This document shows, piece by piece, positions 1 to 64,000 of a DNA stretch of 64,000 nucleotides. The position numbers and the translations under genes are program-made. Location of the stretch: positions 1 to 64,000 of the forward strand of contig RFFQ01000173.1 of NCBI GenBank assembly GCA_003697105.1. Reading direction: 5' to 3'. The notes below the pieces were generated by a model. The model had not been told where the DNA came from and ran no database searches. It was given only the letters and a program-made list of their open reading frames with translations. Source of the DNA: Gemmatimonadota bacterium (GTDB lineage Bacteria; 4572-55; J002). Every line of letters starts with the position of its first letter. Position 1 is the first letter of the stretch.

Positions 1-99
1 GGACACACCCGTACCCATTTCGAACACGGTCGTTAAGCCCTTCTGCGCCGATGGTACTGCACTGGAGACGGTGTGGGAGAGTAGGGCATCGCCGGGAAT
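1..99 (+). rRNA. rrf: 5S ribosomal RNA, 3' part
   Basis: The window opens inside a 5S rRNA. The stretch from about base 15 (CCCATTTCGAACACGG) through GCGCCGATGGTACTGC to GGGAGAGTAGGGCATCGCC follows the bacterial 5S consensus, including the loop B/C and helix IV-V regions. About 20-25 bases of the 5' end lie outside the window. The gene is on the + strand and is followed at once by a hairpin, so this is the end of an rRNA operon whose 16S and 23S genes would lie upstream. The exact 3' end is uncertain by a few bases. Confidence 0.93.
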
Positions 100-108
100 A
101 CCTTTATT

Positions 109-148
109 AAAGCCTTTTCCACTGATCTGGAAAAGGCTTTCGTTGTTT
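109..148 (+). terminator. rRNA operon terminator hairpin
   Basis: A perfect 12-bp inverted repeat, AAAGCCTTTTCC / GGAAAAGGCTTT, with an 8-base loop sits ten bases after the 5S gene. A modest T-rich tail (TTTCGTTGTTT) follows. Position and shape fit an intrinsic terminator of the rRNA operon. Confidence 0.8.
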
Positions 149-165
149 AAATAGCGCAGTTCAAA

Positions 166-206
166 TAAAAAGCCTCTGTGAACAAATTTCACAGAGGCTT
201 TTGTTA
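166..206 (-). terminator. Terminator of ahcY, possibly bidirectional
   Basis: The inverted repeat AAGCCTCTGTGAA / TTCACAGAGGCTT lies just past the ahcY stop codon. On the minus strand it is followed by a T-run; on the plus strand it is followed by TTTTGTT. It can therefore end ahcY transcription and also back up the rRNA terminator. Confidence 0.8.
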
Positions 207-227
207 TACATTCAAGGCTTCAATTTC

Positions 228-1565
<1,338 letters not shown>

Positions 1566-1699
1566 TTAAATGAATTGAACATAAGAGTGAATTAATTTTT
1601 GGTGCACTACCTTTTAAAACAACTTAAATACCGGTTTCTTTCGGTGATACCTCACTTTTTTTGGGAAAGGATTAACCTAAGTCGTTATCCATAAATTGC

Positions 1700-1728
1700 T
1701 TGACTTTGGCTCAAAAATCATCTATGCT
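1700..1728 (+). promoter_or_regulatory. Sigma70-type promoter for the cDPG synthetase-like gene
   Basis: TTGACT (1700-1705) and TATGCT (1723-1728) are separated by exactly 17 bases. Transcription would start near 1735 and give a leader of about 80 bases before the ATG at 1815. Confidence 0.65.
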
Positions 1729-1814
1729 TAAACTCAATTTAAAAGAGCATTTTGGACATTGGCTCCATTTCTATCAACTTTTTTTATTTATACTATAAAT
1801 TCTTAGGAGGTCTT

Positions 1815-3125
1815 ATGAACCGTACTCGTGTCATTATTATGGGCGCTGCTGGGCGCGATTTCCATAATTTTAATATGGTTTTTCGAGATAATAATCAATA
1901 TGAGGTTGTTTGTTTTACAGCAACCCAAATTCCCGATATTGCGGGACGAAAATATCCGGCAGAACTTGCCGGGCAACTTTACCCAGAGGGAATTCCGATT
2001 TACGATGAAGCTGATCTATTATCTCTAATTAAAGAACATCAGATTGATGAAGTTGTTTTTTCATATAGTGATGTCTCTTATCAGTATGTGATGAGTCACG
2101 CTGCCGCGGTTATGGCGGCTGGCGCAAATTTTAGATTGCTTGGGTGTAAAGATACGATGATCAAGAGTAACAAACCGGTGATTGCGATTACGGCAGTGCG
2201 TACAGGTGCCGGAAAGAGCCAAACCACGCGCCGAGTGAGTGAAATTTTGAAGGAAAAAGGAAAAACGCTGGTGGCTGTCCGGCATCCAATGCCTTATGGC
2301 GATCTTGCCGCACAAAAAGTACAACGTTTTGCCACACATGAGGACTTAGATACGCATGAATGTACAATCGAAGAGCGGGAAGAGTACGAACCTCATTTAG
2401 ATCGAGGCACAATTGTTTATGCTGGCGTAGATTACGCCGCGATCCTTGCTCAAGCGGAACAAGAAGCCGATGTGATTCTGTGGGATGGCGGAAATAATGA
2501 CCTTCCATTTTATAAACCGGATTTATGGATCACGATTGCGGACCCGCACCGCCCCGGTGATGAAACATCCTATTTCCCCGGTGAAAGCAACGTTCGTGGG
2601 GCAGATGTTGTGGTGCTGAATAAAATTGAAACGGCTTACCCAGAAAATGTGAAAGTTGTTCGGGATGCGGTTATGAACCTCAATCCTGAAGCCACAATTA
2701 TCGAAGCCGCCTCTCCCTTGACCGTTGAGGAGCCCGAACTGATCCGGGGTAAACGCGTTCTCGTGGTTGAAGATGGACCCACGCTGACGCATGGTAATAT
2801 GAAATATGGGGCAGGAGTTGAAGCCGCTAAAAAATATGGTGCCGCCGAATTGGTCGACCCACGCCCGTTTACGGTCAAGTCGATTACGGAAACCTATGAA
2901 AAATATCCAGACATTGGGACACTTCTTCCCGCAATGGGATACGGTAAACATCAGATGAAAGATTTAGAAAAAACCATTGATAAAACGGATTGTGATACGG
3001 TGGTTATCGGTACTCCCATCGATCTGGCAAAATTAATCAAAATTAAAAAGCCTTGTGTACGGGTTCGTTATGACCTTCAGGAAATTGGAACGCCTACTTT
3101 GGATGATGTTTTGAAAGATTTCTAA
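1815..3125 (+). CDS. Cyclic 2,3-diphosphoglycerate synthetase-like GTPase
   Basis: This is a 436-residue predicted P-loop protein of the family annotated as cyclic 2,3-diphosphoglycerate synthetase (COG2403-type GTPase). An N-terminal Rossmann-like domain (about residues 3-115) begins with RVIIMGAAGRDFHNFN. It is followed by a P-loop (TAVRTGAGKSQTTRRV, near residue 125) and by a VVLNKIE segment resembling the NKxD specificity motif. In methanogens the family founder makes an intramolecular phosphoanhydride of 2,3-DPG; whether bacterial homologues do so is unclear. The frame is open back to 1752, but I chose ATG 1815 because AGGAGG lies at 1805-1810 and the family starts here. The gene has its own promoter and terminator, so it is monocistronic. 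Confidence 0.82.
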   Translation: MNRTRVIIMGAAGRDFHNFNMVFRDNNQYEVVCFTATQIPDIAGRKYPAELAGQLYPEGIPIYDEADLLSLIKEHQIDEVVFSYSDVSYQYVMSHAAAVMAAGANFRLLGCKDTMIKSNKPVIAITAVRTGAGKSQTTRRVSEILKEKGKTLVAVRHPMPYGDLAAQKVQRFATHEDLDTHECTIEEREEYEPHLDRGTIVYAGVDYAAILAQAEQEADVILWDGGNNDLPFYKPDLWITIADPHRPGDETSYFPGESNVRGADVVVLNKIETAYPENVKVVRDAVMNLNPEATIIEAASPLTVEEPELIRGKRVLVVEDGPTLTHGNMKYGAGVEAAKKYGAAELVDPRPFTVKSITETYEKYPDIGTLLPAMGYGKHQMKDLEKTIDKTDCDTVVIGTPIDLAKLIKIKKPCVRVRYDLQEIGTPTLDDVLKDF

Positions 3126-3133
3126 ATCGACCT

Positions 3134-3181
3134 GGGGGTAGCCTTCTGTGATCTTACTAAAGAAGGTTACCCCTTTTCTTT
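3134..3181 (+). terminator. Intrinsic terminator
   Basis: A long hairpin pairs GGGGTA-GCCTTCT with AGAAGG-TTACCCC and is followed by TTTTCTTT, nine bases after the stop codon of the preceding gene. Confidence 0.85.
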
Positions 3182-3249
3182 AGCACGCTTTTTGCGAAGA
3201 GTATTCCCCAGTCTTTAACTCTGAATTGACCCCATAAAGGAAGTATCAA

Positions 3250-4260
3250 ATGTGGCGTAAATTAATTGCCCTAATCCTAACAATCAGTTTGGTTTCCATG
3301 TTTGCCAGCGGCTGTGGAACCTCGGGTAACAATCAAAACATTCAGGAAATTGTGCTGTATACCTCGGTCGATGAGGAGACCATCGCTTCTATTACGGAGG
3401 CGTTTGAGACGCTTAACCCAGATATTCATGTTCGTTATTTCCGGTTAGGTACCAGTAAGATTATTGCCAAATTGAATTCAGAAGTTAAAGCGGGCGCGCT
3501 TCAGGCGGATTTGGTCTGGACGGCTGAACCGGCATATTTTGAAGAGTTGAAGCGCGCTAATTTGTTGGCAAAATATTTGTCACCTGCGGCAAGTGCCATT
3601 CCGAAAGCGTTTGTGGATAAGGATGGATATTATATCGGTGCACGGGTTCTCTCCATGGGTATTGTTTACAATACCCGTGACGTTGCTCCAGCAGATGCCC
3701 CCACCGATTGGACCGATTTAATTGACCCGAAATGGCATGAGCAAGTTGCACATCCAAACCCGTTATATTCCGGTGCCGCGACCGCAACCGCGGTCAGTTT
3801 GACCTCACTTTTTGGCTGGGATTACTATCGTAAACTGCGGGGGAACGGCGCTGTTATCGTCAAAAGTAATTCGACGGTCGTCCAAAAAGTTGCGAGTGGT
3901 GAATATAAATTAGGAATTTGTCTGGATTATCTGGCACGAAAAATGGAAGTGAAAGGAAGCCCCGTCAAGTTTATTTATCCAAAAAGCGGTGCCATTTCGT
4001 GGGCAAGCCCAATTGCCATATTTAAAGATACCGATGAATTAGAAGCGGCTCAACGATTTGTAGATTATGTTATTTCTCCGGCCGGGCAAAAATTTTTGAC
4101 CGCGCGTCAAATTATTTCGGTGAACCCTGCCGTTGCGCCACCAGAGGGTGCACCCGAAATGCAAGCCACAATTGAAGCCTCACTACCCATCAATTGGAAG
4201 CGGTTGATCAACGAACGTGATGATGTTTTACAAGAATTCACCCATGTTATGTTGGAATAA
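3250..4260 (+). CDS. Iron-type ABC transporter substrate-binding lipoprotein
   Basis: This 336-residue protein is the periplasmic, lipid-anchored binding component of an ABC importer in the Fe(3+)/FbpA-like extracellular solute-binding family. It has a lipoprotein signal: a hydrophobic run followed by the lipobox-like SGCGT near residue 22. The mature N-terminus IVLYTSVDEE matches the characteristic first strand of these proteins, and ADLVWTAEPAYFEEL and the VISPAGQKFL C-terminus are also typical. ATG 3250 is preceded by AAAGGAAG. It is the first of three genes in transporter order (binding protein, permease, ATPase). Fe(3+) is the family default, but phosphonates, thiamine or other anions are possible; I saw no Fur-box-like palindrome upstream. 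Confidence 0.88.
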   Translation: MWRKLIALILTISLVSMFASGCGTSGNNQNIQEIVLYTSVDEETIASITEAFETLNPDIHVRYFRLGTSKIIAKLNSEVKAGALQADLVWTAEPAYFEELKRANLLAKYLSPAASAIPKAFVDKDGYYIGARVLSMGIVYNTRDVAPADAPTDWTDLIDPKWHEQVAHPNPLYSGAATATAVSLTSLFGWDYYRKLRGNGAVIVKSNSTVVQKVASGEYKLGICLDYLARKMEVKGSPVKFIYPKSGAISWASPIAIFKDTDELEAAQRFVDYVISPAGQKFLTARQIISVNPAVAPPEGAPEMQATIEASLPINWKRLINERDDVLQEFTHVMLE

Positions 4261-4293
4261 TCCTCCTGGTTTATGACGTAACGAGTGACACGA

Positions 4294-5967
4294 ATGAAGA
4301 ATTTTCGCCTTGAATATGGTATCATGGGGTCTGCCGTGGTGTTGTTACTGGGAATCACGGCGTTTCCGATGTCACTTGTGTTCATCCAAAGCCTGTTTAC
4401 CGAATATGGTGTCTTCACGCTCGATTATATGCACGCGGTCTTTACCGATCCCAGTAATTTTGAAGCCTTCCGCAATACACTCACCATTGCTTTTTTAACG
4501 GTTATTTTTACGATATTGATCGCCACACCGCTCGCGTGGTTGGTTGTCCGCACAGACCTTCCTTTCCGAAATACGTTCCGCACCCTGTTTTTAGTACCGT
4601 ACATGATCCCTCCTTTTATTGGCGCCATCGCCTGGGGCTTTCTGCTGGCGCCGCGAACCGGTTATTTTAATCAATGGTTTATGACCCTTTTTGATACGAA
4701 AGAGCCTTTATTCAATATTTATTCGTATTGGGGGATTGTTTTGGTGCTGACGTTTCATCTGTTTGCAGATGTCTTTATCATTGTTGCCGGTGCGTTAGAA
4801 CGGATGGACCCTACGTTGGAAGAAGCGGCACGAAGCTCTGGTGCCGGTATTTTCCGAGTCATGCGAGAAATCACCATCCCGTTGGTTTCGCCCAGTATCG
4901 GAGCAGGTGCGGTACTGGTCTTTATCACATCTGCCGCCAATTTTGGTATCCCAGCTTTGATTGGAATGGAAGGACGTGTATTTGTTTTGACAACCCGGAT
5001 TGTTTATTACATCGAAAAAGGTGGCTTTACCGGTATTCAGGAAGCGACAAGTCTTTCGGTACTTTTGGTTTTAACGGCATCGATTGCCCTATTTATTAAT
5101 CGCTGGTATCTGGGAAAGCGAAACTATTCCATTATTGCCGGTAAAAGCACCACTCCCATGCAAACCAAATTGGGTAAATTTCGGATTCCGCTCTTTTTGC
5201 TCTGTTCTGCTTTTGTGCTTATCACGGTTGTTGCACCGATTACCGTGATCTTTATGATTTCACTGTTGAAAGCATTCGGGATTAAGTTCGCTTTGGGTAA
5301 TTTGACACTTGCGAATTATGAGTGGATTTTATTTAAATCGGCGTACACGAAAGCATCAATTTTTAATAGTTTTGTGTTGGCGTCTTCTGCGGCAACGATT
5401 CTGGTGTTGATCGGCTCTGTTATCGCTTATATTTTGGTTAAAACCAACGTCAAAGGCAGACAATTCCTTGATTTTCTGGCGAATTTACCCTATTCTATTC
5501 CGGGAACCGTTGTTGCGATTGCCATGATCTTAGCCTTTTCCGGAAAATACGGTATTGCCATTTATAACACCGCCTGGATTCTGCTGGTGGCATATGTTGT
5601 GCGTTATATGGGCTTTGCGGTTAAAGCATTAACTGCCTCCCTAGAGCAGGTTCATGGATCATTGGAGGAAGCCGCCCGGATTTCCGGAGCGTCTTGGTTA
5701 CAGACATTTCGCACCGTGATTCTCCCCTTAGTCCGGCCCGGAATTATTGCCGCCTGGTTCTTAACCTTTATGCCCATTTTGCGAGAACTAACCATGTCGA
5801 TTTTGCTTTACGGACCCAATACCCGTACCATTGGGGTTGCCATTTTTGAGCTTCAAGATGGTGGAAATTATTGCACCTCAGCCGCGTTAGCCAGTTTAGT
5901 TTTGATGCTCATTATTGGTGGCAAAGTCATTATCAACCGGTTGTCCGGTGGAAAATTTAATATTTAG
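4294..5967 (+). CDS. Iron-type ABC transporter permease, double-domain
   Basis: A roughly 557-residue inner-membrane permease with about 12 predicted helices, built as two fused permease domains as in FbpB-type iron importers. Each half carries the EAA loop that contacts the ATPase: EEAARSSGAGIFRVM near residue 175 and EEAARISGASWLQTF near residue 460. The start is uncertain: GTG 4285 and ATG 4294 are in frame and neither has a good ribosome-binding site. I prefer ATG 4294. It lies 33 bases after the binding-protein gene and ends about 10 bases before the ATPase, so the three genes form one operon. Confidence 0.9.
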   Translation: MKNFRLEYGIMGSAVVLLLGITAFPMSLVFIQSLFTEYGVFTLDYMHAVFTDPSNFEAFRNTLTIAFLTVIFTILIATPLAWLVVRTDLPFRNTFRTLFLVPYMIPPFIGAIAWGFLLAPRTGYFNQWFMTLFDTKEPLFNIYSYWGIVLVLTFHLFADVFIIVAGALERMDPTLEEAARSSGAGIFRVMREITIPLVSPSIGAGAVLVFITSAANFGIPALIGMEGRVFVLTTRIVYYIEKGGFTGIQEATSLSVLLVLTASIALFINRWYLGKRNYSIIAGKSTTPMQTKLGKFRIPLFLLCSAFVLITVVAPITVIFMISLLKAFGIKFALGNLTLANYEWILFKSAYTKASIFNSFVLASSAATILVLIGSVIAYILVKTNVKGRQFLDFLANLPYSIPGTVVAIAMILAFSGKYGIAIYNTAWILLVAYVVRYMGFAVKALTASLEQVHGSLEEAARISGASWLQTFRTVILPLVRPGIIAAWFLTFMPILRELTMSILLYGPNTRTIGVAIFELQDGGNYCTSAALASLVLMLIIGGKVIINRLSGGKFNI

Positions 5968-5977
5968 GGGTTGAGTG

Positions 5978-7027
5978 ATGTCTCAGGTGATATTTGAACA
6001 TGTCTATAAATCATTTGATGGAAATACCTATGCGGTCAACGATATGCATGTGCAGATTGAGGATGGTGAATTTGTCTCCTTTCTGGGACCCTCTGGCTGT
6101 GGGAAAACAACCTCTCTTCGGATGATTGCCGGGTTTATGAACCCCACAAAAGGTAAAATCTACATTGGTGACCGGGTGGTGTCAGACCCAGAGCACGGTA
6201 CTCTTTTACCCCCAGAAACGCGACGTATCGGTATGGTATTTCAATCGTATGCCGTTTGGCCGCACATGAATGTCTTTAAAAATGTTGCTTATCCCCTGAA
6301 GATTCAAAAAGTAAGTCGGACAGACATCCAAAAGCGCGTGAGACTTGCCCTCGAAATGGTACATTTGGAGGGTATGGAAACGCGTTTCCCCCACCAACTC
6401 TCCGGTGGACAACAACAACGGGTTGCCCTTGCGCGTGCTCTCGTAATGGAACCGGAAGTGCTGCTCCTCGATGAACCGTTGAGTAATCTGGATGCTAAAC
6501 TCCGAGAAAAAATGCGGTTTGAAATCAAAGAATTACAGAGCCGAATCCATGTGACGGTCATCTATGTCACCCACGATCAGGCTGAAGCTATGGCAATGTC
6601 CGACCGAATTGTGGTGATGAACAAAGGCGTAACGCATCAAATTGGCTCGCCACGCCAAATATACGAAACACCGGCAGATGATTTTGTGGCAGGGTTTATC
6701 GGCTTAACCAATTTTATGAAATGTGAAATCATCGATCAACATAGAGTTCGCTTGCCCAATGGGGCGGAAATTGAGCCGGCGGTTGCCACAGACCAACAAG
6801 GGGAAGCGCTACTTTCAGTCCGTCCTGAAAAAATCTATTTGGTCAAGAACGGGGGTGACTTGCAAGGTACTGTCAAGCGCCGCACATATCTAGGTAATGT
6901 CCTGGATTATTTGGTTGATGTGGATGGTACCGATATTCGAGTGAGTAGCGAACCGCACATCATTTTTAATGAAGGTGATACGGTCGGTCTAGACATTAAA
7001 CGGTGTGTGGTGTTCAATATGAAATAA
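5978..7027 (+). CDS. Iron-type ABC transporter ATP-binding protein
   Basis: This 349-residue cytoplasmic ATPase powers the importer encoded just upstream. It has a Walker A ([10 protein letters not shown], about residue 37), the ABC signature [15 protein letters not shown], a Walker B ([15 protein letters not shown]) and the switch histidine in VTHDQAEA. The C-terminal region (about 240-349) is consistent with the TOBE regulatory domain of FbpC/PotA-type ATPases. GTG 5975 is in frame, but ATG 5978 is better placed behind AGGGG. The gene is followed by a 58-base pyrimidine-rich gap and then menC, with no visible terminator. Confidence 0.93.
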
Positions 7028-7085
7028 CACGCTCCTTCCTATTCTTTCCTTCTTCATTACCCATCTTCTAACTTCCTTCTTTTAA

Positions 7086-8132
7086 ATGAATCTGACGAAA
7101 ATCGACCTGTTTCGGTATTCAATCCCGTTTATACGTCCGTTGCAACTTCTCGGAACATGCCATACCCACCGTACGGGCTTGATCTTACAGATATGGGATG
7201 ATGCCAATCAGTGGGGATGGGGGGAAATCGCACCATTTCCCGGTTTGCATCCGGAAACACTGGCTGAGGCCCAAAACCAACTCATAAAATGGATGCAAGC
7301 ACCGGATAATACAGAAGATAGCGCCTTGTATCCAACGGTACGGTTCGGAGTAGAAAGCGCCCGATGGCACCTGAATGCCCGCCGGCACGGTACATCTATG
7401 GCTCGGTGGATTCAACCGGATGCTTCATCCCGTATCTATATCAATGGGCTAATTACACTCTCTGATGATATTGAACCCAAAGTAAGCGATTTATTATCTG
7501 CCGGTTACCGTTCCATTAAAATGAAAGTCGGGCAACTCCCGCTTCAGGAGGACATTGCCCGGGTAAAACAGGTTGGCCTCTGCTTACAAGGACGGGCGAC
7601 CCTCCGGCTAGATGCCAATCGAGCGTGGACATTTGACCAAGCAATTGAATTTATGCGCGGGATTGACCCCGTTCCGGTGGAATATATCGAAGAACCGCTG
7701 ATCGACCCCACTTTATTACCAAAATTTGCCAAAAAGACTGCTGTTCCCGTTGCACTCGATGAAAGTCTGTTGAACATAACTAGCTTGAATGACATCCCTT
7801 ATTTAGATACGGCTGCGGTGATCATTATCAAACCGAGTGTGGTCGGTGGAATTGCTAAAACCCTTGATTTTTTTCGCATCGCGCGGGATCGGGGAATACA
7901 GGTCGTTATCAGCAGTGCGTTCCATACCAGTGTGGGTCTAGCGGCGGAAGCAAACCTTGCCGCTTGCCTGCAAACGAACATCCCGATGGGGTTGGATACC
8001 TCCAAATGGTTGCAAACGGATGTTTTACTGGCACGGTTTATATCCAATCAAGGTTGTCTTGATCTGGCGAATATCAATTGTTATAATCTTTTGAATTTGG
8101 ACGTATTAGAGGAGATTTCGTGCCGAAACTAG
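7086..8132 (+). CDS. menC: o-Succinylbenzoate synthase
   Basis: A 348-residue enolase-superfamily enzyme that dehydrates SHCHC to o-succinylbenzoate in menaquinone synthesis. Sequence support is close to MenC: WGEIAPFPG near residue 43, the catalytic KMKVG lysine, metal-ligand segments RLDANRAWT, EEPL and DESL, then VIIKPSVVGG and the late ISSAFHTSVGL and GLDTSKWLQTDVL segments shared with E. coli MenC. Dipeptide epimerase is the main alternative in this superfamily, but those last motifs favour MenC. The ATG at 7086 follows a pyrimidine tract and has no Shine-Dalgarno site, which is odd beside its neighbours. The 3' end overlaps aroE by 13 bases. Confidence 0.87.
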   Translation: MNLTKIDLFRYSIPFIRPLQLLGTCHTHRTGLILQIWDDANQWGWGEIAPFPGLHPETLAEAQNQLIKWMQAPDNTEDSALYPTVRFGVESARWHLNARRHGTSMARWIQPDASSRIYINGLITLSDDIEPKVSDLLSAGYRSIKMKVGQLPLQEDIARVKQVGLCLQGRATLRLDANRAWTFDQAIEFMRGIDPVPVEYIEEPLIDPTLLPKFAKKTAVPVALDESLLNITSLNDIPYLDTAAVIIIKPSVVGGIAKTLDFFRIARDRGIQVVISSAFHTSVGLAAEANLAACLQTNIPMGLDTSKWLQTDVLLARFISNQGCLDLANINCYNLLNLDVLEEISCRN

Positions 8133-8920
8133 CTGTTATCGGTGACCCCATTGAACACAGCTTGAGTCCAGTCATGTTCAATGCGGCATTTCAGGTATTA
8201 GGATGGCTGGATTGGACGTACGAAAAAATTCAGGTGAAACCCTCTGAATTAAAATCACTGTTACCTAAATTAAAATCAGAGGGTTATATCGGATTAAACG
8301 TCACGATCCCCCACAAACAAGCCATGTTGAACTTCTTTGAACCGGATACCCCAGCCCGGGCAATCGGCGGGATCAATGCGGTTGATCTTCGTACCCATAC
8401 CGGCACCAACACCGATTGGGTCGGGCTTATAGATGACTTACGTGCCCATTCCATCAAATTAAAAGGACAACGCATCCTCATTGTGGGGGCGGGCGGTGCC
8501 GCACGGGCGGCAATTTATGGATTGTACCAGACCGGTGCTCATATCAGCGTTTTTAACCGTACCCCGGAACGTCTGAATGCTGTGATCCATGATTTTCCAT
8601 TCATTACTCCCGAAACATCTTTAAACAGCTTACAGAATTATCAAGTGATTCTCAATTGTACACCGGTGGGAATGTACCCCCATGTGGATGAATCCCCCAT
8701 TCCTCCCCCATTCAGAATCCCGAAATCAACTGTGGTGTATGACCTGATCTATCGACCCCGCCAAACCAAACTGATGCGCCTCGCTGCCGCTCAAGGATGC
8801 CGCGTGATTGGCGGCTTCGGGATGCTGATCCGCCAAGGTGCCGCCGCATTTGAGTGGTGGACAGGACAACCGGCGCCGTTGGAAGTCATGCGCATGGCAG
8901 TGGAGAAGGAGTTGGCATGA
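8120..8920 (+). CDS. aroE: Shikimate dehydrogenase
   Basis: A 266-residue NADP-dependent enzyme reducing 3-dehydroshikimate to shikimate, the fourth step of the chorismate pathway. The substrate-binding domain shows IEHSLSP near residue 10, where the family has SxS-P, and NVTIPHKQ with the catalytic Lys near residue 64. The nucleotide-binding loop is GAGGAARAA (about residue 121), and GFGMLIRQGAAAFEWW forms the conserved C-terminal helix. The GTG start at 8120 lies within menC behind GGAG. The stop overlaps the chorismate synthase start in ATGA. Confidence 0.96.
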   Translation: MPKLAVIGDPIEHSLSPVMFNAAFQVLGWLDWTYEKIQVKPSELKSLLPKLKSEGYIGLNVTIPHKQAMLNFFEPDTPARAIGGINAVDLRTHTGTNTDWVGLIDDLRAHSIKLKGQRILIVGAGGAARAAIYGLYQTGAHISVFNRTPERLNAVIHDFPFITPETSLNSLQNYQVILNCTPVGMYPHVDESPIPPPFRIPKSTVVYDLIYRPRQTKLMRLAAAQGCRVIGGFGMLIRQGAAAFEWWTGQPAPLEVMRMAVEKELA

Positions 8921-10089
8921 TTCGATTTTTGACTGCCGGAGAGAGCCACGGACCTGAACTGACCGCGATTGTTGAAGGCATTCCGGCGGGATTGCCACTC
9001 GATGTCAGCGCGATTAATCAGGAGTTAGCCCGCCGGCAAAAGGGATACGGTAGTGGTGGACGAATGCGTATTGAACACGATACCGTACGGATTTCTGCTG
9101 GAGCGATGGGCGGCAAAACGACCGGCGCACCCCTCGCGTTGCACATCCCAAATCGAGATTTTAAGAACTGGCACGATAAAGAAATTCCCCCGATGACCAT
9201 TCCCCGTCCGGGGCATGCGGATTTAACCGGCGCTATCAAGTATGGATATACCGATTTACGGTTAGCGTTAGAGCGAGCCAGTGCCCGAGAAACCGCTTTA
9301 CGAGTAGCTGTGGGCGCCATCACCAAACAATTTTTAGCCCAATTGGGGATACAGACCGGGGGTTATGTTGTGCAAATTGGGCGCGTAACGGCGGGGATGG
9401 ACCCCAACCTGCCGTTTACCAACCGGTTTCATCTAGCGGAAAAAAATACAGTACGTTGCCCCGATGAATCTGTGGTCAAAGCGATGGAAAATGAAATCCG
9501 AGCGGTAAAAAAAGCGGGGGATACCGTGGGTGGAATCATCGAGGTTGTAGCGCTGAACGTACCACCGGGCATCGGCAGTTATGTTCAGTGGGATCGCCGG
9601 TTGGAAGGCATGATCGCGCAAGCTATGTTGAGTATTCCGGCAATGAAAGGTGTGGAAATTGGTCCCGGCTTTGAAAATGCCGGTAAATGGGGCAGTGATG
9701 TCCATGACGCAATCCTGTTGAAGCCCAACCAACATTTGGGACGAAAAACCAATCGCGCCGGTGGAGTTGAAGGTGGAATTTCTACTGGAGAGCCGCTTCT
9801 CGTGCGGGTTGCCATGAAACCCATTGCGACGGTTCTCAAAGGGTTCGATTCGGTCGATTTAGCCACCGGACTACCCGCAAAAACCGTTTATGAACGGAGT
9901 GATTTTTGTGCCGTACCCCGGGCCGTACCCATTGTAGAAGCCATGCTTGCCATCGTGCTAACAAACGCTCTCCTCGAAAAACTCGGCGGGGATAGCATGG
10001 CGGAAATAAAGCCCCGTTTTGAAGCCCTACGGCGGGCATACGTGCCCGATTTGCCAATGGATAATGTCCCTTGGAGATTTGACTATTGA
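8917..10089 (+). CDS. aroC: Chorismate synthase
   Basis: A 390-residue FMN-dependent enzyme converting EPSP to chorismate. The N-terminus MIRFLTAGESHGPELTA and the RRQKGYGSGGRM segment are hallmark motifs, as are GHADLTGAIKYG, RASARETA and the GVEGGISTGEP loop. The length matches the longer Bacillus-type class. The frame extends upstream to 8854 inside aroE, but the ATGA overlap at 8917 and the MIRFLTAGESHG start decide the initiation codon. It is translationally coupled to aroE before it and aroK after it. Confidence 0.97.
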   Translation: MIRFLTAGESHGPELTAIVEGIPAGLPLDVSAINQELARRQKGYGSGGRMRIEHDTVRISAGAMGGKTTGAPLALHIPNRDFKNWHDKEIPPMTIPRPGHADLTGAIKYGYTDLRLALERASARETALRVAVGAITKQFLAQLGIQTGGYVVQIGRVTAGMDPNLPFTNRFHLAEKNTVRCPDESVVKAMENEIRAVKKAGDTVGGIIEVVALNVPPGIGSYVQWDRRLEGMIAQAMLSIPAMKGVEIGPGFENAGKWGSDVHDAILLKPNQHLGRKTNRAGGVEGGISTGEPLLVRVAMKPIATVLKGFDSVDLATGLPAKTVYERSDFCAVPRAVPIVEAMLAIVLTNALLEKLGGDSMAEIKPRFEALRRAYVPDLPMDNVPWRFDY

Positions 10090-10580
10090 ATAATATCATT
10101 CTGACCGGATTTATGGGCACGGGCAAAACCACGGTGGGTAAGCTCGTCGCGAAAATGCTACAATGGTCGTTTATCGATTTGGATCATGCGATTGAACAAC
10201 AGCGCGGAATGACCATCCACCAGATTTTTGAGCGATATGGCGAAGCCGCTTTTCGTTCCGCTGAAAACCGGTTTTGCCAATACCTCCTTCACTGTTCCCA
10301 AACGGTGATCGCCACTGGCGGAGGCACCATCCTCGATCCAGAAAACCGGTGCAATTTAGAAAAAACCGGTCTGTTGATCGCTCTCTTTGCCGACCCTTCC
10401 GAGATCGCGCGACGGCTACCAACCGCATCCGGTCGCCCGCTGTTTCAGGGGGACTGGCAAAAATTGTATGCGGAACGGTTGCCAGTGTACCGTGACCTCG
10501 CGCATCAAATTGAAACCACCGGAAAAACACCTGCCCGTGTAGCACAGGAGGTTATCACGCTGTGGCAACACTTCCGGTAA
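10086..10580 (+). CDS. aroK: Shikimate kinase
   Basis: A 164-residue kinase phosphorylating shikimate at the 3-hydroxyl. The P-loop GFMGTGKTTVGK lies at residues 7-18. The shikimate-binding Asp is in FIDLD, the Arg in FRSAENRF, and the GGG loop in ATGGGTILD. The start is TTG 10086, sharing four bases (TTGA) with the aroC stop, a typical coupled start. The 3' end overlaps aroB by 19 bases. Confidence 0.95.
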   Translation: MNNIILTGFMGTGKTTVGKLVAKMLQWSFIDLDHAIEQQRGMTIHQIFERYGEAAFRSAENRFCQYLLHCSQTVIATGGGTILDPENRCNLEKTGLLIALFADPSEIARRLPTASGRPLFQGDWQKLYAERLPVYRDLAHQIETTGKTPARVAQEVITLWQHFR

Positions 10581-11623
10581 AAACACCAACCGGTAGGTAT
10601 GAGATTATCATCCAGCGAGGCATTTTGGATGATATTTCGGCACAAGTGGACATCACGTGCCCTCATGTTGTGGTCACCAATACGACCCTTGCCGGCTTGT
10701 ACCAAACAAAACTAAAGACGGCATTACCGCAGGCAACATGGGTCGTTCTGCCGGATGGTGAACGCTACAAAACACTTGATACGCTCCGTTCCGTATATCC
10801 CCAATTTTTAGCCGCCGGGTTAGACCGCTCCGGTGTGGTGATTGCCTTTGGTGGTGGTGTTATTATTGATTTGGCGGGTTTCGCGGCGGCGACATTCATG
10901 CGGGGAGTGCGGTTTGTGCCAGTCCCGACCAGTTTGCTGGCGATGGTTGATGCGAGTGTCGGGGGTAAAGTGGGTGTGGATTTACCGGAAGGTAAAAATT
11001 TGGTCGGGGCGTTCAAACAGCCGGAACGGGTGCTGATCGACCCCAACGTCCTACAAACTTTACCGGAAGCGGAGTATCAAAACGGTATGGCTGAGGTGAT
11101 CAAGCATCATTTAATTGCCAATTTTGGCGTGCCGCTTTCTGTATTTATGCAAGATTTAGAGCAGGCGATTGCTCAAGCAGTACAGGTTAAAGTGAACATT
11201 GTTGAGCAAGACCCCTTTGAGCGTGGCATCCGAATGTACCTCAATTTAGGGCATACCTTTGCTCATGCCATTGAGCAGGTTAGCCAGTACCGGATTCCAC
11301 ATGGTCGAGCGGTTGGAGTGGGTTTACGTTTAGCGGCGGAGTTGTCATTCCAGGAAGGATGGTGTCACCGGAATCTAGTTGATCAGGTGACTGGCTGGGT
11401 GCGAGACGCCGGATTGCCGACCCACTTGAACGGGCTTGACGCTCATCACCTTTATGCGGCGATGTTCCGGGACAAAAAGAAAACCGCAAACACTTTACGC
11501 TTTGTTTTGTTAAAGGATATTGGACAACCTGTTATTGTAGAAGGTGTTGATAAATCTAGTGTTATTCAGGTATGGGAGACCTTGCATGACGCGGCTGTTA
11601 GTTCTACACGGACCAAACCTTAA
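10562..11623 (+). CDS. aroB: 3-Dehydroquinate synthase
   Basis: A 353-residue NAD- and metal-dependent cyclase making 3-dehydroquinate from DAHP. Conserved blocks are LPDGERYKT (about 62), FGGGVIIDLAGFAAATFMRG (about 97), MVDASVGGKVGVDLPEGKNLVG (about 125-146) and the metal-binding NLGHTFAHAIE near residue 231. The start is GTG 10562 behind AGGAGG, inside aroK. It overlaps aroQ by 38 bases. In pathway order AroB acts first among the enzymes of this cluster. Confidence 0.97.
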   Translation: MATLPVKTPTGRYEIIIQRGILDDISAQVDITCPHVVVTNTTLAGLYQTKLKTALPQATWVVLPDGERYKTLDTLRSVYPQFLAAGLDRSGVVIAFGGGVIIDLAGFAAATFMRGVRFVPVPTSLLAMVDASVGGKVGVDLPEGKNLVGAFKQPERVLIDPNVLQTLPEAEYQNGMAEVIKHHLIANFGVPLSVFMQDLEQAIAQAVQVKVNIVEQDPFERGIRMYLNLGHTFAHAIEQVSQYRIPHGRAVGVGLRLAAELSFQEGWCHRNLVDQVTGWVRDAGLPTHLNGLDAHHLYAAMFRDKKKTANTLRFVLLKDIGQPVIVEGVDKSSVIQVWETLHDAAVSSTRTKP

Positions 11624-12026
11624 TCGATTGGGTTTACGTGAAACCGATATTTACGGAACGCTGACTCTTGATCAGATTAATGATCGTCTCCGGCAGTATG
11701 CGGCGGCGAAAGGGATTTCGGTTCATCCCGTTCAATCGAACCATGAAGGCGAATTAATCGATCAACTGCATCATGCCCAGACAACTTATCAAGGTGTGGT
11801 GTTCAATCCGGCGGGTTACACGCACACGTCGGTAGCCTTGCGGGATGCCGTCGCGGCCATTGACTTACCGGTAGTTGAAGTACATTTGTCAAACATTTCT
11901 GGGCGGGAGGATTTCCGGCGCGTTTCGCTGATTGCGCCTGTCTGTGCGGGTCAAATCAGCGGGTTTGGCTGGCGGAGCTATCTACTGGGTATTGAGGCGG
12001 TGTTGGGATGTCTTCATGAGGGGTGA
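11586..12026 (+). CDS. aroQ: 3-Dehydroquinate dehydratase, type II
   Basis: This 146-residue dodecamer-forming enzyme dehydrates 3-dehydroquinate to 3-dehydroshikimate by the trans (type II) mechanism. Diagnostic segments are LHGPNLNRLG at residues 6-15, QSNHEGELID, the NPAGYTHTSVALRDA block and VEVHLSNISGREDFRR. ATG 11586 was chosen over the earlier in-frame 11544 because the family begins here and GGGAG precedes it. It is the last gene of the men/aro run and meets a minus-strand gene tail to tail, overlapping it by 13 bases. Confidence 0.97.
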   Translation: MTRLLVLHGPNLNRLGLRETDIYGTLTLDQINDRLRQYAAAKGISVHPVQSNHEGELIDQLHHAQTTYQGVVFNPAGYTHTSVALRDAVAAIDLPVVEVHLSNISGREDFRRVSLIAPVCAGQISGFGWRSYLLGIEAVLGCLHEG

Positions 12027-12202
12027 GGTGCTCCGTAATCTTCGAGCCGTTTTTTGACCTTGCTCACATTCTTGGCATCGATCAGAATGTGATAGTTTTC
12101 TGCTTTTAGCTCCCATTTTTTCAGTATTTTATCTTTGGCGATGATTTGCAACAACTCGCGGCTCGTTTTCTCAGGGATAGGGCGGGGCTTACGGTATTTC
12201 AA
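12014..12202 (-). CDS. Small hypothetical protein
   Basis: A 62-residue basic ORF rich in Lys and Glu, with a predicted helix-strand-helix pattern (about residues 13-56). I recognise no family. It starts at TTG 12202 inside the last codons of the cytochrome c gene (14-base overlap) and its 3' end overlaps aroQ on the other strand by 13 bases. That placement suits translational coupling to the cytochrome gene, but the ribosome-binding site is weak (GTAGAAAAA). It may be spurious. Confidence 0.45.
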   Translation of the reverse strand: MKYRKPRPIPEKTSRELLQIIAKDKILKKWELKAENYHILIDAKNVSKVKKRLEDYGAPHPS

Positions 12203-13148
12203 ATTTTTCTACGGCATGATCCACCGGTTTTAGGGTTCGTAAATAGGCGTAGATTGCACCTAAATCGGCTTCGGTCATCCCCGCATACATTACCCACGGC
12301 ATGGGGGTGTTGAACACTTCCGCGGGAAGTTGTTGGTTTTCCGGAAGTTCATATTTTTTGAACTGCTGGATAAACTGAGCGCGCGTCCAACCCCCGATAC
12401 CGGTTTTTTCATGCGGTGTAATATTTGCCCCGCGTGCAACCTGACCATTGGAGAGTGCGATCTCAAATCCACCGGCAAACTCCATCCCCGGTACCATCTG
12501 TCCTTTTTCCTGCGGGGTGTGGCAAATAATGCACCCGCCGATTGTTGCCAGATATTTGCCATACGCGATGCTGTCGGATTCCGCCGGTTTGGGCTGGAAA
12601 TTTGCCGGTTGCGGTATTGTGCGCACGATCAAATTCAGCGGGAATTTGAGCTGGGAACGCGGTACCGCGTTCTCAATCGGCTTCAATGTTTTGATGTAGG
12701 CTAAAATTGAATATAAATCTTCTTGATCCATGTGGGCATAAAGCCGGTAGGGCATGAGTGGAAAGAGTGGTTCACCATTTTTATCAACACCCTCCGAAAC
12801 CGCTCGCAACAATTCACCATCCGTCCAATCCCCGAGTGCCGCTGGGGTAATATTGGGTGCGTAGAGCCTTCCGACTTCCGGAAAAAGCTCGCCTCCCTGA
12901 CCTTCGGTTCCGGCAATCGGCGGTCCTCCATAAAAGTCCCAATTTCGCTTTGAGTGACAATCAATACAGACCGTAACATGGTTTGCCAGATACGCTCCAC
13001 GGGCGAGTCGCTCCGGGGTGATCTCGATGGTAATCTCCGCGGGTGGGCTGACTTTAGGAAACGCGGTAAACAGGAATACCACCATACCGACAGCCCCCAA
13101 AATAGCAAGTAGGACTAAACTCCCGATCAGTTTCAGAATGAGTTTCAT
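12189..13148 (-). CDS. Membrane-anchored diheme cytochrome c
   Basis: A 319-residue protein with one N-terminal membrane helix (about residues 5-30) that would anchor it to the inner membrane facing the periplasm. It has two class-I cytochrome c domains. Covalent heme sites are CIDCH (61-65) and CIICH (206-210); likely distal Met ligands lie in PLMPY (about 132) and NTPMPW near the C-terminus. The fold resembles the cytochrome subunits of alcohol or sugar dehydrogenases and diheme electron carriers, but no dehydrogenase gene is adjacent, so the partner is unknown. ATG 13148 is preceded by GGAG-type sequence. Confidence 0.9.
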   Translation of the reverse strand: MKLILKLIGSLVLLAILGAVGMVVFLFTAFPKVSPPAEITIEITPERLARGAYLANHVTVCIDCHSKRNWDFYGGPPIAGTEGQGGELFPEVGRLYAPNITPAALGDWTDGELLRAVSEGVDKNGEPLFPLMPYRLYAHMDQEDLYSILAYIKTLKPIENAVPRSQLKFPLNLIVRTIPQPANFQPKPAESDSIAYGKYLATIGGCIICHTPQEKGQMVPGMEFAGGFEIALSNGQVARGANITPHEKTGIGGWTRAQFIQQFKKYELPENQQLPAEVFNTPMPWVMYAGMTEADLGAIYAYLRTLKPVDHAVEKFEIP

Positions 13149-13363
13149 GTGTTCTCCTCACAACTGGATATGTAAAAAATGGGTTAGAGCTATTATCTAT
13201 ATTTGGAGCATATTCCTATTATTCCGGTATATAATTTGTTCTCAATTGATTTTATTACAGACAAAAGCCGTGTTTTTTTGATTTTGTAATCTAAGTAATA
13301 TCAAGAACTTACATTTATTAAGCGAATAGCAGGATATTGTCAAGTAAAATATGACTTAACCTG
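13149..13363. other. AT-rich intergenic region between divergent genes
   Basis: This segment separates the cytochrome c gene (minus) from the large secreted protein (plus). Apart from the promoter that begins at 13364 I see no gene, repeat or obvious operator. It must also hold the cytochrome gene's promoter, which I could not place with confidence. Confidence 0.5.
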
Positions 13364-13392
13364 TTGACAAAAAATATGCTTTCGCGTACAAT
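13364..13392 (+). promoter_or_regulatory. Strong sigma70-type promoter for the large secreted protein
   Basis: A consensus -35 TTGACA (13364-13369) and a -10 TACAAT (13387-13392) are separated by 17 bases. Transcription should begin near 13399, leaving an unusually long leader of about 158 bases before the ATG at 13557. Confidence 0.75.
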
Positions 13393-13393
13393 G

Positions 13394-13555
13394 CAAAATT
13401 ACCCAATACCTTTATGGGTTCTTCGGTAATTTTGGTAGGAGCGGGTTACGCCACGGGTAATTGGTTCGGTTGTGAAAATATCCCCCGTGTTTTCAGGTAC
13501 ATTCCCCAAAATATCAGGAGAGCTACTGTATCCACATATCATTAGGAGGTCAAGT
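13394..13555 (+). promoter_or_regulatory. Structured 5' leader of the secreted-protein gene
   Basis: The leader contains a 10-bp inverted repeat, CAAAATTACC / GGTAATTTTG (13394-13403 with about 13425-13435). Nested inside is a competing ACCCA / TGGGT pair. Downstream, CACGGG and CCCGTG can form another stem (about 13452-13490). AGGAGG lies about 8 bases before the ATG. The mutually exclusive pairings suggest a regulatory RNA, but I cannot match it to a known riboswitch class. Confidence 0.4.
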
Positions 13556-13556
13556 C

Positions 13557-16500
13557 ATGCAAAATTATAGACATGGTATTGAACTACTTGTCTGGGTGCT
13601 GGTCGTGTTTAGTTCCACTGCATTTGCCCAGATTCCAGATGGAGCAGTACTTTGGCTTGATGCCAACGTCGGGGTGACTGAAGTCAGCGGTTTGGTTCGT
13701 CTTTGGGAAGACCAATCGGGGCAAAATAATGATGCGTATCAAAACACCAGCGGTAATCGTCCCATTCAAGTGGATAACGCCCTTAACGGATTCCCCATCA
13801 TCCGGTTTGATGGAGATGATGATTTTCTACAAGTAGATGATCAGAGTAGCTTGAATCCCGATCAATTGACTCTGTTTGTCGTCGGGAAGTACCGTGACGG
13901 CGTCTCCAATACGTTTGTAAACAAATCGACCAGTTCTTTGCGGACGGATGGCTATGGGATGGTTCAGGTGGAAGTAGATCAAGTGGCAGAAGTGGGACTT
14001 TATGTGGATAATGTAGTTCGTATTGCCAATGGTCCTGTGGTCAGTGATACTTATACCATTATGAGCGGGCGTTACAATGAAAGTTCTATTGATTTTTATA
14101 CTAATGGGTCTTTGCAGGAGAGCTATCTGTTTAGCAATTCGATTTCGCATTCCAGTAAAGAACTCCGGATCGGGGCAGCACGAGTTTCGAGCCTGAACAG
14201 CAACCCTACCCTCGCTTTGGAGGGCGATATTGCCGAAATTATCCTTTATCCGAGTGCCTTGGATGACTCAGACCGGTATGCGGTAGAGAGTTATCTTGGC
14301 ACAAAATACGGTATTCCGGTAGCCGAATACGCCCCCGAAATTGTTGTCGATCCGTCAGAACTGGACTTTAATTTTACCCTCCAAAATACCTCCTACAGTG
14401 TAACATTGACGGTTGAAAACGAGGGGAGTGCTCCCCTGATCGTTTCGGATATTACCGCTTCGGATGATGCGTTTGTTCCGGCAGAAACGGCGTTTACAGT
14501 GGCGCCATTCTCAACCCATGATGTCATTGTAACGTTCACCCCTACGCATCTAACCTCCTACACCGCCGATCTGACCGTTTTGAGTGATGATTATGATGAG
14601 CCTGAGAAGATTGTGCCCATGACTGGGGTTGGATTCGATATTCCACGTGGCATGAATCTCTGGTTGCGTGCGGATCGGGGTATCGTCGGTTCTACCAGTG
14701 ATCTAAATTATCTCGTGCAGGAATGGCAGGATCAGTCTGGGCATGGTCATCATGCTACCCAATCTGCTATTATCAATCGCCCATTTTGGCGAGAAAATGT
14801 GATTGAACTCAACTGGCAAGCATCGCTCTACTGGGATTTAGAGTACAATCCACTGGGGCAGTTTCTACGCATTGCACACGATGCCGAGTTAGAACCCTCA
14901 ACGATCACCCTTTTTGTGGTCGCCTCCATCCACACGGATTGGACGACCTGGGGTACGTTGATCACAAAAACACCCCATGAATATGCCCAAACGGGATATG
15001 CGCTTCAGCAAAATGGGGCATTTGACCAACTCAATTTCTGGATCAATCCCTATGCGGCAACCGGCTCCGGGGTTACCAGCAATTTTTCATCCGGGGATGA
15101 AAATATTTTTATGGGGCGCTACACCCCCGGTGATTTGAGCATCTTTCGGGATGGACGACGTCAAGACCAAAGCACCTATGCAGATGGTATTATTTATGAA
15201 GGAAATGTTGATGTCCTTATCGGGGCAGAGACCACCGAAAGCGGGGAGAGCACAACCAATTTTTATGATGGCTATATTGCCGAAATTTTGCTTTATCCAT
15301 CTGCCCTTAGCCGGGAGGAACGGCTCGAGGTAGAAGACTATCTAAGTGCTAAATACGGTATTACCCTCGATTATGATGGCGCCGTGATTGCCACCACCCC
15401 GACCTCCCTTGATTTTGGGGCGATCTGCCTCGATACTCCCCAAACGAGTGACCTCCGTATCATCAATGCCGGGGATCAGGATTTAGTTGTTACGGATATT
15501 ACCCGCGATAATGACGCCTTTACCATCAGTGAAACGGCATTTACCGTGCCGTTTGGTAGCTCGCACGACATCCAAGTCACATTCACCCCAACCGCCGCAG
15601 AGAGTTACAGTGGTACCCTGACTATCATCAGTAATGCGGCTAATAATGATGCGTTGCAAGTGCCGGTAAACGGAACCGGCTTGAGCGAGGATGCCGCCGG
15701 GCATTCGCTCCATTTTGACGGTATGGATGATGTGGTGATCGTCAATGATACGCTGGGGCTGAATCTGACCTATGCCGCCCTCACGGTGGAAGCGTGGGTC
15801 TATTTGGATCGGTTGCCAGAGAATTACGCCACCGTCATCAATCAATATGATGATCAGGGGAATGCCACCTTCTGGCTGGGAGTGAATTCCGCCGGTAATG
15901 TGGAATTTTGGGTCTATGGCACAACCGATGCCCACCGGGTAAGTTCGGTTGCGCTAGAAGCCAATCGATGGTATCACATTGCCGGAACTTTTGGCAGTTT
16001 GGTGGATTTGCATGTCTATATCGATGCGATCCGACAGGATGGAACGCTGGAAGGTACTATTCCGTACTATCTGGACGTGGTGGATCAGGATATTTGGATC
16101 GGTAATGAAGATAGCGGCGAGGAGCATGGTTTCAGTGGCAATATCGACCTGCCGCGTATCTGGTACGAACAGCGCAACCCGGCGGAACTTTTGCGCACGG
16201 TCAATTGGGAAACCATCCCGGATAGCCTCAGCACGCAACTTATTGCCTCATGGAATTTTAATGAAGGCAGTGGCGACCTCGCGGCAGATGACCGGAATCC
16301 GGCGTATGACGGGCACATTGAGGGGGCAAGCTGGCATTGTCCCGGAGCGCCGCTCAATATCAGTTATGATGCCATCATCTCTGCCTCGCGGGATTCGGTG
16401 GATTTCAGCGAAGTGGCAGTAGGTACCCTCGGTTTGGATAACGCGGATACCCTCTGGATTTACAATTCTGGTACAGATGACCTGGTTGTTTCTGATATTA

Positions 16501-17900
16501 GCTCATCGATTCCGGGGGTGTTCATTGCTGCCCCACAAAATTTCACCGTAGCTCCCGGTGAAAGGCAGTTGTTGACACTCACATTTTACCCCATCGCCGA
16601 GCACGAATACAACGCCCAATTGTGGTTTTTCAGTAATGATCCCGATTTTGATCGGAATCCACTGGTAGTCAAGGTGCATGGGGTGGGTATTCCTGACCCC
16701 GACCCGTATTGCCTCATGTTTGATGGCACAGATGACTATGTTTCCATCCCGCATGATCCGAGTCTGGACTTTACCGGACAGATGACCGCTGAATTTTGGA
16801 TGTGGATCGATGCGTATCCGGTTGAAAATCAGTATCTTCTTGCCAAAACCCATGAAGCGGGTGACGCCAGTGACCCGGACCAGCCCTTCCAAATTTATGT
16901 TGATGCTACCGGATATTTGAATTTTGCGCGCGGTACCGGTTCACAATTGCTCACGGTGACCTCCACCCGAAGAATCCCCCTAGAGTTGTGGACGCATGTG
17001 GCATGTGTTTACAATGATTCTGCCCTGGTGATCTACCTCAACGGGGTGCGAGACGCCACGCAAGATGCTCCCGATCAAACATTCAGCACAAGTGATGGTC
17101 TTTTGTGCTTCGGGGCGGCAAAATTGGAAAATAGTATCCACGGCAATTTCAGCGGAAAATTGGATGATGTGCGCCTCTGGCAGCGGGGGTTACGCGCGGT
17201 GGAAATCGAAACTTACAAAAATACAACACTCACCATTGATTTGAGTGAGCTAGGCTTGGTTTCCGCCTGGAATTTTGAAGAAAGTAGTGGGCAAACTATT
17301 GGGGATACGCAAGGTAATAATGATGGTTACCGGGGCGAAAATGCGAGCGTGTCAGGTGACGATGCCGACCCGGCGTGGACAACACCCGGATTTATTGCGT
17401 TCGCTGAGATTGCGTCTGACCCCACCAGTTTCGACTTCGGGCAAGTCTATGTCGGGAGTTCCGTTACACAAACCTTGACGATTCATAATTTGGGGAATGA
17501 GTGGCTCACCGGTACCGCTTCCGTGGTCGATCCGTTTACCCTGAATAATCTGAATAACTTTGGGGTGGCGGTGGTCTGGTTGGGCACACAAGAGATCAGC
17601 GTGACCTTTGCTCCTTCTACCGTTGGTCTCGTTGAGGATTTTGTGTATATTTCCACGAATGATGAGGACGAAAGTTTGCTGAGTCTGCCCATCCGGGGTG
17701 AGGGTATTTCGGCGCGACCCTGTGGTTATGATCTGAATTGCGATGGTGTGATCGATATTATTGATGTGGAAATGGTCTCGCACAAGGTGGGATCGATGGC
17801 ACCGGAGGATTTAATCCGTCTCGATGTAGTGGTGGATGGTGTGATCGATGAAAAGGATGTCGATTTCATCAACCAACAGTGGGATCCGGCGACAGAGTAA
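13557..17900 (+). CDS. Large secreted LamG / choice-of-anchor protein with dockerin-like tail
   Basis: A 1447-residue protein with a signal peptide (hydrophobic stretch ending STAFA, about residue 24). The body is four alternating pairs: a concanavalin/LamG-like domain (starting near residues 27, 363, 713 and 1048) followed by an Ig-like choice-of-anchor D (ASPM/HYDIN-type) domain (near 260, 613, 940 and 1286). The C-terminal 60 residues form a dockerin-type-I-like pair. The first loop, DLNCDGVIDIID, is canonical. The second, DVVVDGVIDEKD, lacks the third-position Asn/Asp. LamG domains usually bind glycans or act in adhesion, so a cell-surface or extracellular binding role is likely; the ligand is unknown. 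It is monocistronic with its own promoter and terminator. Confidence 0.82.
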   Translation: MQNYRHGIELLVWVLVVFSSTAFAQIPDGAVLWLDANVGVTEVSGLVRLWEDQSGQNNDAYQNTSGNRPIQVDNALNGFPIIRFDGDDDFLQVDDQSSLNPDQLTLFVVGKYRDGVSNTFVNKSTSSLRTDGYGMVQVEVDQVAEVGLYVDNVVRIANGPVVSDTYTIMSGRYNESSIDFYTNGSLQESYLFSNSISHSSKELRIGAARVSSLNSNPTLALEGDIAEIILYPSALDDSDRYAVESYLGTKYGIPVAEYAPEIVVDPSELDFNFTLQNTSYSVTLTVENEGSAPLIVSDITASDDAFVPAETAFTVAPFSTHDVIVTFTPTHLTSYTADLTVLSDDYDEPEKIVPMTGVGFDIPRGMNLWLRADRGIVGSTSDLNYLVQEWQDQSGHGHHATQSAIINRPFWRENVIELNWQASLYWDLEYNPLGQFLRIAHDAELEPSTITLFVVASIHTDWTTWGTLITKTPHEYAQTGYALQQNGAFDQLNFWINPYAATGSGVTSNFSSGDENIFMGRYTPGDLSIFRDGRRQDQSTYADGIIYEGNVDVLIGAETTESGESTTNFYDGYIAEILLYPSALSREERLEVEDYLSAKYGITLDYDGAVIATTPTSLDFGAICLDTPQTSDLRIINAGDQDLVVTDITRDNDAFTISETAFTVPFGSSHDIQVTFTPTAAESYSGTLTIISNAANNDALQVPVNGTGLSEDAAGHSLHFDGMDDVVIVNDTLGLNLTYAALTVEAWVYLDRLPENYATVINQYDDQGNATFWLGVNSAGNVEFWVYGTTDAHRVSSVALEANRWYHIAGTFGSLVDLHVYIDAIRQDGTLEGTIPYYLDVVDQDIWIGNEDSGEEHGFSGNIDLPRIWYEQRNPAELLRTVNWETIPDSLSTQLIASWNFNEGSGDLAADDRNPAYDGHIEGASWHCPGAPLNISYDAIISASRDSVDFSEVAVGTLGLDNADTLWIYNSGTDDLVVSDISSSIPGVFIAAPQNFTVAPGERQLLTLTFYPIAEHEYNAQLWFFSNDPDFDRNPLVVKVHGVGIPDPDPYCLMFDGTDDYVSIPHDPSLDFTGQMTAEFWMWIDAYPVENQYLLAKTHEAGDASDPDQPFQIYVDATGYLNFARGTGSQLLTVTSTRRIPLELWTHVACVYNDSALVIYLNGVRDATQDAPDQTFSTSDGLLCFGAAKLENSIHGNFSGKLDDVRLWQRGLRAVEIETYKNTTLTIDLSELGLVSAWNFEESSGQTIGDTQGNNDGYRGENASVSGDDADPAWTTPGFIAFAEIASDPTSFDFGQVYVGSSVTQTLTIHNLGNEWLTGTASVVDPFTLNNLNNFGVAVVWLGTQEISVTFAPSTVGLVEDFVYISTNDEDESLLSLPIRGEGISARPCGYDLNCDGVIDIIDVEMVSHKVGSMAPEDLIRLDVVVDGVIDEKDVDFINQQWDPATE

Positions 17901-17933
17901 GCGGTGTGCCGTAATCATTCGATCTATCAACAC

Positions 17934-17970
17934 AAAAAAGCCCTGAACATATAATGTCCAGGGCTTTTTT
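17934..17970. terminator. Bidirectional terminator between convergent units
   Basis: AAAAAAGCCCTG and CAGGGCTTTTTT form a long near-perfect hairpin with T-runs on both strands. It ends the secreted-protein transcript on the plus strand and the accD-tRNA transcript on the minus strand. Confidence 0.92.
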
Positions 17971-17972
17971 GA

Positions 17973-18048
17973 TGGCGTCCCCAGGGGGATTCGAACCCCC
18001 GTTACCGCCGTGAAAGGGCGGTGTCCTAGGCCCCTAGACGATGGGGAC
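17973..18048 (-). tRNA. tRNA-Glu (anticodon TTC)
   Basis: Read on the minus strand, a 76-base cloverleaf begins GTCCCCA and ends TGGGGAC-G-CCA, so the CCA end is encoded. The anticodon arm is CCGCC-CTTTCAC-GGCGG with anticodon TTC; the T arm is GGGGG-TTCGAAT-CCCCC. The sequence is very close to E. coli tRNA-Glu. It lies only 16 bases after the accD stop, so it is probably cut from the accD transcript, and the shared terminator follows at once. Confidence 0.97.
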
Positions 18049-18064
18049 GCACCTAAAATACATA

Positions 18065-18913
18065 TTAGTTAAAGAACGCTAAAATCGTTGATAGTCGGGA
18101 CTTTAATTCGTTCCGGGGAACGATCATATCAATCATACCGTGATCCAGGAAAAATTCCGAGCTTTGAAATCCTTCTGGTAAATCCTCACCGATGGTTTGT
18201 TTAATCACCCGTGGTCCCGCAAATCCAAGCAATGCTCCGGGCTCCGCAATGATGATGTCTCCTAAGGAAGCAAAGCTTGCCATCACACCTGCGGTAGTGG
18301 GATTGGTCAGTATCGAGATATACGGTACTTTCGCGTGATCTAACTTACTTAACCACGCACTGGTTTTTGCCATTTGCATTAACGAGAGAACACTCTCTTG
18401 CATTCGCGCTCCACCGGAAGCGGAAACGATAATCAATGGCGTTTTGCTGTTATAGGCACGCTTTATTGCGCGGGTAATGGTTTCACCCACTACCGAACCC
18501 ATACTCCCACCGATAAAGGCAAAATCTAAAATGGCAAAGACCACCGGTAAACCATTTATGGTCCCGTCTCCAGAAATAATCGCATCTTTCGATCCGGTTT
18601 TTTCTTGATATTGTTTCAAACGGACGGGATACGGTTTAGAATCTACAAACGAAAGGGGATCCGTTGGTGCCAGGTTCTGATCATGCAAGGTTAATTTCCC
18701 ATCATCTAGCAGAATTTTGATGTACTGCTTAGACGAGATACGGAAATGATGCCCGCATTTGGGGCAAAGGTGCAAGTGCTCCTGAAGCACCTCATTAAAA
18801 ACCGTCTCTCCGCAACCATCGCATTTTGTCCAAAGACCTTTCGGTACCGATTTCCTCGGTGGTGTTTTCGCTCCCTCAGCCGGCTTCTTTTTCTTTTTGC
18901 CGAACCACATCAT
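18065..18913 (-). CDS. accD: Acetyl-CoA carboxylase carboxyltransferase subunit beta
   Basis: A 282-residue cytosolic subunit of the carboxyltransferase that makes malonyl-CoA, the first step of fatty acid synthesis. A four-Cys zinc ribbon (CDGCG ... CPKCG, residues about 33-55) leads into the crotonase-like domain. Conserved blocks are FAILDFAFIGGSMGSVVGE, the ASGGARMQE oxyanion loop, the TNPTTAGVMASFA segment and EPGALLGFAGPRVI. The length is normal. Two adjacent ATGs (18913 and 18910) are possible. It sits 66 bases downstream of punA in the same direction; accA is not in the window. Confidence 0.96.
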   Translation of the reverse strand: MMWFGKKKKKPAEGAKTPPRKSVPKGLWTKCDGCGETVFNEVLQEHLHLCPKCGHHFRISSKQYIKILLDDGKLTLHDQNLAPTDPLSFVDSKPYPVRLKQYQEKTGSKDAIISGDGTINGLPVVFAILDFAFIGGSMGSVVGETITRAIKRAYNSKTPLIIVSASGGARMQESVLSLMQMAKTSAWLSKLDHAKVPYISILTNPTTAGVMASFASLGDIIIAEPGALLGFAGPRVIKQTIGEDLPEGFQSSEFFLDHGMIDMIVPRNELKSRLSTILAFFN

Positions 18914-18979
18914 TCCATAACCCTTTCATCATGAGGGCACAATTTATACGGCATTTGTACCGGTTTGTCAACAAAAAAA

Positions 18980-19804
18980 TCAGCCGTTTGTCATAAATTG
19001 TATCAAAAGCTGTGATAATTTTTCGCTGGCTTGGTTGGCTACGGTAATGACCTCTGTATGGGTGGTTTCCCCAACATGCCCGACTGCCACATTTGTAATG
19101 CACGAAATACCGATAACATCCAGCCCAAGTGCTTTGGCAAACATCCACTCCGGCACCGTTGACATCGATACGGCATCCGCAAATTGGCGTAGCATTTCGA
19201 TTTCCATCGGGGATTCATAATTGGGACCGTATGCCCAAGCAAAAACGCCCCGTTGTAATCGCAGACCTGCCTCCTGTGCCGCTTGTTCGATCTGACGGAT
19301 TCGTTGGGGAGAGGTCATCTCTCGAATTGAGGGGCGTTGGGGGTGGACTTTCTGAAAATCTCGTAGGGGATCGGTAAAAGTGAAGTTGATCACATCGGTG
19401 ATGAGCATTAAATCCGCTGGACGGAAATGGCGATTTAGCCCGCCCGATGCGGTCGTTAATATCAAGGTTTGAACCCCCAGTAGGTGGAGCACAGCGACCG
19501 GAAAGACCACCTGCCTCAACGGATAACCCTCGTAAACATGAAAACGACCTTGCATCACGACAACGGATTGACCGGCGATTGTGCCAAGGGTCAATTTGCC
19601 GGAATGCCCTTTAACGGTAGAAACCGGAAAATGAGGAATCTCCGCATAGGAAATTTGTTGGTGGATGTGGATTCGATCGACAAACGCCCCTAAACCGGAA
19701 CCAAGAACGATACCAAATGTGGGCGTACCTGCATCTTGGGTCTTTACATACGCCGCGGCTTCCTGTGCGGCTTCAAATATGGGATCCGTTTTAGCGATTA
19801 TCAT
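18980..19804 (-). CDS. punA: Purine nucleoside phosphorylase, trimeric type I
   Basis: A 274-residue cytosolic enzyme that phosphorolyses purine (deoxy)nucleosides to base and (deoxy)ribose-1-phosphate. Phosphate-site motifs are GSGLGAF (about 31) and KGHSGKL (about 65); GRFHVYEGY, the TTASGGLN block and the purine-site WAYGPNYESP and ISCITNVAVG segments follow. ATG 19804 overlaps the upstream stop in ATGA, so it is coupled to the lipoprotein gene before it. Methylthioadenosine phosphorylase is a relative, but the size and motifs favour PNP. Confidence 0.94.
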   Translation of the reverse strand: MIIAKTDPIFEAAQEAAAYVKTQDAGTPTFGIVLGSGLGAFVDRIHIHQQISYAEIPHFPVSTVKGHSGKLTLGTIAGQSVVVMQGRFHVYEGYPLRQVVFPVAVLHLLGVQTLILTTASGGLNRHFRPADLMLITDVINFTFTDPLRDFQKVHPQRPSIREMTSPQRIRQIEQAAQEAGLRLQRGVFAWAYGPNYESPMEIEMLRQFADAVSMSTVPEWMFAKALGLDVIGISCITNVAVGHVGETTHTEVITVANQASEKLSQLLIQFMTNG

Positions 19805-21282
19805 GGGACATATACCGAAACAGAAATAGGATTTAAAAAGAAAGATTCCGGCGTCACTGCCGTCATCAGACCCGTGTTACTAAAGTGAAATAACCGGTAG
19901 GAGTGGCGATCCACCACCCAACATCCGCCGTTAGTGGGATCGCTGGCAAGGGATGCGGGTCGGACTAAATCTAAGCCACCACCCCCACTAAACGCAAGTG
20001 TTAACTCTCCGTTTTCCGAAAATTTGAGGAGTTGAGCACTTCCAAACGGGGTTTCTTCACTAATCCAACACTCACTGGACTGGGGGTCCACACTCAGGGC
20101 AAACGGTCGATGAAATTCCGTCCCGCTGAATACCTCTGGGAAACGATGCCAACCTGTCCCAGTTAAACGGGTGGAAATATCCGTGCCATTTGAGATGGTG
20201 GGTTGTAATACGATTACCGATCCGGGAAATTGATCCGTGGCGGATTCCGCTTGGTAGGCATCGGCAACCCAACAGATACCGGTCACCGGATTAATTGCAA
20301 GTGCTACGGGGGCGGTAAACCCCTCAATGACGGCTTCTAGTGCGACTGATTCCGGGGTCGGTGATACCAACCGGAAAAGCATTCCCGTTTCGGCATCGAC
20401 AACCCAGCAGTTCCCTCGTTGGGGGTCCACCTGAATCGCTGAAATATGCTGAAAACGATCATCTTCAAAGCGCACATGATGTGCCCCACTGGTAGAGCTT
20501 ACGTCGTAATTTGCCGGAATTTGATCGGTCTGAAACAGTTTAACCACCATTTGCCGCTCCTGATCCACAACCCAACATTCATGGTGCGGGTGATTGGCGG
20601 TGATTTGCACAATCGATCCGGACCAACCGGTGATGCGCCGCAAAATTGTACCTCCGGCACTCAGGTAGTAGAGTTGGTCTTCATCCACTACCCAGCAATT
20701 ACCACTCGTTGGATCGGCATCCACAAGGGTGGGCGACGTTAATGGGATGCTGTGAATCGTCACAAAACGGTCTTCCGGATCGGTGATAGCCGGGTTGTAG
20801 AGCATTTGGTATATACGGGGGCGCTGGCGGTTGCGATCTGTGACCCAACCATAAACCAGTTCCTCCGGTAACTCCCCAAATTGCGCGGTGGAAGGTTTGC
20901 TCTGGAGACCAAAATCATTGATGGCAATAATCTGGTAAGAGTAGCGTTGACCCGCGATGACGGTTGTATCCACATAAGTGCGCGTTTGGGTGATGTCCAC
21001 TTCGGGCGAATCGAGACCGAGGGTGGCGATAACCTCAGAGGGATGATCTCCCATTTCTGAACGCCGTACCTGATATTGAACGGCATTCAAAACCGCACCC
21101 CACCGGATTAGCAGGTGACCGCCGTAAGGCTCAATCGAGGAAATTACCGGTGTTGCCAACGCTTGGCTTGCCGTATTCGGATTTTCAGGGTCCGCCGGAT
21201 TACTGTGCTCTAAGGAACAGCCGATCAGTAGAACGAGACATCCATACCCAATTAAATATTTCAATCCAAATATGTCTTTCAT
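19801..21282 (-). CDS. Lipoprotein with fibronectin-like domain and Cys-Trp propeller repeats
   Basis: A 493-residue predicted lipoprotein: the hydrophobic run ends in LLIGCS, giving a lipidated Cys near residue 22. A fibronectin-type-III-like domain (about 45-135) is followed by about six repeats of roughly 50-60 residues, each marked by a GxCWVVD-like strand (near residues 198, 236, 291, 339, 408 and 463). This spacing suits a six-bladed NHL-like beta-propeller. The near-invariant Cys-Trp pair is unusual for such blades. The function is unknown. It is ATGA-coupled on both sides within the operon. Confidence 0.75.
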   Translation of the reverse strand: MKDIFGLKYLIGYGCLVLLIGCSLEHSNPADPENPNTASQALATPVISSIEPYGGHLLIRWGAVLNAVQYQVRRSEMGDHPSEVIATLGLDSPEVDITQTRTYVDTTVIAGQRYSYQIIAINDFGLQSKPSTAQFGELPEELVYGWVTDRNRQRPRIYQMLYNPAITDPEDRFVTIHSIPLTSPTLVDADPTSGNCWVVDEDQLYYLSAGGTILRRITGWSGSIVQITANHPHHECWVVDQERQMVVKLFQTDQIPANYDVSSTSGAHHVRFEDDRFQHISAIQVDPQRGNCWVVDAETGMLFRLVSPTPESVALEAVIEGFTAPVALAINPVTGICWVADAYQAESATDQFPGSVIVLQPTISNGTDISTRLTGTGWHRFPEVFSGTEFHRPFALSVDPQSSECWISEETPFGSAQLLKFSENGELTLAFSGGGGLDLVRPASLASDPTNGGCWVVDRHSYRLFHFSNTGLMTAVTPESFFLNPISVSVYVP

Positions 21283-21908
21283 GGAGAAACCGTGACCGAA
21301 ACTTCGACCGCTCGCGGTTGAAGTTGAAACTGAAGTTTACCCGTTGCCGGGTCTAATGCCTGATTGACCAACGTTTCAAACAACGCTTGATTGAGCTGAC
21401 GAGCACTCCGTTGGGCATCATATATATTGTAAAGCCAAAGTATCGCGGCGCCGATCCAGAGTCCCTGAGAGATGTAGTAGTTGGTTTGTGCCTGATCGTA
21501 TTGTTGTTGGATGTCATTCAAGGTGCGGGCGGTTTTGTAATTCGTATAGTGGGTTTGGGCATGGTGGTAAAAGAGTAGTGCCGAACCCAGTGCCAGCGTT
21601 TCTACACCCCCAAAAAGCCATCCTTTACGAGTCTGTCCCAACCGAAAATGCCCCAACCCGGGATACACCATTGCCCGGCGCCTAACTTGTTTGATCGAAA
21701 TTTGTTGCTGTTGATAGTGTGCCAGCACCGTATCCATCACTCGCACTTGATCCCGGTCGATCTGGCGTTCGCTCTTTGTTTGCCAACCATATTGTTGAAT
21801 ATCCAGAATGGATTCTACCGGTTGGGCGTGGCTGTTTCCCCTGAGAAGTAGGAACAGACCACTAAGAACTAGCACGTTATTGATACGTAATTTTTTCCGT
21901 AATTTCAT
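21279..21908 (-). CDS. DUF5683-like envelope protein
   Basis: A 209-residue protein with a lysine-rich signal peptide ending near GNSHA (about residue 28). Two hydrophobic segments in the second half are separated by a charged helix. The segment MVYPGLGHFRLGQTRKGWLFGG is the small membrane-associated motif typical of DUF5683/P13-like envelope proteins in diderm bacteria. It begins inside the preceding TPR gene (32-base overlap) and ends in an ATGA overlap with the propeller lipoprotein gene. The function is not known. Confidence 0.7.
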   Translation of the reverse strand: MKLRKKLRINNVLVLSGLFLLLRGNSHAQPVESILDIQQYGWQTKSERQIDRDQVRVMDTVLAHYQQQQISIKQVRRRAMVYPGLGHFRLGQTRKGWLFGGVETLALGSALLFYHHAQTHYTNYKTARTLNDIQQQYDQAQTNYYISQGLWIGAAILWLYNIYDAQRSARQLNQALFETLVNQALDPATGKLQFQLQPRAVEVSVTVSP

Positions 21909-23250
21909 TTAAGGGTATGATTTTATTGGCTTGCGTATCAACCGACCACTCGTAAATACGTGGTTTTTGGTGGGGGAGGTCAATTTGACATTCCACATGA
22001 TACACATGAAGTTGTAAGCGATATGACCGCCATCTTTTTTTACCAGATTGTTGGGCAATCGCGTGCTGAATTTTCCCGTTTTGATACTGTTGTACCTGCC
22101 GGATAGCCTGATCTTCGGGGCGGTTAGGTTGGTGGTACTCACGTATATTGATTTGATCGATGATCGTTTGGGCGGCGGTGGCGGTTGGATCGTGTGTTAA
22201 AGCACGGCGGGCGGCATCTTTCGCCGCCGTGTACTGTTGGCGTTGCATTAGTGCGTTTGCCTGAGCGATCAAGCTATCTGCCACAGCGATTTGGTGGCGT
22301 CGTTGGCTGACGTGTGCCAGATAATGCTGTGCGAGGGAATGATCGGGCTCGTACTGTAAAATCGTTTGGTATATCGCGGCGGCGGCTTCCACTTGGCGGC
22401 GCTGGTCATACGTCTTTGCGTGGTGCATTAACTGTTGCAGTACGGTGTTGGTGCGTTTCTGCGTGTTCTGTTCTAGGGTACTATCGATCCGTTTTGCCTG
22501 TTGATAGTCCGCGAGGGCGGGCTCTAATTCTCCAGATTCCAGATACCGGTTTCCCCGTTCCAAATAGGCGGTGGCTGATAAATGGCGAATCTCGTATTGG
22601 GTATCTCCCACCGTTTCCAGCAGGGGTTTCAGAAGATCGATTGCCTTTGTGAAATCGCCGCGGGCGATCTGTTGCCGGGCACGGCTGATGGCTTCCTGAA
22701 CATCGGATTCTGGCACAAATGCCATGTGTTTCAGGCACTCTGCCTGCGGGTATTGTTGGCGAACCTGCTGTAATACCTGTTGTGCTTTTTCCCGCTTATC
22801 TTGCGCCATTAGGAGCTGAATTTTCAGGCAGTAACCATCGGTGATGCGCGTGGTATGGCTATAATCTGCGATTAAGGTATTCAGATGTGTTGCCGCTACC
22901 TCTAAATGGTGGGCTTCATAGGCTTTCGTGGCAATTTGCCAGAGGCATTCTCCGATCTGCTCATCCGCGGCATCTGTATTGGCAAAATAGTATAAGTTCA
23001 TGGCGGTGGAATAATCTTGCCGGGCAAAATAATCATCGGCGAGTTGCATATAACACCGGCTACGATTCTTTTTTGCGATTAGCACGTCTGGAGTTAGTTG
23101 GGGTGAGGAATGAATCCGGCGGGTATAATATTGGATGGCGGTAATACAATCCGTTTCTGGAGTGATCGCCACGGGAGAGGTCGCGCCACAGCCTTGCCAT
23201 CCGAAACTGATCGCAAACAGGCTTAAAAGAAGGGTAATTCGGGTAATCAC
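21877..23250 (-). CDS. TPR-repeat lipoprotein
   Basis: A 457-residue predicted lipoprotein (signal ending GWQGCG, Cys near residue 21). It is built of helical tetratricopeptide-like repeats over about residues 30-380, such as ADDYFARQDYSTAMNLYYFA and YLESGELEPALADYQQAKRI. The C-terminal 80 residues switch to a beta-rich segment of unknown type. Such proteins often scaffold envelope complexes. The GTG start at 23250 overlaps the upstream stop (GTGA), so it is coupled to the LytR_C gene. Confidence 0.78.
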   Translation of the reverse strand: MITRITLLLSLFAISFGWQGCGATSPVAITPETDCITAIQYYTRRIHSSPQLTPDVLIAKKNRSRCYMQLADDYFARQDYSTAMNLYYFANTDAADEQIGECLWQIATKAYEAHHLEVAATHLNTLIADYSHTTRITDGYCLKIQLLMAQDKREKAQQVLQQVRQQYPQAECLKHMAFVPESDVQEAISRARQQIARGDFTKAIDLLKPLLETVGDTQYEIRHLSATAYLERGNRYLESGELEPALADYQQAKRIDSTLEQNTQKRTNTVLQQLMHHAKTYDQRRQVEAAAAIYQTILQYEPDHSLAQHYLAHVSQRRHQIAVADSLIAQANALMQRQQYTAAKDAARRALTHDPTATAAQTIIDQINIREYHQPNRPEDQAIRQVQQYQNGKIQHAIAQQSGKKRWRSYRLQLHVYHVECQIDLPHQKPRIYEWSVDTQANKIIPLNEITEKITYQ

Positions 23251-23813
23251 GGAGTATGCGAGTAATTTTTCAGAAAAGAGAATAGCTCGGGGTAATCCTG
23301 CCCGATAATCAGCGTAACTTCTAGGAGCCGCGCCGGGTCTTGTTGTTGAATGACATTGTGAGATTTGATGGTTTTACCGACTAATTCGGCAAAAGACCGG
23401 TCGCCAACCCGATCAATGATAACGGTTTCTTCATAATGAAAGCTCCGAGCATTATCAATATTGACGACATCAAAGCCATGATCCCGCAAATAATCTGTGA
23501 CCGTTTTCGCGACACCGGGCAGACCGCATCCATTCAGCACTTCCACCCGTACCGGTTTCGGGCGCCCGTTTATATCCATCTCTCGGGTGATAAACATAGG
23601 GTCAGATGAGGCTTCAGCAATGCTTTTATCGTTGGTGTTAAACAGGGATGCCATAGAACTTAAATGAATCTTTTCTGTGGCGGAGAAGGCATCCGGTTGG
23701 CCCGGCACGAAAGCTAAGAGGGTTCCACCCCCAACAAGTACCAAAACCAGACTCAACACAACCGTAACCCGCCCCTTTTTGCCTCGCATCCAATTTGATT
23801 TCTGAACCCACAT
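23247..23813 (-). CDS. LytR C-terminal-domain protein
   Basis: A 188-residue protein with a single N-terminal membrane helix (about residues 15-37) and a periplasmic LytR_C domain recognised by VRVEVLNGCGLPGVAKTVTDYLRDHGFDV and the later VTLIIGQDYPEL. This domain usually accompanies LytR-CpsA-Psr transferases, whose catalytic domain is absent here. The frame is open to a TTG at 23855, but ATG 23813 has GGAG seven bases upstream. The TTG would lie only a few bases from the predicted transcription start, so I chose 23813. It heads the minus-strand operon ending in tRNA-Glu. Confidence 0.8.
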   Translation of the reverse strand: MWVQKSNWMRGKKGRVTVVLSLVLVLVGGGTLLAFVPGQPDAFSATEKIHLSSMASLFNTNDKSIAEASSDPMFITREMDINGRPKPVRVEVLNGCGLPGVAKTVTDYLRDHGFDVVNIDNARSFHYEETVIIDRVGDRSFAELVGKTIKSHNVIQQQDPARLLEVTLIIGQDYPELFSFLKNYSHTP

Positions 23814-23867
23814 AGACAAACTCCAATTGATGATGTCGTGTATTGATGATTTCAACTCGTGAATATA

Positions 23868-23896
23868 AGTCTATCAGAATTTTATAGGAGTGTCAA
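23868..23896 (-). promoter_or_regulatory. Promoter of the LytR_C-TPR-punA-accD operon
   Basis: On the minus strand TTGACA (23896-23891) and TAGACT (23873-23868) are 17 bases apart. The predicted start near 23862 gives a leader of about 50 bases to the ATG at 23813. Confidence 0.65.
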
Positions 23897-23971
23897 TCAT
23901 AAATTTTTAATAGGAGGGTTGCTTACCCGCCATCCCGTCTCCAAACGTTAAAACATCATCTGGAAATAACG

Positions 23972-24000
23972 TTGACCGCGTGTAAGTAACATGCTATATT
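23972..24000 (+). promoter_or_regulatory. Promoter of folB-folK
   Basis: TTGACC (23972-23977) and TATATT (23995-24000) are separated by 17 bases, placing a transcription start near 24007, about 50 bases before the folB ATG. Confidence 0.65.
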
Positions 24001-24055
24001 TTGCCACAGTCCAGCCAATCAATTTTAAATGAACCTAATGGGAAAAGGTCATCTT

Positions 24056-24412
24056 ATGGATAAAATCACTTTAAAAGGAATGCGCTTTTACGGCTATCAC
24101 GGGGTGTATGAAGTTGAGCGGGAGATGGGTCAATTTTTTGAGGTCGATGTGGAATTGTATGGTGATTTTCGCCAGGCGGCAATTTCGGATGATCTGGCGG
24201 ATACCATCGATTATGGTGCCATTTATGAGACCACCCAACATGCTATTACCACCCACAAATACAAATTATTAGAAGCCGTTGCCGAGCATATCGCCGGTGA
24301 CATTATGGCCGGGCACGACGTGTCGAAAGTGTGTGTGCGGGTGCGTAAAAAAACCGTGCCGGTCCTGGGGTATCTGGACTATGTGGAAGCGGAAATCACC
24401 CGCGAACGATGA
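24056..24412 (+). CDS. folB: Dihydroneopterin aldolase
   Basis: A 118-residue enzyme cleaving 7,8-dihydroneopterin to 6-hydroxymethyl-dihydropterin and glycolaldehyde in folate synthesis. Visible marks are FYGYHGVYEVEREMGQFFEVD near the N-terminus, TIDYGAIYE, and the KLLEAVAEHIA catalytic-site helix. Earlier in-frame ATGs at 24029 and 24038 exist, but ATG 24056 follows AAAAGG and matches the family start. Its stop overlaps folK in ATGA, so the two consecutive pathway enzymes are translationally coupled. Confidence 0.94.
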   Translation: MDKITLKGMRFYGYHGVYEVEREMGQFFEVDVELYGDFRQAAISDDLADTIDYGAIYETTQHAITTHKYKLLEAVAEHIAGDIMAGHDVSKVCVRVRKKTVPVLGYLDYVEAEITRER

Positions 24413-24870
24413 GCACGGTATATCTGGGTTTGGGGTCTAATGTGGGGGATCGGGGTCGCTTTTTGGCACAAGCGGTGACGGCATTAAACCAAACTCAAGG
24501 CATCTCCGTCCGCTGGTGTTCCCGCCTTGTAGAGACTTCCCCGCTCGGTGGAATGCCCCAACCGGCGTATCTGAATGCGGTGGTTGAGGTGGCGACCTCG
24601 CTCCGGCCGGAAGCGTTGCTCCGCTGTATTCAGCGGATTGAAACCAGTTTAGGGCGCCGGCGAACTATCCGCTGGGGACCGCGCCCGATTGATATTGATA
24701 TTCTGCTGTGGGAAGATCAGATTATCCGGTCTCCAGAATTGGTCATTCCCCACCCGGGCTTTCACCACCGCCCGTTTTTACTCCAGTTAATGATCGAGCG
24801 CCAACCGTTGATGAGACATCCGGTAGAACGATGTACCCTGTTTGAACTGTATCGATTATACAAAACCTAG
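24409..24870 (+). CDS. folK: HPPK: 6-hydroxymethyl-7,8-dihydropterin pyrophosphokinase
   Basis: A 153-residue kinase transferring pyrophosphate from ATP to 6-hydroxymethyl-dihydropterin, the step after FolB. Signatures are YLGLGSNVGDR at the N-terminus, VETSPLGGMPQPAYLNAVVEV, and RWGPRPIDIDILLW with the magnesium-binding aspartates. HPGFHHRPFLL is the late conserved block. The length is typical. A hairpin terminator follows about 40 bases downstream. Confidence 0.96.
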   Translation: MSTVYLGLGSNVGDRGRFLAQAVTALNQTQGISVRWCSRLVETSPLGGMPQPAYLNAVVEVATSLRPEALLRCIQRIETSLGRRRTIRWGPRPIDIDILLWEDQIIRSPELVIPHPGFHHRPFLLQLMIERQPLMRHPVERCTLFELYRLYKT

Positions 24871-24909
24871 CTGCCACGCCTTTTTTTGATGGTGGTTTAT
24901 TTAATCCAT

Positions 24910-24943
24910 AAGCCTATTTTCGGAATGAAAATCGGGCTTTTTT
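24910..24943 (+). terminator. Terminator of folB-folK
   Basis: AAGCC-ATTTTC pairs with GAAAAT-GGCTT around a short loop, with small bulges, and is followed by TTTTTT. Confidence 0.8.
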
Positions 24944-25022
24944 GGTGTTTGATATTACCTTACCGTGATATGCTTTGAAGTGTCTGCCGGTGGACTCAGC
25001 GTAAACCTCAAGGGAGGTCGTC

Positions 25023-26699
25023 ATGGAACAAACCCATCTTATCCTTCAAGAGCGATATGTCATCCAGACCGTTTTAGGGCGTGGTGGTTTTGCGACCACA
25101 TATCTTGCGGAGGATACCCGCAGTGGGCATTCTGTCGCGATTAAATGCCTCTCTTTTGAGCACATTGACGAATGGAAAACGTGGGAACTTGCCGAACGGG
25201 AAGCCAAGGTATTAAAACATCTCCATCACCCGCAAATTCCAGATTACATTGACTTTTTTACGCGGGAACATTCGGATCAGTTAGAGGTCTATTTAGTTCA
25301 GGAATTTGTGGAAGGCAAAAATCTGGCGCAATGGGTCAAAGAAGGTCGCCATTTTTCGGAAACCGAGGTGGTGCGTATAGCGCTAAGTCTTGCCGGTGTG
25401 CTAGAATATCTCCAACACCGTTCGCCACCCATTATCCACCGGGACATTAAGCCCAGCAACATCATCCTTACTTATGATAATCGACCCTATTTGATTGATT
25501 TTGGAGCGGTACGGGATCAACTGCTTTCCGAACGCACGCGCTTGATGGGAGGTGTGACGATTGTCGGAACCTATGGTTACATGCCCCTTGAGCAATTTGA
25601 GGGTCGTCCAGTACCAAACTCGGATATTTTTTCTTTAGGGATGACCTTAATCTATTTGCTTTCTCATCGGGAACCGGCAGACATCGATAAAAAGGGTTTA
25701 AAACTGAATTTCCGGCCGGTAGTGCATATTTCGGCAGGGTTTGCGCGCATCCTTGACAAGATGATCGAACCGGATCACACCCGGCGATATCCCAGTGCCA
25801 CTGCGCTCAAACGAGATTTAGAAAACCTGCAACAGCGCCGGGTGCCCTATATACCGGTTGGAACACCTAAATTTTGGTTACCGGTGCTGGGGGTTATCCT
25901 CCTATTTTTGGTGCTGATGGTGCGTCCGGATAGACCGCCGGTCGCGCCGGAAGATACACCCTCTACCTCTAACATCACACGACAATCAAGCCGGTCAACA
26001 GAAAATACCCCCGCGCCTGAATATAAGCCCACCATCCCCGAAGGCAATCCAGTGGTAAAGGGGCAGTTGAGGTTTGATGGCCAACCGGTTCACCGCCTAA
26101 CATCCGCAATTCCCCGATTTTGGTTTCGGAATGAAGATTCTGGCAAAGCATATACGGCGAATGCAGTCTATTTAGGAGAGAGCCAATTTGCGATTTACGA
26201 CTTACCGGCAGGGCGATTTGGTATCAGTGTCAACATCGACGCAAACCCAGCGAATCCGTCCAGTTATCCGGGGGATTTTCGGGCATGGGAGGTGTTTCAG
26301 GTGACAGAGCAGAGACCTCTTTATTTAGAGATTGACCTGCAACAGATCATTCGCCTGCTTGCCCCTCAGGATAATGATCGAGTCCTCAAAGGGTGGGGTG
26401 CTGTTTGTGATAACGAGGTTGTGATCACTTCTCCGGTCACGTTTCGCTGGGAGTCTTTGGGAGAAGGGGTGTACTACGATTATGCGATTCAATTGATCGG
26501 TTGCCCTTATGAATCCAAACGATCCATTGCCGGGGAGACCACACCCCGCACCACCCTTGAACTTAATTTACCCCCGAACGCCGCCAATGAATTTTATTTA
26601 CTGACCCTATATGCTCGCAAAAATGGGCGCCGGATTGGCATGTTAATGACCCATGGCGCTAATGGGTATGGCTGGGATTATCGATTTAGAGTCCGCTAA
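25023..26699 (+). CDS. Membrane Ser/Thr protein kinase with extracytoplasmic domain
   Basis: A 558-residue Hanks-type kinase. The cytoplasmic kinase domain (about residues 10-275) has the glycine loop GRGGFATTYLAED, the ATP lysine in VAIK (about 40), the catalytic loop HRDIKPSN (about 139) and DFG (about 159), so it looks active. A single helix (about 282-300) precedes a Pro/Thr/Ser-rich linker and a beta-rich outside domain of about 230 residues. That outer part lacks PASTA repeats and matches nothing I recognise. A very similar catalytic style (RDIKPSNIILTYDNRPYLIDFGAVRD) is common in cyanobacterial and candidate-phylum kinases. ATG 25023 follows GGGAGG. Its substrate and signal are unknown. 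Confidence 0.9.
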   Translation: MEQTHLILQERYVIQTVLGRGGFATTYLAEDTRSGHSVAIKCLSFEHIDEWKTWELAEREAKVLKHLHHPQIPDYIDFFTREHSDQLEVYLVQEFVEGKNLAQWVKEGRHFSETEVVRIALSLAGVLEYLQHRSPPIIHRDIKPSNIILTYDNRPYLIDFGAVRDQLLSERTRLMGGVTIVGTYGYMPLEQFEGRPVPNSDIFSLGMTLIYLLSHREPADIDKKGLKLNFRPVVHISAGFARILDKMIEPDHTRRYPSATALKRDLENLQQRRVPYIPVGTPKFWLPVLGVILLFLVLMVRPDRPPVAPEDTPSTSNITRQSSRSTENTPAPEYKPTIPEGNPVVKGQLRFDGQPVHRLTSAIPRFWFRNEDSGKAYTANAVYLGESQFAIYDLPAGRFGISVNIDANPANPSSYPGDFRAWEVFQVTEQRPLYLEIDLQQIIRLLAPQDNDRVLKGWGAVCDNEVVITSPVTFRWESLGEGVYYDYAIQLIGCPYESKRSIAGETTPRTTLELNLPPNAANEFYLLTLYARKNGRRIGMLMTHGANGYGWDYRFRVR

Positions 26700-26717
26700 A
26701 TCGATGCCGTTTGGCGA

Positions 26718-28142
26718 CTATTCGATCAATTCCGCGTAATGGACATACCGGTTGAGAATCTGATCAACGTAATTGACCGGCTCTTCCCCCCGGCAATAGC
26801 CATATTCAACCACATCATCGTTGTAGTAGGCTTCTTTGGATTTTAGCTGGAGGAAGTAGCTCACGTTATTTTCCCAGACATTGGGGTTTTTACCATATTT
26901 TATGGCTAAGCGGCGTGCATCCTCCACATGCCCTACTCCGGCATTATACGAGGCGAGTACAAATTTTAGGCGCTCGGTTGAATCCGGGATCGATTCTGCC
27001 CAATACGCCGTGAGCCATTTGAGAAAATTTGTACCGGCAGTGATATTTTGACGGGGGTCCCATAAATCCCGGGCTCCAAATTTCCGGCCCGTTCGGGGCA
27101 TCAGTTGCATTAGACCCGTTGCCCCCGCCCACGAACGGGCATTGGGATTAAATTGTGATTCCTGATAGATTTGAGCCGCCAACAAGCGCCAATCCCACCG
27201 GAGTTCGTCCGCTTTGGCTTTGAGCAGGTCATCATATTTGGAAATCCGCCCGCTGATTTTGGCAAAATAGTCACTATCTAACCGTTGCCGAAAGGCTCTT
27301 CGATTTTTGTAATACTTGTTGTAAACTACGTTATAAAGCGTGGTTCGCCGGTTTCTTGCCAACCAAGCATTGATTGAATCCAATAAGACCGGTGCATTTT
27401 TTCGCACGCCCCAGGCAATTTGTTGCTCCAAGCTCACTGGTGTCGCCGCATCAATATTGGTATAATATCCCTGATTGATGTAGGCGATGTTTTCATCGGT
27501 GACCGTATAATCAATCACCCCCTCGGAAACCTGCCGGATTAAGTCCTCTACGGATGCGCTGTCGGGCGCATACTGGATATTAATATCTCCCCCAATTTCT
27601 TCGGAGAGGGTTTTTAAGCGGGTTTCAAATGCCGACCCCCGTTTGACATAGACGGTTTTACCGATGAGATCTATCGGACTGCGGATCAGTTTGCGCTCCA
27701 GCTCGTACTCACGCATTTGCTCCCAACCATCCGGCTTTCGTTGTACCAATACTTGGCGGCTTGTCAGCAGTCGATCGGTGAATTGGATCCGTTTGGCGCG
27801 TTCTTTGGTGACGGTTAAATTCGCCGCGATTATATCACCTTCCCCCGTATTGAGTTTGTGGATTGCCTCGCTGAGGTTTTTAACAATCACAATTTTCAAT
27901 TTTACCCCGAGATGTTCCGCCAGAATGTTCAGCATCTCATAATCATATCCCATCACCTGCCCTTTGTAGATAAAATAACTCGTCGCACTATATCCGGTAA
28001 TGCCGATTAGTTCCCCCCGGGCTTGGATTTCAGGTAGGTCAATCTGGACGTGGGGGGGAGAAGAGGTCGTTTCCTGTTTGGGTTCGGATAGAGCAAGGAT
28101 GGCAATGATGATGAATGCTGAAGCCAACACGTTCCGGATCAT
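26718..28142 (-). CDS. mltF: Membrane-bound lytic murein transglycosylase F-like
   Basis: A 474-residue periplasmic enzyme with an N-terminal membrane or signal helix. It has a solute-binding-type (SBP_bac_3) domain (about 40-265) and a C-terminal SLT lysozyme-like domain (about 295-450). The SLT part has the catalytic Glu in IYQESQFNP, GATGLMQLMPRTG, and the NITAGTNFLKWL and LASYNAGVGHV blocks. It would cleave peptidoglycan to anhydro-muropeptides during wall remodelling. The frame reaches ATG 28154, but ATG 28142 has GGAGG five bases upstream and starts MIRNV with a clean hydrophobic segment. It is convergent with the kinase gene. Confidence 0.92.
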   Translation of the reverse strand: MIRNVLASAFIIIAILALSEPKQETTSSPPHVQIDLPEIQARGELIGITGYSATSYFIYKGQVMGYDYEMLNILAEHLGVKLKIVIVKNLSEAIHKLNTGEGDIIAANLTVTKERAKRIQFTDRLLTSRQVLVQRKPDGWEQMREYELERKLIRSPIDLIGKTVYVKRGSAFETRLKTLSEEIGGDINIQYAPDSASVEDLIRQVSEGVIDYTVTDENIAYINQGYYTNIDAATPVSLEQQIAWGVRKNAPVLLDSINAWLARNRRTTLYNVVYNKYYKNRRAFRQRLDSDYFAKISGRISKYDDLLKAKADELRWDWRLLAAQIYQESQFNPNARSWAGATGLMQLMPRTGRKFGARDLWDPRQNITAGTNFLKWLTAYWAESIPDSTERLKFVLASYNAGVGHVEDARRLAIKYGKNPNVWENNVSYFLQLKSKEAYYNDDVVEYGYCRGEEPVNYVDQILNRYVHYAELIE

Positions 28143-28198
28143 TTGCGCCTCCATTATGTGGGAACCGGTGTTGTGAATTTCAGCAGAATAGCGCGATT

Positions 28199-28227
28199 AA
28201 TATTTGGGATTCGGGGTAAAATGTCAA
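28199..28227 (-). promoter_or_regulatory. Promoter of mltF
   Basis: On the minus strand TTGACA (28227-28222) is followed after 17 bases by AATATT (28204-28199). The -10 is imperfect but the position just after the upstream terminator is right. Confidence 0.5.
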
Positions 28228-28245
28228 GATAAACTTGGCAAGATC

Positions 28246-28280
28246 AAAAATGCCCTATCCATCCTGAGATCAATAGGGCA
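28246..28280 (-). terminator. Terminator after the Big_5-type lipoprotein gene
   Basis: TGCCCTAT and ATAGGGCA form a hairpin 26 bases after the stop codon at 28307, and the minus strand continues with TTTTT. Confidence 0.85.
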
Positions 28281-28306
28281 TGGAAGATTCTGTTTTACTG
28301 AAGAGG

Positions 28307-30067
28307 CTACTGGTTTAGGATAAAATATACGTAGTCATCAAGAAGTGGCGCACCTCCCGGGTCGGTGGCGATAACTTCCACCCGCCAGTCCGGGTAGATG
28401 GTTGAAGTTAGCGTTCGGGTGACGGTGCGGATCGTGGCATTAGTGGTATTGATGGCAATTAAATCCCACGTTTGAGTATCGCTATTGTAATTTCGCCAAC
28501 GGACGGTAAATCCATCAACGTTATCCAATTGCACTTCCCACCGTACCGTCACCGGATTATCCACCATTTCACCATCTTGTGGCTGGATAATGTGCAGGTA
28601 GGACTCCGATTGAACTAGGGTAAAGTTGACCTGATCCGCATCGAGAACATTACCGTCTATATCGTAACCGGATACGGTTGCCCGGAATTCCGTGATCGTT
28701 TCCGGCAACTCAATGTGAAAACTGTCGGCTTCCGTGGTTTCCTGCGTGATGATACCCCACTCACCGTTCTGATTTCCTTCGATCACGATACCAAAATAGC
28801 TCAAGTCCATTCCTGAACTCCCCCAGTGGAAGGTGACCGGATTCGTTACTTCGGCGTTCTCATCGGGTTCGGTAATCTGGACGGTATGACTCAGGGGGCT
28901 ATTGGCGACCTGACGCCAGTCACTATCTGCGGGTTCGCCACCAATTCCGTTATTATTCTGATCGAGCGGGTAGCCCGTTTGGCTCATAATCGTAGCGGAC
29001 AGCCACACTTCCGCGACATCGCTTATCGGCGAGGGGTAATAATAATGAAAGCCACGTAGGTCACTATCAATGGTGATCGAGCCATAGATCCATTCAGTTT
29101 GCTGGCGTACCCGAATATTGGCGGTTGTCAGTGTGGCGACATCCATCTTTTGATCGAACCGTAACCGGAATCCAATATCATTTGTCAATAGGCGTATGCC
29201 GGCAACTGTCGGATACAGTTGTTCATCTGCTACTAAAAATTTCCATTCCAGATTTTCCGTGTAAGGGTAGTAGCGGTTATTGCGTCGTTCCATTAGGGGA
29301 TTCCCACTGGTATCCTGCATGGCACTAACGTTCACACTGACGTGGTAGGTAGTATTATTTTGGAGCGGATCGACCGGTTCAAAGCGCACTGTAGTGTTGG
29401 AGAGCGTGATGCGTTCCAAAGGTACCAGTTCCGTCCCTTCGGCAAAGAGTTTGACCGTATTGGTGTTCAGGTAGGTGGTATCCATGGGACCGCCGGCAAA
29501 CCGAAGTTGGATGATCGGGCGTCGGTCGGTCATCCGTCTTTCAGTGGGAGTCTGGTCGGTTAGGTACGGGTACTCAATATCACGCAGACCCAGTTCGCCC
29601 CCGGCGGTGAAAAAGGTTGTCCGAAAATAGTCGAGTGGGGGTGCATCGATTTGCCCGTTGTCGTTGCCGTCCAATGGGTTTCCAGCAATATCTTTGGCAG
29701 AATCTTGAATCGTCAGGATGAATGCACCTTGGGGTAGGGAGGCATCCGGGATAAAGGTTAACGTATAGGTGGGCACATGGTAGCTCAGCTCACCGGTGAC
29801 CGGTCCCACATTGAGATCACCAGCCGTTTGATAGACGCTCACGGTGGTCTGATTCAACGTTTCGGGGTTCATAGCTTCCGAAAACTGGACGACCAATTTG
29901 GCATACGGGGTGACCTCCCCGGAGGTGGCATTGACCACAGTTGGAGACACTTTATCGGTCAGACCCGCAAGGTCTCCTGGATCGGAGTCTGGGTGTAACG
30001 GGTTATCTTCCTGACTGCAACCCGCCACCAGCATCACCGTGAGTAAAATCGTGATTATCTGCTTCAT
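28307..30067 (-). CDS. Lipoprotein with SbsA-type Ig-like (Big_5) domains
   Basis: A 586-residue predicted lipoprotein with lipobox VAGCS (Cys near residue 17). At least two Big_5/SbsA-like Ig domains are visible: residues about 38-155 (VSPTVVNATSGEVTPYAKLVVQFSEAMNPETL) and about 170-285 (PIIQLRFAGGPMDTTYL). A further divergent one follows near 290-390. The last 190 residues hold two shorter beta domains opening with ITEPDENAEV and IIQPQDGEMV. Such proteins sit on the cell surface or outer membrane. It follows the predicted barrel gene by 13 bases with an AGGAGG ribosome site, so the two are one operon and may act together. Confidence 0.8.
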   Translation of the reverse strand: MKQIITILLTVMLVAGCSQEDNPLHPDSDPGDLAGLTDKVSPTVVNATSGEVTPYAKLVVQFSEAMNPETLNQTTVSVYQTAGDLNVGPVTGELSYHVPTYTLTFIPDASLPQGAFILTIQDSAKDIAGNPLDGNDNGQIDAPPLDYFRTTFFTAGGELGLRDIEYPYLTDQTPTERRMTDRRPIIQLRFAGGPMDTTYLNTNTVKLFAEGTELVPLERITLSNTTVRFEPVDPLQNNTTYHVSVNVSAMQDTSGNPLMERRNNRYYPYTENLEWKFLVADEQLYPTVAGIRLLTNDIGFRLRFDQKMDVATLTTANIRVRQQTEWIYGSITIDSDLRGFHYYYPSPISDVAEVWLSATIMSQTGYPLDQNNNGIGGEPADSDWRQVANSPLSHTVQITEPDENAEVTNPVTFHWGSSGMDLSYFGIVIEGNQNGEWGIITQETTEADSFHIELPETITEFRATVSGYDIDGNVLDADQVNFTLVQSESYLHIIQPQDGEMVDNPVTVRWEVQLDNVDGFTVRWRNYNSDTQTWDLIAINTTNATIRTVTRTLTSTIYPDWRVEVIATDPGGAPLLDDYVYFILNQ

Positions 30068-30080
30068 GGTGTCGTCCTCC

Positions 30081-31772
30081 CTAGAATTTGATCGTTGCCG
30101 ATAGTTGCCATGCCGATAGATCGGTCAATTTGGCAAAACCCATCAGATCGATTTGAAAATTGGTATTGACGTGATATCCGGCGCCATAAGTGTATTCGGT
30201 GTGAGTCATCGTGGTATTGTGTTTTTCAGATGTTCCCGTTTGGACTTCGTATGCTTCAGGTTGAATAGAACTCACAACGCGCCCATCACCGTAGGTTATC
30301 ACTTGCAAAGGTGGTTCGTTTAATTCAAACTGACGGGTAAGGGTCTCTTTGCGGGTGGTGATCGTGTGAAGTGCACCTAGCCGTAAATCGATTTTCTTTG
30401 TCAAGGCAAATTCCATGGCTACCGGTAGTTTTAGCACTGTTTCGGCAGTGGTTTGTTTGGTGCTTTCTATCTCATGTGCGATAACTTCTTCTGCCGAATC
30501 ATCCCCGTCATTGGGTTCATTATCGCCATCATTTACTGTGGTTGTGTTGTAAACGTGGCGATTAAAGGTTTGCTCAAATGTCTCTTTGCCGGTGGTGACT
30601 CCGAAACCATAGGCAAATTTTGCCCGGTCGATGAACCTATAAACGGTGCGGGTATAAAATGTAACCTCATCCCGGCTCAAATCACCCTTGATGCTGGCGG
30701 AATCGTTCTCAGTTGTTCGGGTAAATTGATCGAATTCCCCAAGGGTGTACCATTCTTCTGAGACATGTGACCTGTAGATTTTAGCATCGCTATCCACGTC
30801 ACCGGAGGAATGTTTCCACAGCAGGTCCACCCACGTCGTTTGGTTTGCACTCCAATGGTATTGTGCATTTACTCCAAGATAAAAATCCATGATCGAAAGC
30901 GGCATCTGTTGATCGGTGGCGGAGGACGCATGGGTATGATCCCGCAAGAGTGTATCTGCCGGAGCGCGATTCTGCCATTCTTCACTCCATTGATAATCTT
31001 GTTGTTCTGTCGATTGGAATCCTAAGCCGATTTGTCCCCCGAAACGCATATAAGACGAATATTCCTGTCTCACTGACGCGACGAATAGATGCTCGTCTTG
31101 GCTGGTTTTATACAGTTCCTCTTGCGATTGTCTTTCGGAGGTGGTGACCTGATTCCATACTAGCTGGGTTAGAGTCTGCTGTTCGGAAAAAGAGCGTGGG
31201 GTTTCTTCTGTCTGGGTGCGGTATTTATAGAGCAGTCCAAAACGGGTGTACATGATAGCATTGGCATAGCCGAGGAACATCTCACGGGTAGAACGTTCTT
31301 GCCGGGCATTGGCGCGTGCCTCAATGTCGGTTCGCATGTCATACGTGGAGTGATCCCCATTCTCATCGCTCCAGATGGTACGGATGGACTCGCTTTCACC
31401 GTATTGCCCCAGTGCATTTTCCAATAATTCCTCAAATCGGGAGGTGTTATACAGTAAACCACCACTACCAAATATGAAATGTCCCGATCCTCCCAACAGA
31501 TAGGCGTTTTCACTTTGATTATCCGAAAATTGAGTCTCGCTACCGCTAACCAGATTACTCAGGTTGGTATAAACTCGCATTCCGTCAATATAGGTCAATC
31601 CGACCGGATTTGCCAGCAATCCCGGCGAGTTATTAAGCCAAAGATCGAGGTCATCATCCAATAACCCCGCCGTAGCTTGCCGCCGGAATGATTCCCCGAC
31701 CCAGGCATCTACCGGTGTAAACCACATACTGATCACCCAGATGACCAGTATGACGCATTTAATATTGCCCAT
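30081..31772 (-). CDS. Predicted outer-membrane beta-barrel protein
   Basis: A 563-residue protein with a signal peptide ending TPVDA near residue 20. The body is a long series of alternating amphipathic strands rich in Tyr, Thr and Glu, ending in ...WQLSATIKF, a C-terminal aromatic residue typical of barrel insertion signals. An early NSPGLLANPVGLTYIDGMRVYTNLS segment recalls the PorV/FadL-like N-terminal hatch. I do not recognise the family. The frame is open to 31817, but ATG 31772 follows GGGAGG and starts the signal peptide. It is first in a two-gene operon with the Ig-like lipoprotein. Confidence 0.72.
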   Translation of the reverse strand: MGNIKCVILVIWVISMWFTPVDAWVGESFRRQATAGLLDDDLDLWLNNSPGLLANPVGLTYIDGMRVYTNLSNLVSGSETQFSDNQSENAYLLGGSGHFIFGSGGLLYNTSRFEELLENALGQYGESESIRTIWSDENGDHSTYDMRTDIEARANARQERSTREMFLGYANAIMYTRFGLLYKYRTQTEETPRSFSEQQTLTQLVWNQVTTSERQSQEELYKTSQDEHLFVASVRQEYSSYMRFGGQIGLGFQSTEQQDYQWSEEWQNRAPADTLLRDHTHASSATDQQMPLSIMDFYLGVNAQYHWSANQTTWVDLLWKHSSGDVDSDAKIYRSHVSEEWYTLGEFDQFTRTTENDSASIKGDLSRDEVTFYTRTVYRFIDRAKFAYGFGVTTGKETFEQTFNRHVYNTTTVNDGDNEPNDGDDSAEEVIAHEIESTKQTTAETVLKLPVAMEFALTKKIDLRLGALHTITTRKETLTRQFELNEPPLQVITYGDGRVVSSIQPEAYEVQTGTSEKHNTTMTHTEYTYGAGYHVNTNFQIDLMGFAKLTDLSAWQLSATIKF

Positions 31773-31846
31773 GATATAAACCTCCCTGTGGTGTGAATTA
31801 AAATTTATTGCGCTCATCGCAAACGGTTTCCTGCTAATTGCCTATA

Positions 31847-31876
31847 ATTTTAGCATATTTGGAAAGTTAGTGTCAA
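31847..31876 (-). promoter_or_regulatory. Promoter of the barrel/lipoprotein operon
   Basis: On the minus strand TTGACA (31876-31871), 18 bases, then TAAAAT (31852-31847), with TGC just before the -10 giving an extended -10 look. Confidence 0.6.
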
Positions 31877-31890
31877 CCGGTTAATCGCAC

Positions 31891-31928
31891 AAAAAAACTC
31901 CCTCTCATCAAATTGGGAGAGGGAGTTT
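31891..31928 (-). terminator. Terminator after the 729-residue lipoprotein gene
   Basis: ACTCCCTCTC / GAGAGGGAGT is a ten-pair hairpin followed on the minus strand by a run of seven T. Confidence 0.92.
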
Positions 31929-31959
31929 GGGATTTTTTTATCAATGCTACTGATGTGGG

Positions 31960-34149
31960 CTAGTTACTGCGTAATTTATCCATCACGCATTGTACAACCG
32001 GCCGGGCTTGCTCTTTCGCCCGGTTGTATTCCTCATCTGGGTCATCACCCGGATTTGCTTCCGCCATATTCGAGAGCGGAAAGTTTGTCAGAATGGTTTG
32101 TGGGACATTCAAAACGGGCTTGAAGATCGTTCCCGCCACATTGGGCTGCGCATCGGAATAGGGGCGATATTCAAAAATCACTTCTGCATTTTCGGCGGGA
32201 TAAAAATCTTCACGATACGGGTACGGACGATTTTCCGGAGCATCTAGCCATTCGGCATCCACACCGTTACACGAGTTCATCCCAATAATACTCAAATTGG
32301 AGGTTTCGGAAGCTCCTTGAGGGATGGTGGACCGCCGATTCACACCAAACAAGTAAGGAAAATCACCGCGTACAAACACTTTATCGTCATAGCCTGATTT
32401 TTGAAGCAATTTGTTGCCGGATAACCAGACCTTACCTCCAGATAGAATATAAGCAGAGAGCTCATCTTGAATATTGATAAAGGGTGTATGATTATTTGGG
32501 CGAACGCCTTCAAAATAGGATACTACAACCGCATACTGGCCAATCATTTCGATTAAACCCTCTTGATTATATGGAACAATCGTATAATTCTCGGTATCTT
32601 CGGCGTTAAAATGCCCGGTTTCCGTAAGCACATCCAGATAAAAATCTTCCATTTCCCACGGAATCAATCCGGCATTCGGTTTATTCAATCGATTGGGGTC
32701 ATCGGTAATCAGCAATACTTCTTTTTCAAATGTGGCATGAATCACGTTGTATTCCCAAGTGGCGGGGATATAAATCGGGTTATTCGCATCACCTTCGATC
32801 TGGTATTGTCCAATTTGATACGAATCATCCATGACTCGCACGTACAAGGTATGCATTCCCGGGCTAAATGCCTCGCCTTCTTGCAGTGCATCATACCACG
32901 TTAATGGGTTGGCGACTACCGCTCCGGTAAGGTCATAAACATCTTCTGTAACCGGTATGGGGTTGCCTTCGTCATCAAAAAAGCGCAAATAGAACTCCGT
33001 TTCGGTTTCACTATCGACAGGGATCCACTCACTCCATGTTGTGGTATCATCAATGGACCACGAGTAATGGGTAATATAGCCTTCTTCACCACCGCCGAAC
33101 GCCTCGGGGATAGGGTCTGTATAGCTGATACGGAAGGGACCGATACCGTTCCAATTTTCCTGTCCAACGGATGGCTGGTTGGAACTGATATGATTTGCTG
33201 GTACTAGCACGTTTTCGGCGGCACCAAATGTAATTTCCACTTGCGGGGTCAAGCTGGTTACCCGGTAATAGTAGCGGTCATAGTCCGCGGGGTCAATATT
33301 GGCAGGATTCGCCGGTCCGGCGGGCCAGGAATAAATCTCGCTCACCGCATTGCTCACATCCCAGGGCGCTAAGATCAGATTTTCTTCATTGCCTAAATCA
33401 ACAAAATCGCCCGTGGTGATAAGGGCTTGGGATAAATTAGCACCTTCCAGCAAGTCGGGGGTCGTGGGGTCATCGATATCGGTATCAACACCGGGGGTGA
33501 CCCCGGCCGTCGCCTCTGGACTGTCCAGATCAATCCGTACCGGGCGGGCGAGATAGGGATCGGTGTGATCCAAAGTAAATGCGTAGTAAGCCACCGGTTC
33601 ATCCTGCTCGTCATAAACCCCGTAACCCCGCTGGCTACTATATTCCTGACCACTCAGGAATATTTCTTGATCGACCCCGGAATACATCAGGTCCCGGCTG
33701 GCTTTGTTGGCACGGCGGACCACTTCTTCGTAGCCGAGCCAGGAGGCGCGATTATCGACCGAAATCACCTGAAATTTGTGCATCCGGATGGCGTCTAAGG
33801 TAACATCAAATTGGGCGTCCTCTGTCCAAATCCAGCGCCCGACTTCCGTTGGAGGTACTGCCGGGTCCGCCGGGGGATTATTCAAATCTGGGAAATCGGG
33901 ATTGACCGAAATCACGCGCACAAAATAACCCACGACATCCCCATCCCCATCGAATCCGGCAAAACGGAAAGTCAATTTATAAAAATCCGCCGTACCAAAT
34001 GGATTATCAATGGGTGTAGGCGGGCTGATTCTTGCCAGTGGTGGGATATTCTCGCTAATATCGCCGCTATAATCTTTATCACAACTCATTAGGGTTACCG
34101 CCAGTATCACACTTAAGAAAAGCCCCCCGAAAGGGTACAATGTTTTCAT
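31960..34149 (-). CDS. Large surface lipoprotein
   Basis: A 729-residue predicted lipoprotein with lipobox LMSCD (Cys near residue 23). The first half looks like Ig- or fibronectin-like strands with strongly acidic loops, including GFDGDGDVVGYFVRV, a pattern common in surface proteins of FCB candidate phyla. From about residue 470 there is an alpha/beta stretch beginning EVLLITDDPNRLN with SYFEGVRP and ILSGGKVWLSGNKLL. This resembles a Rossmann-like or class-I-amidotransferase-like fold without an obvious catalytic Cys. The function is unknown. AGGAGG lies upstream of ATG 34149, and the gene has its own promoter and terminator. Confidence 0.75.
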   Translation of the reverse strand: MKTLYPFGGLFLSVILAVTLMSCDKDYSGDISENIPPLARISPPTPIDNPFGTADFYKLTFRFAGFDGDGDVVGYFVRVISVNPDFPDLNNPPADPAVPPTEVGRWIWTEDAQFDVTLDAIRMHKFQVISVDNRASWLGYEEVVRRANKASRDLMYSGVDQEIFLSGQEYSSQRGYGVYDEQDEPVAYYAFTLDHTDPYLARPVRIDLDSPEATAGVTPGVDTDIDDPTTPDLLEGANLSQALITTGDFVDLGNEENLILAPWDVSNAVSEIYSWPAGPANPANIDPADYDRYYYRVTSLTPQVEITFGAAENVLVPANHISSNQPSVGQENWNGIGPFRISYTDPIPEAFGGGEEGYITHYSWSIDDTTTWSEWIPVDSETETEFYLRFFDDEGNPIPVTEDVYDLTGAVVANPLTWYDALQEGEAFSPGMHTLYVRVMDDSYQIGQYQIEGDANNPIYIPATWEYNVIHATFEKEVLLITDDPNRLNKPNAGLIPWEMEDFYLDVLTETGHFNAEDTENYTIVPYNQEGLIEMIGQYAVVVSYFEGVRPNNHTPFINIQDELSAYILSGGKVWLSGNKLLQKSGYDDKVFVRGDFPYLFGVNRRSTIPQGASETSNLSIIGMNSCNGVDAEWLDAPENRPYPYREDFYPAENAEVIFEYRPYSDAQPNVAGTIFKPVLNVPQTILTNFPLSNMAEANPGDDPDEEYNRAKEQARPVVQCVMDKLRSN

Positions 34150-34245
34150 TACACAACCTCCTCGTGTAAGTGACGTGAAGTAAAATAGTTAAGATGGCTC
34201 AATTCCTTGGGTAGGAAACTCATAATGGTTTCAATGAGATAAAAG

Positions 34246-34274
34246 AGGTTATCAAATTCTATAGGGATTGTCAA
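34246..34274 (-). promoter_or_regulatory. Promoter of the 729-residue lipoprotein gene
   Basis: On the minus strand a consensus TTGACA (34274-34269) and TAACCT (34251-34246) are 17 bases apart, about 95 bases before the start codon. Confidence 0.65.
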
Positions 34275-34315
34275 CACCTTTTTTCGTTGTCACTTTCTCT
34301 TTGGGATGCTCGATT

Positions 34316-34918
34316 TCAGTTGGTTTGAGCGGCATAAAACAGGTAGATCAAGCTAGCAGTGATGCCGGTTACCATCACCGGTTCCCAGATGGATGAGGCG
34401 GGTGGCAGTGCCGGATTTTGTTCGGTTTCCGTCGTGAGTTGTAGGAACGCTTGGGGCACCTGATCCGTAGTTTGTGCCCGGACACGACCGGAGGCAACCA
34501 ATTGCTGCTGGTGGTGAAGTTGGTAGGTCAATTGGGTGATACATTCGCGTTCTACCTGAACTTTCCGCCAGATTCCGCGCCGGTACGTGCGGGGGTATCG
34601 CACCCCTAATGCATCAATTTGCAAATATAACCGGTATATCTCCGGCTGGGTCGAGTCTGGGCGAACGGTTACTAACGAAATGGGCTTGGACTGCAACTCT
34701 TGACCCCATAGAGCGAGTAGAAAGAAGGCTTGATTTTTGTCATTTATCACTTCGGTATAAAGTTGGGATATGGGTACACCGGCAATTTCCGCCCAGAGGT
34801 TCCGGAGAGCTTGGCGTGTGGTCTGTTCCAACTGATCCGTGTTGGAGGGATAATCCAAACCGTGGAGGGCAGAGGCTGGGATGAGCATGGCAAACAAGAC
34901 TGCTATCAATCTGTGCAT
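34316..34918 (-). CDS. Small secreted/membrane protein, function unknown
   Basis: A 200-residue protein with an N-terminal signal peptide (HRLIAVLFAMLIPASALHG). The middle is a mixed alpha/beta region, and a C-terminal hydrophobic segment (VMVTGITASLIYLFYA) is likely a membrane helix. I recognise no family. The start ATG 34918 lies four bases after the stop of the tandem-DnaA gene, so the two are very probably co-transcribed; an earlier in-frame start at 34969 would overlap that gene more deeply. A cytosolic ATPase next to a secreted partner is notable. Confidence 0.68.
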   Translation of the reverse strand: MHRLIAVLFAMLIPASALHGLDYPSNTDQLEQTTRQALRNLWAEIAGVPISQLYTEVINDKNQAFFLLALWGQELQSKPISLVTVRPDSTQPEIYRLYLQIDALGVRYPRTYRRGIWRKVQVERECITQLTYQLHHQQQLVASGRVRAQTTDQVPQAFLQLTTETEQNPALPPASSIWEPVMVTGITASLIYLFYAAQTN

Positions 34919-34922
34919 GGGG

Positions 34923-37016
34923 TTACAATTCCATATCCAGACGGGTGGGGGGTTTATTCCAATCGACAATCATGCGGGAGAGAAGGTCTCGGACTAACTC
35001 ATTTGAGGGTTGTGGTGTCGTTGTACTGGCGGGTCGTTTTGCCGTTGAAGGTGCGGAAACGCTTGGCGTGGAATTTTCTCCTAATACGGAACGAAGTGTA
35101 TCCAGCGTAATTGTGGTTTCTCCGTTGACAGAACACTGTGCTGTCAGGCGGTTTAAAATTCCTCGTAATTCCCGGATACTATGTTGGTATTGGTGGGTAA
35201 TATAGTCGAGAGCGCGGGGGTCTATTGTTAAGTTTAAGGCTTCAATATAATTTTTGACAATAGTTCGCCGTACTTCTGCTTTTGGCGATTTGAGTTCGAT
35301 CACCAACCCCCCTTCAAAGCGGGAGCGAATCCGGTGCTCTACTTCTGTCAATAGATTCGGGGGACGATCACCACTAATGACGATCTGTTTGTTCACGGAA
35401 TATAAGGTATTAAAGCAGTGAAAAAACTCTTCTTGGGTGCGCTCTTTGCCGCTCAAACGCTGAATATCGTCCATCAACAGCACATCAATTTCATTGTAAT
35501 TCATCCGAAAGTCATCGGTGCGGCGCTCTTCAATTGCTTTGATTAAATGGCGGGCAAATTCATCCACGGTGATGTAGAGCACATTCAGATGCGCGTGATG
35601 ATCGACAATGTAATTCCCGATAGCGTGGAGCAGGTGGGTTTTTCCCAAGCCGACGCCGCCATGAATATAAAGCGGGTTGTATTGCTTTGCTGGCGCCTGA
35701 CTGACCGCTTTGGCAATGCTCATCAGCATTTTATTTTCATCCCCGGCGATGTAATTTTCAAACCGGAAATCCAAGATCAAGGTTTGGCGATAGGTTTGGC
35801 GGCGTTCAATGCGGGTTTCGAGCCGTTTCAGGTCGGCGGCAATCTGGTCGATGGCTTCCGGGTTGAACAGATTTTGTTCGATTTTGCGGGCGTCTGCTTC
35901 CAGCCCTCGCACATCCAAACATGCCAATTGCTTTTGGAATTCCGCTAATCGTTTGGCATCGCGGGTGTATTCCCGAAAAACTCGTTCGATCTCTTCCACA
36001 TTACCATCAATCACTTGCTGCAACCGGACGACATTAAAGCCTTTCATCTCCCACACATAGAGTTTTTGCCGGTAAAATTCGCGGAGTTCCTCTTCTTCTT
36101 GCCGTTTTGAGATGGTCTGGCTGACATCATGTTCGACTTCTTCGATAAATTGCCCGAATTCTTCCGGTAAACTAGATTTGGCGGGGGATTTGGCGAGGGA
36201 TTGAGGCTCGGGTTGGGCTACTGGTGGGGGAGTGACCTCCACCGCTGGGGAGGGTGGGGGGGTTGTGTCATAGCGTTTCTGGCGTTCGGCTAGGAGTCGT
36301 TGAACCCATTCCACGGTTACCTGCGCATCATTCAGGCTGGAAATCGCTAGGACTTGATTCAAGAAGCCCTCTAATTCCCGGATGTTGGAGGTAATTCCCT
36401 GTGCGATCTCGTAGATCAACTCCTCCGGCAGGGTGATGTTACGCAGGGCGGCTTTATTGTTAAGGATGGCGACTCGTGTTTCAAAATCGGGTAGTTGGAT
36501 ATCGGCTACCAGCCCTCCTTCAAAACGGGAGCGTAACCGTTCATCCAAATCCATACTTTTCGGCGGACGATCACTGGTGAAGACGATCTGTTTTTGCAAG
36601 GTATAAAGTGTATCGAATGTATGCAGTAACTCCGTTTGGGAGCGGTCTTTATCGGCGAGGAATTGAATATCGTCGATGAGCAGGCAATCCACATTGCGGT
36701 ATTTGTTGTGGAAATCGTCAATGCTTTTGCGCCGTTCAAGGGCATCTAGCAGTTCATTCGCGAACTGTTCCGCGGTGGTATAGATGATTTGAATCTCAGG
36801 ATTCGTTTGAAGGAGTTCATTACCGATGGCGCTGATGAGGTGGGTTTTGCCCAAGCCCACACCACTATAGATAAAAAGCGGATTATGCATAAAACCGGGC
36901 ATATCCGCGACCCCTTTAGCGGCGGCATAAGCAAAGCGATTACTATTCCCAACAATAAAGTGATCAAAGGTAAAGTTGGGATTGAGGAAGAGTTGAAGTT
37001 GGTTACCTGCGCTCAT
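34923..37016 (-). CDS. Tandem DnaA-type AAA+ protein lacking the DNA-binding domain
   Basis: A 697-residue protein with two DnaA-like domain III modules. Module 1 (about residues 10-245) opens like DnaA domain III (LNPNFTFDHFIVGNSNRFAYAA). It has Walker A GVGLGKTH (52-59), Walker B LLIDDIQFL, sensor TSDRPP and an RLRSRFEGGL arginine-finger block. Module 2 (about 413-645) repeats all of these: GVGLGKTH (454-461), LLMDDIQRL, SGDRPP and RIRSRFEGGL. Both have the IRELxGxLN lid. Between them lie a Pro-rich linker (252-285) and a charged helical, probably coiled-coil segment (285-410). The C-terminus has a Ser/Thr/Pro tail and no helix-turn-helix domain IV, so it cannot be the replication initiator itself. 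It lies 24 bases after the TPR gene in a long operon with bactofilins. The role is unknown. Confidence 0.85.
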   Translation of the reverse strand: MSAGNQLQLFLNPNFTFDHFIVGNSNRFAYAAAKGVADMPGFMHNPLFIYSGVGLGKTHLISAIGNELLQTNPEIQIIYTTAEQFANELLDALERRKSIDDFHNKYRNVDCLLIDDIQFLADKDRSQTELLHTFDTLYTLQKQIVFTSDRPPKSMDLDERLRSRFEGGLVADIQLPDFETRVAILNNKAALRNITLPEELIYEIAQGITSNIRELEGFLNQVLAISSLNDAQVTVEWVQRLLAERQKRYDTTPPPSPAVEVTPPPVAQPEPQSLAKSPAKSSLPEEFGQFIEEVEHDVSQTISKRQEEEELREFYRQKLYVWEMKGFNVVRLQQVIDGNVEEIERVFREYTRDAKRLAEFQKQLACLDVRGLEADARKIEQNLFNPEAIDQIAADLKRLETRIERRQTYRQTLILDFRFENYIAGDENKMLMSIAKAVSQAPAKQYNPLYIHGGVGLGKTHLLHAIGNYIVDHHAHLNVLYITVDEFARHLIKAIEERRTDDFRMNYNEIDVLLMDDIQRLSGKERTQEEFFHCFNTLYSVNKQIVISGDRPPNLLTEVEHRIRSRFEGGLVIELKSPKAEVRRTIVKNYIEALNLTIDPRALDYITHQYQHSIRELRGILNRLTAQCSVNGETTITLDTLRSVLGENSTPSVSAPSTAKRPASTTTPQPSNELVRDLLSRMIVDWNKPPTRLDMEL

Positions 37017-37040
37017 AGATTTGGTGCTGTCAAGATAAGG

Positions 37041-39557
37041 TTAGGACACATCAGAAATTTCATCGGGTTGATGCGGTAGGGAAACATGCCCACCTCTGGA
37101 AAAGATACGCTCCCATTCCAACGCCACCTCCAGACTTTGCCGGGCACTTTCGCGTAGATTTTCATCTTCCGTGGAGGAGATAATCTGCTCCCACTGTTTG
37201 ATGGCGCCTTTGTAAATCCGGCGGTAATTACACAGACCTAACTGATAATGGGCGTAGTGATAGGTTGGTTTGATGCGGATGACCGTCCGGTAGGTGTGTG
37301 CGGCTTCGTTATACTTTTGCTGTTGAAAATAGATGTCCCCTAGGGTTGTATAGACATAGGCATCATTTGCGTTGGTTTTGAGGGCTTCCTGACAGATATT
37401 TTCCGCGGTTTGCAGATCATCTTTACGAACATAAATTTTAGCTAAGCGGCGGAACGCCAATGAATTTTCCGGGTTGAGTTCGATAGCTTGCCGGTAGTAG
37501 TGGATTGCGTCATCGGGGCGTTCGGCATATTCAGAAAGAATGCCACAAATCAGTTGGGCTTCAAAATTCGTAGGTTCTAGTTCGATCACCCGTTTGTACG
37601 CCTCCAGTGCTTTATCGTACAGCCCTTTTTTCTTATACACATTCCCTTTGGAGCGGTATATTTCGCTGCGGTCGGGTGCTAACTGGTTTGCTTTGCCCAA
37701 GTACAACAAAGCTTCGTCATACATGCCTTTGCGGGAGTATGCCCGGCCAAGCAGATATTGCGCCTCCGTATGTTGGGGGTCGAGTTCCACGGCAACCCGG
37801 AGTTTGATCAGGGCTTCGTCCAGAGCACCAGCGTCGAAGTGCTCTTTTGCTTCTTGATAATACCGGTGAACTTCGGTGCGTTTAATGCGTTCGGCGCGAT
37901 CAATACCTTGTTCGTGTTCTCCGGCTAAACGTTCTTGCAGCCGTTTGGCGGCGTCTTCGGGGCGGGCAACCGGAACGGTCAGGACTTCAAATTTGGGAGT
38001 GGGGAAGTCGATCATCAATTTGAAAAAGTACCCCGCATATTCGCTGCGTAAACTCCGTGCATCCTCAAATTGAACAATAGCTTCTTCGTACCGTCCCTGA
38101 TGGACAAGTGCAAAGCCATAATTAAATTTTGCTTCGGCACTTTGCGCATTTACATGAACGGCATCACTCAAAAACGGGATTGCCTGATCGTAATTGCCCA
38201 ATTCCAAATGCACAATTCCCAAATTTGCCAACACCCGATAATTACTGGGTTCCCGCTGGCGGCACTCCTCCAAAATTTTCAGTGCTTCTTGATATTCATT
38301 TTGCCAACGATACACTAAAGCAAGATTGATTTGAGGCTCGATGTCTTTCGCGTCAAGCTGAATCGCTTGGCGAAATGCCTCGATTGCTTGGTCGTACTGA
38401 CCTTGATTGACCAGTGCGACGCCCCGATTATTGTAACTGGGGGCATACTGTGGATTGACCTTCAATGATTTATCGTACCATACCAGTGCTTTTTGATATT
38501 CACCGGAGAGGTGATGCCCGACGCCGATATCGTTAAACATTCGGGCTGAATAAGGCTCTACCACTAGTGCTTTTTGGTATTCACGCACCGCATCGTTGGC
38601 GTTACCTTTCAGCAACAGAATTTCTGCCACATTGCGGTATATCAATGCCGCATCCGGATCGATACCCAACGCCCGTTGAAATTCACCCAGCGCTTCATCA
38701 AAAAAGCCTTTATTGCGATAGGCGATCCCCATGTGATAATGATTCATAAAATTCTGGGCGGGGGATTGAGTGTGTGTTGTCCGCACGGAATCGGTATCGC
38801 TCAACTCGACATCACTATCGTCGATTTCAAGGTTTGTTTCCGCTTTGGCGTAATTGGGGTCTAGTTTGATTGCCGTGTTGTACGCTTCCTGTGCTTCGGT
38901 GAACATGCCTTTATCGCCGTAAACAAAACTCAGGTGGAAGTAGGCATCGGCAAGTTCGGGATCGATTTCGATCACCTTTTGGAATTGAGCGATGGCTTCT
39001 TCATCCATGCCCATGTTGTAATAGGCTTGTCCCAGTTTATCATGGATGATGGCGATACCGGGTTTAAGTTCCGCCGCAAATAGATATTCTTGAATTGCAC
39101 GTTCACAATCTCCAATGCCCATCAAGCCGTTACCGAGGTGATAATGGGCAAGGTAATTCATCCGGTCCATCTCAACCACGGTGGTATATTGTTCGATGGC
39201 ATCTTGAAAATTACCGGCGGTTTCATAAACGTTGCCCAACTTGTAGTATGCCTGCACATCTTTCGGGTTCATCTGAATCCGCTGTTTGTATTTATTGATG
39301 AGTTCATCGTATTTGCCGGTTTTCCGGTACACGGCTTGTAAATTGCGGCGGGCAAGTGAAAAACGGGGGTCTAGGGAGAGGGCTTTGCGAAATTGTTGAA
39401 TCGCCTCTTCATAAAAGCCTTTTTGGTAAAAGACGACTCCCAAATTGTTATGGGCGCCTGCATCTTTCGGATCCAGGCGATCCGAATAGCTTTGCAGGAC
39501 TTTTATATCTCCATTCCGTGTCGTCTGGTGTTGGGTATCGGAAGCCATAGTTTCCAT
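37041..39557 (-). CDS. Giant TPR-repeat protein
   Basis: An 838-residue, apparently cytosolic protein made almost wholly of tetratricopeptide repeats, with well over fifteen 34-residue units. Examples are NNLGVVFYQKGFYEEAIQQF near the N-terminus and LGRAYSRKGMYDEALLYLGKA later. One acidic break lies near residue 245 (DDSDVELSDTDS) and another helical break around 540-600. Such arrays are protein-binding scaffolds. The frame is open far upstream into gatA, but ATG 39557 (after AAAAGG) begins METMASD just before the first repeat; ATG 39548 is an alternative. It lies 19 bases after gatA and 24 before the tandem-DnaA gene. Confidence 0.87.
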   Translation of the reverse strand: METMASDTQHQTTRNGDIKVLQSYSDRLDPKDAGAHNNLGVVFYQKGFYEEAIQQFRKALSLDPRFSLARRNLQAVYRKTGKYDELINKYKQRIQMNPKDVQAYYKLGNVYETAGNFQDAIEQYTTVVEMDRMNYLAHYHLGNGLMGIGDCERAIQEYLFAAELKPGIAIIHDKLGQAYYNMGMDEEAIAQFQKVIEIDPELADAYFHLSFVYGDKGMFTEAQEAYNTAIKLDPNYAKAETNLEIDDSDVELSDTDSVRTTHTQSPAQNFMNHYHMGIAYRNKGFFDEALGEFQRALGIDPDAALIYRNVAEILLLKGNANDAVREYQKALVVEPYSARMFNDIGVGHHLSGEYQKALVWYDKSLKVNPQYAPSYNNRGVALVNQGQYDQAIEAFRQAIQLDAKDIEPQINLALVYRWQNEYQEALKILEECRQREPSNYRVLANLGIVHLELGNYDQAIPFLSDAVHVNAQSAEAKFNYGFALVHQGRYEEAIVQFEDARSLRSEYAGYFFKLMIDFPTPKFEVLTVPVARPEDAAKRLQERLAGEHEQGIDRAERIKRTEVHRYYQEAKEHFDAGALDEALIKLRVAVELDPQHTEAQYLLGRAYSRKGMYDEALLYLGKANQLAPDRSEIYRSKGNVYKKKGLYDKALEAYKRVIELEPTNFEAQLICGILSEYAERPDDAIHYYRQAIELNPENSLAFRRLAKIYVRKDDLQTAENICQEALKTNANDAYVYTTLGDIYFQQQKYNEAAHTYRTVIRIKPTYHYAHYQLGLCNYRRIYKGAIKQWEQIISSTEDENLRESARQSLEVALEWERIFSRGGHVSLPHQPDEISDVS

Positions 39558-39576
39558 CTCAAATGCCTTTTCCCGG

Positions 39577-41034
39577 TTAGGAGGCTGAATCAAGTCGCGC
39601 CTGCTCAAAGGCGTATGCGGTTTGTAGAAGTTGCTCTTCCGCATCGGGTTTCGCGATGAATTGTATGCCGGCAGGCAACTGCCCGGCAGGAATATCGCCC
39701 GGCACGGATATCGCCGGTAAGCCCGCCAGACTCGCAAGTACCGTGAATTGATCGGATTGGTACATCCGAAGCGGGTCTGTTAAGTGTTCGCCCCTACGAA
39801 ATGCCGGTGTGGGTGTGACCGGTGATACGACCAATTCCACTTGTTGAAACGCTTGCTCAAAATCGCGGGCAATTTGGGTTCGGATTTGCTGTGCTCTTTG
39901 GTAGTACGCGGCGTAATGCTCCTGTTGCAAGACGTATGTGCCCAGCAAAATGCGCCGCTTGACTTCTGGACCAAACCCTTCTGTCCGGCTGTGACGGTAT
40001 AGGCTATGCAAATCATTTGCCCGTTTTGAACGATGCCCGTACCGGACGCCATCATAACGCGCTAAATTTGCCGAAGCCTCCGCATTGGCAATGATATAGT
40101 ACGTCGCTAGGGCGTAGGGTACATGGGGTAAGGAAATCTCCCGAAGCTCTACGCCACAGGCTTCTAATCGACGTAAACCGGCATCAAACGCATACTGTAC
40201 CACCGGCTCCAGAGTTACGTCCTGAAATTCTTTCACGATGCCAATCGGGAGACCGTTCAAGGTCTTATGGTTTTTCAGGGTTGAGGCATCATAAGGGGGT
40301 GCCTTCCGGCTTGTAGAATCCTTCGGGTCTGCGCCAGCAAGTACCTGAAATAGAAGCGCGCTATCTTCCACCGTACGGGTCAGACATCCGATCTGATCAA
40401 ATGAGGAAGCAAAGGCGACCAATCCAAAGCGGGAGATTCGCCCGTAGGTGGGTTTGAGTCCCACAACGCCGCAAAATGCGGCCGGTTGCCGCACAGAACC
40501 GCCGGTATCCGACCCTAACGCAACGGTTGCCGTATGGACTGCCACTGCCGCGGCAGACCCACCACTGGAGCCGCCGGCTACCCGCGCGGGATCGTGGGGG
40601 TGGCGGGTGGCTCCAAACACGGAAGTTTCGGTTGAAGACCCCATCGCAAATTCATCCAGATTGGTCTTCCCGATAATGATCGCGCCGTGTTCCCGTAAGC
40701 ACTGGACAACGGTCGCATCATAGGGGGCAATGAACTCCTGCAACATTTTGGAACCACACGTGACCGGCACGCCTTTCACACAAATGTTGTCCTTAATGGC
40801 GACCGGAATGCCTAATAATGGTGAGGTGTCATCACCTTGATGTAAACGCCGGTCTGCTTGGCGGGCTTGTGCTAATGCCCTCTCCGCCAGCACGGTGATA
40901 TAGGCATGGATTGCCGGTTCCGTACGTTCAATGCGGGTCAGGACTTCTCGTGTTATTTCTTCCGAAGTGATACATTTTTTTCGCAATAAGCCATACAATT
41001 CTGCGGCAGATTTATCGCTACATTCCAGAGCCAT
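39577..41034 (-). CDS. gatA: Asp-tRNA(Asn)/Glu-tRNA(Gln) amidotransferase subunit A
   Basis: A 485-residue amidase subunit releasing ammonia from glutamine for transamidation of misacylated tRNA in the cytosol. The amidase signature is complete: the catalytic Lys in VAIKDNICVKG (about residue 76), the GGSSGGSAAA loop and SDTGGSVRQPAAFCG with the cis-Ser/Ser pair near 150-175. A TTG at 41049 overlapping the gatC stop is also in frame; I prefer ATG 41034, which gives the usual N-terminus. gatC precedes it, but gatB is not in the window. Confidence 0.95.
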   Translation of the reverse strand: MALECSDKSAAELYGLLRKKCITSEEITREVLTRIERTEPAIHAYITVLAERALAQARQADRRLHQGDDTSPLLGIPVAIKDNICVKGVPVTCGSKMLQEFIAPYDATVVQCLREHGAIIIGKTNLDEFAMGSSTETSVFGATRHPHDPARVAGGSSGGSAAAVAVHTATVALGSDTGGSVRQPAAFCGVVGLKPTYGRISRFGLVAFASSFDQIGCLTRTVEDSALLFQVLAGADPKDSTSRKAPPYDASTLKNHKTLNGLPIGIVKEFQDVTLEPVVQYAFDAGLRRLEACGVELREISLPHVPYALATYYIIANAEASANLARYDGVRYGHRSKRANDLHSLYRHSRTEGFGPEVKRRILLGTYVLQQEHYAAYYQRAQQIRTQIARDFEQAFQQVELVVSPVTPTPAFRRGEHLTDPLRMYQSDQFTVLASLAGLPAISVPGDIPAGQLPAGIQFIAKPDAEEQLLQTAYAFEQARLDSAS

Positions 41035-41045
41035 ACCAACACCGG

Positions 41046-41330
41046 TCAACGGAAAAGAGAGGGTACCCGAAAATGTTCCTGTGCCAGGTCTGGCGCCAGT
41101 TCTTCCAGAACAGTGAATGGCAATCCGATCTGGACTTGATCCGTGCGCAAAACATTTGTTGTCACTCCGGGTTGAACCATCGGTGATATACCGGTGGTGT
41201 CCACTTCCGTGACCCGGGCGAATGCGGTGAGGATACGTTCCAGGTCGGTGTGGAATTGTGCCATTTCTGAGGGTGTAAGCTCCAGTTGGGCACGTTTTGT
41301 CAGATGGGTAAATTCGGCGTGTGAGATCAT
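41046..41330 (-). CDS. gatC: Asp-tRNA(Asn)/Glu-tRNA(Gln) amidotransferase subunit C
   Basis: A 94-residue small subunit that stabilises the GatAB complex. The pattern HLTKRAQLELTPSEMAQFHTDLERIL followed by TTGISPMVQP and the LRTDQV segment is typical of GatC. ATG 41330 overlaps the tsaD stop in ATGA and gives the usual length; the open frame further upstream is inside tsaD. Confidence 0.93.
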   Translation of the reverse strand: MISHAEFTHLTKRAQLELTPSEMAQFHTDLERILTAFARVTEVDTTGISPMVQPGVTTNVLRTDQVQIGLPFTVLEELAPDLAQEHFRVPSLFR

Positions 41331-42340
41331 TTGTTTATCGCGGTTAGTGGCTGTCGTGCAAAGACGCCTAGTTGCCAAGAATCCGATTTTCCGGTACGCA
41401 GGTAAAAGTCGCCTACGGCGGCAATCATTGCCCCATTATCGGTGCACAAAATCGGTGAGGGATACAGACAGCGCAAGCCATGTTCGGCGGCGGCGCTTTC
41501 GAGTGCGGCGCGTAACCGGCGGTTACAGGCGACTCCCCCCGCCATGGTGACGGTGGGATAGCCCGCATCTAAGCAGGCGGCTATTGTCCGCTCCACAAGG
41601 CTTTTTACCACCGCTTCTTGAAAGCTGGCAAGAATGTCGTTCCGGTGCGCCTGAATAAATTCGACGGTTTGTTTTTGCAGGTAATAGAGTACGGCCGTTT
41701 TTAACCCGCTGAAACTAAAATCATACGGATGGTTACGGATGATGGGGGGCGGAAATTCCACAAAATTCGGATCTCCTTCTGCCGCTAATTTATCGATAAT
41801 GGGACCACCCGGATAGCCTAATTCCAGCCATTTCGCAATTTTGTCAAATGCCTCACCGGCGGCATCATCACGTGTTTGGCCCCGCAATTGATATTTGCCG
41901 CGTTCGGGCATGTCCACGAGCAAGGTATGCCCGCCAGACACGACCAAGCTGACCAATGGGGGTTCTAATTCCGCGCTGCCAAGGAAATTAGAGAATAAAT
42001 GCCCTTCTAAATGATTTACGCCTACCAACGGTTTTTGTGTTGTGTAGGCGAGTCCTTTAGCGACCGATACGCCCACCAGTAACGATCCAACTAAACCGGG
42101 CGCATTGGTGACCGCGATACCATCAATGTCGGTCAATGCGATATTTGCTTGGGCGAGTGCCGTTTCAATAATGGGGATAATCTTCTGGACGTGGGCACGA
42201 GAGGCGAGTTCCGGTACAACACCACCGTAGGGGATATGGACGGCTTGTGAGGCAATGATATTGGAGAGAATGTGTGTGCCGTCCCGTACAACCGCCGCCG
42301 ATGTTTCGTCGCAGGAGGATTCAATCCCCAGTACCAGCAT
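41327..42340 (-). CDS. tsaD: tRNA N6-adenosine threonylcarbamoyltransferase
   Basis: A 337-residue ASKHA-fold enzyme transferring the threonylcarbamoyl group to A37 of ANN-decoding tRNAs. It shows LGIESSCDETSAAVV at the N-terminus, VNHLEGHLFSNFL with the metal-binding His-x3-His (about 107-111), SGGHTLL, GYPGGPIID and the AGGVACNRRLR block. ATG 42340 is preceded by GAGG at six bases; a TTG six bases earlier lacks a site. It lies nine bases after the bactofilin gene. Confidence 0.97.
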   Translation of the reverse strand: MLVLGIESSCDETSAAVVRDGTHILSNIIASQAVHIPYGGVVPELASRAHVQKIIPIIETALAQANIALTDIDGIAVTNAPGLVGSLLVGVSVAKGLAYTTQKPLVGVNHLEGHLFSNFLGSAELEPPLVSLVVSGGHTLLVDMPERGKYQLRGQTRDDAAGEAFDKIAKWLELGYPGGPIIDKLAAEGDPNFVEFPPPIIRNHPYDFSFSGLKTAVLYYLQKQTVEFIQAHRNDILASFQEAVVKSLVERTIAACLDAGYPTVTMAGGVACNRRLRAALESAAAEHGLRCLYPSPILCTDNGAMIAAVGDFYLRTGKSDSWQLGVFARQPLTAINK

Positions 42341-42349
42341 TCCCAACCT

Positions 42350-42778
42350 CTATTTCCGTTTTCGGGAGGTACTTTGTCCCCCGCTGGATGGCGTGTTTCC
42401 CGCGCTACTTCCTCCCCCGGAGGTGCCCTTGGGTTGATCACTTAAATAGGCGGGAACTTCTCGTTCTTTCATGTTCACTTTACCCCGAATAATGGCTTCC
42501 GGATCGACTTCTAAGCCGCCGGTGGGGCATTCAATGTCCCCTTCTACCCGACCACTGGCATGAATATGGACTTTTTCTTTGGCAAAAATATTACCAACCA
42601 CTTTGCCTTCGACCGAAACAATGGTGCCTTCTACTTCGGCGGTCACCCGTCCATTTCTGCCGATGTGAAATTTGCCGTTGACCTTAATTTTACCTTCAAA
42701 TTCACCTTCAATGGTGATGTCCTCATCGCTGGTCATCTCCCCGGTAACTTTAATTCCTTTGCTGATTAATGATTGCAC
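42350..42778 (-). CDS. Bactofilin (second copy of the pair)
   Basis: A 142-residue cytoskeletal polymer-forming protein. The central beta-helix (about residues 5-105) shows the bactofilin rhythm of short repeats: KVTGEMTSDEDITIEGEFEGKI, GTIVSVEGKVVGNI and ASGRVEGDIECP. Disordered tails flank it, with a Gly/Ser-rich C-terminus. Bactofilins assemble nucleotide-free filaments that position wall or polarity factors. The start is GTG 42778 behind GGAGG. It lies 42 bases after the other bactofilin gene. Confidence 0.93.
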   Translation of the reverse strand: MQSLISKGIKVTGEMTSDEDITIEGEFEGKIKVNGKFHIGRNGRVTAEVEGTIVSVEGKVVGNIFAKEKVHIHASGRVEGDIECPTGGLEVDPEAIIRGKVNMKEREVPAYLSDQPKGTSGGGSSAGNTPSSGGQSTSRKRK

Positions 42779-42820
42779 AATTCCTCCACATTGTTATCAA
42801 CTTACATATTCTAAGGTTTA

Positions 42821-43252
42821 CTATTTGGATTCCGCTGATGGTGATGGTTTAGGGGACCGTTTTCGATCCGGCATTTCACAACTTCCCTTAAAAATAGCCC
42901 CATCTTCCACCACGAGACGCGGATTATCAATATTACCCGTCACGTGGGCCGTAGGGCGGAGATGTAGTTTATCTTGTGTGACAATGCTTCCATTCACCCG
43001 TCCGGAGACGATCATATTGCGAGCCCGGATGGATTCGCTCTCAAGGTTACCGGACTCCTCAATGGTGAGGTCTTCATTTAAGCTGATTTTACCATTGACT
43101 TTACCCATAATTCGTACCGAATCCTGACCGGAAATATCGCCTTTAATCACCACCCGCGAGCCGATGTAGGTATCTTGTTTGCGGTCTAACTTCGGGATAT
43201 TTGCCTGTTGTAAACGCTGTTCTTCTTTGTTTTTGTTACCAAACCAACCCAT
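42821..43252 (-). CDS. Bactofilin (first copy of the pair)
   Basis: A 143-residue bactofilin with a longer charged N-terminal tail (GWFGNKNKEEQRLQQ) before the beta-helix (about 27-122): VVIKGDISGQDSVRIMGKVNGKI, RNMIVSGRVNGSI and LRPTAHVTGNI. It ends in a basic, Ser/Pro-rich tail. The tails differ strongly from those of the adjacent copy, so the two probably have distinct membrane or partner contacts. It is the first gene of the long minus-strand operon and follows a consensus promoter. Confidence 0.92.
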   Translation of the reverse strand: MGWFGNKNKEEQRLQQANIPKLDRKQDTYIGSRVVIKGDISGQDSVRIMGKVNGKISLNEDLTIEESGNLESESIRARNMIVSGRVNGSIVTQDKLHLRPTAHVTGNIDNPRLVVEDGAIFKGSCEMPDRKRSPKPSPSAESK

Positions 43253-43301
43253 ATATTCTCCTTTTTATCTTCCAAAATTATTAAGTAGAGATTCCGCGCT
43301 C

Positions 43302-43330
43302 AATATAGGTCTTTTACCAATCAGCGTCAA
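43302..43330 (-). promoter_or_regulatory. Promoter of the bactofilin-tsaD-gatCA-TPR-DnaA2 operon
   Basis: On the minus strand TTGACG (43330-43325) and TATATT (43307-43302) are 17 bases apart, about 45 bases before the first bactofilin ATG. Confidence 0.68.
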
Positions 43331-43378
43331 GCCTTATTCCGCGCCAAAGGGGTATCCTAGCAGGGCTAAAAACAAGGG

Positions 43379-43407
43379 TTTACAAATCCTTTTTTTTTTG
43401 CTAGGAT
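43379..43407 (+). promoter_or_regulatory. Promoter of the amidase-aroA-menF operon
   Basis: TTTACA (43379-43384), 17 bases that include a ten-T run, then TAGGAT (43402-43407). The start would be near 43414, about 55 bases before the ATG at 43468. Confidence 0.5.
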
Positions 43408-43467
43408 CAGGGCGGTGTTTCCAACCAACGTGTTTCCTTTCACTTTGAATCCAGACGAAATCTATCC

Positions 43468-44664
43468 ATGCAAAAGTGGTTACTTATCGGGTTTATCTTG
43501 CTGGGCATGACCTCCATCGCCGTCCCGAAGATCAAACCGAGTGAACGACATGTCACGGCAGTGGCGCAACCGGGGGATGGCATTTATGCGTTACTGGCAC
43601 GCTACCATCTACCTCAAAATCGTTACTATGTGGATCAGTTCCGGGCGTTGAATGCCTCGAATCTTGCAGGTAATGACCATCTGGTTGCCGGGCGAACCTA
43701 CGAAATACCGATCAAAATATATACTTATAACGGGATCAGCATCCGTTCCACCGTGGGGATTTCGGATCGATCCCATGCGGAACGAATTCAAGCGTATAAT
43801 CGCACGATGCTAAACGCCGGTTTTCAGGATCAGGACTATCTGATTAGTAAGGTGTTGTGGGTACCTTTCCACGAATTGGAATCGAACCCAGCCGCTTATG
43901 AAACTCGCCGTAAAACGTCGGGACGTTCGAGACCATTCTCGATTTTTGGTCCCCGATATGCGGAGGTGACTTTTACGGACTCAGACCTGCGTGGTTCGGT
44001 CTTTTATATTGTTGCTGGGCACGGTGGTCCCGACCCCGGCGCGACCGGTAAACGGGGAAATCACACGCTTTGTGAAGATGAGTACGCCTATGACATCGCT
44101 CTGCGGCTGACCCGCAATTTGCTGGCACATGGTGCCATCGCTTACGTGATTACCCGTGACCCTAATGACGGTATCCGCGATGAAGCGTACCTAAAATGTG
44201 ATACGGATGAGTATTGTTGGAAGGCTCAGGCGATCCCGCGAGGACAGTTATCCCGCTTGCACCAGCGAGCAGAAGCAATCAACCGGCTTTACTGGCGTCA
44301 CAAAGGTGCCAAACAGCGGGTAGTTGTACTCCACGTGGACTCGCGCAGCCGTGGCAACCGGGTGGATATGTTTTTTTACTACCATTCGACCAGCCATTCC
44401 GGTAAACGCTTGGCAGAAACCCTCCACCAGACGATCCGGCGGAAATATCAGATTCACCAACCGGCGCGAGGTTATCACGGGTTTGTGCGTGCCAGAGATG
44501 AGTTATACATGCTCCGCAAACCCCTTCCGACAACGGTTTATGTGGAATTAGGGAACATCAAAAATAGTTTTGACCAACTGCGGCTGATCAAAGTGGATAA
44601 TCGGCAAGCGGTTGCCAACTGGCTAACAGAGGGTTTAATCAAAGACATCAACGCCACCAAATGA
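43468..44664 (+). CDS. N-acetylmuramoyl-L-alanine amidase-like protein (variant Amidase_3)
   Basis: A 398-residue exported protein with an N-terminal signal helix. Residues about 25-95 resemble a LysM-like peptidoglycan-binding module (GDGIYALLARYHL ... LVAGRTYEIPI). The C-terminal part matches the zinc amidase fold: first His and Gly-Gly in VAGHGGPDPGATG (about 183), a Glu in CEDEYAYDIA (about 202), His in VVLHVDSR (about 289) and the catalytic-type Glu in VYVELGNIKN (about 358). Two sites depart from the usual pattern (VAGHGG for DPGHGG, HVDSR for HxNA), so activity on murein is likely but not certain. It is followed 13 bases later by aroA. Confidence 0.82.
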   Translation: MQKWLLIGFILLGMTSIAVPKIKPSERHVTAVAQPGDGIYALLARYHLPQNRYYVDQFRALNASNLAGNDHLVAGRTYEIPIKIYTYNGISIRSTVGISDRSHAERIQAYNRTMLNAGFQDQDYLISKVLWVPFHELESNPAAYETRRKTSGRSRPFSIFGPRYAEVTFTDSDLRGSVFYIVAGHGGPDPGATGKRGNHTLCEDEYAYDIALRLTRNLLAHGAIAYVITRDPNDGIRDEAYLKCDTDEYCWKAQAIPRGQLSRLHQRAEAINRLYWRHKGAKQRVVVLHVDSRSRGNRVDMFFYYHSTSHSGKRLAETLHQTIRRKYQIHQPARGYHGFVRARDELYMLRKPLPTTVYVELGNIKNSFDQLRLIKVDNRQAVANWLTEGLIKDINATK

Positions 44665-44677
44665 GACGCTACTGCTT

Positions 44678-45976
44678 ATGAAACGTTCCCTGATGGTACA
44701 ACCGGCCGCGGCTCTACACGGGGACATCACGGTGCCGGGCGATAAGTCAATCTCACACCGGGCGGTGCTCTTGGGAGCACTGGGTGACGGGCAATTTACC
44801 GTGAAAAATTGGCTTTCTGCCGGCGATACCGAAGCTAGCTTACAAGCCGTTCAGGATTTGGGCATCCCCGTGGAACGACCATCACCCACCACCTTGATCC
44901 TCACGGGGGGAATGTTTCAACCGCCGGATCACCCGCTGAACTTGAGGAATACCGGTACCGGCTTGCGTTTGCTCGCCGGTATTCTTGCCGCCCAACCGTT
45001 TGAAAGCATTTTGGATGGCAGTTCGCAACTTCGCCAACGCCCAATGGGACGGATCATTGACCCGCTCCGGCGGATGGGCGCGGAGATTTCCGGCATGGAC
45101 GGGTATGCCCCGCTCCACATTAAACCGGCGGCATTACGAGGCATCGATTATACGCTACCGGTGGCAAGTGCACAGGTCAAAAGCGCGATTTTGCTTGCCG
45201 GACTTTTTGCCCAAGGGGAGACCATCCTCCGGCAAAATTACCCCTCCCGCGATCACACCGAACGGATGCTACAAGCGATGGGGGCAAATCTGACCCAACA
45301 AAACGGTATCATCCACCTTCAACCGGGGAATCCCTTGAAAAATCAGGACATCTCCATCCCTGGCGATTTATCCGCCGCGGCGTTTCCGCTGGCGGCGGCA
45401 TTGATTGTACCGGACAGCGACATCACTCTCCACGGGGTGAATCTCAACCCTACACGTACCGGCTTGCTTGACGTGCTCACCCGCATGGGAGCCAACCTGA
45501 CGATCACGAAAACCGGGACCCAAGCTGGTGAACCGGTGGGCCGGATTCACGCCCAAACCAGCGAACTGCACGGGATCGAAATCGGGGGCGCAATGATCCC
45601 GCGCTTGATCGATGAAATTCCAATTTTGATGGTGATCGCGCTCCATGCGGAAGGGCAAACCCTTGTGCGGGATGCTGCCGAATTACGGGTTAAAGAGAGC
45701 GACCGCCTGTCCGTGATGACCGCGCAGTTACATCGGCTCGGTGCTTCGATCACCGAAACTCCCGAGGGTTTCCGGCTGGTGGGTAAGCAACACTTGACCG
45801 GTGCCGTCGTCGATAGTCACGAGGACCACCGGGTTGCCATGAGCCTGGCTATTGCCGGGCTAGTTGCCACTGGGGAAACGGTTGTTCGGAATAGCCCCTG
45901 TATTGGCGATTCCTTTCCCGATTTTGTTTCCCAGATGAAGTCTCTCGGGGCGCCTATCCGTACCCACACTTGGTAG
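44678..45976 (+). CDS. aroA: 3-Phosphoshikimate 1-carboxyvinyltransferase (EPSP synthase)
   Basis: A 432-residue cytosolic enzyme joining PEP to shikimate-3-phosphate, filling the step between AroK and AroC of the cluster at 8-12 kb. Motifs are PGDKSISHRAVLLGAL (about 21-36), RNTGTGLRLLAGIL, the LRQRPMGRIIDPLR block, SAQVKSAILLAGL, the late RVKESDRL (about 340) and DHRVAMSLAIAG. Class I/II assignment is not attempted; the Gly of the NTGTG motif is where other types have NAGTA. The gene is coupled to menF, with a gap of about nine bases. Confidence 0.96.
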   Translation: MKRSLMVQPAAALHGDITVPGDKSISHRAVLLGALGDGQFTVKNWLSAGDTEASLQAVQDLGIPVERPSPTTLILTGGMFQPPDHPLNLRNTGTGLRLLAGILAAQPFESILDGSSQLRQRPMGRIIDPLRRMGAEISGMDGYAPLHIKPAALRGIDYTLPVASAQVKSAILLAGLFAQGETILRQNYPSRDHTERMLQAMGANLTQQNGIIHLQPGNPLKNQDISIPGDLSAAAFPLAAALIVPDSDITLHGVNLNPTRTGLLDVLTRMGANLTITKTGTQAGEPVGRIHAQTSELHGIEIGGAMIPRLIDEIPILMVIALHAEGQTLVRDAAELRVKESDRLSVMTAQLHRLGASITETPEGFRLVGKQHLTGAVVDSHEDHRVAMSLAIAGLVATGETVVRNSPCIGDSFPDFVSQMKSLGAPIRTHTW

Positions 45977-45985
45977 TCTGGAGAG

Positions 45986-47275
45986 ATGATGAACCGTATT
46001 GAAATTCCGATTCCGCCGCTTGATCCCTTAATCTGGCTTTCTCACCAATCGTTACCGCAAAAACTGTTTTGGGCGAATCGGGATCGCACGGAGATCGTCG
46101 CCGGTAGTGGTGTAGCAGATGTTGTTCGCTGTGAGAACCGTTTGGATGCATGTTTTCAATCATTTGCTGAGGTGACATACCCGCAACGCTATTGGGGGGG
46201 ATTCCGCTTTGACCCCACCCGACCTTTCGGGGCGGAATGGCGGGTAACCGGTAATGGATACTTTGTATTACCTAAATTTGAGGTGGGCTTGCGGGAGAAT
46301 CGTTGGTTTTTGGCGGGTAACTTTCCAGAGGAAAAGAGAGCTGAGGTGGATGTCACCTTGCAGCAAATGCGGGCAAATGTTGCTTCGTTTTCACCGGCGA
46401 ATCATCACTCCCTCGTACCTGCCCCACCTTTTTTGAAGCGCACCGACGTGCCCGATAAAACCGGTTGGATTAAAGCTATTAATACCACCTTGCGCCAGTT
46501 TGTCCCCCATGCTTTTGAGAAAGTTGTCCTTGCCCGAAGGTCTATATTTGAAGCGGATCGAGGAATCGATCCGGTCTGGATTCTGCAAAAATTGGCGAAA
46601 GCGAATCCCAATACCTTTTTGTTTTTGATGCAATTTTCGGCGGATTCGGCATTTATCAGTGCCACCCCGGAGCGGCTCTACGCTCGTCAGCAGCGAATCT
46701 TACAAAGTGAAGCCCTTGCGGGAACCCGCCCACGGGGCAGATCGCCCGAAGAAGACGATCAACTGCAACATGTCCTTTTACACAGTGAAAAAGACCGCCG
46801 CGAGCACCGTATTGTAACGACAAGCATCCGGCAAGCCTTTGAACCATTGTGTGAATCCGTGACCGTCGAGGATGGTGTCAACGTCCTAAAATTGAGTCAG
46901 TTACAACACTTGTACCAGCGGGTTGAAGGCGTGTTATTGCCGGATCAAGGGGAGGCGGATATTATTAACCGGTTGCATCCGACCCCGGCAGTGGGGGGCA
47001 GACCGGCTACCCGGGCACTGCAACATATTCGTGAATGGGAAGTATTTGACCGCGGTTGGTATGCGGCGCCGGTGGGCTGGGCGAGTGCGGATGCGTCAGA
47101 ATTTGCCGTCGGGATTCGTTCCGGGTTGGTGGCGGGAAGGCGGCTTTATCTGTACGCTGGAGCGGGTATTGTACCCGGTTCGCATCCAGCCGCGGAATGG
47201 CAAGAAATTGAAAATAAACAGAACAGCTTTTTGCGGGCATTAGGGGTGTACCCCCATGAAAAAACCGTGCGGTAG
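45986..47275 (+). CDS. menF: Isochorismate synthase
   Basis: A 429-residue chorismate-utilising enzyme that isomerises chorismate to isochorismate, the entry to menaquinone synthesis. The C-terminal catalytic domain has KVVLARRSIF, GTRPRGRSPEEDDQL, SEKDRREHRIV, HPTPAVGGRPATRAL, YAAPVGWASAD and GAGIVPGSHPAAEWQEIENK. These are standard for MenF/EntC/DhbC and include the conserved Lys and Glu of the isochorismate synthases. Menaquinone rather than siderophore use is inferred from menC in this window. Either of two adjacent ATGs behind GGAGAG may be the start. Confidence 0.91.
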   Translation: MMNRIEIPIPPLDPLIWLSHQSLPQKLFWANRDRTEIVAGSGVADVVRCENRLDACFQSFAEVTYPQRYWGGFRFDPTRPFGAEWRVTGNGYFVLPKFEVGLRENRWFLAGNFPEEKRAEVDVTLQQMRANVASFSPANHHSLVPAPPFLKRTDVPDKTGWIKAINTTLRQFVPHAFEKVVLARRSIFEADRGIDPVWILQKLAKANPNTFLFLMQFSADSAFISATPERLYARQQRILQSEALAGTRPRGRSPEEDDQLQHVLLHSEKDRREHRIVTTSIRQAFEPLCESVTVEDGVNVLKLSQLQHLYQRVEGVLLPDQGEADIINRLHPTPAVGGRPATRALQHIREWEVFDRGWYAAPVGWASADASEFAVGIRSGLVAGRRLYLYAGAGIVPGSHPAAEWQEIENKQNSFLRALGVYPHEKTVR

Positions 47276-47307
47276 ATATGAAAGGCTCTATCGCACGGTT
47301 CATTTTT
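47259..47307. terminator. Bidirectional terminator at the menF / DUF6588 junction
   Basis: AACCGTGCG / CGCACGGTT forms a hairpin overlapping the last codons of menF. TTTTT follows on the plus strand and a T-run follows on the minus strand, so it serves both convergent genes. Confidence 0.87.
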
Positions 47308-47327
47308 ATGCCGGACGGATCGTCCGG

Positions 47328-48413
47328 TTAGAAGTTAAAATTCAAGCCGGAACTGATCGAATTGATATTGCCAATGTTAAAATCGGCATTGAGGCTAAAA
47401 AAGCCAACGTGGAGCATCCCCCCAAGGGTGAACCGATATTTATTTTCCCCATCAATCTCAAAATTAATATCCACGTCCTCGGTACCCGCTTGACTTTCCA
47501 ACTGGTAGGTATATGAAATGTCAATGGAGGAGCTTTCCAGCAGGAAACCGGCATACGGGGTAAATATCCCCATTGGTTTGCTAGCATTGATGCCATAAGC
47601 CATCGCGGTGACTTCCACAATATCACCGGCTTCTAGTTTTTGGGTATAAAATCCAAGTGCGACATCCACCGGCAACGGTGCAGGTAGCCACACCGCCGGG
47701 TTGTGCTGAATCCCGAAGCCAAACAGCCCCACATCCCCAATTTCCTCAGTAAGATTGATGCCCGGTACAAACCGGAACAGGAGTTTTGTGCCATACACCG
47801 TTCCGATCCCGAATTGGGGCACGGCGAGGGGTAACACAGGCAGTTCATCCAACACACCGGTCACTTGGGTGACTTCCACGGTCTCCGCGTCCAGTTGATA
47901 GGTTTGGGTCTGCCCGCCATCGCTTACCGTAAAGGTATCTCCGGGAAAAACGACTTGTACATGTTCATCTTTACTGCCCACTGCCGTGGGACCGGACATG
48001 CTCACGGTGTACGTTTTTTCAATCATTTGGTCGATCACGTCGTCTTGATAGGCAGAGGGGATATTTTCATCTGCCAAAATTTGTTCGGCTTGACGCCGGG
48101 TAAAATTGAAGGTGGTTGTGGTTTCAAAAACATCATCGTCGCTGGCAAAGAATGACCCCATTGCGATCAACCCGACCTCCACATGTAAATCCAGAAATTG
48201 GGCGGTTGCGGCTTGACCCAGCCAACCGGCATTCATATTTGCCCCAAATGCCGAAGGAAGCGAGCCTAAATACGCCTCGGCGGCATCTTGTGAAAGATTT
48301 TCTAGGGCTTCATCCAATGATTGGCTCGTTTCGTCTTGTGCCTGCACGGGAGTTACCCCGATCAATACGGCGCTGAACGCTAATACCCCCAACTTCATTA
48401 ATGACCGATACAT
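47328..48413 (-). CDS. DUF6588-like exported protein
   Basis: A 361-residue exported protein with a signal peptide (LAFSAVLIGVTPVQA, cleaved near residue 25). The N-terminal ALPSAFGANMNAGWL-like segment (SLPSAFGANMNAGWLG), the PQFGIGTVYGTKLLFRFVP block and GDVGLFGFGIQHNPAVWLP match what I recall of DUF6588, a family seen mainly in Bacteroidota-like bacteria. It ends in ...SSGLNFNF with a C-terminal Phe, suggesting outer-membrane barrel insertion. ATG 48413 follows AGGAGG; the longer frame to 48554 has no site. The function is unknown. Confidence 0.78.
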   Translation of the reverse strand: MYRSLMKLGVLAFSAVLIGVTPVQAQDETSQSLDEALENLSQDAAEAYLGSLPSAFGANMNAGWLGQAATAQFLDLHVEVGLIAMGSFFASDDDVFETTTTFNFTRRQAEQILADENIPSAYQDDVIDQMIEKTYTVSMSGPTAVGSKDEHVQVVFPGDTFTVSDGGQTQTYQLDAETVEVTQVTGVLDELPVLPLAVPQFGIGTVYGTKLLFRFVPGINLTEEIGDVGLFGFGIQHNPAVWLPAPLPVDVALGFYTQKLEAGDIVEVTAMAYGINASKPMGIFTPYAGFLLESSSIDISYTYQLESQAGTEDVDINFEIDGENKYRFTLGGMLHVGFFSLNADFNIGNINSISSGLNFNF

Positions 48414-48479
48414 AGTGCCTCCTAACAAAAAATGTGATGGTGAACGTAGATCAAGACAGGATATTCCATCCCGATAGGA

Positions 48480-48508
48480 ATCATACTGGTTTTGATGAGG
48501 TCTGTCAA
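48480..48508 (-). promoter_or_regulatory. Promoter of the DUF6588-like gene
   Basis: On the minus strand TTGACA (48508-48503) and TATGAT (48485-48480) are 17 bases apart, about 70 bases before ATG 48413. Confidence 0.7.
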
Positions 48509-48570
48509 TTAAATTTTTGAAATTAAATGAGTTAAGGCTGAATTCTGCAGACAAAATGTATATTTTCTAT

Positions 48571-48599
48571 TGATCGATACGGCATTTTTGATTATTACA
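48571..48599 (+). promoter_or_regulatory. Possible promoter of the 78-residue protein gene
   Basis: TTGATC (48571-48576), 17 bases, then TATTAC (48594-48599), about 60 bases before the start codon. The match is moderate. Confidence 0.4.
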
Positions 48600-48658
48600 T
48601 CAACATCGAAAAAACATCAGGATGTTTTGTTCAGTACTTCATTGAAAGGAGCAGGGTA

Positions 48659-48895
48659 ATGGTTAGTTTATATAATAAGCAGACGAATGAATTTTTGGGT
48701 CAGGTGACCGATGAGCAGTTTCAATTTCTGGTCGATCACCTAGAAGAGGAATCCATGATAGATGATGATTATTTCATTAATGCGATGACGCTGGACATGC
48801 TGGAAGACCAAGGTGGGGATACGGATTTGATGGAAATTTTACGGACCGGTTTGGGGTCTCAAGATGGAATTGAAATCACGTGGACCCGAGATTAA
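48659..48895 (+). CDS. Small conserved acidic protein
   Basis: A 78-residue acidic cytosolic protein with the pattern SLYNKQTNEFLGQVTDEQFQFLVDHLEEES, then DYFINAMTLDMLEDQGGD and a C-terminal EITWTRD. It recalls a small family that databases often label galactosyldiacylglycerol synthase without good reason; I treat the function as unknown. GGAGCAGGG precedes ATG 48659. It ends ten bases before the carboxypeptidase start, so the two genes form an operon. Confidence 0.8.
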   Translation: MVSLYNKQTNEFLGQVTDEQFQFLVDHLEEESMIDDDYFINAMTLDMLEDQGGDTDLMEILRTGLGSQDGIEITWTRD

Positions 48896-48905
48896 GGAAG
48901 CCATT

Positions 48906-50411
48906 ATGAAAGCAAAACTTGACGCATTGAAACATCAGTTGATGATCTCTAATGATTTAGAATCGGCGGCGGCGCTGTTGTTTTGGGATCAATCCACCTA
49001 CATGCCGCCGGGAGGGGCAACGGCACGAGCGCGCCAGAGCGCATTGCTCAGCCGGATGGCGCATGAGACGTTCGTGGACCCGCAGGTGGGTAAACTGTTA
49101 GATGAGTTGCGACCTTATGAAGAGAGCTTACCGTATGATTCAGATGATGCCAGCCTGATTCGGGTTGCCCGGCGGGAATACGAACGTAAGACTCAGGTTC
49201 CGGCAGACCTTGTGGCGGAAACCACGTCCCATTTTTATGCCTTGCACGGTATCTGGGCGGAAGCGCGCCCCAAAAATGATTTTGCCGCCGTACAACCCCA
49301 TTTGGAAAAAACATTGGAACTTTCCAAACGATGGGCAGAATGCTTTCCGGATCACGATCATATTGCCGATCCCCTGATTAGTACGTGGGACTATGGCATG
49401 AAAGCGGAATCCATCCGGCAAATTTTTAGTGAATTGCGGGAAGCCCTTGTGCCATTGGTACAGGCAATCCGTAACAAAGCAGACATCGATGATTCCTGTC
49501 TTGAGGGTTACTTCCCAGAAGCGCTACAGCAAGATTTCGGCTTGCGGGTTATCAAAGATTTTGGGTACGATTTTGAACGAGGCCGCCAAGACAAAACGGC
49601 GCATCCGTACATGATCAAATTTTCATTGGGGGATGTCCGTATCACGACCCGATTTAATGAAGCACGTCTATCCGATGCGTTGTTTAGTACCTTGCATGAG
49701 TCCGGGCACGCGATGTATGAGCAGGGTATCAATCCGGCATATGAGGGTACGCCACTCGCCGGCGGTACGTCGGCAGGAGTCCATGAGAGCCAATCCCGCT
49801 TGTGGGAAAATATTGTCGGGCGTAGTCGTGGTTTTTGGGAACACTACTACCCGATCTTACGGGACACGTTCCCCGAACAATTACAGGGAGTCGATGTGGA
49901 ATCATTTTACCGGGCGATTAATAAGGTCAAACCTTCCCTGATTCGGGTCGAAGCCGATGAAGTGACATACAATCTGCATGTTATGATTCGTTTTGATTTG
50001 GAATTGCAAATGTTGGAAGGTAAATTGGCGATCCGGGATTTACCCGAAGCATGGAATGCGCGCTATACTTCTGATTTAGGTGTGACACCTTCCTCGAATC
50101 AAAACGGGTGTATGCAGGATGTTCACTGGTTTGATTCATTTATCGGCGGGGCATTTCAAGGATATACGTTGGGTAACATCATGTCTGCACAGTTTTATGA
50201 GGCGGCACTGGAGGCGCACCCCTCCTTACCGGAAGATATTCGGTACGGGCAGTTTGACACCCTGCGGGGCTGGCTCACGGAACATATCTACCAGCACGGG
50301 AGTAAATACACCGCCCCCGAACTCATCGAACGCGTGACCGGAAAACCCTTAATGATTGCACCCTATATCCGCTATCTCCAGCAAAAGTATGGCGAATTGT
50401 ATTCGTTGTAA
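48906..50411 (+). CDS. M32 family metallocarboxypeptidase (Taq type)
   Basis: A 501-residue cytosolic zinc carboxypeptidase, full length for family M32. The zinc site HESGHAMYEQG is at about residues 264-274, with the third-ligand region GVHESQSRLWEN about 30 residues later. DEVTYNLHVMIRFDLE and the GVTPSSNQNGCMQDVHWF segment are M32 hallmarks. It removes C-terminal residues broadly, excluding Pro. ATG 48906 follows AAGGA; the longer frame begins inside the preceding small gene. It is followed by a terminator. Confidence 0.95.
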   Translation: MKAKLDALKHQLMISNDLESAAALLFWDQSTYMPPGGATARARQSALLSRMAHETFVDPQVGKLLDELRPYEESLPYDSDDASLIRVARREYERKTQVPADLVAETTSHFYALHGIWAEARPKNDFAAVQPHLEKTLELSKRWAECFPDHDHIADPLISTWDYGMKAESIRQIFSELREALVPLVQAIRNKADIDDSCLEGYFPEALQQDFGLRVIKDFGYDFERGRQDKTAHPYMIKFSLGDVRITTRFNEARLSDALFSTLHESGHAMYEQGINPAYEGTPLAGGTSAGVHESQSRLWENIVGRSRGFWEHYYPILRDTFPEQLQGVDVESFYRAINKVKPSLIRVEADEVTYNLHVMIRFDLELQMLEGKLAIRDLPEAWNARYTSDLGVTPSSNQNGCMQDVHWFDSFIGGAFQGYTLGNIMSAQFYEAALEAHPSLPEDIRYGQFDTLRGWLTEHIYQHGSKYTAPELIERVTGKPLMIAPYIRYLQQKYGELYSL

Positions 50412-50422
50412 TACTAGATGAA

Positions 50423-50455
50423 AACCCCAATGTCATATCGGCTTGGGGTCTTTTT
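50423..50455 (+). terminator. Terminator after the M32 carboxypeptidase gene
   Basis: ACCCCAA / TTGGGGT hairpin followed by CTTTTT. It lies only 22 bases before the next gene, which must rely on read-through or on a promoter I could not place. Confidence 0.8.
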
Positions 50456-50477
50456 CTGCCTTTTGAACTGAGTTCAC

Positions 50478-52175
50478 ATGAAAATACTTCCCTCTTTTTT
50501 ACGCATTCAATCCTCTTTACGCATCCAATCCCCAGAAAGCGCGGTACTTTATCTTTCTATGTTTGCAATGGGTGCCTGTGGTATTGCTTATGAATACACC
50601 CTAAGCAAGGTAGCGGCGGATTTATTGGGGAATTCGACCCGGCAATGGGCAATTATCATTGGTGTGATGATGTTTTTCATGGGATTGGGCGCCGATCTGC
50701 AAAAATATTTCAGTGACCGCCATCTATTTGATAAATTTATTGTGATTGAAGTGTTGCTGGGAATTTTGGGGGGGTTTGGTCCCATCATTTTGCTCAATGT
50801 TTTTGGAAAATGGTATAGTCATTACGCCTTAGTACAGTACGTTTTTATCTGTTCGATTGGGCTTTTGATTGGCTTTGAAATCCCACTGCTGGCGCGCATT
50901 AATGAGAGTTATATGCACGAATTGAAGGTCAACATTGGCGGGATTCTCAAAATGGATTATATCGGGGCGTTGTTTGGGGCGTTGGCATGGATTTTAATCC
51001 TGCCCAAATTTTTTACGCTTATTGAGATGGGCTTTGTGCTGGGGATTTTCAACATTGGGGTGGCGGCGTTGACCTTGTTTTACTTCCGCCGTTTAGTGGG
51101 GCAGAAGTTATGGATCGGTATATTAACCGCGCTCAGTTTGGTGATGTTGCTGACCGGGCTAAATCAGGGGCGCAATTGGACTCGCTACGCCGAGCAGTAC
51201 CTCTACCGGGATCGAATAATTTTTTCCCATACCACGGATTATCAACATATTGTGCTGACGAAATCTCCGGCAAACGACCTCTCCTGCTACATCAACGGGC
51301 ATTTGCAGTTTAATAGTTTTGATGAGCATATCTACCATGAAAATTTGGTGCATCCGGCGCTAAGTATTGCCCCTCAACGGGAGCGTATTCTGGTGTTGGG
51401 GGGTGGAGATGGCTTGGCTGTGCGAGAAATTCTTAAATATCCTGAGGTTACTTCGGTCACGGTGTGTGACCTAGACCCTCAGATGACCGGTTTGGCGCAA
51501 ACACAGCCCGATTTGGTACAGTTGAACCGAGGCAGTTTACTCGACTCGCGGGTGATGGTACTCCGCAACCACGCCCTCGTACCTGCCGGACAAGAGACCC
51601 TCTATGTGGAAAATCAGCAAAAGCCCTATTCGGGAGAAACGGGTGCTGTTGCCGTTGTCCAAGTTATCAATATGGATGCGGCAAAGTTTATTGAGCAGAT
51701 TTCTGGGGTGTACGATGTGATCATCATCGATTTTCCCGATCCGAACTCCATTGAATTGGCAAAATTATATTCGCGTAAATTTTACACCGATTTACGTCGG
51801 AAATTAAGCGCCGATGGTATTTTGGTGCAACAAGCTACTTCACCGGTTCATGCCAAAGAAGCCTTTTTGTGCATCGGACGAACGATGCAAGCCGCCGGAT
51901 TAGCAGTAGTACCGTATCATGATAATGTGCCCTCCTTTGGAGAATGGGGATGGTGGATCGGTGGTAGAGCAGACCGGTATTCCGCCTCCCACATTCGGGA
52001 ACGGTTGAACCGGATCGATCATCTTCCGGCAGACCGAAAATACTTGACACCTTCTGTGATCCGATCTACATTGATTTTCGGTCAAAATCAGTTAAAATCA
52101 GACTTTCAGGATATAAATACGATCGTTACCAATCGGGTGTATGATTATTACGTGCAAGGTTGGCAACGGTTTTGA
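50478..52175 (+). CDS. Membrane-bound spermidine synthase homologue
   Basis: A 565-residue protein fusing about seven N-terminal membrane helices (residues about 20-230) to a Rossmann-fold aminopropyltransferase-like domain. The domain has the strand VLVLGGGDGLAVREIL (about 303) and an acidic VTVCDLDPQ. The catalytic-region IIIDFPDPNSIELAKLYSRKFY corresponds to the DxxDPxGPAxxLYxxxFY of SpeE, with Gly-Pro replaced. Soluble SpeE makes spermidine from putrescine and decarboxylated SAM; the substrate of these membrane versions is not established. It is the last gene before the antiporter unit, whose promoter overlaps its stop codon. Confidence 0.88.
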   Translation: MKILPSFLRIQSSLRIQSPESAVLYLSMFAMGACGIAYEYTLSKVAADLLGNSTRQWAIIIGVMMFFMGLGADLQKYFSDRHLFDKFIVIEVLLGILGGFGPIILLNVFGKWYSHYALVQYVFICSIGLLIGFEIPLLARINESYMHELKVNIGGILKMDYIGALFGALAWILILPKFFTLIEMGFVLGIFNIGVAALTLFYFRRLVGQKLWIGILTALSLVMLLTGLNQGRNWTRYAEQYLYRDRIIFSHTTDYQHIVLTKSPANDLSCYINGHLQFNSFDEHIYHENLVHPALSIAPQRERILVLGGGDGLAVREILKYPEVTSVTVCDLDPQMTGLAQTQPDLVQLNRGSLLDSRVMVLRNHALVPAGQETLYVENQQKPYSGETGAVAVVQVINMDAAKFIEQISGVYDVIIIDFPDPNSIELAKLYSRKFYTDLRRKLSADGILVQQATSPVHAKEAFLCIGRTMQAAGLAVVPYHDNVPSFGEWGWWIGGRADRYSASHIRERLNRIDHLPADRKYLTPSVIRSTLIFGQNQLKSDFQDINTIVTNRVYDYYVQGWQRF

Positions 52176-52200
52176 CCGGATGAGGTTTGTCCGATAATAT
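52172..52200 (+). promoter_or_regulatory. Promoter of the antiporter / small peptide / protease operon
   Basis: TTGACC (52172-52177) overlaps the stop codon of the preceding gene. After 17 bases comes TAATAT (52195-52200), about 55 bases before the antiporter ATG. Confidence 0.62.
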
Positions 52201-52255
52201 CCGGGTGAGATCAAACCTGCCATTTTCACCAACCATTTAATGTGAGGTGCTTTGA

Positions 52256-54073
52256 ATGCGAAAATTTTATATCGTATTGATGTGGGTGATGTTAATGGGT
52301 ATGGTTGGCATTGTGTTTGCCGCCGGTGGTGGGTCTGGGGCAGATTCGACCTCAATCGCATTTCCGCCACCTCTTGATGGTTATCATGATCAAGAGTTAA
52401 CCTCTGCTTTTGCCATTATCAAACAGCGGGCAAGTGAAGTCCCCTTTAACGTGGTTGCCACATTGATCTTTTTTCTGGCGATTATCCACACTTTTTTTGC
52501 CGGTAAATTCATGAAGGTTGCTCACCGGTGGCAACATGAGCATGAAACTCGCCAAAAGAACGGTGAAGCGAGTCCGAACTCCGTACATTTGGGCGCCGAA
52601 ATTCTCCATTTTCTGGGTGAGATAGAGGTTGTTTTTGGGCTATGGACAATTGCTCTGGGCGGGGCAATCCTTGTGTCTTATGATTGGGATACCTTAGTGT
52701 ACTATGTGGGGCACCATGTGAATTACACGGAGCCGATCTTTGTTGTCGTGATTATGACCCTCGCCTCAACGCGTCCGGTGCTGAAGCTCTCCGAGCAGAT
52801 CATGGCACAAATCGTCAAGGTTTTGGGGAACACCTTAACCATGTGGTGGTTTATCATTTTAACGGTGGGACCTCTCCTGGGTTCTTTCATCACGGAGCCA
52901 GCCGCCATGACGATCTGCGCCCTGCTATTAGGTAGTAAATTTTACCAGCTTAAACCGAGTCCCAAGTTTAAATATGCTACGCTAGGCTTGTTGTTCGTGA
53001 ACATCTCGGTGGGAGGTACGCTGACCCATTTTGCAGCACCACCGGTATTGATGGTTGCCGCGCCATGGGGGTGGGATATGCCTTTTATGATGCTCCATTA
53101 CGGCTGGAAAGCCGCTTTGGGGATTTTGATCTCAAATCTGCTATACTACTTCTATTTTAAGCAAGAAATGGCAACCTTGGAGCATAAACACCGGATGAAT
53201 GTATTAGAACGTGCCATTCAGGAGAAATTTTTGCCGGATGATGCCTTTGAGGCACAGTTCAATGCGGTCAAAGCTGAGATCGATGAAAAATTAGAGCTTG
53301 CTAACCAATTTTACCGGCGGTGTGATGCGATTCGGACGGCACTGTGGGAGAAGACCTTAGCGCAGGTTGCTTCGGAAAATATCGACCCCGAAAGTCTGGA
53401 AAGTGCTTTCGAGGATCAATTTGAAAAGTTACGGTTGCGCGAGATGCGGAAATCCTTACCCGGTTTGTTGCCGGAAGCGGATCAGCCTCCTTACCATGAC
53501 CCGGAGTGGGACCAACGTTCTGAAGAAGTGCCGCTGTGGGTCATGTTAGTACATGTGGGCTTTTTAATCTGGACGGTGGTCACGGCTCATTATCCCGCAC
53601 TGTTTGTGGGTGGCTTCTTGTTTTTTCTGGGATTTGCACAGGCAACAGCACCTTTCCAAAACCGGATTAATTTGAAACCGCCTTTGTTGGTGGGCTTTTT
53701 TCTGGCAGGTCTGGTGATTCATGGTGGGGTTCAGGCGTGGTGGATTGCACCGGTACTCGGCAGCCTAACGGAATTGCCGTTGATGATCGGGGCGACGATC
53801 CTGACTGCTTTTAATGACAATGCCGCGATCACGTATCTCAGTACGCTGGTGCCCTCGCTAACACCGAGTCTGAAGTATGCCGTTGTGGCGGGAGCCGTCA
53901 CTGGCGGTGGGTTGACGGTGATTGCCAACGCACCCAATCCGGCAGGACAATCCATTTTATCCAAATATTTTGAAGACGGAATTTCCCCGGTAGGGTTATT
54001 GTTGGGTGCACTTTTCCCGACACTGGTGATGGGATTTTGCTTTATGGTTACGTTCTACTTATTGGGATTTTAA
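52256..54073 (+). CDS. Putative Na+/H+ antiporter (Na_H_antiport_3-like)
   Basis: A 605-residue membrane protein beginning with a cleavable-type signal (IVLMWVMLMGMVGIVFAAGGG). About 12 helices in two blocks are separated by a long charged cytosolic or periplasmic insertion (about residues 300-420). Segments FLGEIEVVFGLWTIALGGAIL, ASTRPVLKLSEQIM, LLGSFITEPAAMTICALLLG, NISVGGTLTHFAAPPVLMVA and AFNDNAAITYLSTLVPSL resemble the arsenite/NhaD-type ion transporter superfamily and the putative Na+/H+ antiporter family. Ion specificity is inferred. It starts a three-gene set with a 42-residue membrane peptide and a trypsin-like lipoprotein. Confidence 0.87.
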   Translation: MRKFYIVLMWVMLMGMVGIVFAAGGGSGADSTSIAFPPPLDGYHDQELTSAFAIIKQRASEVPFNVVATLIFFLAIIHTFFAGKFMKVAHRWQHEHETRQKNGEASPNSVHLGAEILHFLGEIEVVFGLWTIALGGAILVSYDWDTLVYYVGHHVNYTEPIFVVVIMTLASTRPVLKLSEQIMAQIVKVLGNTLTMWWFIILTVGPLLGSFITEPAAMTICALLLGSKFYQLKPSPKFKYATLGLLFVNISVGGTLTHFAAPPVLMVAAPWGWDMPFMMLHYGWKAALGILISNLLYYFYFKQEMATLEHKHRMNVLERAIQEKFLPDDAFEAQFNAVKAEIDEKLELANQFYRRCDAIRTALWEKTLAQVASENIDPESLESAFEDQFEKLRLREMRKSLPGLLPEADQPPYHDPEWDQRSEEVPLWVMLVHVGFLIWTVVTAHYPALFVGGFLFFLGFAQATAPFQNRINLKPPLLVGFFLAGLVIHGGVQAWWIAPVLGSLTELPLMIGATILTAFNDNAAITYLSTLVPSLTPSLKYAVVAGAVTGGGLTVIANAPNPAGQSILSKYFEDGISPVGLLLGALFPTLVMGFCFMVTFYLLGF

Positions 54074-54089
54074 TCAAAATGCTTTTCCT

Positions 54090-54218
54090 ATGAGTACGAC
54101 AGAAATTCTCTTTGTAATTTTGGTTATTTTCGCCATTCTTTGCTCTATTGCGGCGGGTGTGCTGATCCGCTATGTCCTGAAACAAGCGGAGCAGGAGGAA
54201 CGTGAGGAGGACGTATGA
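54090..54218 (+). CDS. 42-residue single-helix membrane peptide
   Basis: A short ORF, ATG 54090 to TGA 54218, encodes 42 residues. Residues 5-27 are one strongly hydrophobic helix (EILFVILVIFAILCSIAAGVL); a basic RYVLK follows and then an acidic tail (QAEQEEREEDV). It lies 16 bases after the antiporter gene, and its stop overlaps the next start in ATGA. That coupled position supports a real gene. It could be a small subunit or regulator of the antiporter; no family is recognised. The ribosome site is weak (CTTTTCCT upstream). Confidence 0.68.
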   Translation: MSTTEILFVILVIFAILCSIAAGVLIRYVLKQAEQEEREEDV

Positions 54219-55243
54219 ACTATCATCTGGGCTTGCTGGTGTTGTTCGTGGTACTAAGTGGTTGTTCCCAACGGATGTATGACGTCGCTTATCCTACGCT
54301 CTCGGATGGCAAATACGATAGTGAATTTCCCTACCGGAATGCTTCATCCCAACTAGCGGCAGTTAGTGAAACCATCAAAATGGTCAATGTCATTGCCTAT
54401 TATAAAACGTACCGGTTTGCCGTATCGGATGGAATACAACGGGAGGACTTAACCCGTGCGTTGGCGGAAGAAAAAGCGATTTCCACAGATTATTTTAATG
54501 AGACCGCATCCGGTACGGCAACGGTCATTGACCGCGAAGGCCGGCGCGTGGCAGTATTGACCTGCGCTCATACGGTCAATTTCCCGGATACCGTGATAAG
54601 TCTGTTTCCTCACTCATCTCAGACCATCCAATCGGTGGCGTTTAAGGAGAAGCAAATCAATTATATACGGGATCTACCCGAGGGGGGTGACCTTGATATT
54701 CTCGCGATGGACCCGGCCATTGATGTGGCAGTGCTTGGGCAAACGTTTTCCGTACCGGTGGAGGGATTTTTGCCAGTTTTCCACTACCCACTCGGTCAAG
54801 GCAAGGCGTTGGAATGGGGTGCGTTTGTTTATGTGATCGGCTACCCGATGGGCTATCAGATGATTACCAAAGGAATTGTTAGCAGCCCAAACCGCGATGG
54901 TCAGGGCTCGTTTTTAATCGATGCGCCTTTTAATCGGGGTTTTAGTGGGGGGGTTGTGTTAGCCATCCGTGATGGTGTGCCTAATTTTGAACTAGTAGGC
55001 ATGGCAAAGTCTGTAGCGGCTGATTATGAAAATATCATCATTCCGGAGCCGCAATCCAGTGGGCAACGTTATGATCCGCATCTACCTTATACCGGTGACC
55101 TGTTTGTCAAATCGAACGTGGTCATTAAATATGGGATTACCCATGTAATTTCGGCGGAACTCATCCAAAACTTTTTTGCCCGCTATCAAGCCGATCTTGA
55201 GCAAAAAGGGTTCTATTTTCGCCATTTACAGCCTCCCAATTGA
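54215..55243 (+). CDS. Trypsin-like serine protease lipoprotein
   Basis: A 342-residue predicted lipoprotein (LVLSGCS, Cys near residue 18). It has a chymotrypsin-fold catalytic triad in order: His in LTCAHTV (about 119), Asp in AIDVAVLG (about 169) and Ser in NRGFSGGVV (about 243, GxSGG form). No PDZ domain is evident, unlike DegP. It probably acts on envelope proteins in the periplasm. Its start overlaps the membrane-peptide stop, with GAGGAGG upstream, so it is coupled to that gene and the antiporter. Confidence 0.86.
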   Translation: MNYHLGLLVLFVVLSGCSQRMYDVAYPTLSDGKYDSEFPYRNASSQLAAVSETIKMVNVIAYYKTYRFAVSDGIQREDLTRALAEEKAISTDYFNETASGTATVIDREGRRVAVLTCAHTVNFPDTVISLFPHSSQTIQSVAFKEKQINYIRDLPEGGDLDILAMDPAIDVAVLGQTFSVPVEGFLPVFHYPLGQGKALEWGAFVYVIGYPMGYQMITKGIVSSPNRDGQGSFLIDAPFNRGFSGGVVLAIRDGVPNFELVGMAKSVAADYENIIIPEPQSSGQRYDPHLPYTGDLFVKSNVVIKYGITHVISAELIQNFFARYQADLEQKGFYFRHLQPPN

Positions 55244-55304
55244 GGGGATGGGTTCGCTTATCCGGCTTGTGGGATGTTCACCGTATGGCCGGTTAAGAAA
55301 AGTC

Positions 55305-55333
55305 TTGACGAATGGAATAGGGCGATATATAAT
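55305..55333 (+). promoter_or_regulatory. Strong promoter of the rpsP-khpA-rimM-trmD-rplS operon
   Basis: TTGACG (55305-55310) and a perfect TATAAT (55328-55333) are 17 bases apart, consistent with a ribosomal protein operon. Confidence 0.8.
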
Positions 55334-55393
55334 TCTGCTCCTTATTTTTTGGTAAAATCTTGTTTTTTCTTTTAAGAGGAGGTGAATAGCTCG

Positions 55394-55729
55394 TTGGTTC
55401 GACTTCGTTTAAAACGTATGGGGCGTAAAAAAGCACCCTTTTACCGGATTGTGGCGGCGGATTCTCGGAGCCCGCGGGATGGCCGGTTTATTGAAACCGT
55501 GGGATACTACGATCCGATGAAAAAACCGGCGGTTTTAGAAGTAGATGTGGAGAAAGCACTCAAATGGCTTATCAATGGGGCCCAACCCTCGGATACCGCG
55601 CGAAGTTTGCTACGAAAAGCTGGTGTGATGAAAAAATTCCATGAATATCGGATGGCGCAACGGGGACAATCTCCACGCGCCCACGTTGCTGAAGATATGC
55701 CTGAAGATACTACTGTTGCCGCTGAATAG
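55394..55729 (+). CDS. rpsP: 30S ribosomal protein S16
   Basis: A 111-residue protein of the small ribosomal subunit. [38 protein letters not shown] and the [20 protein letters not shown] block are typical. The start is TTG 55394: the extended ribosome site AGGAGGTGA is 8 bases upstream, while the in-frame GTG at 55382 lies within that site. The C-terminus has a short extra tail rich in Ala and Glu. Confidence 0.96.
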
Positions 55730-55787
55730 TGGATTGAAGAACATCCACATCCTATGAACTCGGAGATAGCAAAGGAGTGCAAACGTT

Positions 55788-56021
55788 ATGAAAGAGTTGA
55801 TCGAATATATTGCCAAAGCATTAGTTGACCATCCAGATGAGGTAGAAGTCACGGAAGTAGAAGGTGAAAAGGTGACGGTCTATGAACTTCGTGTAGGAGA
55901 CGGTGACCTCGGTAAAGTTATTGGCAAACATGGGCGCACGGCACGCTCCTTACGAACCTTGTTAAATGCTGCGGCTGCAAAAATGGGCAAACGTGCCGTT
56001 TTGGAAATTTTAGAACCTTAA
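55788..56021 (+). CDS. khpA: KH-domain RNA-binding protein
   Basis: A 77-residue single KH domain (YlqC/KhpA family). The RNA-binding GxxG loop is GKHG in [19 protein letters not shown], and the N-terminal [19 protein letters not shown] is typical. It commonly sits between rpsP and rimM, as here. Homologues bind many RNAs and pair with KhpB to affect cell elongation. AAAGGAG precedes ATG 55788. Confidence 0.95.
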
Positions 56022-56049
56022 CTAGCAAATATAGGTCTTGGTGCGATTA

Positions 56050-56086
56050 AAGATGGAGTTTAGAGCGTTTGCTCTAACTCCATCTT
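56050..56086 (+). other. Long stem-loop in the khpA-rimM gap
   Basis: AAGATGGAGTTTAGAGC pairs with GCTCTAACTCCATCTT (one-base bulge) around a GTTT loop, giving 16 pairs within an 80-base gap. No T-run follows, only GATTTATGG, so it is not a standard terminator. It may be an attenuator or an RNA-processing or stability element. Confidence 0.7.
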
Positions 56087-56101
56087 GATTTATGGGTAGG
56101 T

Positions 56102-56617
56102 ATGCAAGAAGAGCTTTTTTTGATTGGGCGTATTACAAAGCCGCACGGTATCCGAGGGGAAGTTCGGGTGTTCCCAGAAACGGATTTCCCAGAACGCTTT
56201 TATGATTTGGAAACCGTTTTTCTGTGCCACCCTTACAATGCCGAGACAACGTCTCTGCAAGTGGTTTCGGCGAGACCCCACGGGACGTTTTGGATACTTA
56301 AATTTGCAGGGGTTGAGTCCCGGAATGAGGCGGAACTCCTCCGAAATTGGACCCTGGAAATCCCACAGCATCAATTGGTGGAACTGCCCGAAGATACCTA
56401 CTATATTTTTGAGTTGATTGGCTTAGAAGTCCTGACAGACACCGGGCAATTGCTCGGGCGGGTAACAGATGTGTTGCAATATGGAAGTAGTGATATTTAT
56501 GTAGTTCAAGACCACCAGCGGGAATATTTAATTCCGGCAATTCGAGATGTCGTGAAACAGATTGACCTCAGTCAAAAACGGATGTCAATCCATCTAATCG
56601 AAGGACTGATTTCGTAA
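56102..56617 (+). CDS. rimM: 16S rRNA processing protein
   Basis: A 171-residue assembly factor for the 30S head that binds S19. The first half contains LIGRITKPHGIRGEVRVFPETDFPERF; the PRC-barrel half contains TYYIFELIGLEVLTDTGQLLGRVTDVLQYGSSDIYVV and YLIPAIRDVVKQIDL. The order rpsP-khpA-rimM-trmD-rplS is a widely kept operon. It ends six bases before trmD. Confidence 0.96.
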   Translation: MQEELFLIGRITKPHGIRGEVRVFPETDFPERFYDLETVFLCHPYNAETTSLQVVSARPHGTFWILKFAGVESRNEAELLRNWTLEIPQHQLVELPEDTYYIFELIGLEVLTDTGQLLGRVTDVLQYGSSDIYVVQDHQREYLIPAIRDVVKQIDLSQKRMSIHLIEGLIS

Positions 56618-56623
56618 TAATCC

Positions 56624-57370
56624 ATGAAAATTGAGATACTGACCCTCTTTCCAGAATTTTTTGAAGCCTTGTTGTCGGTTAGTATCTTGAAACAGGCAAT
56701 TTCAAAGCAGATTGTCGATGTTGCTCTTTATAATATTCGGGATTATACGACGGATAAACACCGCACGGCAGATGATTATCCCTACGGCGGCGGAAGTGGG
56801 ATGATCTTAAAACCGGAACCTATTTTTCGGTGCTTGCAAGAGATTAAAAACGCTGCAACTGTTCGACCTTATATTTTGTTGATGTCACCTCAAGCCCAGC
56901 CCTTCGATCAAGCAAAAGCGATTGAATTGTCACACTACCCGCATTTGGTGATGATTTGTGGGCATTATAAAGCGGTGGATCATCGGGTGCAAGAGGCTTT
57001 TGTGGATGAAGAACTGTCCATTGGGGATTACATTTTAACCGGCGGAGAAATTCCCGCCCTGACGGTTATGGATGCGGTTGTCAGATTGTTGCCCGGGGTG
57101 CTGAGTCGAAAAGATTCCGCTGAAAGCGACTCTTACCATCGCGGATTACTGGATACAGACTATTATACTCGTCCAGAGGCGTATGAAGGGTATCCCGTGC
57201 CGGAAGTGTTGTTATCTGGACACCATGAACGTGTAAAGCAGTGGCGGCAAAAAGTTGCCCTCAAAAATACATTATTAAAACGACCCGATCTGTTACAAGA
57301 CCTTATATTAAATCAAGCCGACCTTAAATATTTAAATGAGATTAAAGCAGAAGGAATGAACAATGAATAA
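56624..57370 (+). CDS. trmD: tRNA (guanine37-N1)-methyltransferase
   Basis: A 248-residue SPOUT methyltransferase modifying G37 to prevent frameshifting. It has [13 protein letters not shown] at the N-terminus, [17 protein letters not shown], the trefoil-knot SAM site [14 protein letters not shown] and [28 protein letters not shown]. The CGHYK form, where enterobacteria have CGRYEG, is more like Bacteroidota-type TrmD. Its 3' end overlaps rplS by 8 bases. Confidence 0.97.
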
Positions 57371-57719
57371 GTTAAAATCACTCGTTGAAGATCAATTACG
57401 TACGGATCATCCCGATTTTCGGGTAGGTGACACGGTGCGAGTTCACGTCAAGGTGGTTGAAGGCAATAAAGAGCGAATTCAGGTGTTCCAAGGGATTGTC
57501 CTGCAACGCCGCCATGGGGGGATCGAAGAAACATTCACCGTCCGCAAAGTTTCGGAAGGGATTGGGGTTGAACGTATTTTCCCGTTGCATTCTCCTTCTA
57601 TCGATCATATTGATATTACCCGTCATGGTCGGGTTCGTCGGGCGAAATTGTTCTACCTACGCCAGCGTCGCGGTAAAGCCGCCCGGGTTAGTGAACGCCG
57701 GTTCGTGCGGCCTCAATAA
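57363..57719 (+). CDS. rplS: 50S ribosomal protein L19
   Basis: A 118-residue large-subunit protein at the subunit interface. Typical segments are [57 protein letters not shown] and the basic [18 protein letters not shown]. Length and position at the end of the rpsP operon are normal. A strong terminator follows 40 bases downstream. Confidence 0.97.
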
Positions 57720-57758
57720 CATAAACACGATCCGTCACATTTTTGATGTTTTATAGCG

Positions 57759-57790
57759 AGCAGGACTTCACTCGAAGTCCTGCTTTTTTA
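57759..57790 (+). terminator. Terminator of the rpsP operon
   Basis: AGCAGGACTTC / GAAGTCCTGCT is an 11-bp perfect hairpin followed by TTTTTTAT. Confidence 0.95.
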
Positions 57791-57803
57791 TGTTATCCCC
57801 AAC

Positions 57804-57831
57804 AAAAAAGCGAAGATTTCAAATCTTCGCT
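57804..57831 (-). terminator. Terminator of the mscS-like gene
   Basis: AGCGAAGATTT / AAATCTTCGCT is a perfect inverted repeat with almost no loop. On the minus strand TTTTTTG follows. It faces the rpsP terminator, closing two convergent units. Confidence 0.88.
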
Positions 57832-57860
57832 GAAAGTATCCTTCGGAAGTGCAACTCTTC

Positions 57861-58988
57861 TTATGGGATGGTCAAGCCTTTGTTTAGGGTCTCCCGTAAT
57901 TGCTGAAAATGTACTTCCGAGGGATAGTAGGCTAATTGTACTCCCGTTTCTTCTAATACCCGCTTAATCGCCATATTCACCGCATGAATGACCTGCCGGT
58001 AGTTCTGCTGATCCCAGGTTTTGCCGTCTTCCAAATGTTTTAACCACCAAATGACCTCTAGCACCAGTGAATGGGGCCCAAACTCAACGAAACGGATTAA
58101 CGTTTTATCTGGATTTTTATCCGTTTCCGGCACGGAAAAAATCGCCGTTTTAACTTGATCGATCAGGTGTTCGATCTGTTCGGTAGTGGTTTCATAGGCA
58201 ATACCGATCTTCAATATAATCCGGCGATTGGGGTTGGCAGTGGTATTCTCCACAATACTATCCATTAGCGTTGCGTTTGGAATCACCACAATCGACTTAC
58301 GACTGGTACGGATCCGCGTAGTCCGTAACCCTACTTGTTCAACATGCCCCGTTTGTCCTTTAACGACAATTCGGTCCTCCAACTGGAACGGTTTATCGAG
58401 AAAGATCGAAATCCCACCAATAATATTCTTGATTAAATCTTGAGCGGCAAGGGCAATGGCTAATCCACCAATGCCTAAGCCGGTGATTAAGGAGATAATA
58501 TCAAAGCCTAAATTTGAGAGTGAAATGATAACCGCAAAAATAATGATAATAATATGGAGGGCTTGTTTGATAATCGGGAGCAATTGTGTCCCTAATTTAC
58601 TATCTCGGACAGTCAACAGGGGACGAATGTACTCTTCAATCAGAATATTTACCATCCGGATCAATAGCCACGTGAGTGTTATGGCGATGATCAGAAAAAT
58701 GATGTTATCTAAAAGCGTTTCAAAATCCGTGTCGAAGGTCAGAAAGAGCTTGCCAACCCAAATACCCCCAGCCGTGATGATAAACACTAATGGTTTTTCA
58801 ATGAGTTCAATGGCTTGTTGGAGTTGAACTTCGGCTTCCTGAACGAATTGGCGAAACCGGTTGCGAAACACATGATTAATGATTTTTCCACTAATAATCC
58901 CCAACAAAATACAACCCAAAAACATCAGGTAACGCCAAATGGCGTTGCCAAAAATAGTGTATTCCAAAACAGATTGGATGGATTCCAT
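57861..58988 (-). CDS. MscS-family mechanosensitive channel
   Basis: A 375-residue inner-membrane channel with about four to five helices. The pore-lining helix and beta-domain junction are clear: LGFDIISLITGLGIGGLAIALAAQDLIKNIIGGISIFLDKPFQLEDRIVV (about residues 165-215). It is followed by GHVEQVGLRTTRIRT and PNATLMDSIVENTT. The Gly/Ala pattern of the pore helix fits MscS (YnaI/YbdG-like size). It would release osmolytes on hypo-osmotic shock. ATG 58988 follows GGGAGG; the longer frame to 59051 has no site. Confidence 0.94.
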   Translation of the reverse strand: MESIQSVLEYTIFGNAIWRYLMFLGCILLGIISGKIINHVFRNRFRQFVQEAEVQLQQAIELIEKPLVFIITAGGIWVGKLFLTFDTDFETLLDNIIFLIIAITLTWLLIRMVNILIEEYIRPLLTVRDSKLGTQLLPIIKQALHIIIIIFAVIISLSNLGFDIISLITGLGIGGLAIALAAQDLIKNIIGGISIFLDKPFQLEDRIVVKGQTGHVEQVGLRTTRIRTSRKSIVVIPNATLMDSIVENTTANPNRRIILKIGIAYETTTEQIEHLIDQVKTAIFSVPETDKNPDKTLIRFVEFGPHSLVLEVIWWLKHLEDGKTWDQQNYRQVIHAVNMAIKRVLEETGVQLAYYPSEVHFQQLRETLNKGLTIP

Positions 58989-59213
58989 AAATCCTCCCCC
59001 TTGTGTTAAATGTGGGTAACAAGCGGTAATTACACCGTACGAGATAAGCAAACATATACGAAACCCACTTGGGGCGCAATGGCTTTTTCAGAAAGTCCCA
59101 ATCACTTAACAACTTACATAAAGTGAAAAAATTTATCTCATTTATTATCAATAGGTTATGTTGTATTTTAGTGTGGGAAGGGTAAAATTGCTAATTTTTT
59201 TGCAAAAAATTGC
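58989..59213. other. AT-rich divergent intergenic region
   Basis: Between the mscS-like gene (minus) and the 1356-residue protein gene (plus) I see no gene. The segment must hold the mscS promoter, which I could not place; the plus-strand promoter begins at 59214. Confidence 0.5.
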
Positions 59214-59242
59214 TTGACAAGATGTGGGATTTATGTTAAAAA
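59214..59242 (+). promoter_or_regulatory. Promoter of the repeat-protein / porV-like operon
   Basis: TTGACA (59214-59219), 17 bases, then TAAAAA (59237-59242). The -35 is consensus and the -10 imperfect. The leader would be about 80 bases. Confidence 0.5.
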
Positions 59243-59284
59243 TTACTTCAGAAAGTACTTTAAGGGTTATTAGCCATATCATTT

Positions 59285-59309
59285 ATTATCATCAGCTTAC
59301 GGTGATAAT
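59285..59309 (+). promoter_or_regulatory. Leader hairpin just before the ribosome site
   Basis: ATTATCATC and GGTGATAAT form a nine-pair stem (one G-U) with a seven-base loop. The downstream arm ends eight bases before the GAGGAG ribosome site of the gene at 59331, so it could affect translation or message stability. Confidence 0.45.
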
Positions 59310-59330
59310 TTCGGTTGAGGAGACGGTGCG

Positions 59331-62300
59331 ATGATAAACCATACACCTTATACACTCGCCACTAGCAAGCAAGTTGGATTGGGGATCTTTTTGCTGTGCT
59401 GGCTGGTTTTTGTCGGAACGGCGGGATCATGGCCCTTTGATTTTGATACCGCGGATGGTATCGATACGTTCAATGGGACAACGTACATCGATACCGATGC
59501 CGGAGAGTTGATGATTTCGGCACCACCTGTAATTTTAACTGATGGAGAAGGCGGTACACCCTTCGCTGATACTCTGAGCGGTGCCAATGCCTCGCGAGTA
59601 ACGGTCCGCCCCGAGTTAATCCATCTGAAAAATATTGATATTTTTACTGAAGATTTTACCACCACACAGTATCGAGGTGAAGCCACAACGGCATTATGGG
59701 TCACCAGACGGGGGGGCGGTATCACCTTACAATTCGCGGAAGGAAATTGGAGACCCCAAGAATCGGGTTCGATTCGTGATTTTAATGACATTGAGTTTAT
59801 CTCCAAAGATATAGGCTGGGTTGCTGGCGGGAATGCCGCGACCCCCGCCATGTACAAAACGACTGACGGGGGCGCCACATGGACCAATATTACCGCATCG
59901 CTTCCGCCGGGTACAAGCGAATTACAGGATATTGATTTTTCCAGTTCCTCAATGTTAGCTGTGGGAGGAGGTATTTCGGGTACCATTATCATCTCCGAAG
60001 ACCGGGGTGAAACGTGGATACGATTGAACCGCCCCGTAGATGCTGACGGGGATTCTTTATTCGATATTACCTCCGTCGATTTTATAGACCGGATGGAAGG
60101 ATGGGTTTCGGCAGAATATGGACACATTTTTCATACAACAGATGGTGGTCAAACGTGGGTAGATCAACTGGAAGGTGTGGACCGGGATATCAACGACCTT
60201 GTTTTCATCGATCACCAGCAGGGATGGGCCTTTGGCGGGCAAGGCACTATTTTGAAGACGACAAACGGTGGCGAAGAGTGGATCCCGATCAATGCGGGTC
60301 TCAGCGCAACGTTACACGATGGTACCTATCGCCGTTGGAACTCCACCAATTATATTTTTACGGTCGGTGACGGTGGGGTGATTAGCCGGACCACCTCCGG
60401 CGGTAATGAATGGAGCGGTACGGAATTAAGTGACCAAGCCGGTAATCTAAATTCAATTGTCGTACGGGAATTTGACAACGCCCTGCACGGTTGGATTAGT
60501 ACGGAAAGTGGGGCGATTTACCGTTGTATCAATTTGCAGGATGACCCGGCGGAGTGGAATTGGTTTGCTCAGGAAACCGGCACGCGTGAAAGTCTGCATG
60601 ATATTACGGTGCGGGTGGTCACCGGCGCGATGCAAGAATCAAATTTTGTGGCGTGGGCGTGTGGCAGGCGTGGCACCATTCTTTACAATCCATTATATGA
60701 GGGAGAAGGTGAAGTGGTTTCCACGGATGTGGTGGCAACCCACCCCACCGCAATTACGGGGGTGACTCTTACGGCAGATTTAGATTCCCTAGACGGGAGC
60801 GGGCATATCACGTTTTATGTTTCCAATAATCGTGGGGATTCATGGACACAGATTGATGAACTGGGTGTGTTTCAGCCCATACCGGTTAGCTCTGGATGTG
60901 ATTGTAACACGCTAGCGTGGCGGGCGGAACTGAGTACGGATAATTTGGATTTTAGTCCCGCGATTTTTGAAGTACGCATTGACTACCAGCATGGGTATGA
61001 AACCTCTGGAACGTACGCCTCTCCCATTTATGATTTTGGCAGTGCTGCCCAACAGCGCCGTTTTCAAGCGGTAACATGGGCATCTACGGTTCCGGAAGGC
61101 ACGAGTTTGCACCTGTGGGGTGACCTCTACGATGCAGACCGCAACCTCCTCCGGAGTATTGATATGGGTACGTCCGGTTCCTATACATTTGATCTTCAAA
61201 GTTTGCTCAGTGTGGGCAACCAGTTCCGTTATCGGGTTGTTATGCAGACCGGAGACATGAGTGCCACGCCAGAATTAACACAAGTGGTTGTGCAAACGGC
61301 TTACCTTAGTAGTGGACGGGCTAAACCGGAAAATCGATTAACCGCTGTGAATATTAAAGAATGGGATCGGGTCATTGTGGATCTGGCAGAGTTCAATCCC
61401 CCCACCCATAGCTTAGAAATGCTGGTTTTTAAAAACGGTGCTCAGATATTCGATCTGCCTCCCCTGGTTTATGAAACTGGTCGGGTTACTCGGGATGTTT
61501 CTGGAATCCCCACCGATGGTGACCTCAATGTAGAACTGCGACTTTCCACGGCTTCGGGTAGTACAACCCCCCGTATCAACCGCCTGACGATCACATACCA
61601 ATCCTACAGCCAGACCTACTTTGTGGATGAAAATGGGAACTCTCGCACGAAATATAATCTTGGTGAACCTATCTGCGGAGAAGTGGTAGATCGCGATGCG
61701 AACACCGACCCTACTTCCACCCAAACCGTTCCGGTAACATTCTCGTGTGATGAAACCGGTGATGTGCTCGTGACGACCTTGACCGAGTTAGGCATCAATA
61801 GCGAGCGATTCCGCGGATGTATCCTTCAGGAAGTTAACCCGGTCGCTAACGTGGAAGATGCCATTTTACAGGTTGTTGATGGTGCTACGATCCGCGTGCG
61901 CTATGTTGACCCCGAAGACCCCGAGGACCAGAGCGAAGATCAGGCACGGATCGGTCAAGCCGAAAAAGGGGTCTCGTTTATTGATGAAAATGGCAATCCA
62001 GTGGATCGTTATGACGTTACGGATTCCGTTTGTGTGGAAGTCATCGACCCCGAAGCGAATCTTAGCCCCGTAGCAATAGATAGTGTGGACGTATTGCTTT
62101 ACAACGATGTTACGCTCGATACACTATTTGTCTGGCTCTTTGAAACCGGCAATGATACCGGGGTGTTCCGGGGCTGTATCGAAACAGAAATCAACCCCAT
62201 TCGTGATTTAGCGGATCGCAAACTGCAGATTTATGATGATAGTGACATCGGGGTGATCTACTGTCCCGATAGTGACCCGGATAACTGCGAAACGGATCGG

Positions 62301-63401
62301 GTGCCGGTGGGAGGTAACAAGGGCAGTTTTGTGGACGATCAGGGTGACCCCGTTGACCGTTACAATCTGGGTGACCCGGTCTGTGTGGAAGTGCTGGATA
62401 ATGACGCCAATATTAATCCGGTGGGGGTGGATAGCATCGATGTGGTGCTTTTTTGTGTGGAAACATTGGATACGCTGGAAACGATACTTTACGAAACGGG
62501 TGTGAATACCGGCTGGTTTAGTGGCTGTATCGATATTGAAGTCAATCCCATTCGTAATTTGGCAGATGATACGCTGCAAGTGATAGATGGTGCCGAATTG
62601 GGTCTGATTTATTGCCCCGAAGTGGGTGCCGAACCTTGCGTGGAAGACCGGGCGATCTACGGCGGAGCGGGTGAAAATTACGCCGGAGATGCCGCTTTTA
62701 AAGATGCTGGCTTTGCAAATCTTAGTGGGGATGAAATCTGCTTAAATCGTGATTTGTACTTGCAAGTAGAAGATGATACTACCACCATGAACCCCGACCG
62801 CACGCTAGATGCGTCGCTTTATGTGGCAAGTAATCCAAATAATATTTTAGCCGTTACACTGGTACTCGATGAGACGGACCGGGAGGGTATTACAAGTCCA
62901 TTGCGGGCGTATTTTCGGGCGCAACTGCCGTGGTCGCAGGTGCAAGCCGCGCTCAATCTACAATTGGACGATTCAGTGGTCTTGGCATATGCCGATGCCA
63001 ATGATGGTGATGCCGACCCCGATAACAATATCAAAACCGCCCAAGTACGGGTAACCAACTGTGATGTCCCTGTTGAAGGGGGTTATTTGATTGTTTTTCC
63101 GAACCCATATAAAGAGACGGATGAAGGAACTGACCCGGTCTTTGAGTATCGTCCCAAAGGATTAGCTACCCTTGATAATCTCACCATGACGATCTACAAT
63201 ATTGCCGCTGAGGAGGTACGACGTGTCGGCTTGGCAGATTTTGAGGCATGTACTATTCGTGGCGGTGCTCTCTGTTTCGCTTGGGATAAGACGAACAATA
63301 ATGGTAAGGCGGTTTCCAGCGGGACGTATTTTGCCGTTGTAGAAGCCACTGGCGGTGGCAAGTCAGACCGGCAAACCGTCAAGCTGTTTCTGGTACGATA
63401 A
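59331..63401 (+). CDS. Large secreted repeat protein with YCF48-like and FlgD-like domains
   Basis: A 1356-residue exported protein with a signal helix near residues 17-33. Residues about 140-440 contain YCF48/photosystem-assembly-like propeller repeats, with recurring GWVAGG/GWVSAE/GWAFGG blades and TTDGGxTW strands. A jelly-roll-like middle follows. Then come four roughly 118-residue repeats starting near 760, 880, 997 and 1118; three are clear (FVDENGNS/FIDENGNP/FVDDQGDP ... ETG-N-TG-F-GC ... NPI-DLAD) and one is divergent. The last 110 residues (from about 1247, YLIVFPNPYKE ... NGKAVSSGTYFAVVEA) match a FlgD-like Ig C-terminal domain. It is followed 33 bases later by the porV-like gene. 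Confidence 0.8.
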   Translation: MINHTPYTLATSKQVGLGIFLLCWLVFVGTAGSWPFDFDTADGIDTFNGTTYIDTDAGELMISAPPVILTDGEGGTPFADTLSGANASRVTVRPELIHLKNIDIFTEDFTTTQYRGEATTALWVTRRGGGITLQFAEGNWRPQESGSIRDFNDIEFISKDIGWVAGGNAATPAMYKTTDGGATWTNITASLPPGTSELQDIDFSSSSMLAVGGGISGTIIISEDRGETWIRLNRPVDADGDSLFDITSVDFIDRMEGWVSAEYGHIFHTTDGGQTWVDQLEGVDRDINDLVFIDHQQGWAFGGQGTILKTTNGGEEWIPINAGLSATLHDGTYRRWNSTNYIFTVGDGGVISRTTSGGNEWSGTELSDQAGNLNSIVVREFDNALHGWISTESGAIYRCINLQDDPAEWNWFAQETGTRESLHDITVRVVTGAMQESNFVAWACGRRGTILYNPLYEGEGEVVSTDVVATHPTAITGVTLTADLDSLDGSGHITFYVSNNRGDSWTQIDELGVFQPIPVSSGCDCNTLAWRAELSTDNLDFSPAIFEVRIDYQHGYETSGTYASPIYDFGSAAQQRRFQAVTWASTVPEGTSLHLWGDLYDADRNLLRSIDMGTSGSYTFDLQSLLSVGNQFRYRVVMQTGDMSATPELTQVVVQTAYLSSGRAKPENRLTAVNIKEWDRVIVDLAEFNPPTHSLEMLVFKNGAQIFDLPPLVYETGRVTRDVSGIPTDGDLNVELRLSTASGSTTPRINRLTITYQSYSQTYFVDENGNSRTKYNLGEPICGEVVDRDANTDPTSTQTVPVTFSCDETGDVLVTTLTELGINSERFRGCILQEVNPVANVEDAILQVVDGATIRVRYVDPEDPEDQSEDQARIGQAEKGVSFIDENGNPVDRYDVTDSVCVEVIDPEANLSPVAIDSVDVLLYNDVTLDTLFVWLFETGNDTGVFRGCIETEINPIRDLADRKLQIYDDSDIGVIYCPDSDPDNCETDRVPVGGNKGSFVDDQGDPVDRYNLGDPVCVEVLDNDANINPVGVDSIDVVLFCVETLDTLETILYETGVNTGWFSGCIDIEVNPIRNLADDTLQVIDGAELGLIYCPEVGAEPCVEDRAIYGGAGENYAGDAAFKDAGFANLSGDEICLNRDLYLQVEDDTTTMNPDRTLDASLYVASNPNNILAVTLVLDETDREGITSPLRAYFRAQLPWSQVQAALNLQLDDSVVLAYADANDGDADPDNNIKTAQVRVTNCDVPVEGGYLIVFPNPYKETDEGTDPVFEYRPKGLATLDNLTMTIYNIAAEEVRRVGLADFEACTIRGGALCFAWDKTNNNGKAVSSGTYFAVVEATGGGKSDRQTVKLFLVR

Positions 63402-63434
63402 ACCCAAAGCGTATAAGTTGAGGAGGTTTTTACA

Positions 63435-64000
63435 ATGAAACAAATTCTGCGTATTGCTCTTATCATGGCGCTGTCCATGTTCGCTTGGGGGAGCGTATCT
63501 ATCGCGGTTGCCGCGGAGGATGATGCCGGTACGGATGGCGCGGCGTTTATGAAGGTTGCTTTGGGTGCGCGTCAAGCGGGAATGGGCGAAGCTTTTACCG
63601 GTCTGGCAGATGATGGCTATGCGATTCAGTATAACCCTGCGGGGATCGTGTTTATGGGTCGCTGGCGGCTTGATGCCGTCGGTAATCCGATGGTGCGGAA
63701 GTGGAACTGGGAATTTACCTTCATGCGCAACCAATGGATGGATGATACCAACCAGAATTATGTCGGGCTGGTACATCCCATGGGGGATTGGGCGCTTTCG
63801 CTCGGTGCCATCTATTTTGATGAAGGCTCCGTCGATGAACGGGATCGTATGGGGAATCTGACCGGTAGTAGCGCCAGTGCCTATGATGCCGTTCCATCGC
63901 TGGGGATTGCTTACCGGCTCAGCAAACATCTCGGGGTAGGTGTTACCGGACGGATGTTATACAGCAATATCGCGGACGAGACCGCTACCGGTTTCTCTGC
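63435..64000 (+). CDS. PorV/PorQ-like outer-membrane protein, 5' part
   Basis: An open frame from ATG 63435 (behind AGGAGG) runs past the window end, giving at least 188 residues. A signal peptide (LIMALSMFAWGSVSIAVAA) is followed by the hallmark GAAFMKVALGARQAGMGEAFTGLADDGYAIQYNPAGI, the N-terminal hatch of PorV/UPF0164-type outer-membrane barrels. Strands of the barrel follow. In Bacteroidota PorV shuttles type IX secretion cargo; in other phyla these proteins occur without the full system. It is co-directional with the preceding FlgD-CTD protein gene. Confidence 0.85.
   Translation, partial: MKQILRIALIMALSMFAWGSVSIAVAAEDDAGTDGAAFMKVALGARQAGMGEAFTGLADDGYAIQYNPAGIVFMGRWRLDAVGNPMVRKWNWEFTFMRNQWMDDTNQNYVGLVHPMGDWALSLGAIYFDEGSVDERDRMGNLTGSSASAYDAVPSLGIAYRLSKHLGVGVTGRMLYSNIADETATGFS

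Follow-up and report, generated by a model that had tools for sequence, protein, structure and literature searches.

A DnaA-type protein family with one or two AAA+ modules, associated with chemosensory–MglA gene clusters

To our knowledge, DnaA-type AAA+ modules are known only from replication initiation and its control. In published work on surface motility, MglA is linked to Frz chemosensory signalling, and some mglA genes have PATAN genes nearby (PMC4316618); the TPR protein SgmX provides a route from MglA-GTP to type IV pili (PMC7519303); and the pilus motor PilB is bound by PATAN domains of response regulators (PMC10519157). As far as searched, these three papers make no mention of a DnaA-type protein, no paper pairing WOR-3 with MglA was found in the literature searched, and DUF4388 appeared there in a single paper. 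A protein with two DnaA-type modules (P0001) is encoded in the 64,000-nucleotide stretch of DNA analyzed here (the window), and no description of its family was found in the openly accessible literature searched, in agreement with the earlier note on this DNA, whose author knew of no such system. The most likely role of P0001 is in directing surface movement, not in replicating DNA.

Architecture of the two-module protein

The gene for P0001 lies at the position given in the earlier note, which stated no strand; the minus strand is supplied here (Table 1). The Pfam family Bac_DnaA (PF00308) matches the protein twice (408.5 bits in total, versus 58.8 bits for IstB_IS21), and the NCBIfam DnaC, DnaI and IstB models give scores far below their cut-offs. 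The AlphaFold2 model of the full chain has a mean pLDDT of 82.3 and a pTM of 0.49, with confident individual parts and an unreliable relative placement of the modules. Just downstream of the gene is an ORF (34316-34918, minus strand) with a signal-peptide-like start and without a Pfam match, and about 5 kb upstream of the gene is a pair of bactofilin genes (42350-42778 and 42821-43252), which encode polymer-forming cytoskeletal proteins.

Table 1. Features of P0001 and its gene, and locations of candidate pathway genes in the window genome
Feature	Position	Strand	Details
Two-module DnaA-type AAA+ gene (P0001)	34923..37016	minus	697-aa product; ATG as start codon; uninterrupted frame
AAA+ module 1	36297..36989	minus	residues 10-240; Walker A K57, Walker B D115-D116, arginine finger R164, sensor 2 R213
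Proline-rich disordered spacer	36159..36266	minus	residues 251-286; pLDDT <50; disorder in the model spans 251-292
Central helical domain	35787..36158	minus	residues 287-410, ~125 aa; K-YVWEMKGF ... LFNP
AAA+ module 2	35067..35780	minus	residues 413-650; Walker A K459, Walker B D516-D517, arginine finger R566, sensor 2 R615
C-terminal peptide IVDWNKPPTRLDMEL	34926..34970	minus	residues 683-697; counterpart of DWP..DR(L/V)IEE(L/F) in relatives
Large TPR gene (P0005)	37041..39557	minus	start codon uncertain; TPR by Pfam
cheW, response regulator, cheA, cheC	contig C7
ExeA-like ATPase and cheW	contig C22
cheR-cheD-cheB	contig C172		mglA ~6 kb further
DUF4388-TPR gene	contig C103
mglA-DUF4388	contig C119

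Walker A is GVGLGKTH in both modules. Walker B (LLIDD in module 1, LLMDD in module 2), sensor 1 (SDRPP, GDRPP), the arginine-finger box (RLRSRFEGG, RIRSRFEGG) and sensor 2 (NIRELEG, SIRELRG) are likewise kept in each, and the earlier description of two complete DnaA-type modules therefore holds. Module 1 matches domain III of Bacillus subtilis DnaA (8bv3) with a TM(target) of 0.95 and 52% identity (Foldseek), and the other solved structures nearest to it are likewise of DnaA. Domain I of DnaA is absent, as the first AAA+ module begins at residue 10 and leaves no space for it. Domain IV (PF08299) is absent from P0001, from its tail and from the neighboring genes, and its sole match in the genome is a normal DnaA of 464 aa and usual layout encoded on contig C63. 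This single match bears out the claimed lack of a DNA-binding domain and rules out a domain IV hidden in the tail or in a frameshifted neighbor. The same C63 gene is the separate dnaA that the earlier note had left to be looked for, and it excludes a genome devoid of a normal dnaA.

Between the modules, the disordered spacer precedes a central helical domain, which was modelled alone (AlphaFold2, 25 sequences) with a pLDDT of 94.9 and a pTM of 0.77. Among 13 divergent double proteins, the mean pairwise identity is 37% for this domain and 22% and 21% for the modules, and the domain carries the motifs K-Y-W-x-MKGF and LFDP; it is the best conserved part and the hallmark of the family. Searches with the domain gave no credible family match in Pfam, no PDB fold match at E<=0.001, and only weak unrelated PDB sequence matches (E 0.04 or worse). 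Because the central piece folds in the model and is conserved, a plain linker is ruled out: the 125-residue charged helical linker proposed earlier is indeed a helical joining piece, but one that forms an ordered, conserved domain with a spacer before it.

The C-terminal tail of most family members is disordered and variable, yet ends in a short acidic-hydrophobic peptide, such that the earlier view of the C-terminus as a disordered tail is correct for most of its length and not for its end. P0001 ends in DWNKPPTRLDMEL, and other members end in DWPASGDRVIEDL, ENWPWVEDRLMEEF, KWPFLKERIFED, EWINEHDRLYVEFE or GELIEDNY; Trp686 is invariant across six aligned relatives. Because the W..DRLxEE-type peptide is found on one-module and two-module members alike, it is probably a docking motif.

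Family members and their gene neighborhoods

A second two-module protein encoded in the window genome (contig C64) is 43% identical to P0001 over residues 10-665 and has all motifs intact in both modules; its gene is preceded by a 241-aa ORF without a Pfam match and, two genes upstream, by a DUF4388 gene. An orthologue of P0001 is present in G001, a genome of the same class as the window genome and the one further member of its phylum in the genome set searched. This paralogue, the G001 orthologue and many independent MAGs rule out an assembly artefact or chance duplication, and the occurrence of independent homologues with the same architecture in many genomes indicates that the architecture did not arise by chance.

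Used as the query, the central domain was detected in few of 386 diverse genomes and, in a 150-genome sample of the phylum to which G062 and G333 belong, in 39. A scan of a named genome collection, for which the query consisted of four closer linker rows and contained no motility gene, found 31 loci, mostly in MAGs labelled by their depositors as WOR-3, Stahlbacteria, TA06 and Cloacimonadota. The central domain joins two DnaA modules in G333 and G062, and follows one DnaA module in G130 and G267.

Several proteins with other arrangements were also observed. Those of G115 (L061:7662-9968) and G252 (L062:6665-9010) consist of a STAS-like N-terminus (assigned by eye), the central helical domain, a DnaA-type module and an acidic tail, and no mgl/che cluster occurs within the stretch read around their genes. 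A 2132-aa protein of G013 (L040:7958-14356, minus strand), a genome that also has mglA-like genes, has an N-terminus that resembles a primase-type zinc finger (by eye), followed by an extended array of TPRs and, at the C-terminus, a DnaA-type AAA+ module. In G025, a 1746-aa protein (L039:3512-8752, minus strand) contains a very long coiled coil flanked at each end by a DnaA-like AAA+ region, with a possible third P-loop-like region at the C-terminal end.

Single-module trees group first modules with first modules and second modules with second modules across phyla, long-branch rows excepted. In AU tests, a constraint holding the second modules together is not rejected (p 0.94), nor is one holding both module sets together and apart from canonical DnaA (p 0.95, with long branches present). 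Because the module trees sort in this way, the duplication, together with the joining helical domain and the lack of domain IV, probably arose once and early. The one-module proteins cluster with the first modules, which suggests, with moderate support, that they derive from loss of the second module. The arginine finger and sensor 2 have been lost from the second module of WOR-3-type members, and Walker A has been lost from the first module in five relatives; double ATPase activity would therefore be dispensable in parts of the family. Walker A and the arginine finger are kept in both modules of G062 and G500, and all motifs in both modules of the C64 paralogue; the intact double set is therefore not peculiar to the window.

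Among the loci with enough flank, read with simple ORF calls outside the window, an mglA or Roadblock gene is directly upstream of the DnaA-type gene in 25 of 27, and a DUF4388 (DUF4388-TPR) gene is next downstream in 28 of 29; cheR, cheD and cheB are present in 23/25, 23/25 and 22/24 loci, respectively. DUF4388 is presumably the Pfam counterpart of PATAN. The usual order is mglA, sometimes Roadblock, the DnaA-type gene, DUF4388-TPR, cheR, cheD, cheB and TPR, and genes for an ExeA-like ATPase and CheW are also present in some loci. The cluster of G333, a genome from another phylum, begins with cheA-cheC-TPR-DUF4388-Roadblock genes-mglA and continues after the double DnaA gene with DUF4388/TPR-cheR-cheD-cheB (cheC and some of the Roadblock genes were assigned by eye). 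The clusters of G130 and G267 have the same gene set with a one-module version of the DnaA-type gene, and that of G001 contains cheA, an ExeA-like ATPase gene, cheW, cheC, TPR, DUF4388 and the double DnaA gene. In G267, Pfam served to check the identities of CheR, CheD, Roadblock, DUF4388 and the TPR proteins; MglA gives weak Pfam small-GTPase matches and is named from a signature read by eye (YYGPGRCGKT ... LATEKDRTLFFD). Homologues of P0001 are thus components of a conserved neighborhood with mglA, Roadblock, DUF4388/TPR and cheR/D/B, and the placement of the family in a chemosensory–MglA pathway is well supported; the neighborhood strongly indicates a shared pathway, not binding.

In the window genome, the cluster parts are scattered over contigs (Table 1). 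Within the window, neither mglA nor a che gene adjoins the P0001 gene, and the sole adjacent cluster partner is the TPR gene P0005, which lies upstream on the same strand after a gap of 24 bp; the two genes are probably operon partners. When P0005 was compared with the ORFs of the retrieved loci, the cluster TPR genes ranked highest as full-length matches (G001, 398 bits; G130, 395; G267, 329; G333, 304), well above other TPR proteins. Judged by these matches, P0005 is the orthologue of the large TPR gene of the mgl/che clusters, and therefore one cluster partner remains beside P0001. The genome is also richly equipped for polarity signalling, with six MglA-like GTPase genes (contigs C54, C119, C172, C59, C67 and C147) and some ten DUF4388 genes. 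A PilT-family ATPase is encoded in all eight genomes tested and flagellar FlhA in one of the eight. Given the known biology of MglA, SgmX, Frz and PATAN, the output of the pathway is likely to be type IV pili or gliding.

Proposed role and alternative explanations

The preferred reading, to which a probability of roughly 0.6 is assigned, is that the P0001 family acts as a nucleotide-switched scaffold in a chemosensory–MglA pathway that controls the polarity of surface motility. A DnaA-derived ATPase would have left replication and joined the polarity system. P0001 is predicted to bind ATP and, in the ATP-bound form, to assemble through arginine-finger interfaces of the DnaA type, both inside one chain and from chain to chain; partners would dock on the helical domain and on the W..DRLxEE peptide that the assembly displays. 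Candidate docking partners are MglA, Roadblock, DUF4388 or TPR proteins, each of which, taken singly, is less probable than the scaffold role itself. Hydrolysis of ATP would dismantle or reset the assembly. The scaffold may thereby link the Che pathway to MglA and to a pole-localized motility machine, probably type IV pili, with the outcome that the machine is controlled in space under Che input. The suggestion of a self-assembling scaffold or positioning factor in the earlier note agrees with neighborhoods that contain mglA, Roadblock, DUF4388, TPR and che genes. A more tentative proposal, favored somewhat less than its converse, is that an ancestor shared by several lineages duplicated the DnaA engine and co-opted it as an ATP-gated polymerizing scaffold that conveys the chemosensory signal to MglA, a DnaA-type spiral serving cell polarity in place of DNA melting.

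The main rival is an Hda-like (RIDA) regulator of DnaA or a dominant-negative decoy, the modules of which would enter the DnaA oligomer and either trigger hydrolysis or block assembly. Consistent with this, the DnaA-type interface is kept in both modules, a basic residue (KDRSQ, KERTQ) occupies what we take to be the position of Escherichia coli Arg245, and the score of the NCBIfam Hda model, summed over the two modules, is 193.9 (cut-off 194.8). In addition, residues 6-10 of P0001 (QLQLF) fit the sliding-clamp-binding pentapeptide, with a shuffle probability of 0.4%. However, QLQLF occurs in 0 of 35 other family members scanned, which rules out the clamp motif as a family feature, most relatives are too diverged for entry into a DnaA oligomer, and the clusters found contain signalling genes. 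An Hda-like role is therefore unlikely, and the earlier suggestion of a DnaA decoy or regulator finds no positive support across the family, in which no feature of replication regulation is conserved.

Unlikely to the same degree is a two-ring remodeller of the p97/ClpB style that dismantles a motility or chemoreceptor complex. The tandem arrangement of AAA+ modules in a single chain would suit such an enzyme, and p97-type double-ring ATPases rank after DnaA in Foldseek, but these matches have a TM of ~0.26 and an rmsd >20, and thus reflect separate AAA+ folds only. DnaA-clade modules form open spirals, and it is to this clade, not to the pore-loop unfoldases, that the modules of P0001 belong; the existence of one-module family members also argues against a two-ring machine.

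A regulator that binds ssDNA or DNA non-specifically, forming a DnaA-like filament for transcription control or for nucleoid anchoring of the motility system, is slightly less probable still. Module 2 of intact members (KERTQEE) retains some of the positions with which initiators contact DNA, but P0001 has no dsDNA-binding domain, and the modules have diverged in WOR-3 relatives, in which the central helical domain persists. The idea of a relic, i.e., a duplicated piece of dnaA without a role, could appeal to the motif decay in some relatives but is very improbable, given the intact frame and catalytic residues of P0001, the two copies in the window genome, and an architecture and gene order shared by distant genomes. 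An origin in phage or in anti-phage defence was also considered and rejected, with only weak generic AAA+ or TPR matches obtained.

If the scaffold reading is true, an initiator ATPase has been reused for cell polarity. The family would be a concrete, previously unknown component of the MglA pathways of WOR-3, Stahlbacteria and related phyla, in which polarity control is apparently unstudied, and the central helical domain provides a specific marker for finding further such clusters.

Comparison with known systems

P0001 resembles DnaA domain III in that its modules are 40-52% identical to solved structures and have motifs in common with them. It differs from DnaA in having two modules per chain and a central helical domain, in lacking domain IV, and in being encoded alongside a true DnaA in the same genome. 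Hda is likewise a DnaA-type AAA+ protein without domain IV, and the clamp-like QLQLF, present in P0001 alone, is a possible further likeness; however, Hda has one module in ~230 aa whereas P0001 has two in 697 aa, the clamp motif is unconserved in the P0001 family, and the family is encoded in a signalling-gene cluster.

The PATAN regulators of pilus motors in Synechocystis, PixG and PilG, for which no DnaA-type AAA+ component was found described, share with the present clusters DUF4388 partners (which we equate with PATAN) beside chemotaxis-like genes. The Frz–MglA/MglB–SgmX system of Myxococcus xanthus, although no DnaA-type ATPase was found described for it, has in common with the P0001 clusters the chemosensory genes, the MglA GTPase, Roadblock, a TPR protein and, as the likely output, type IV pili.
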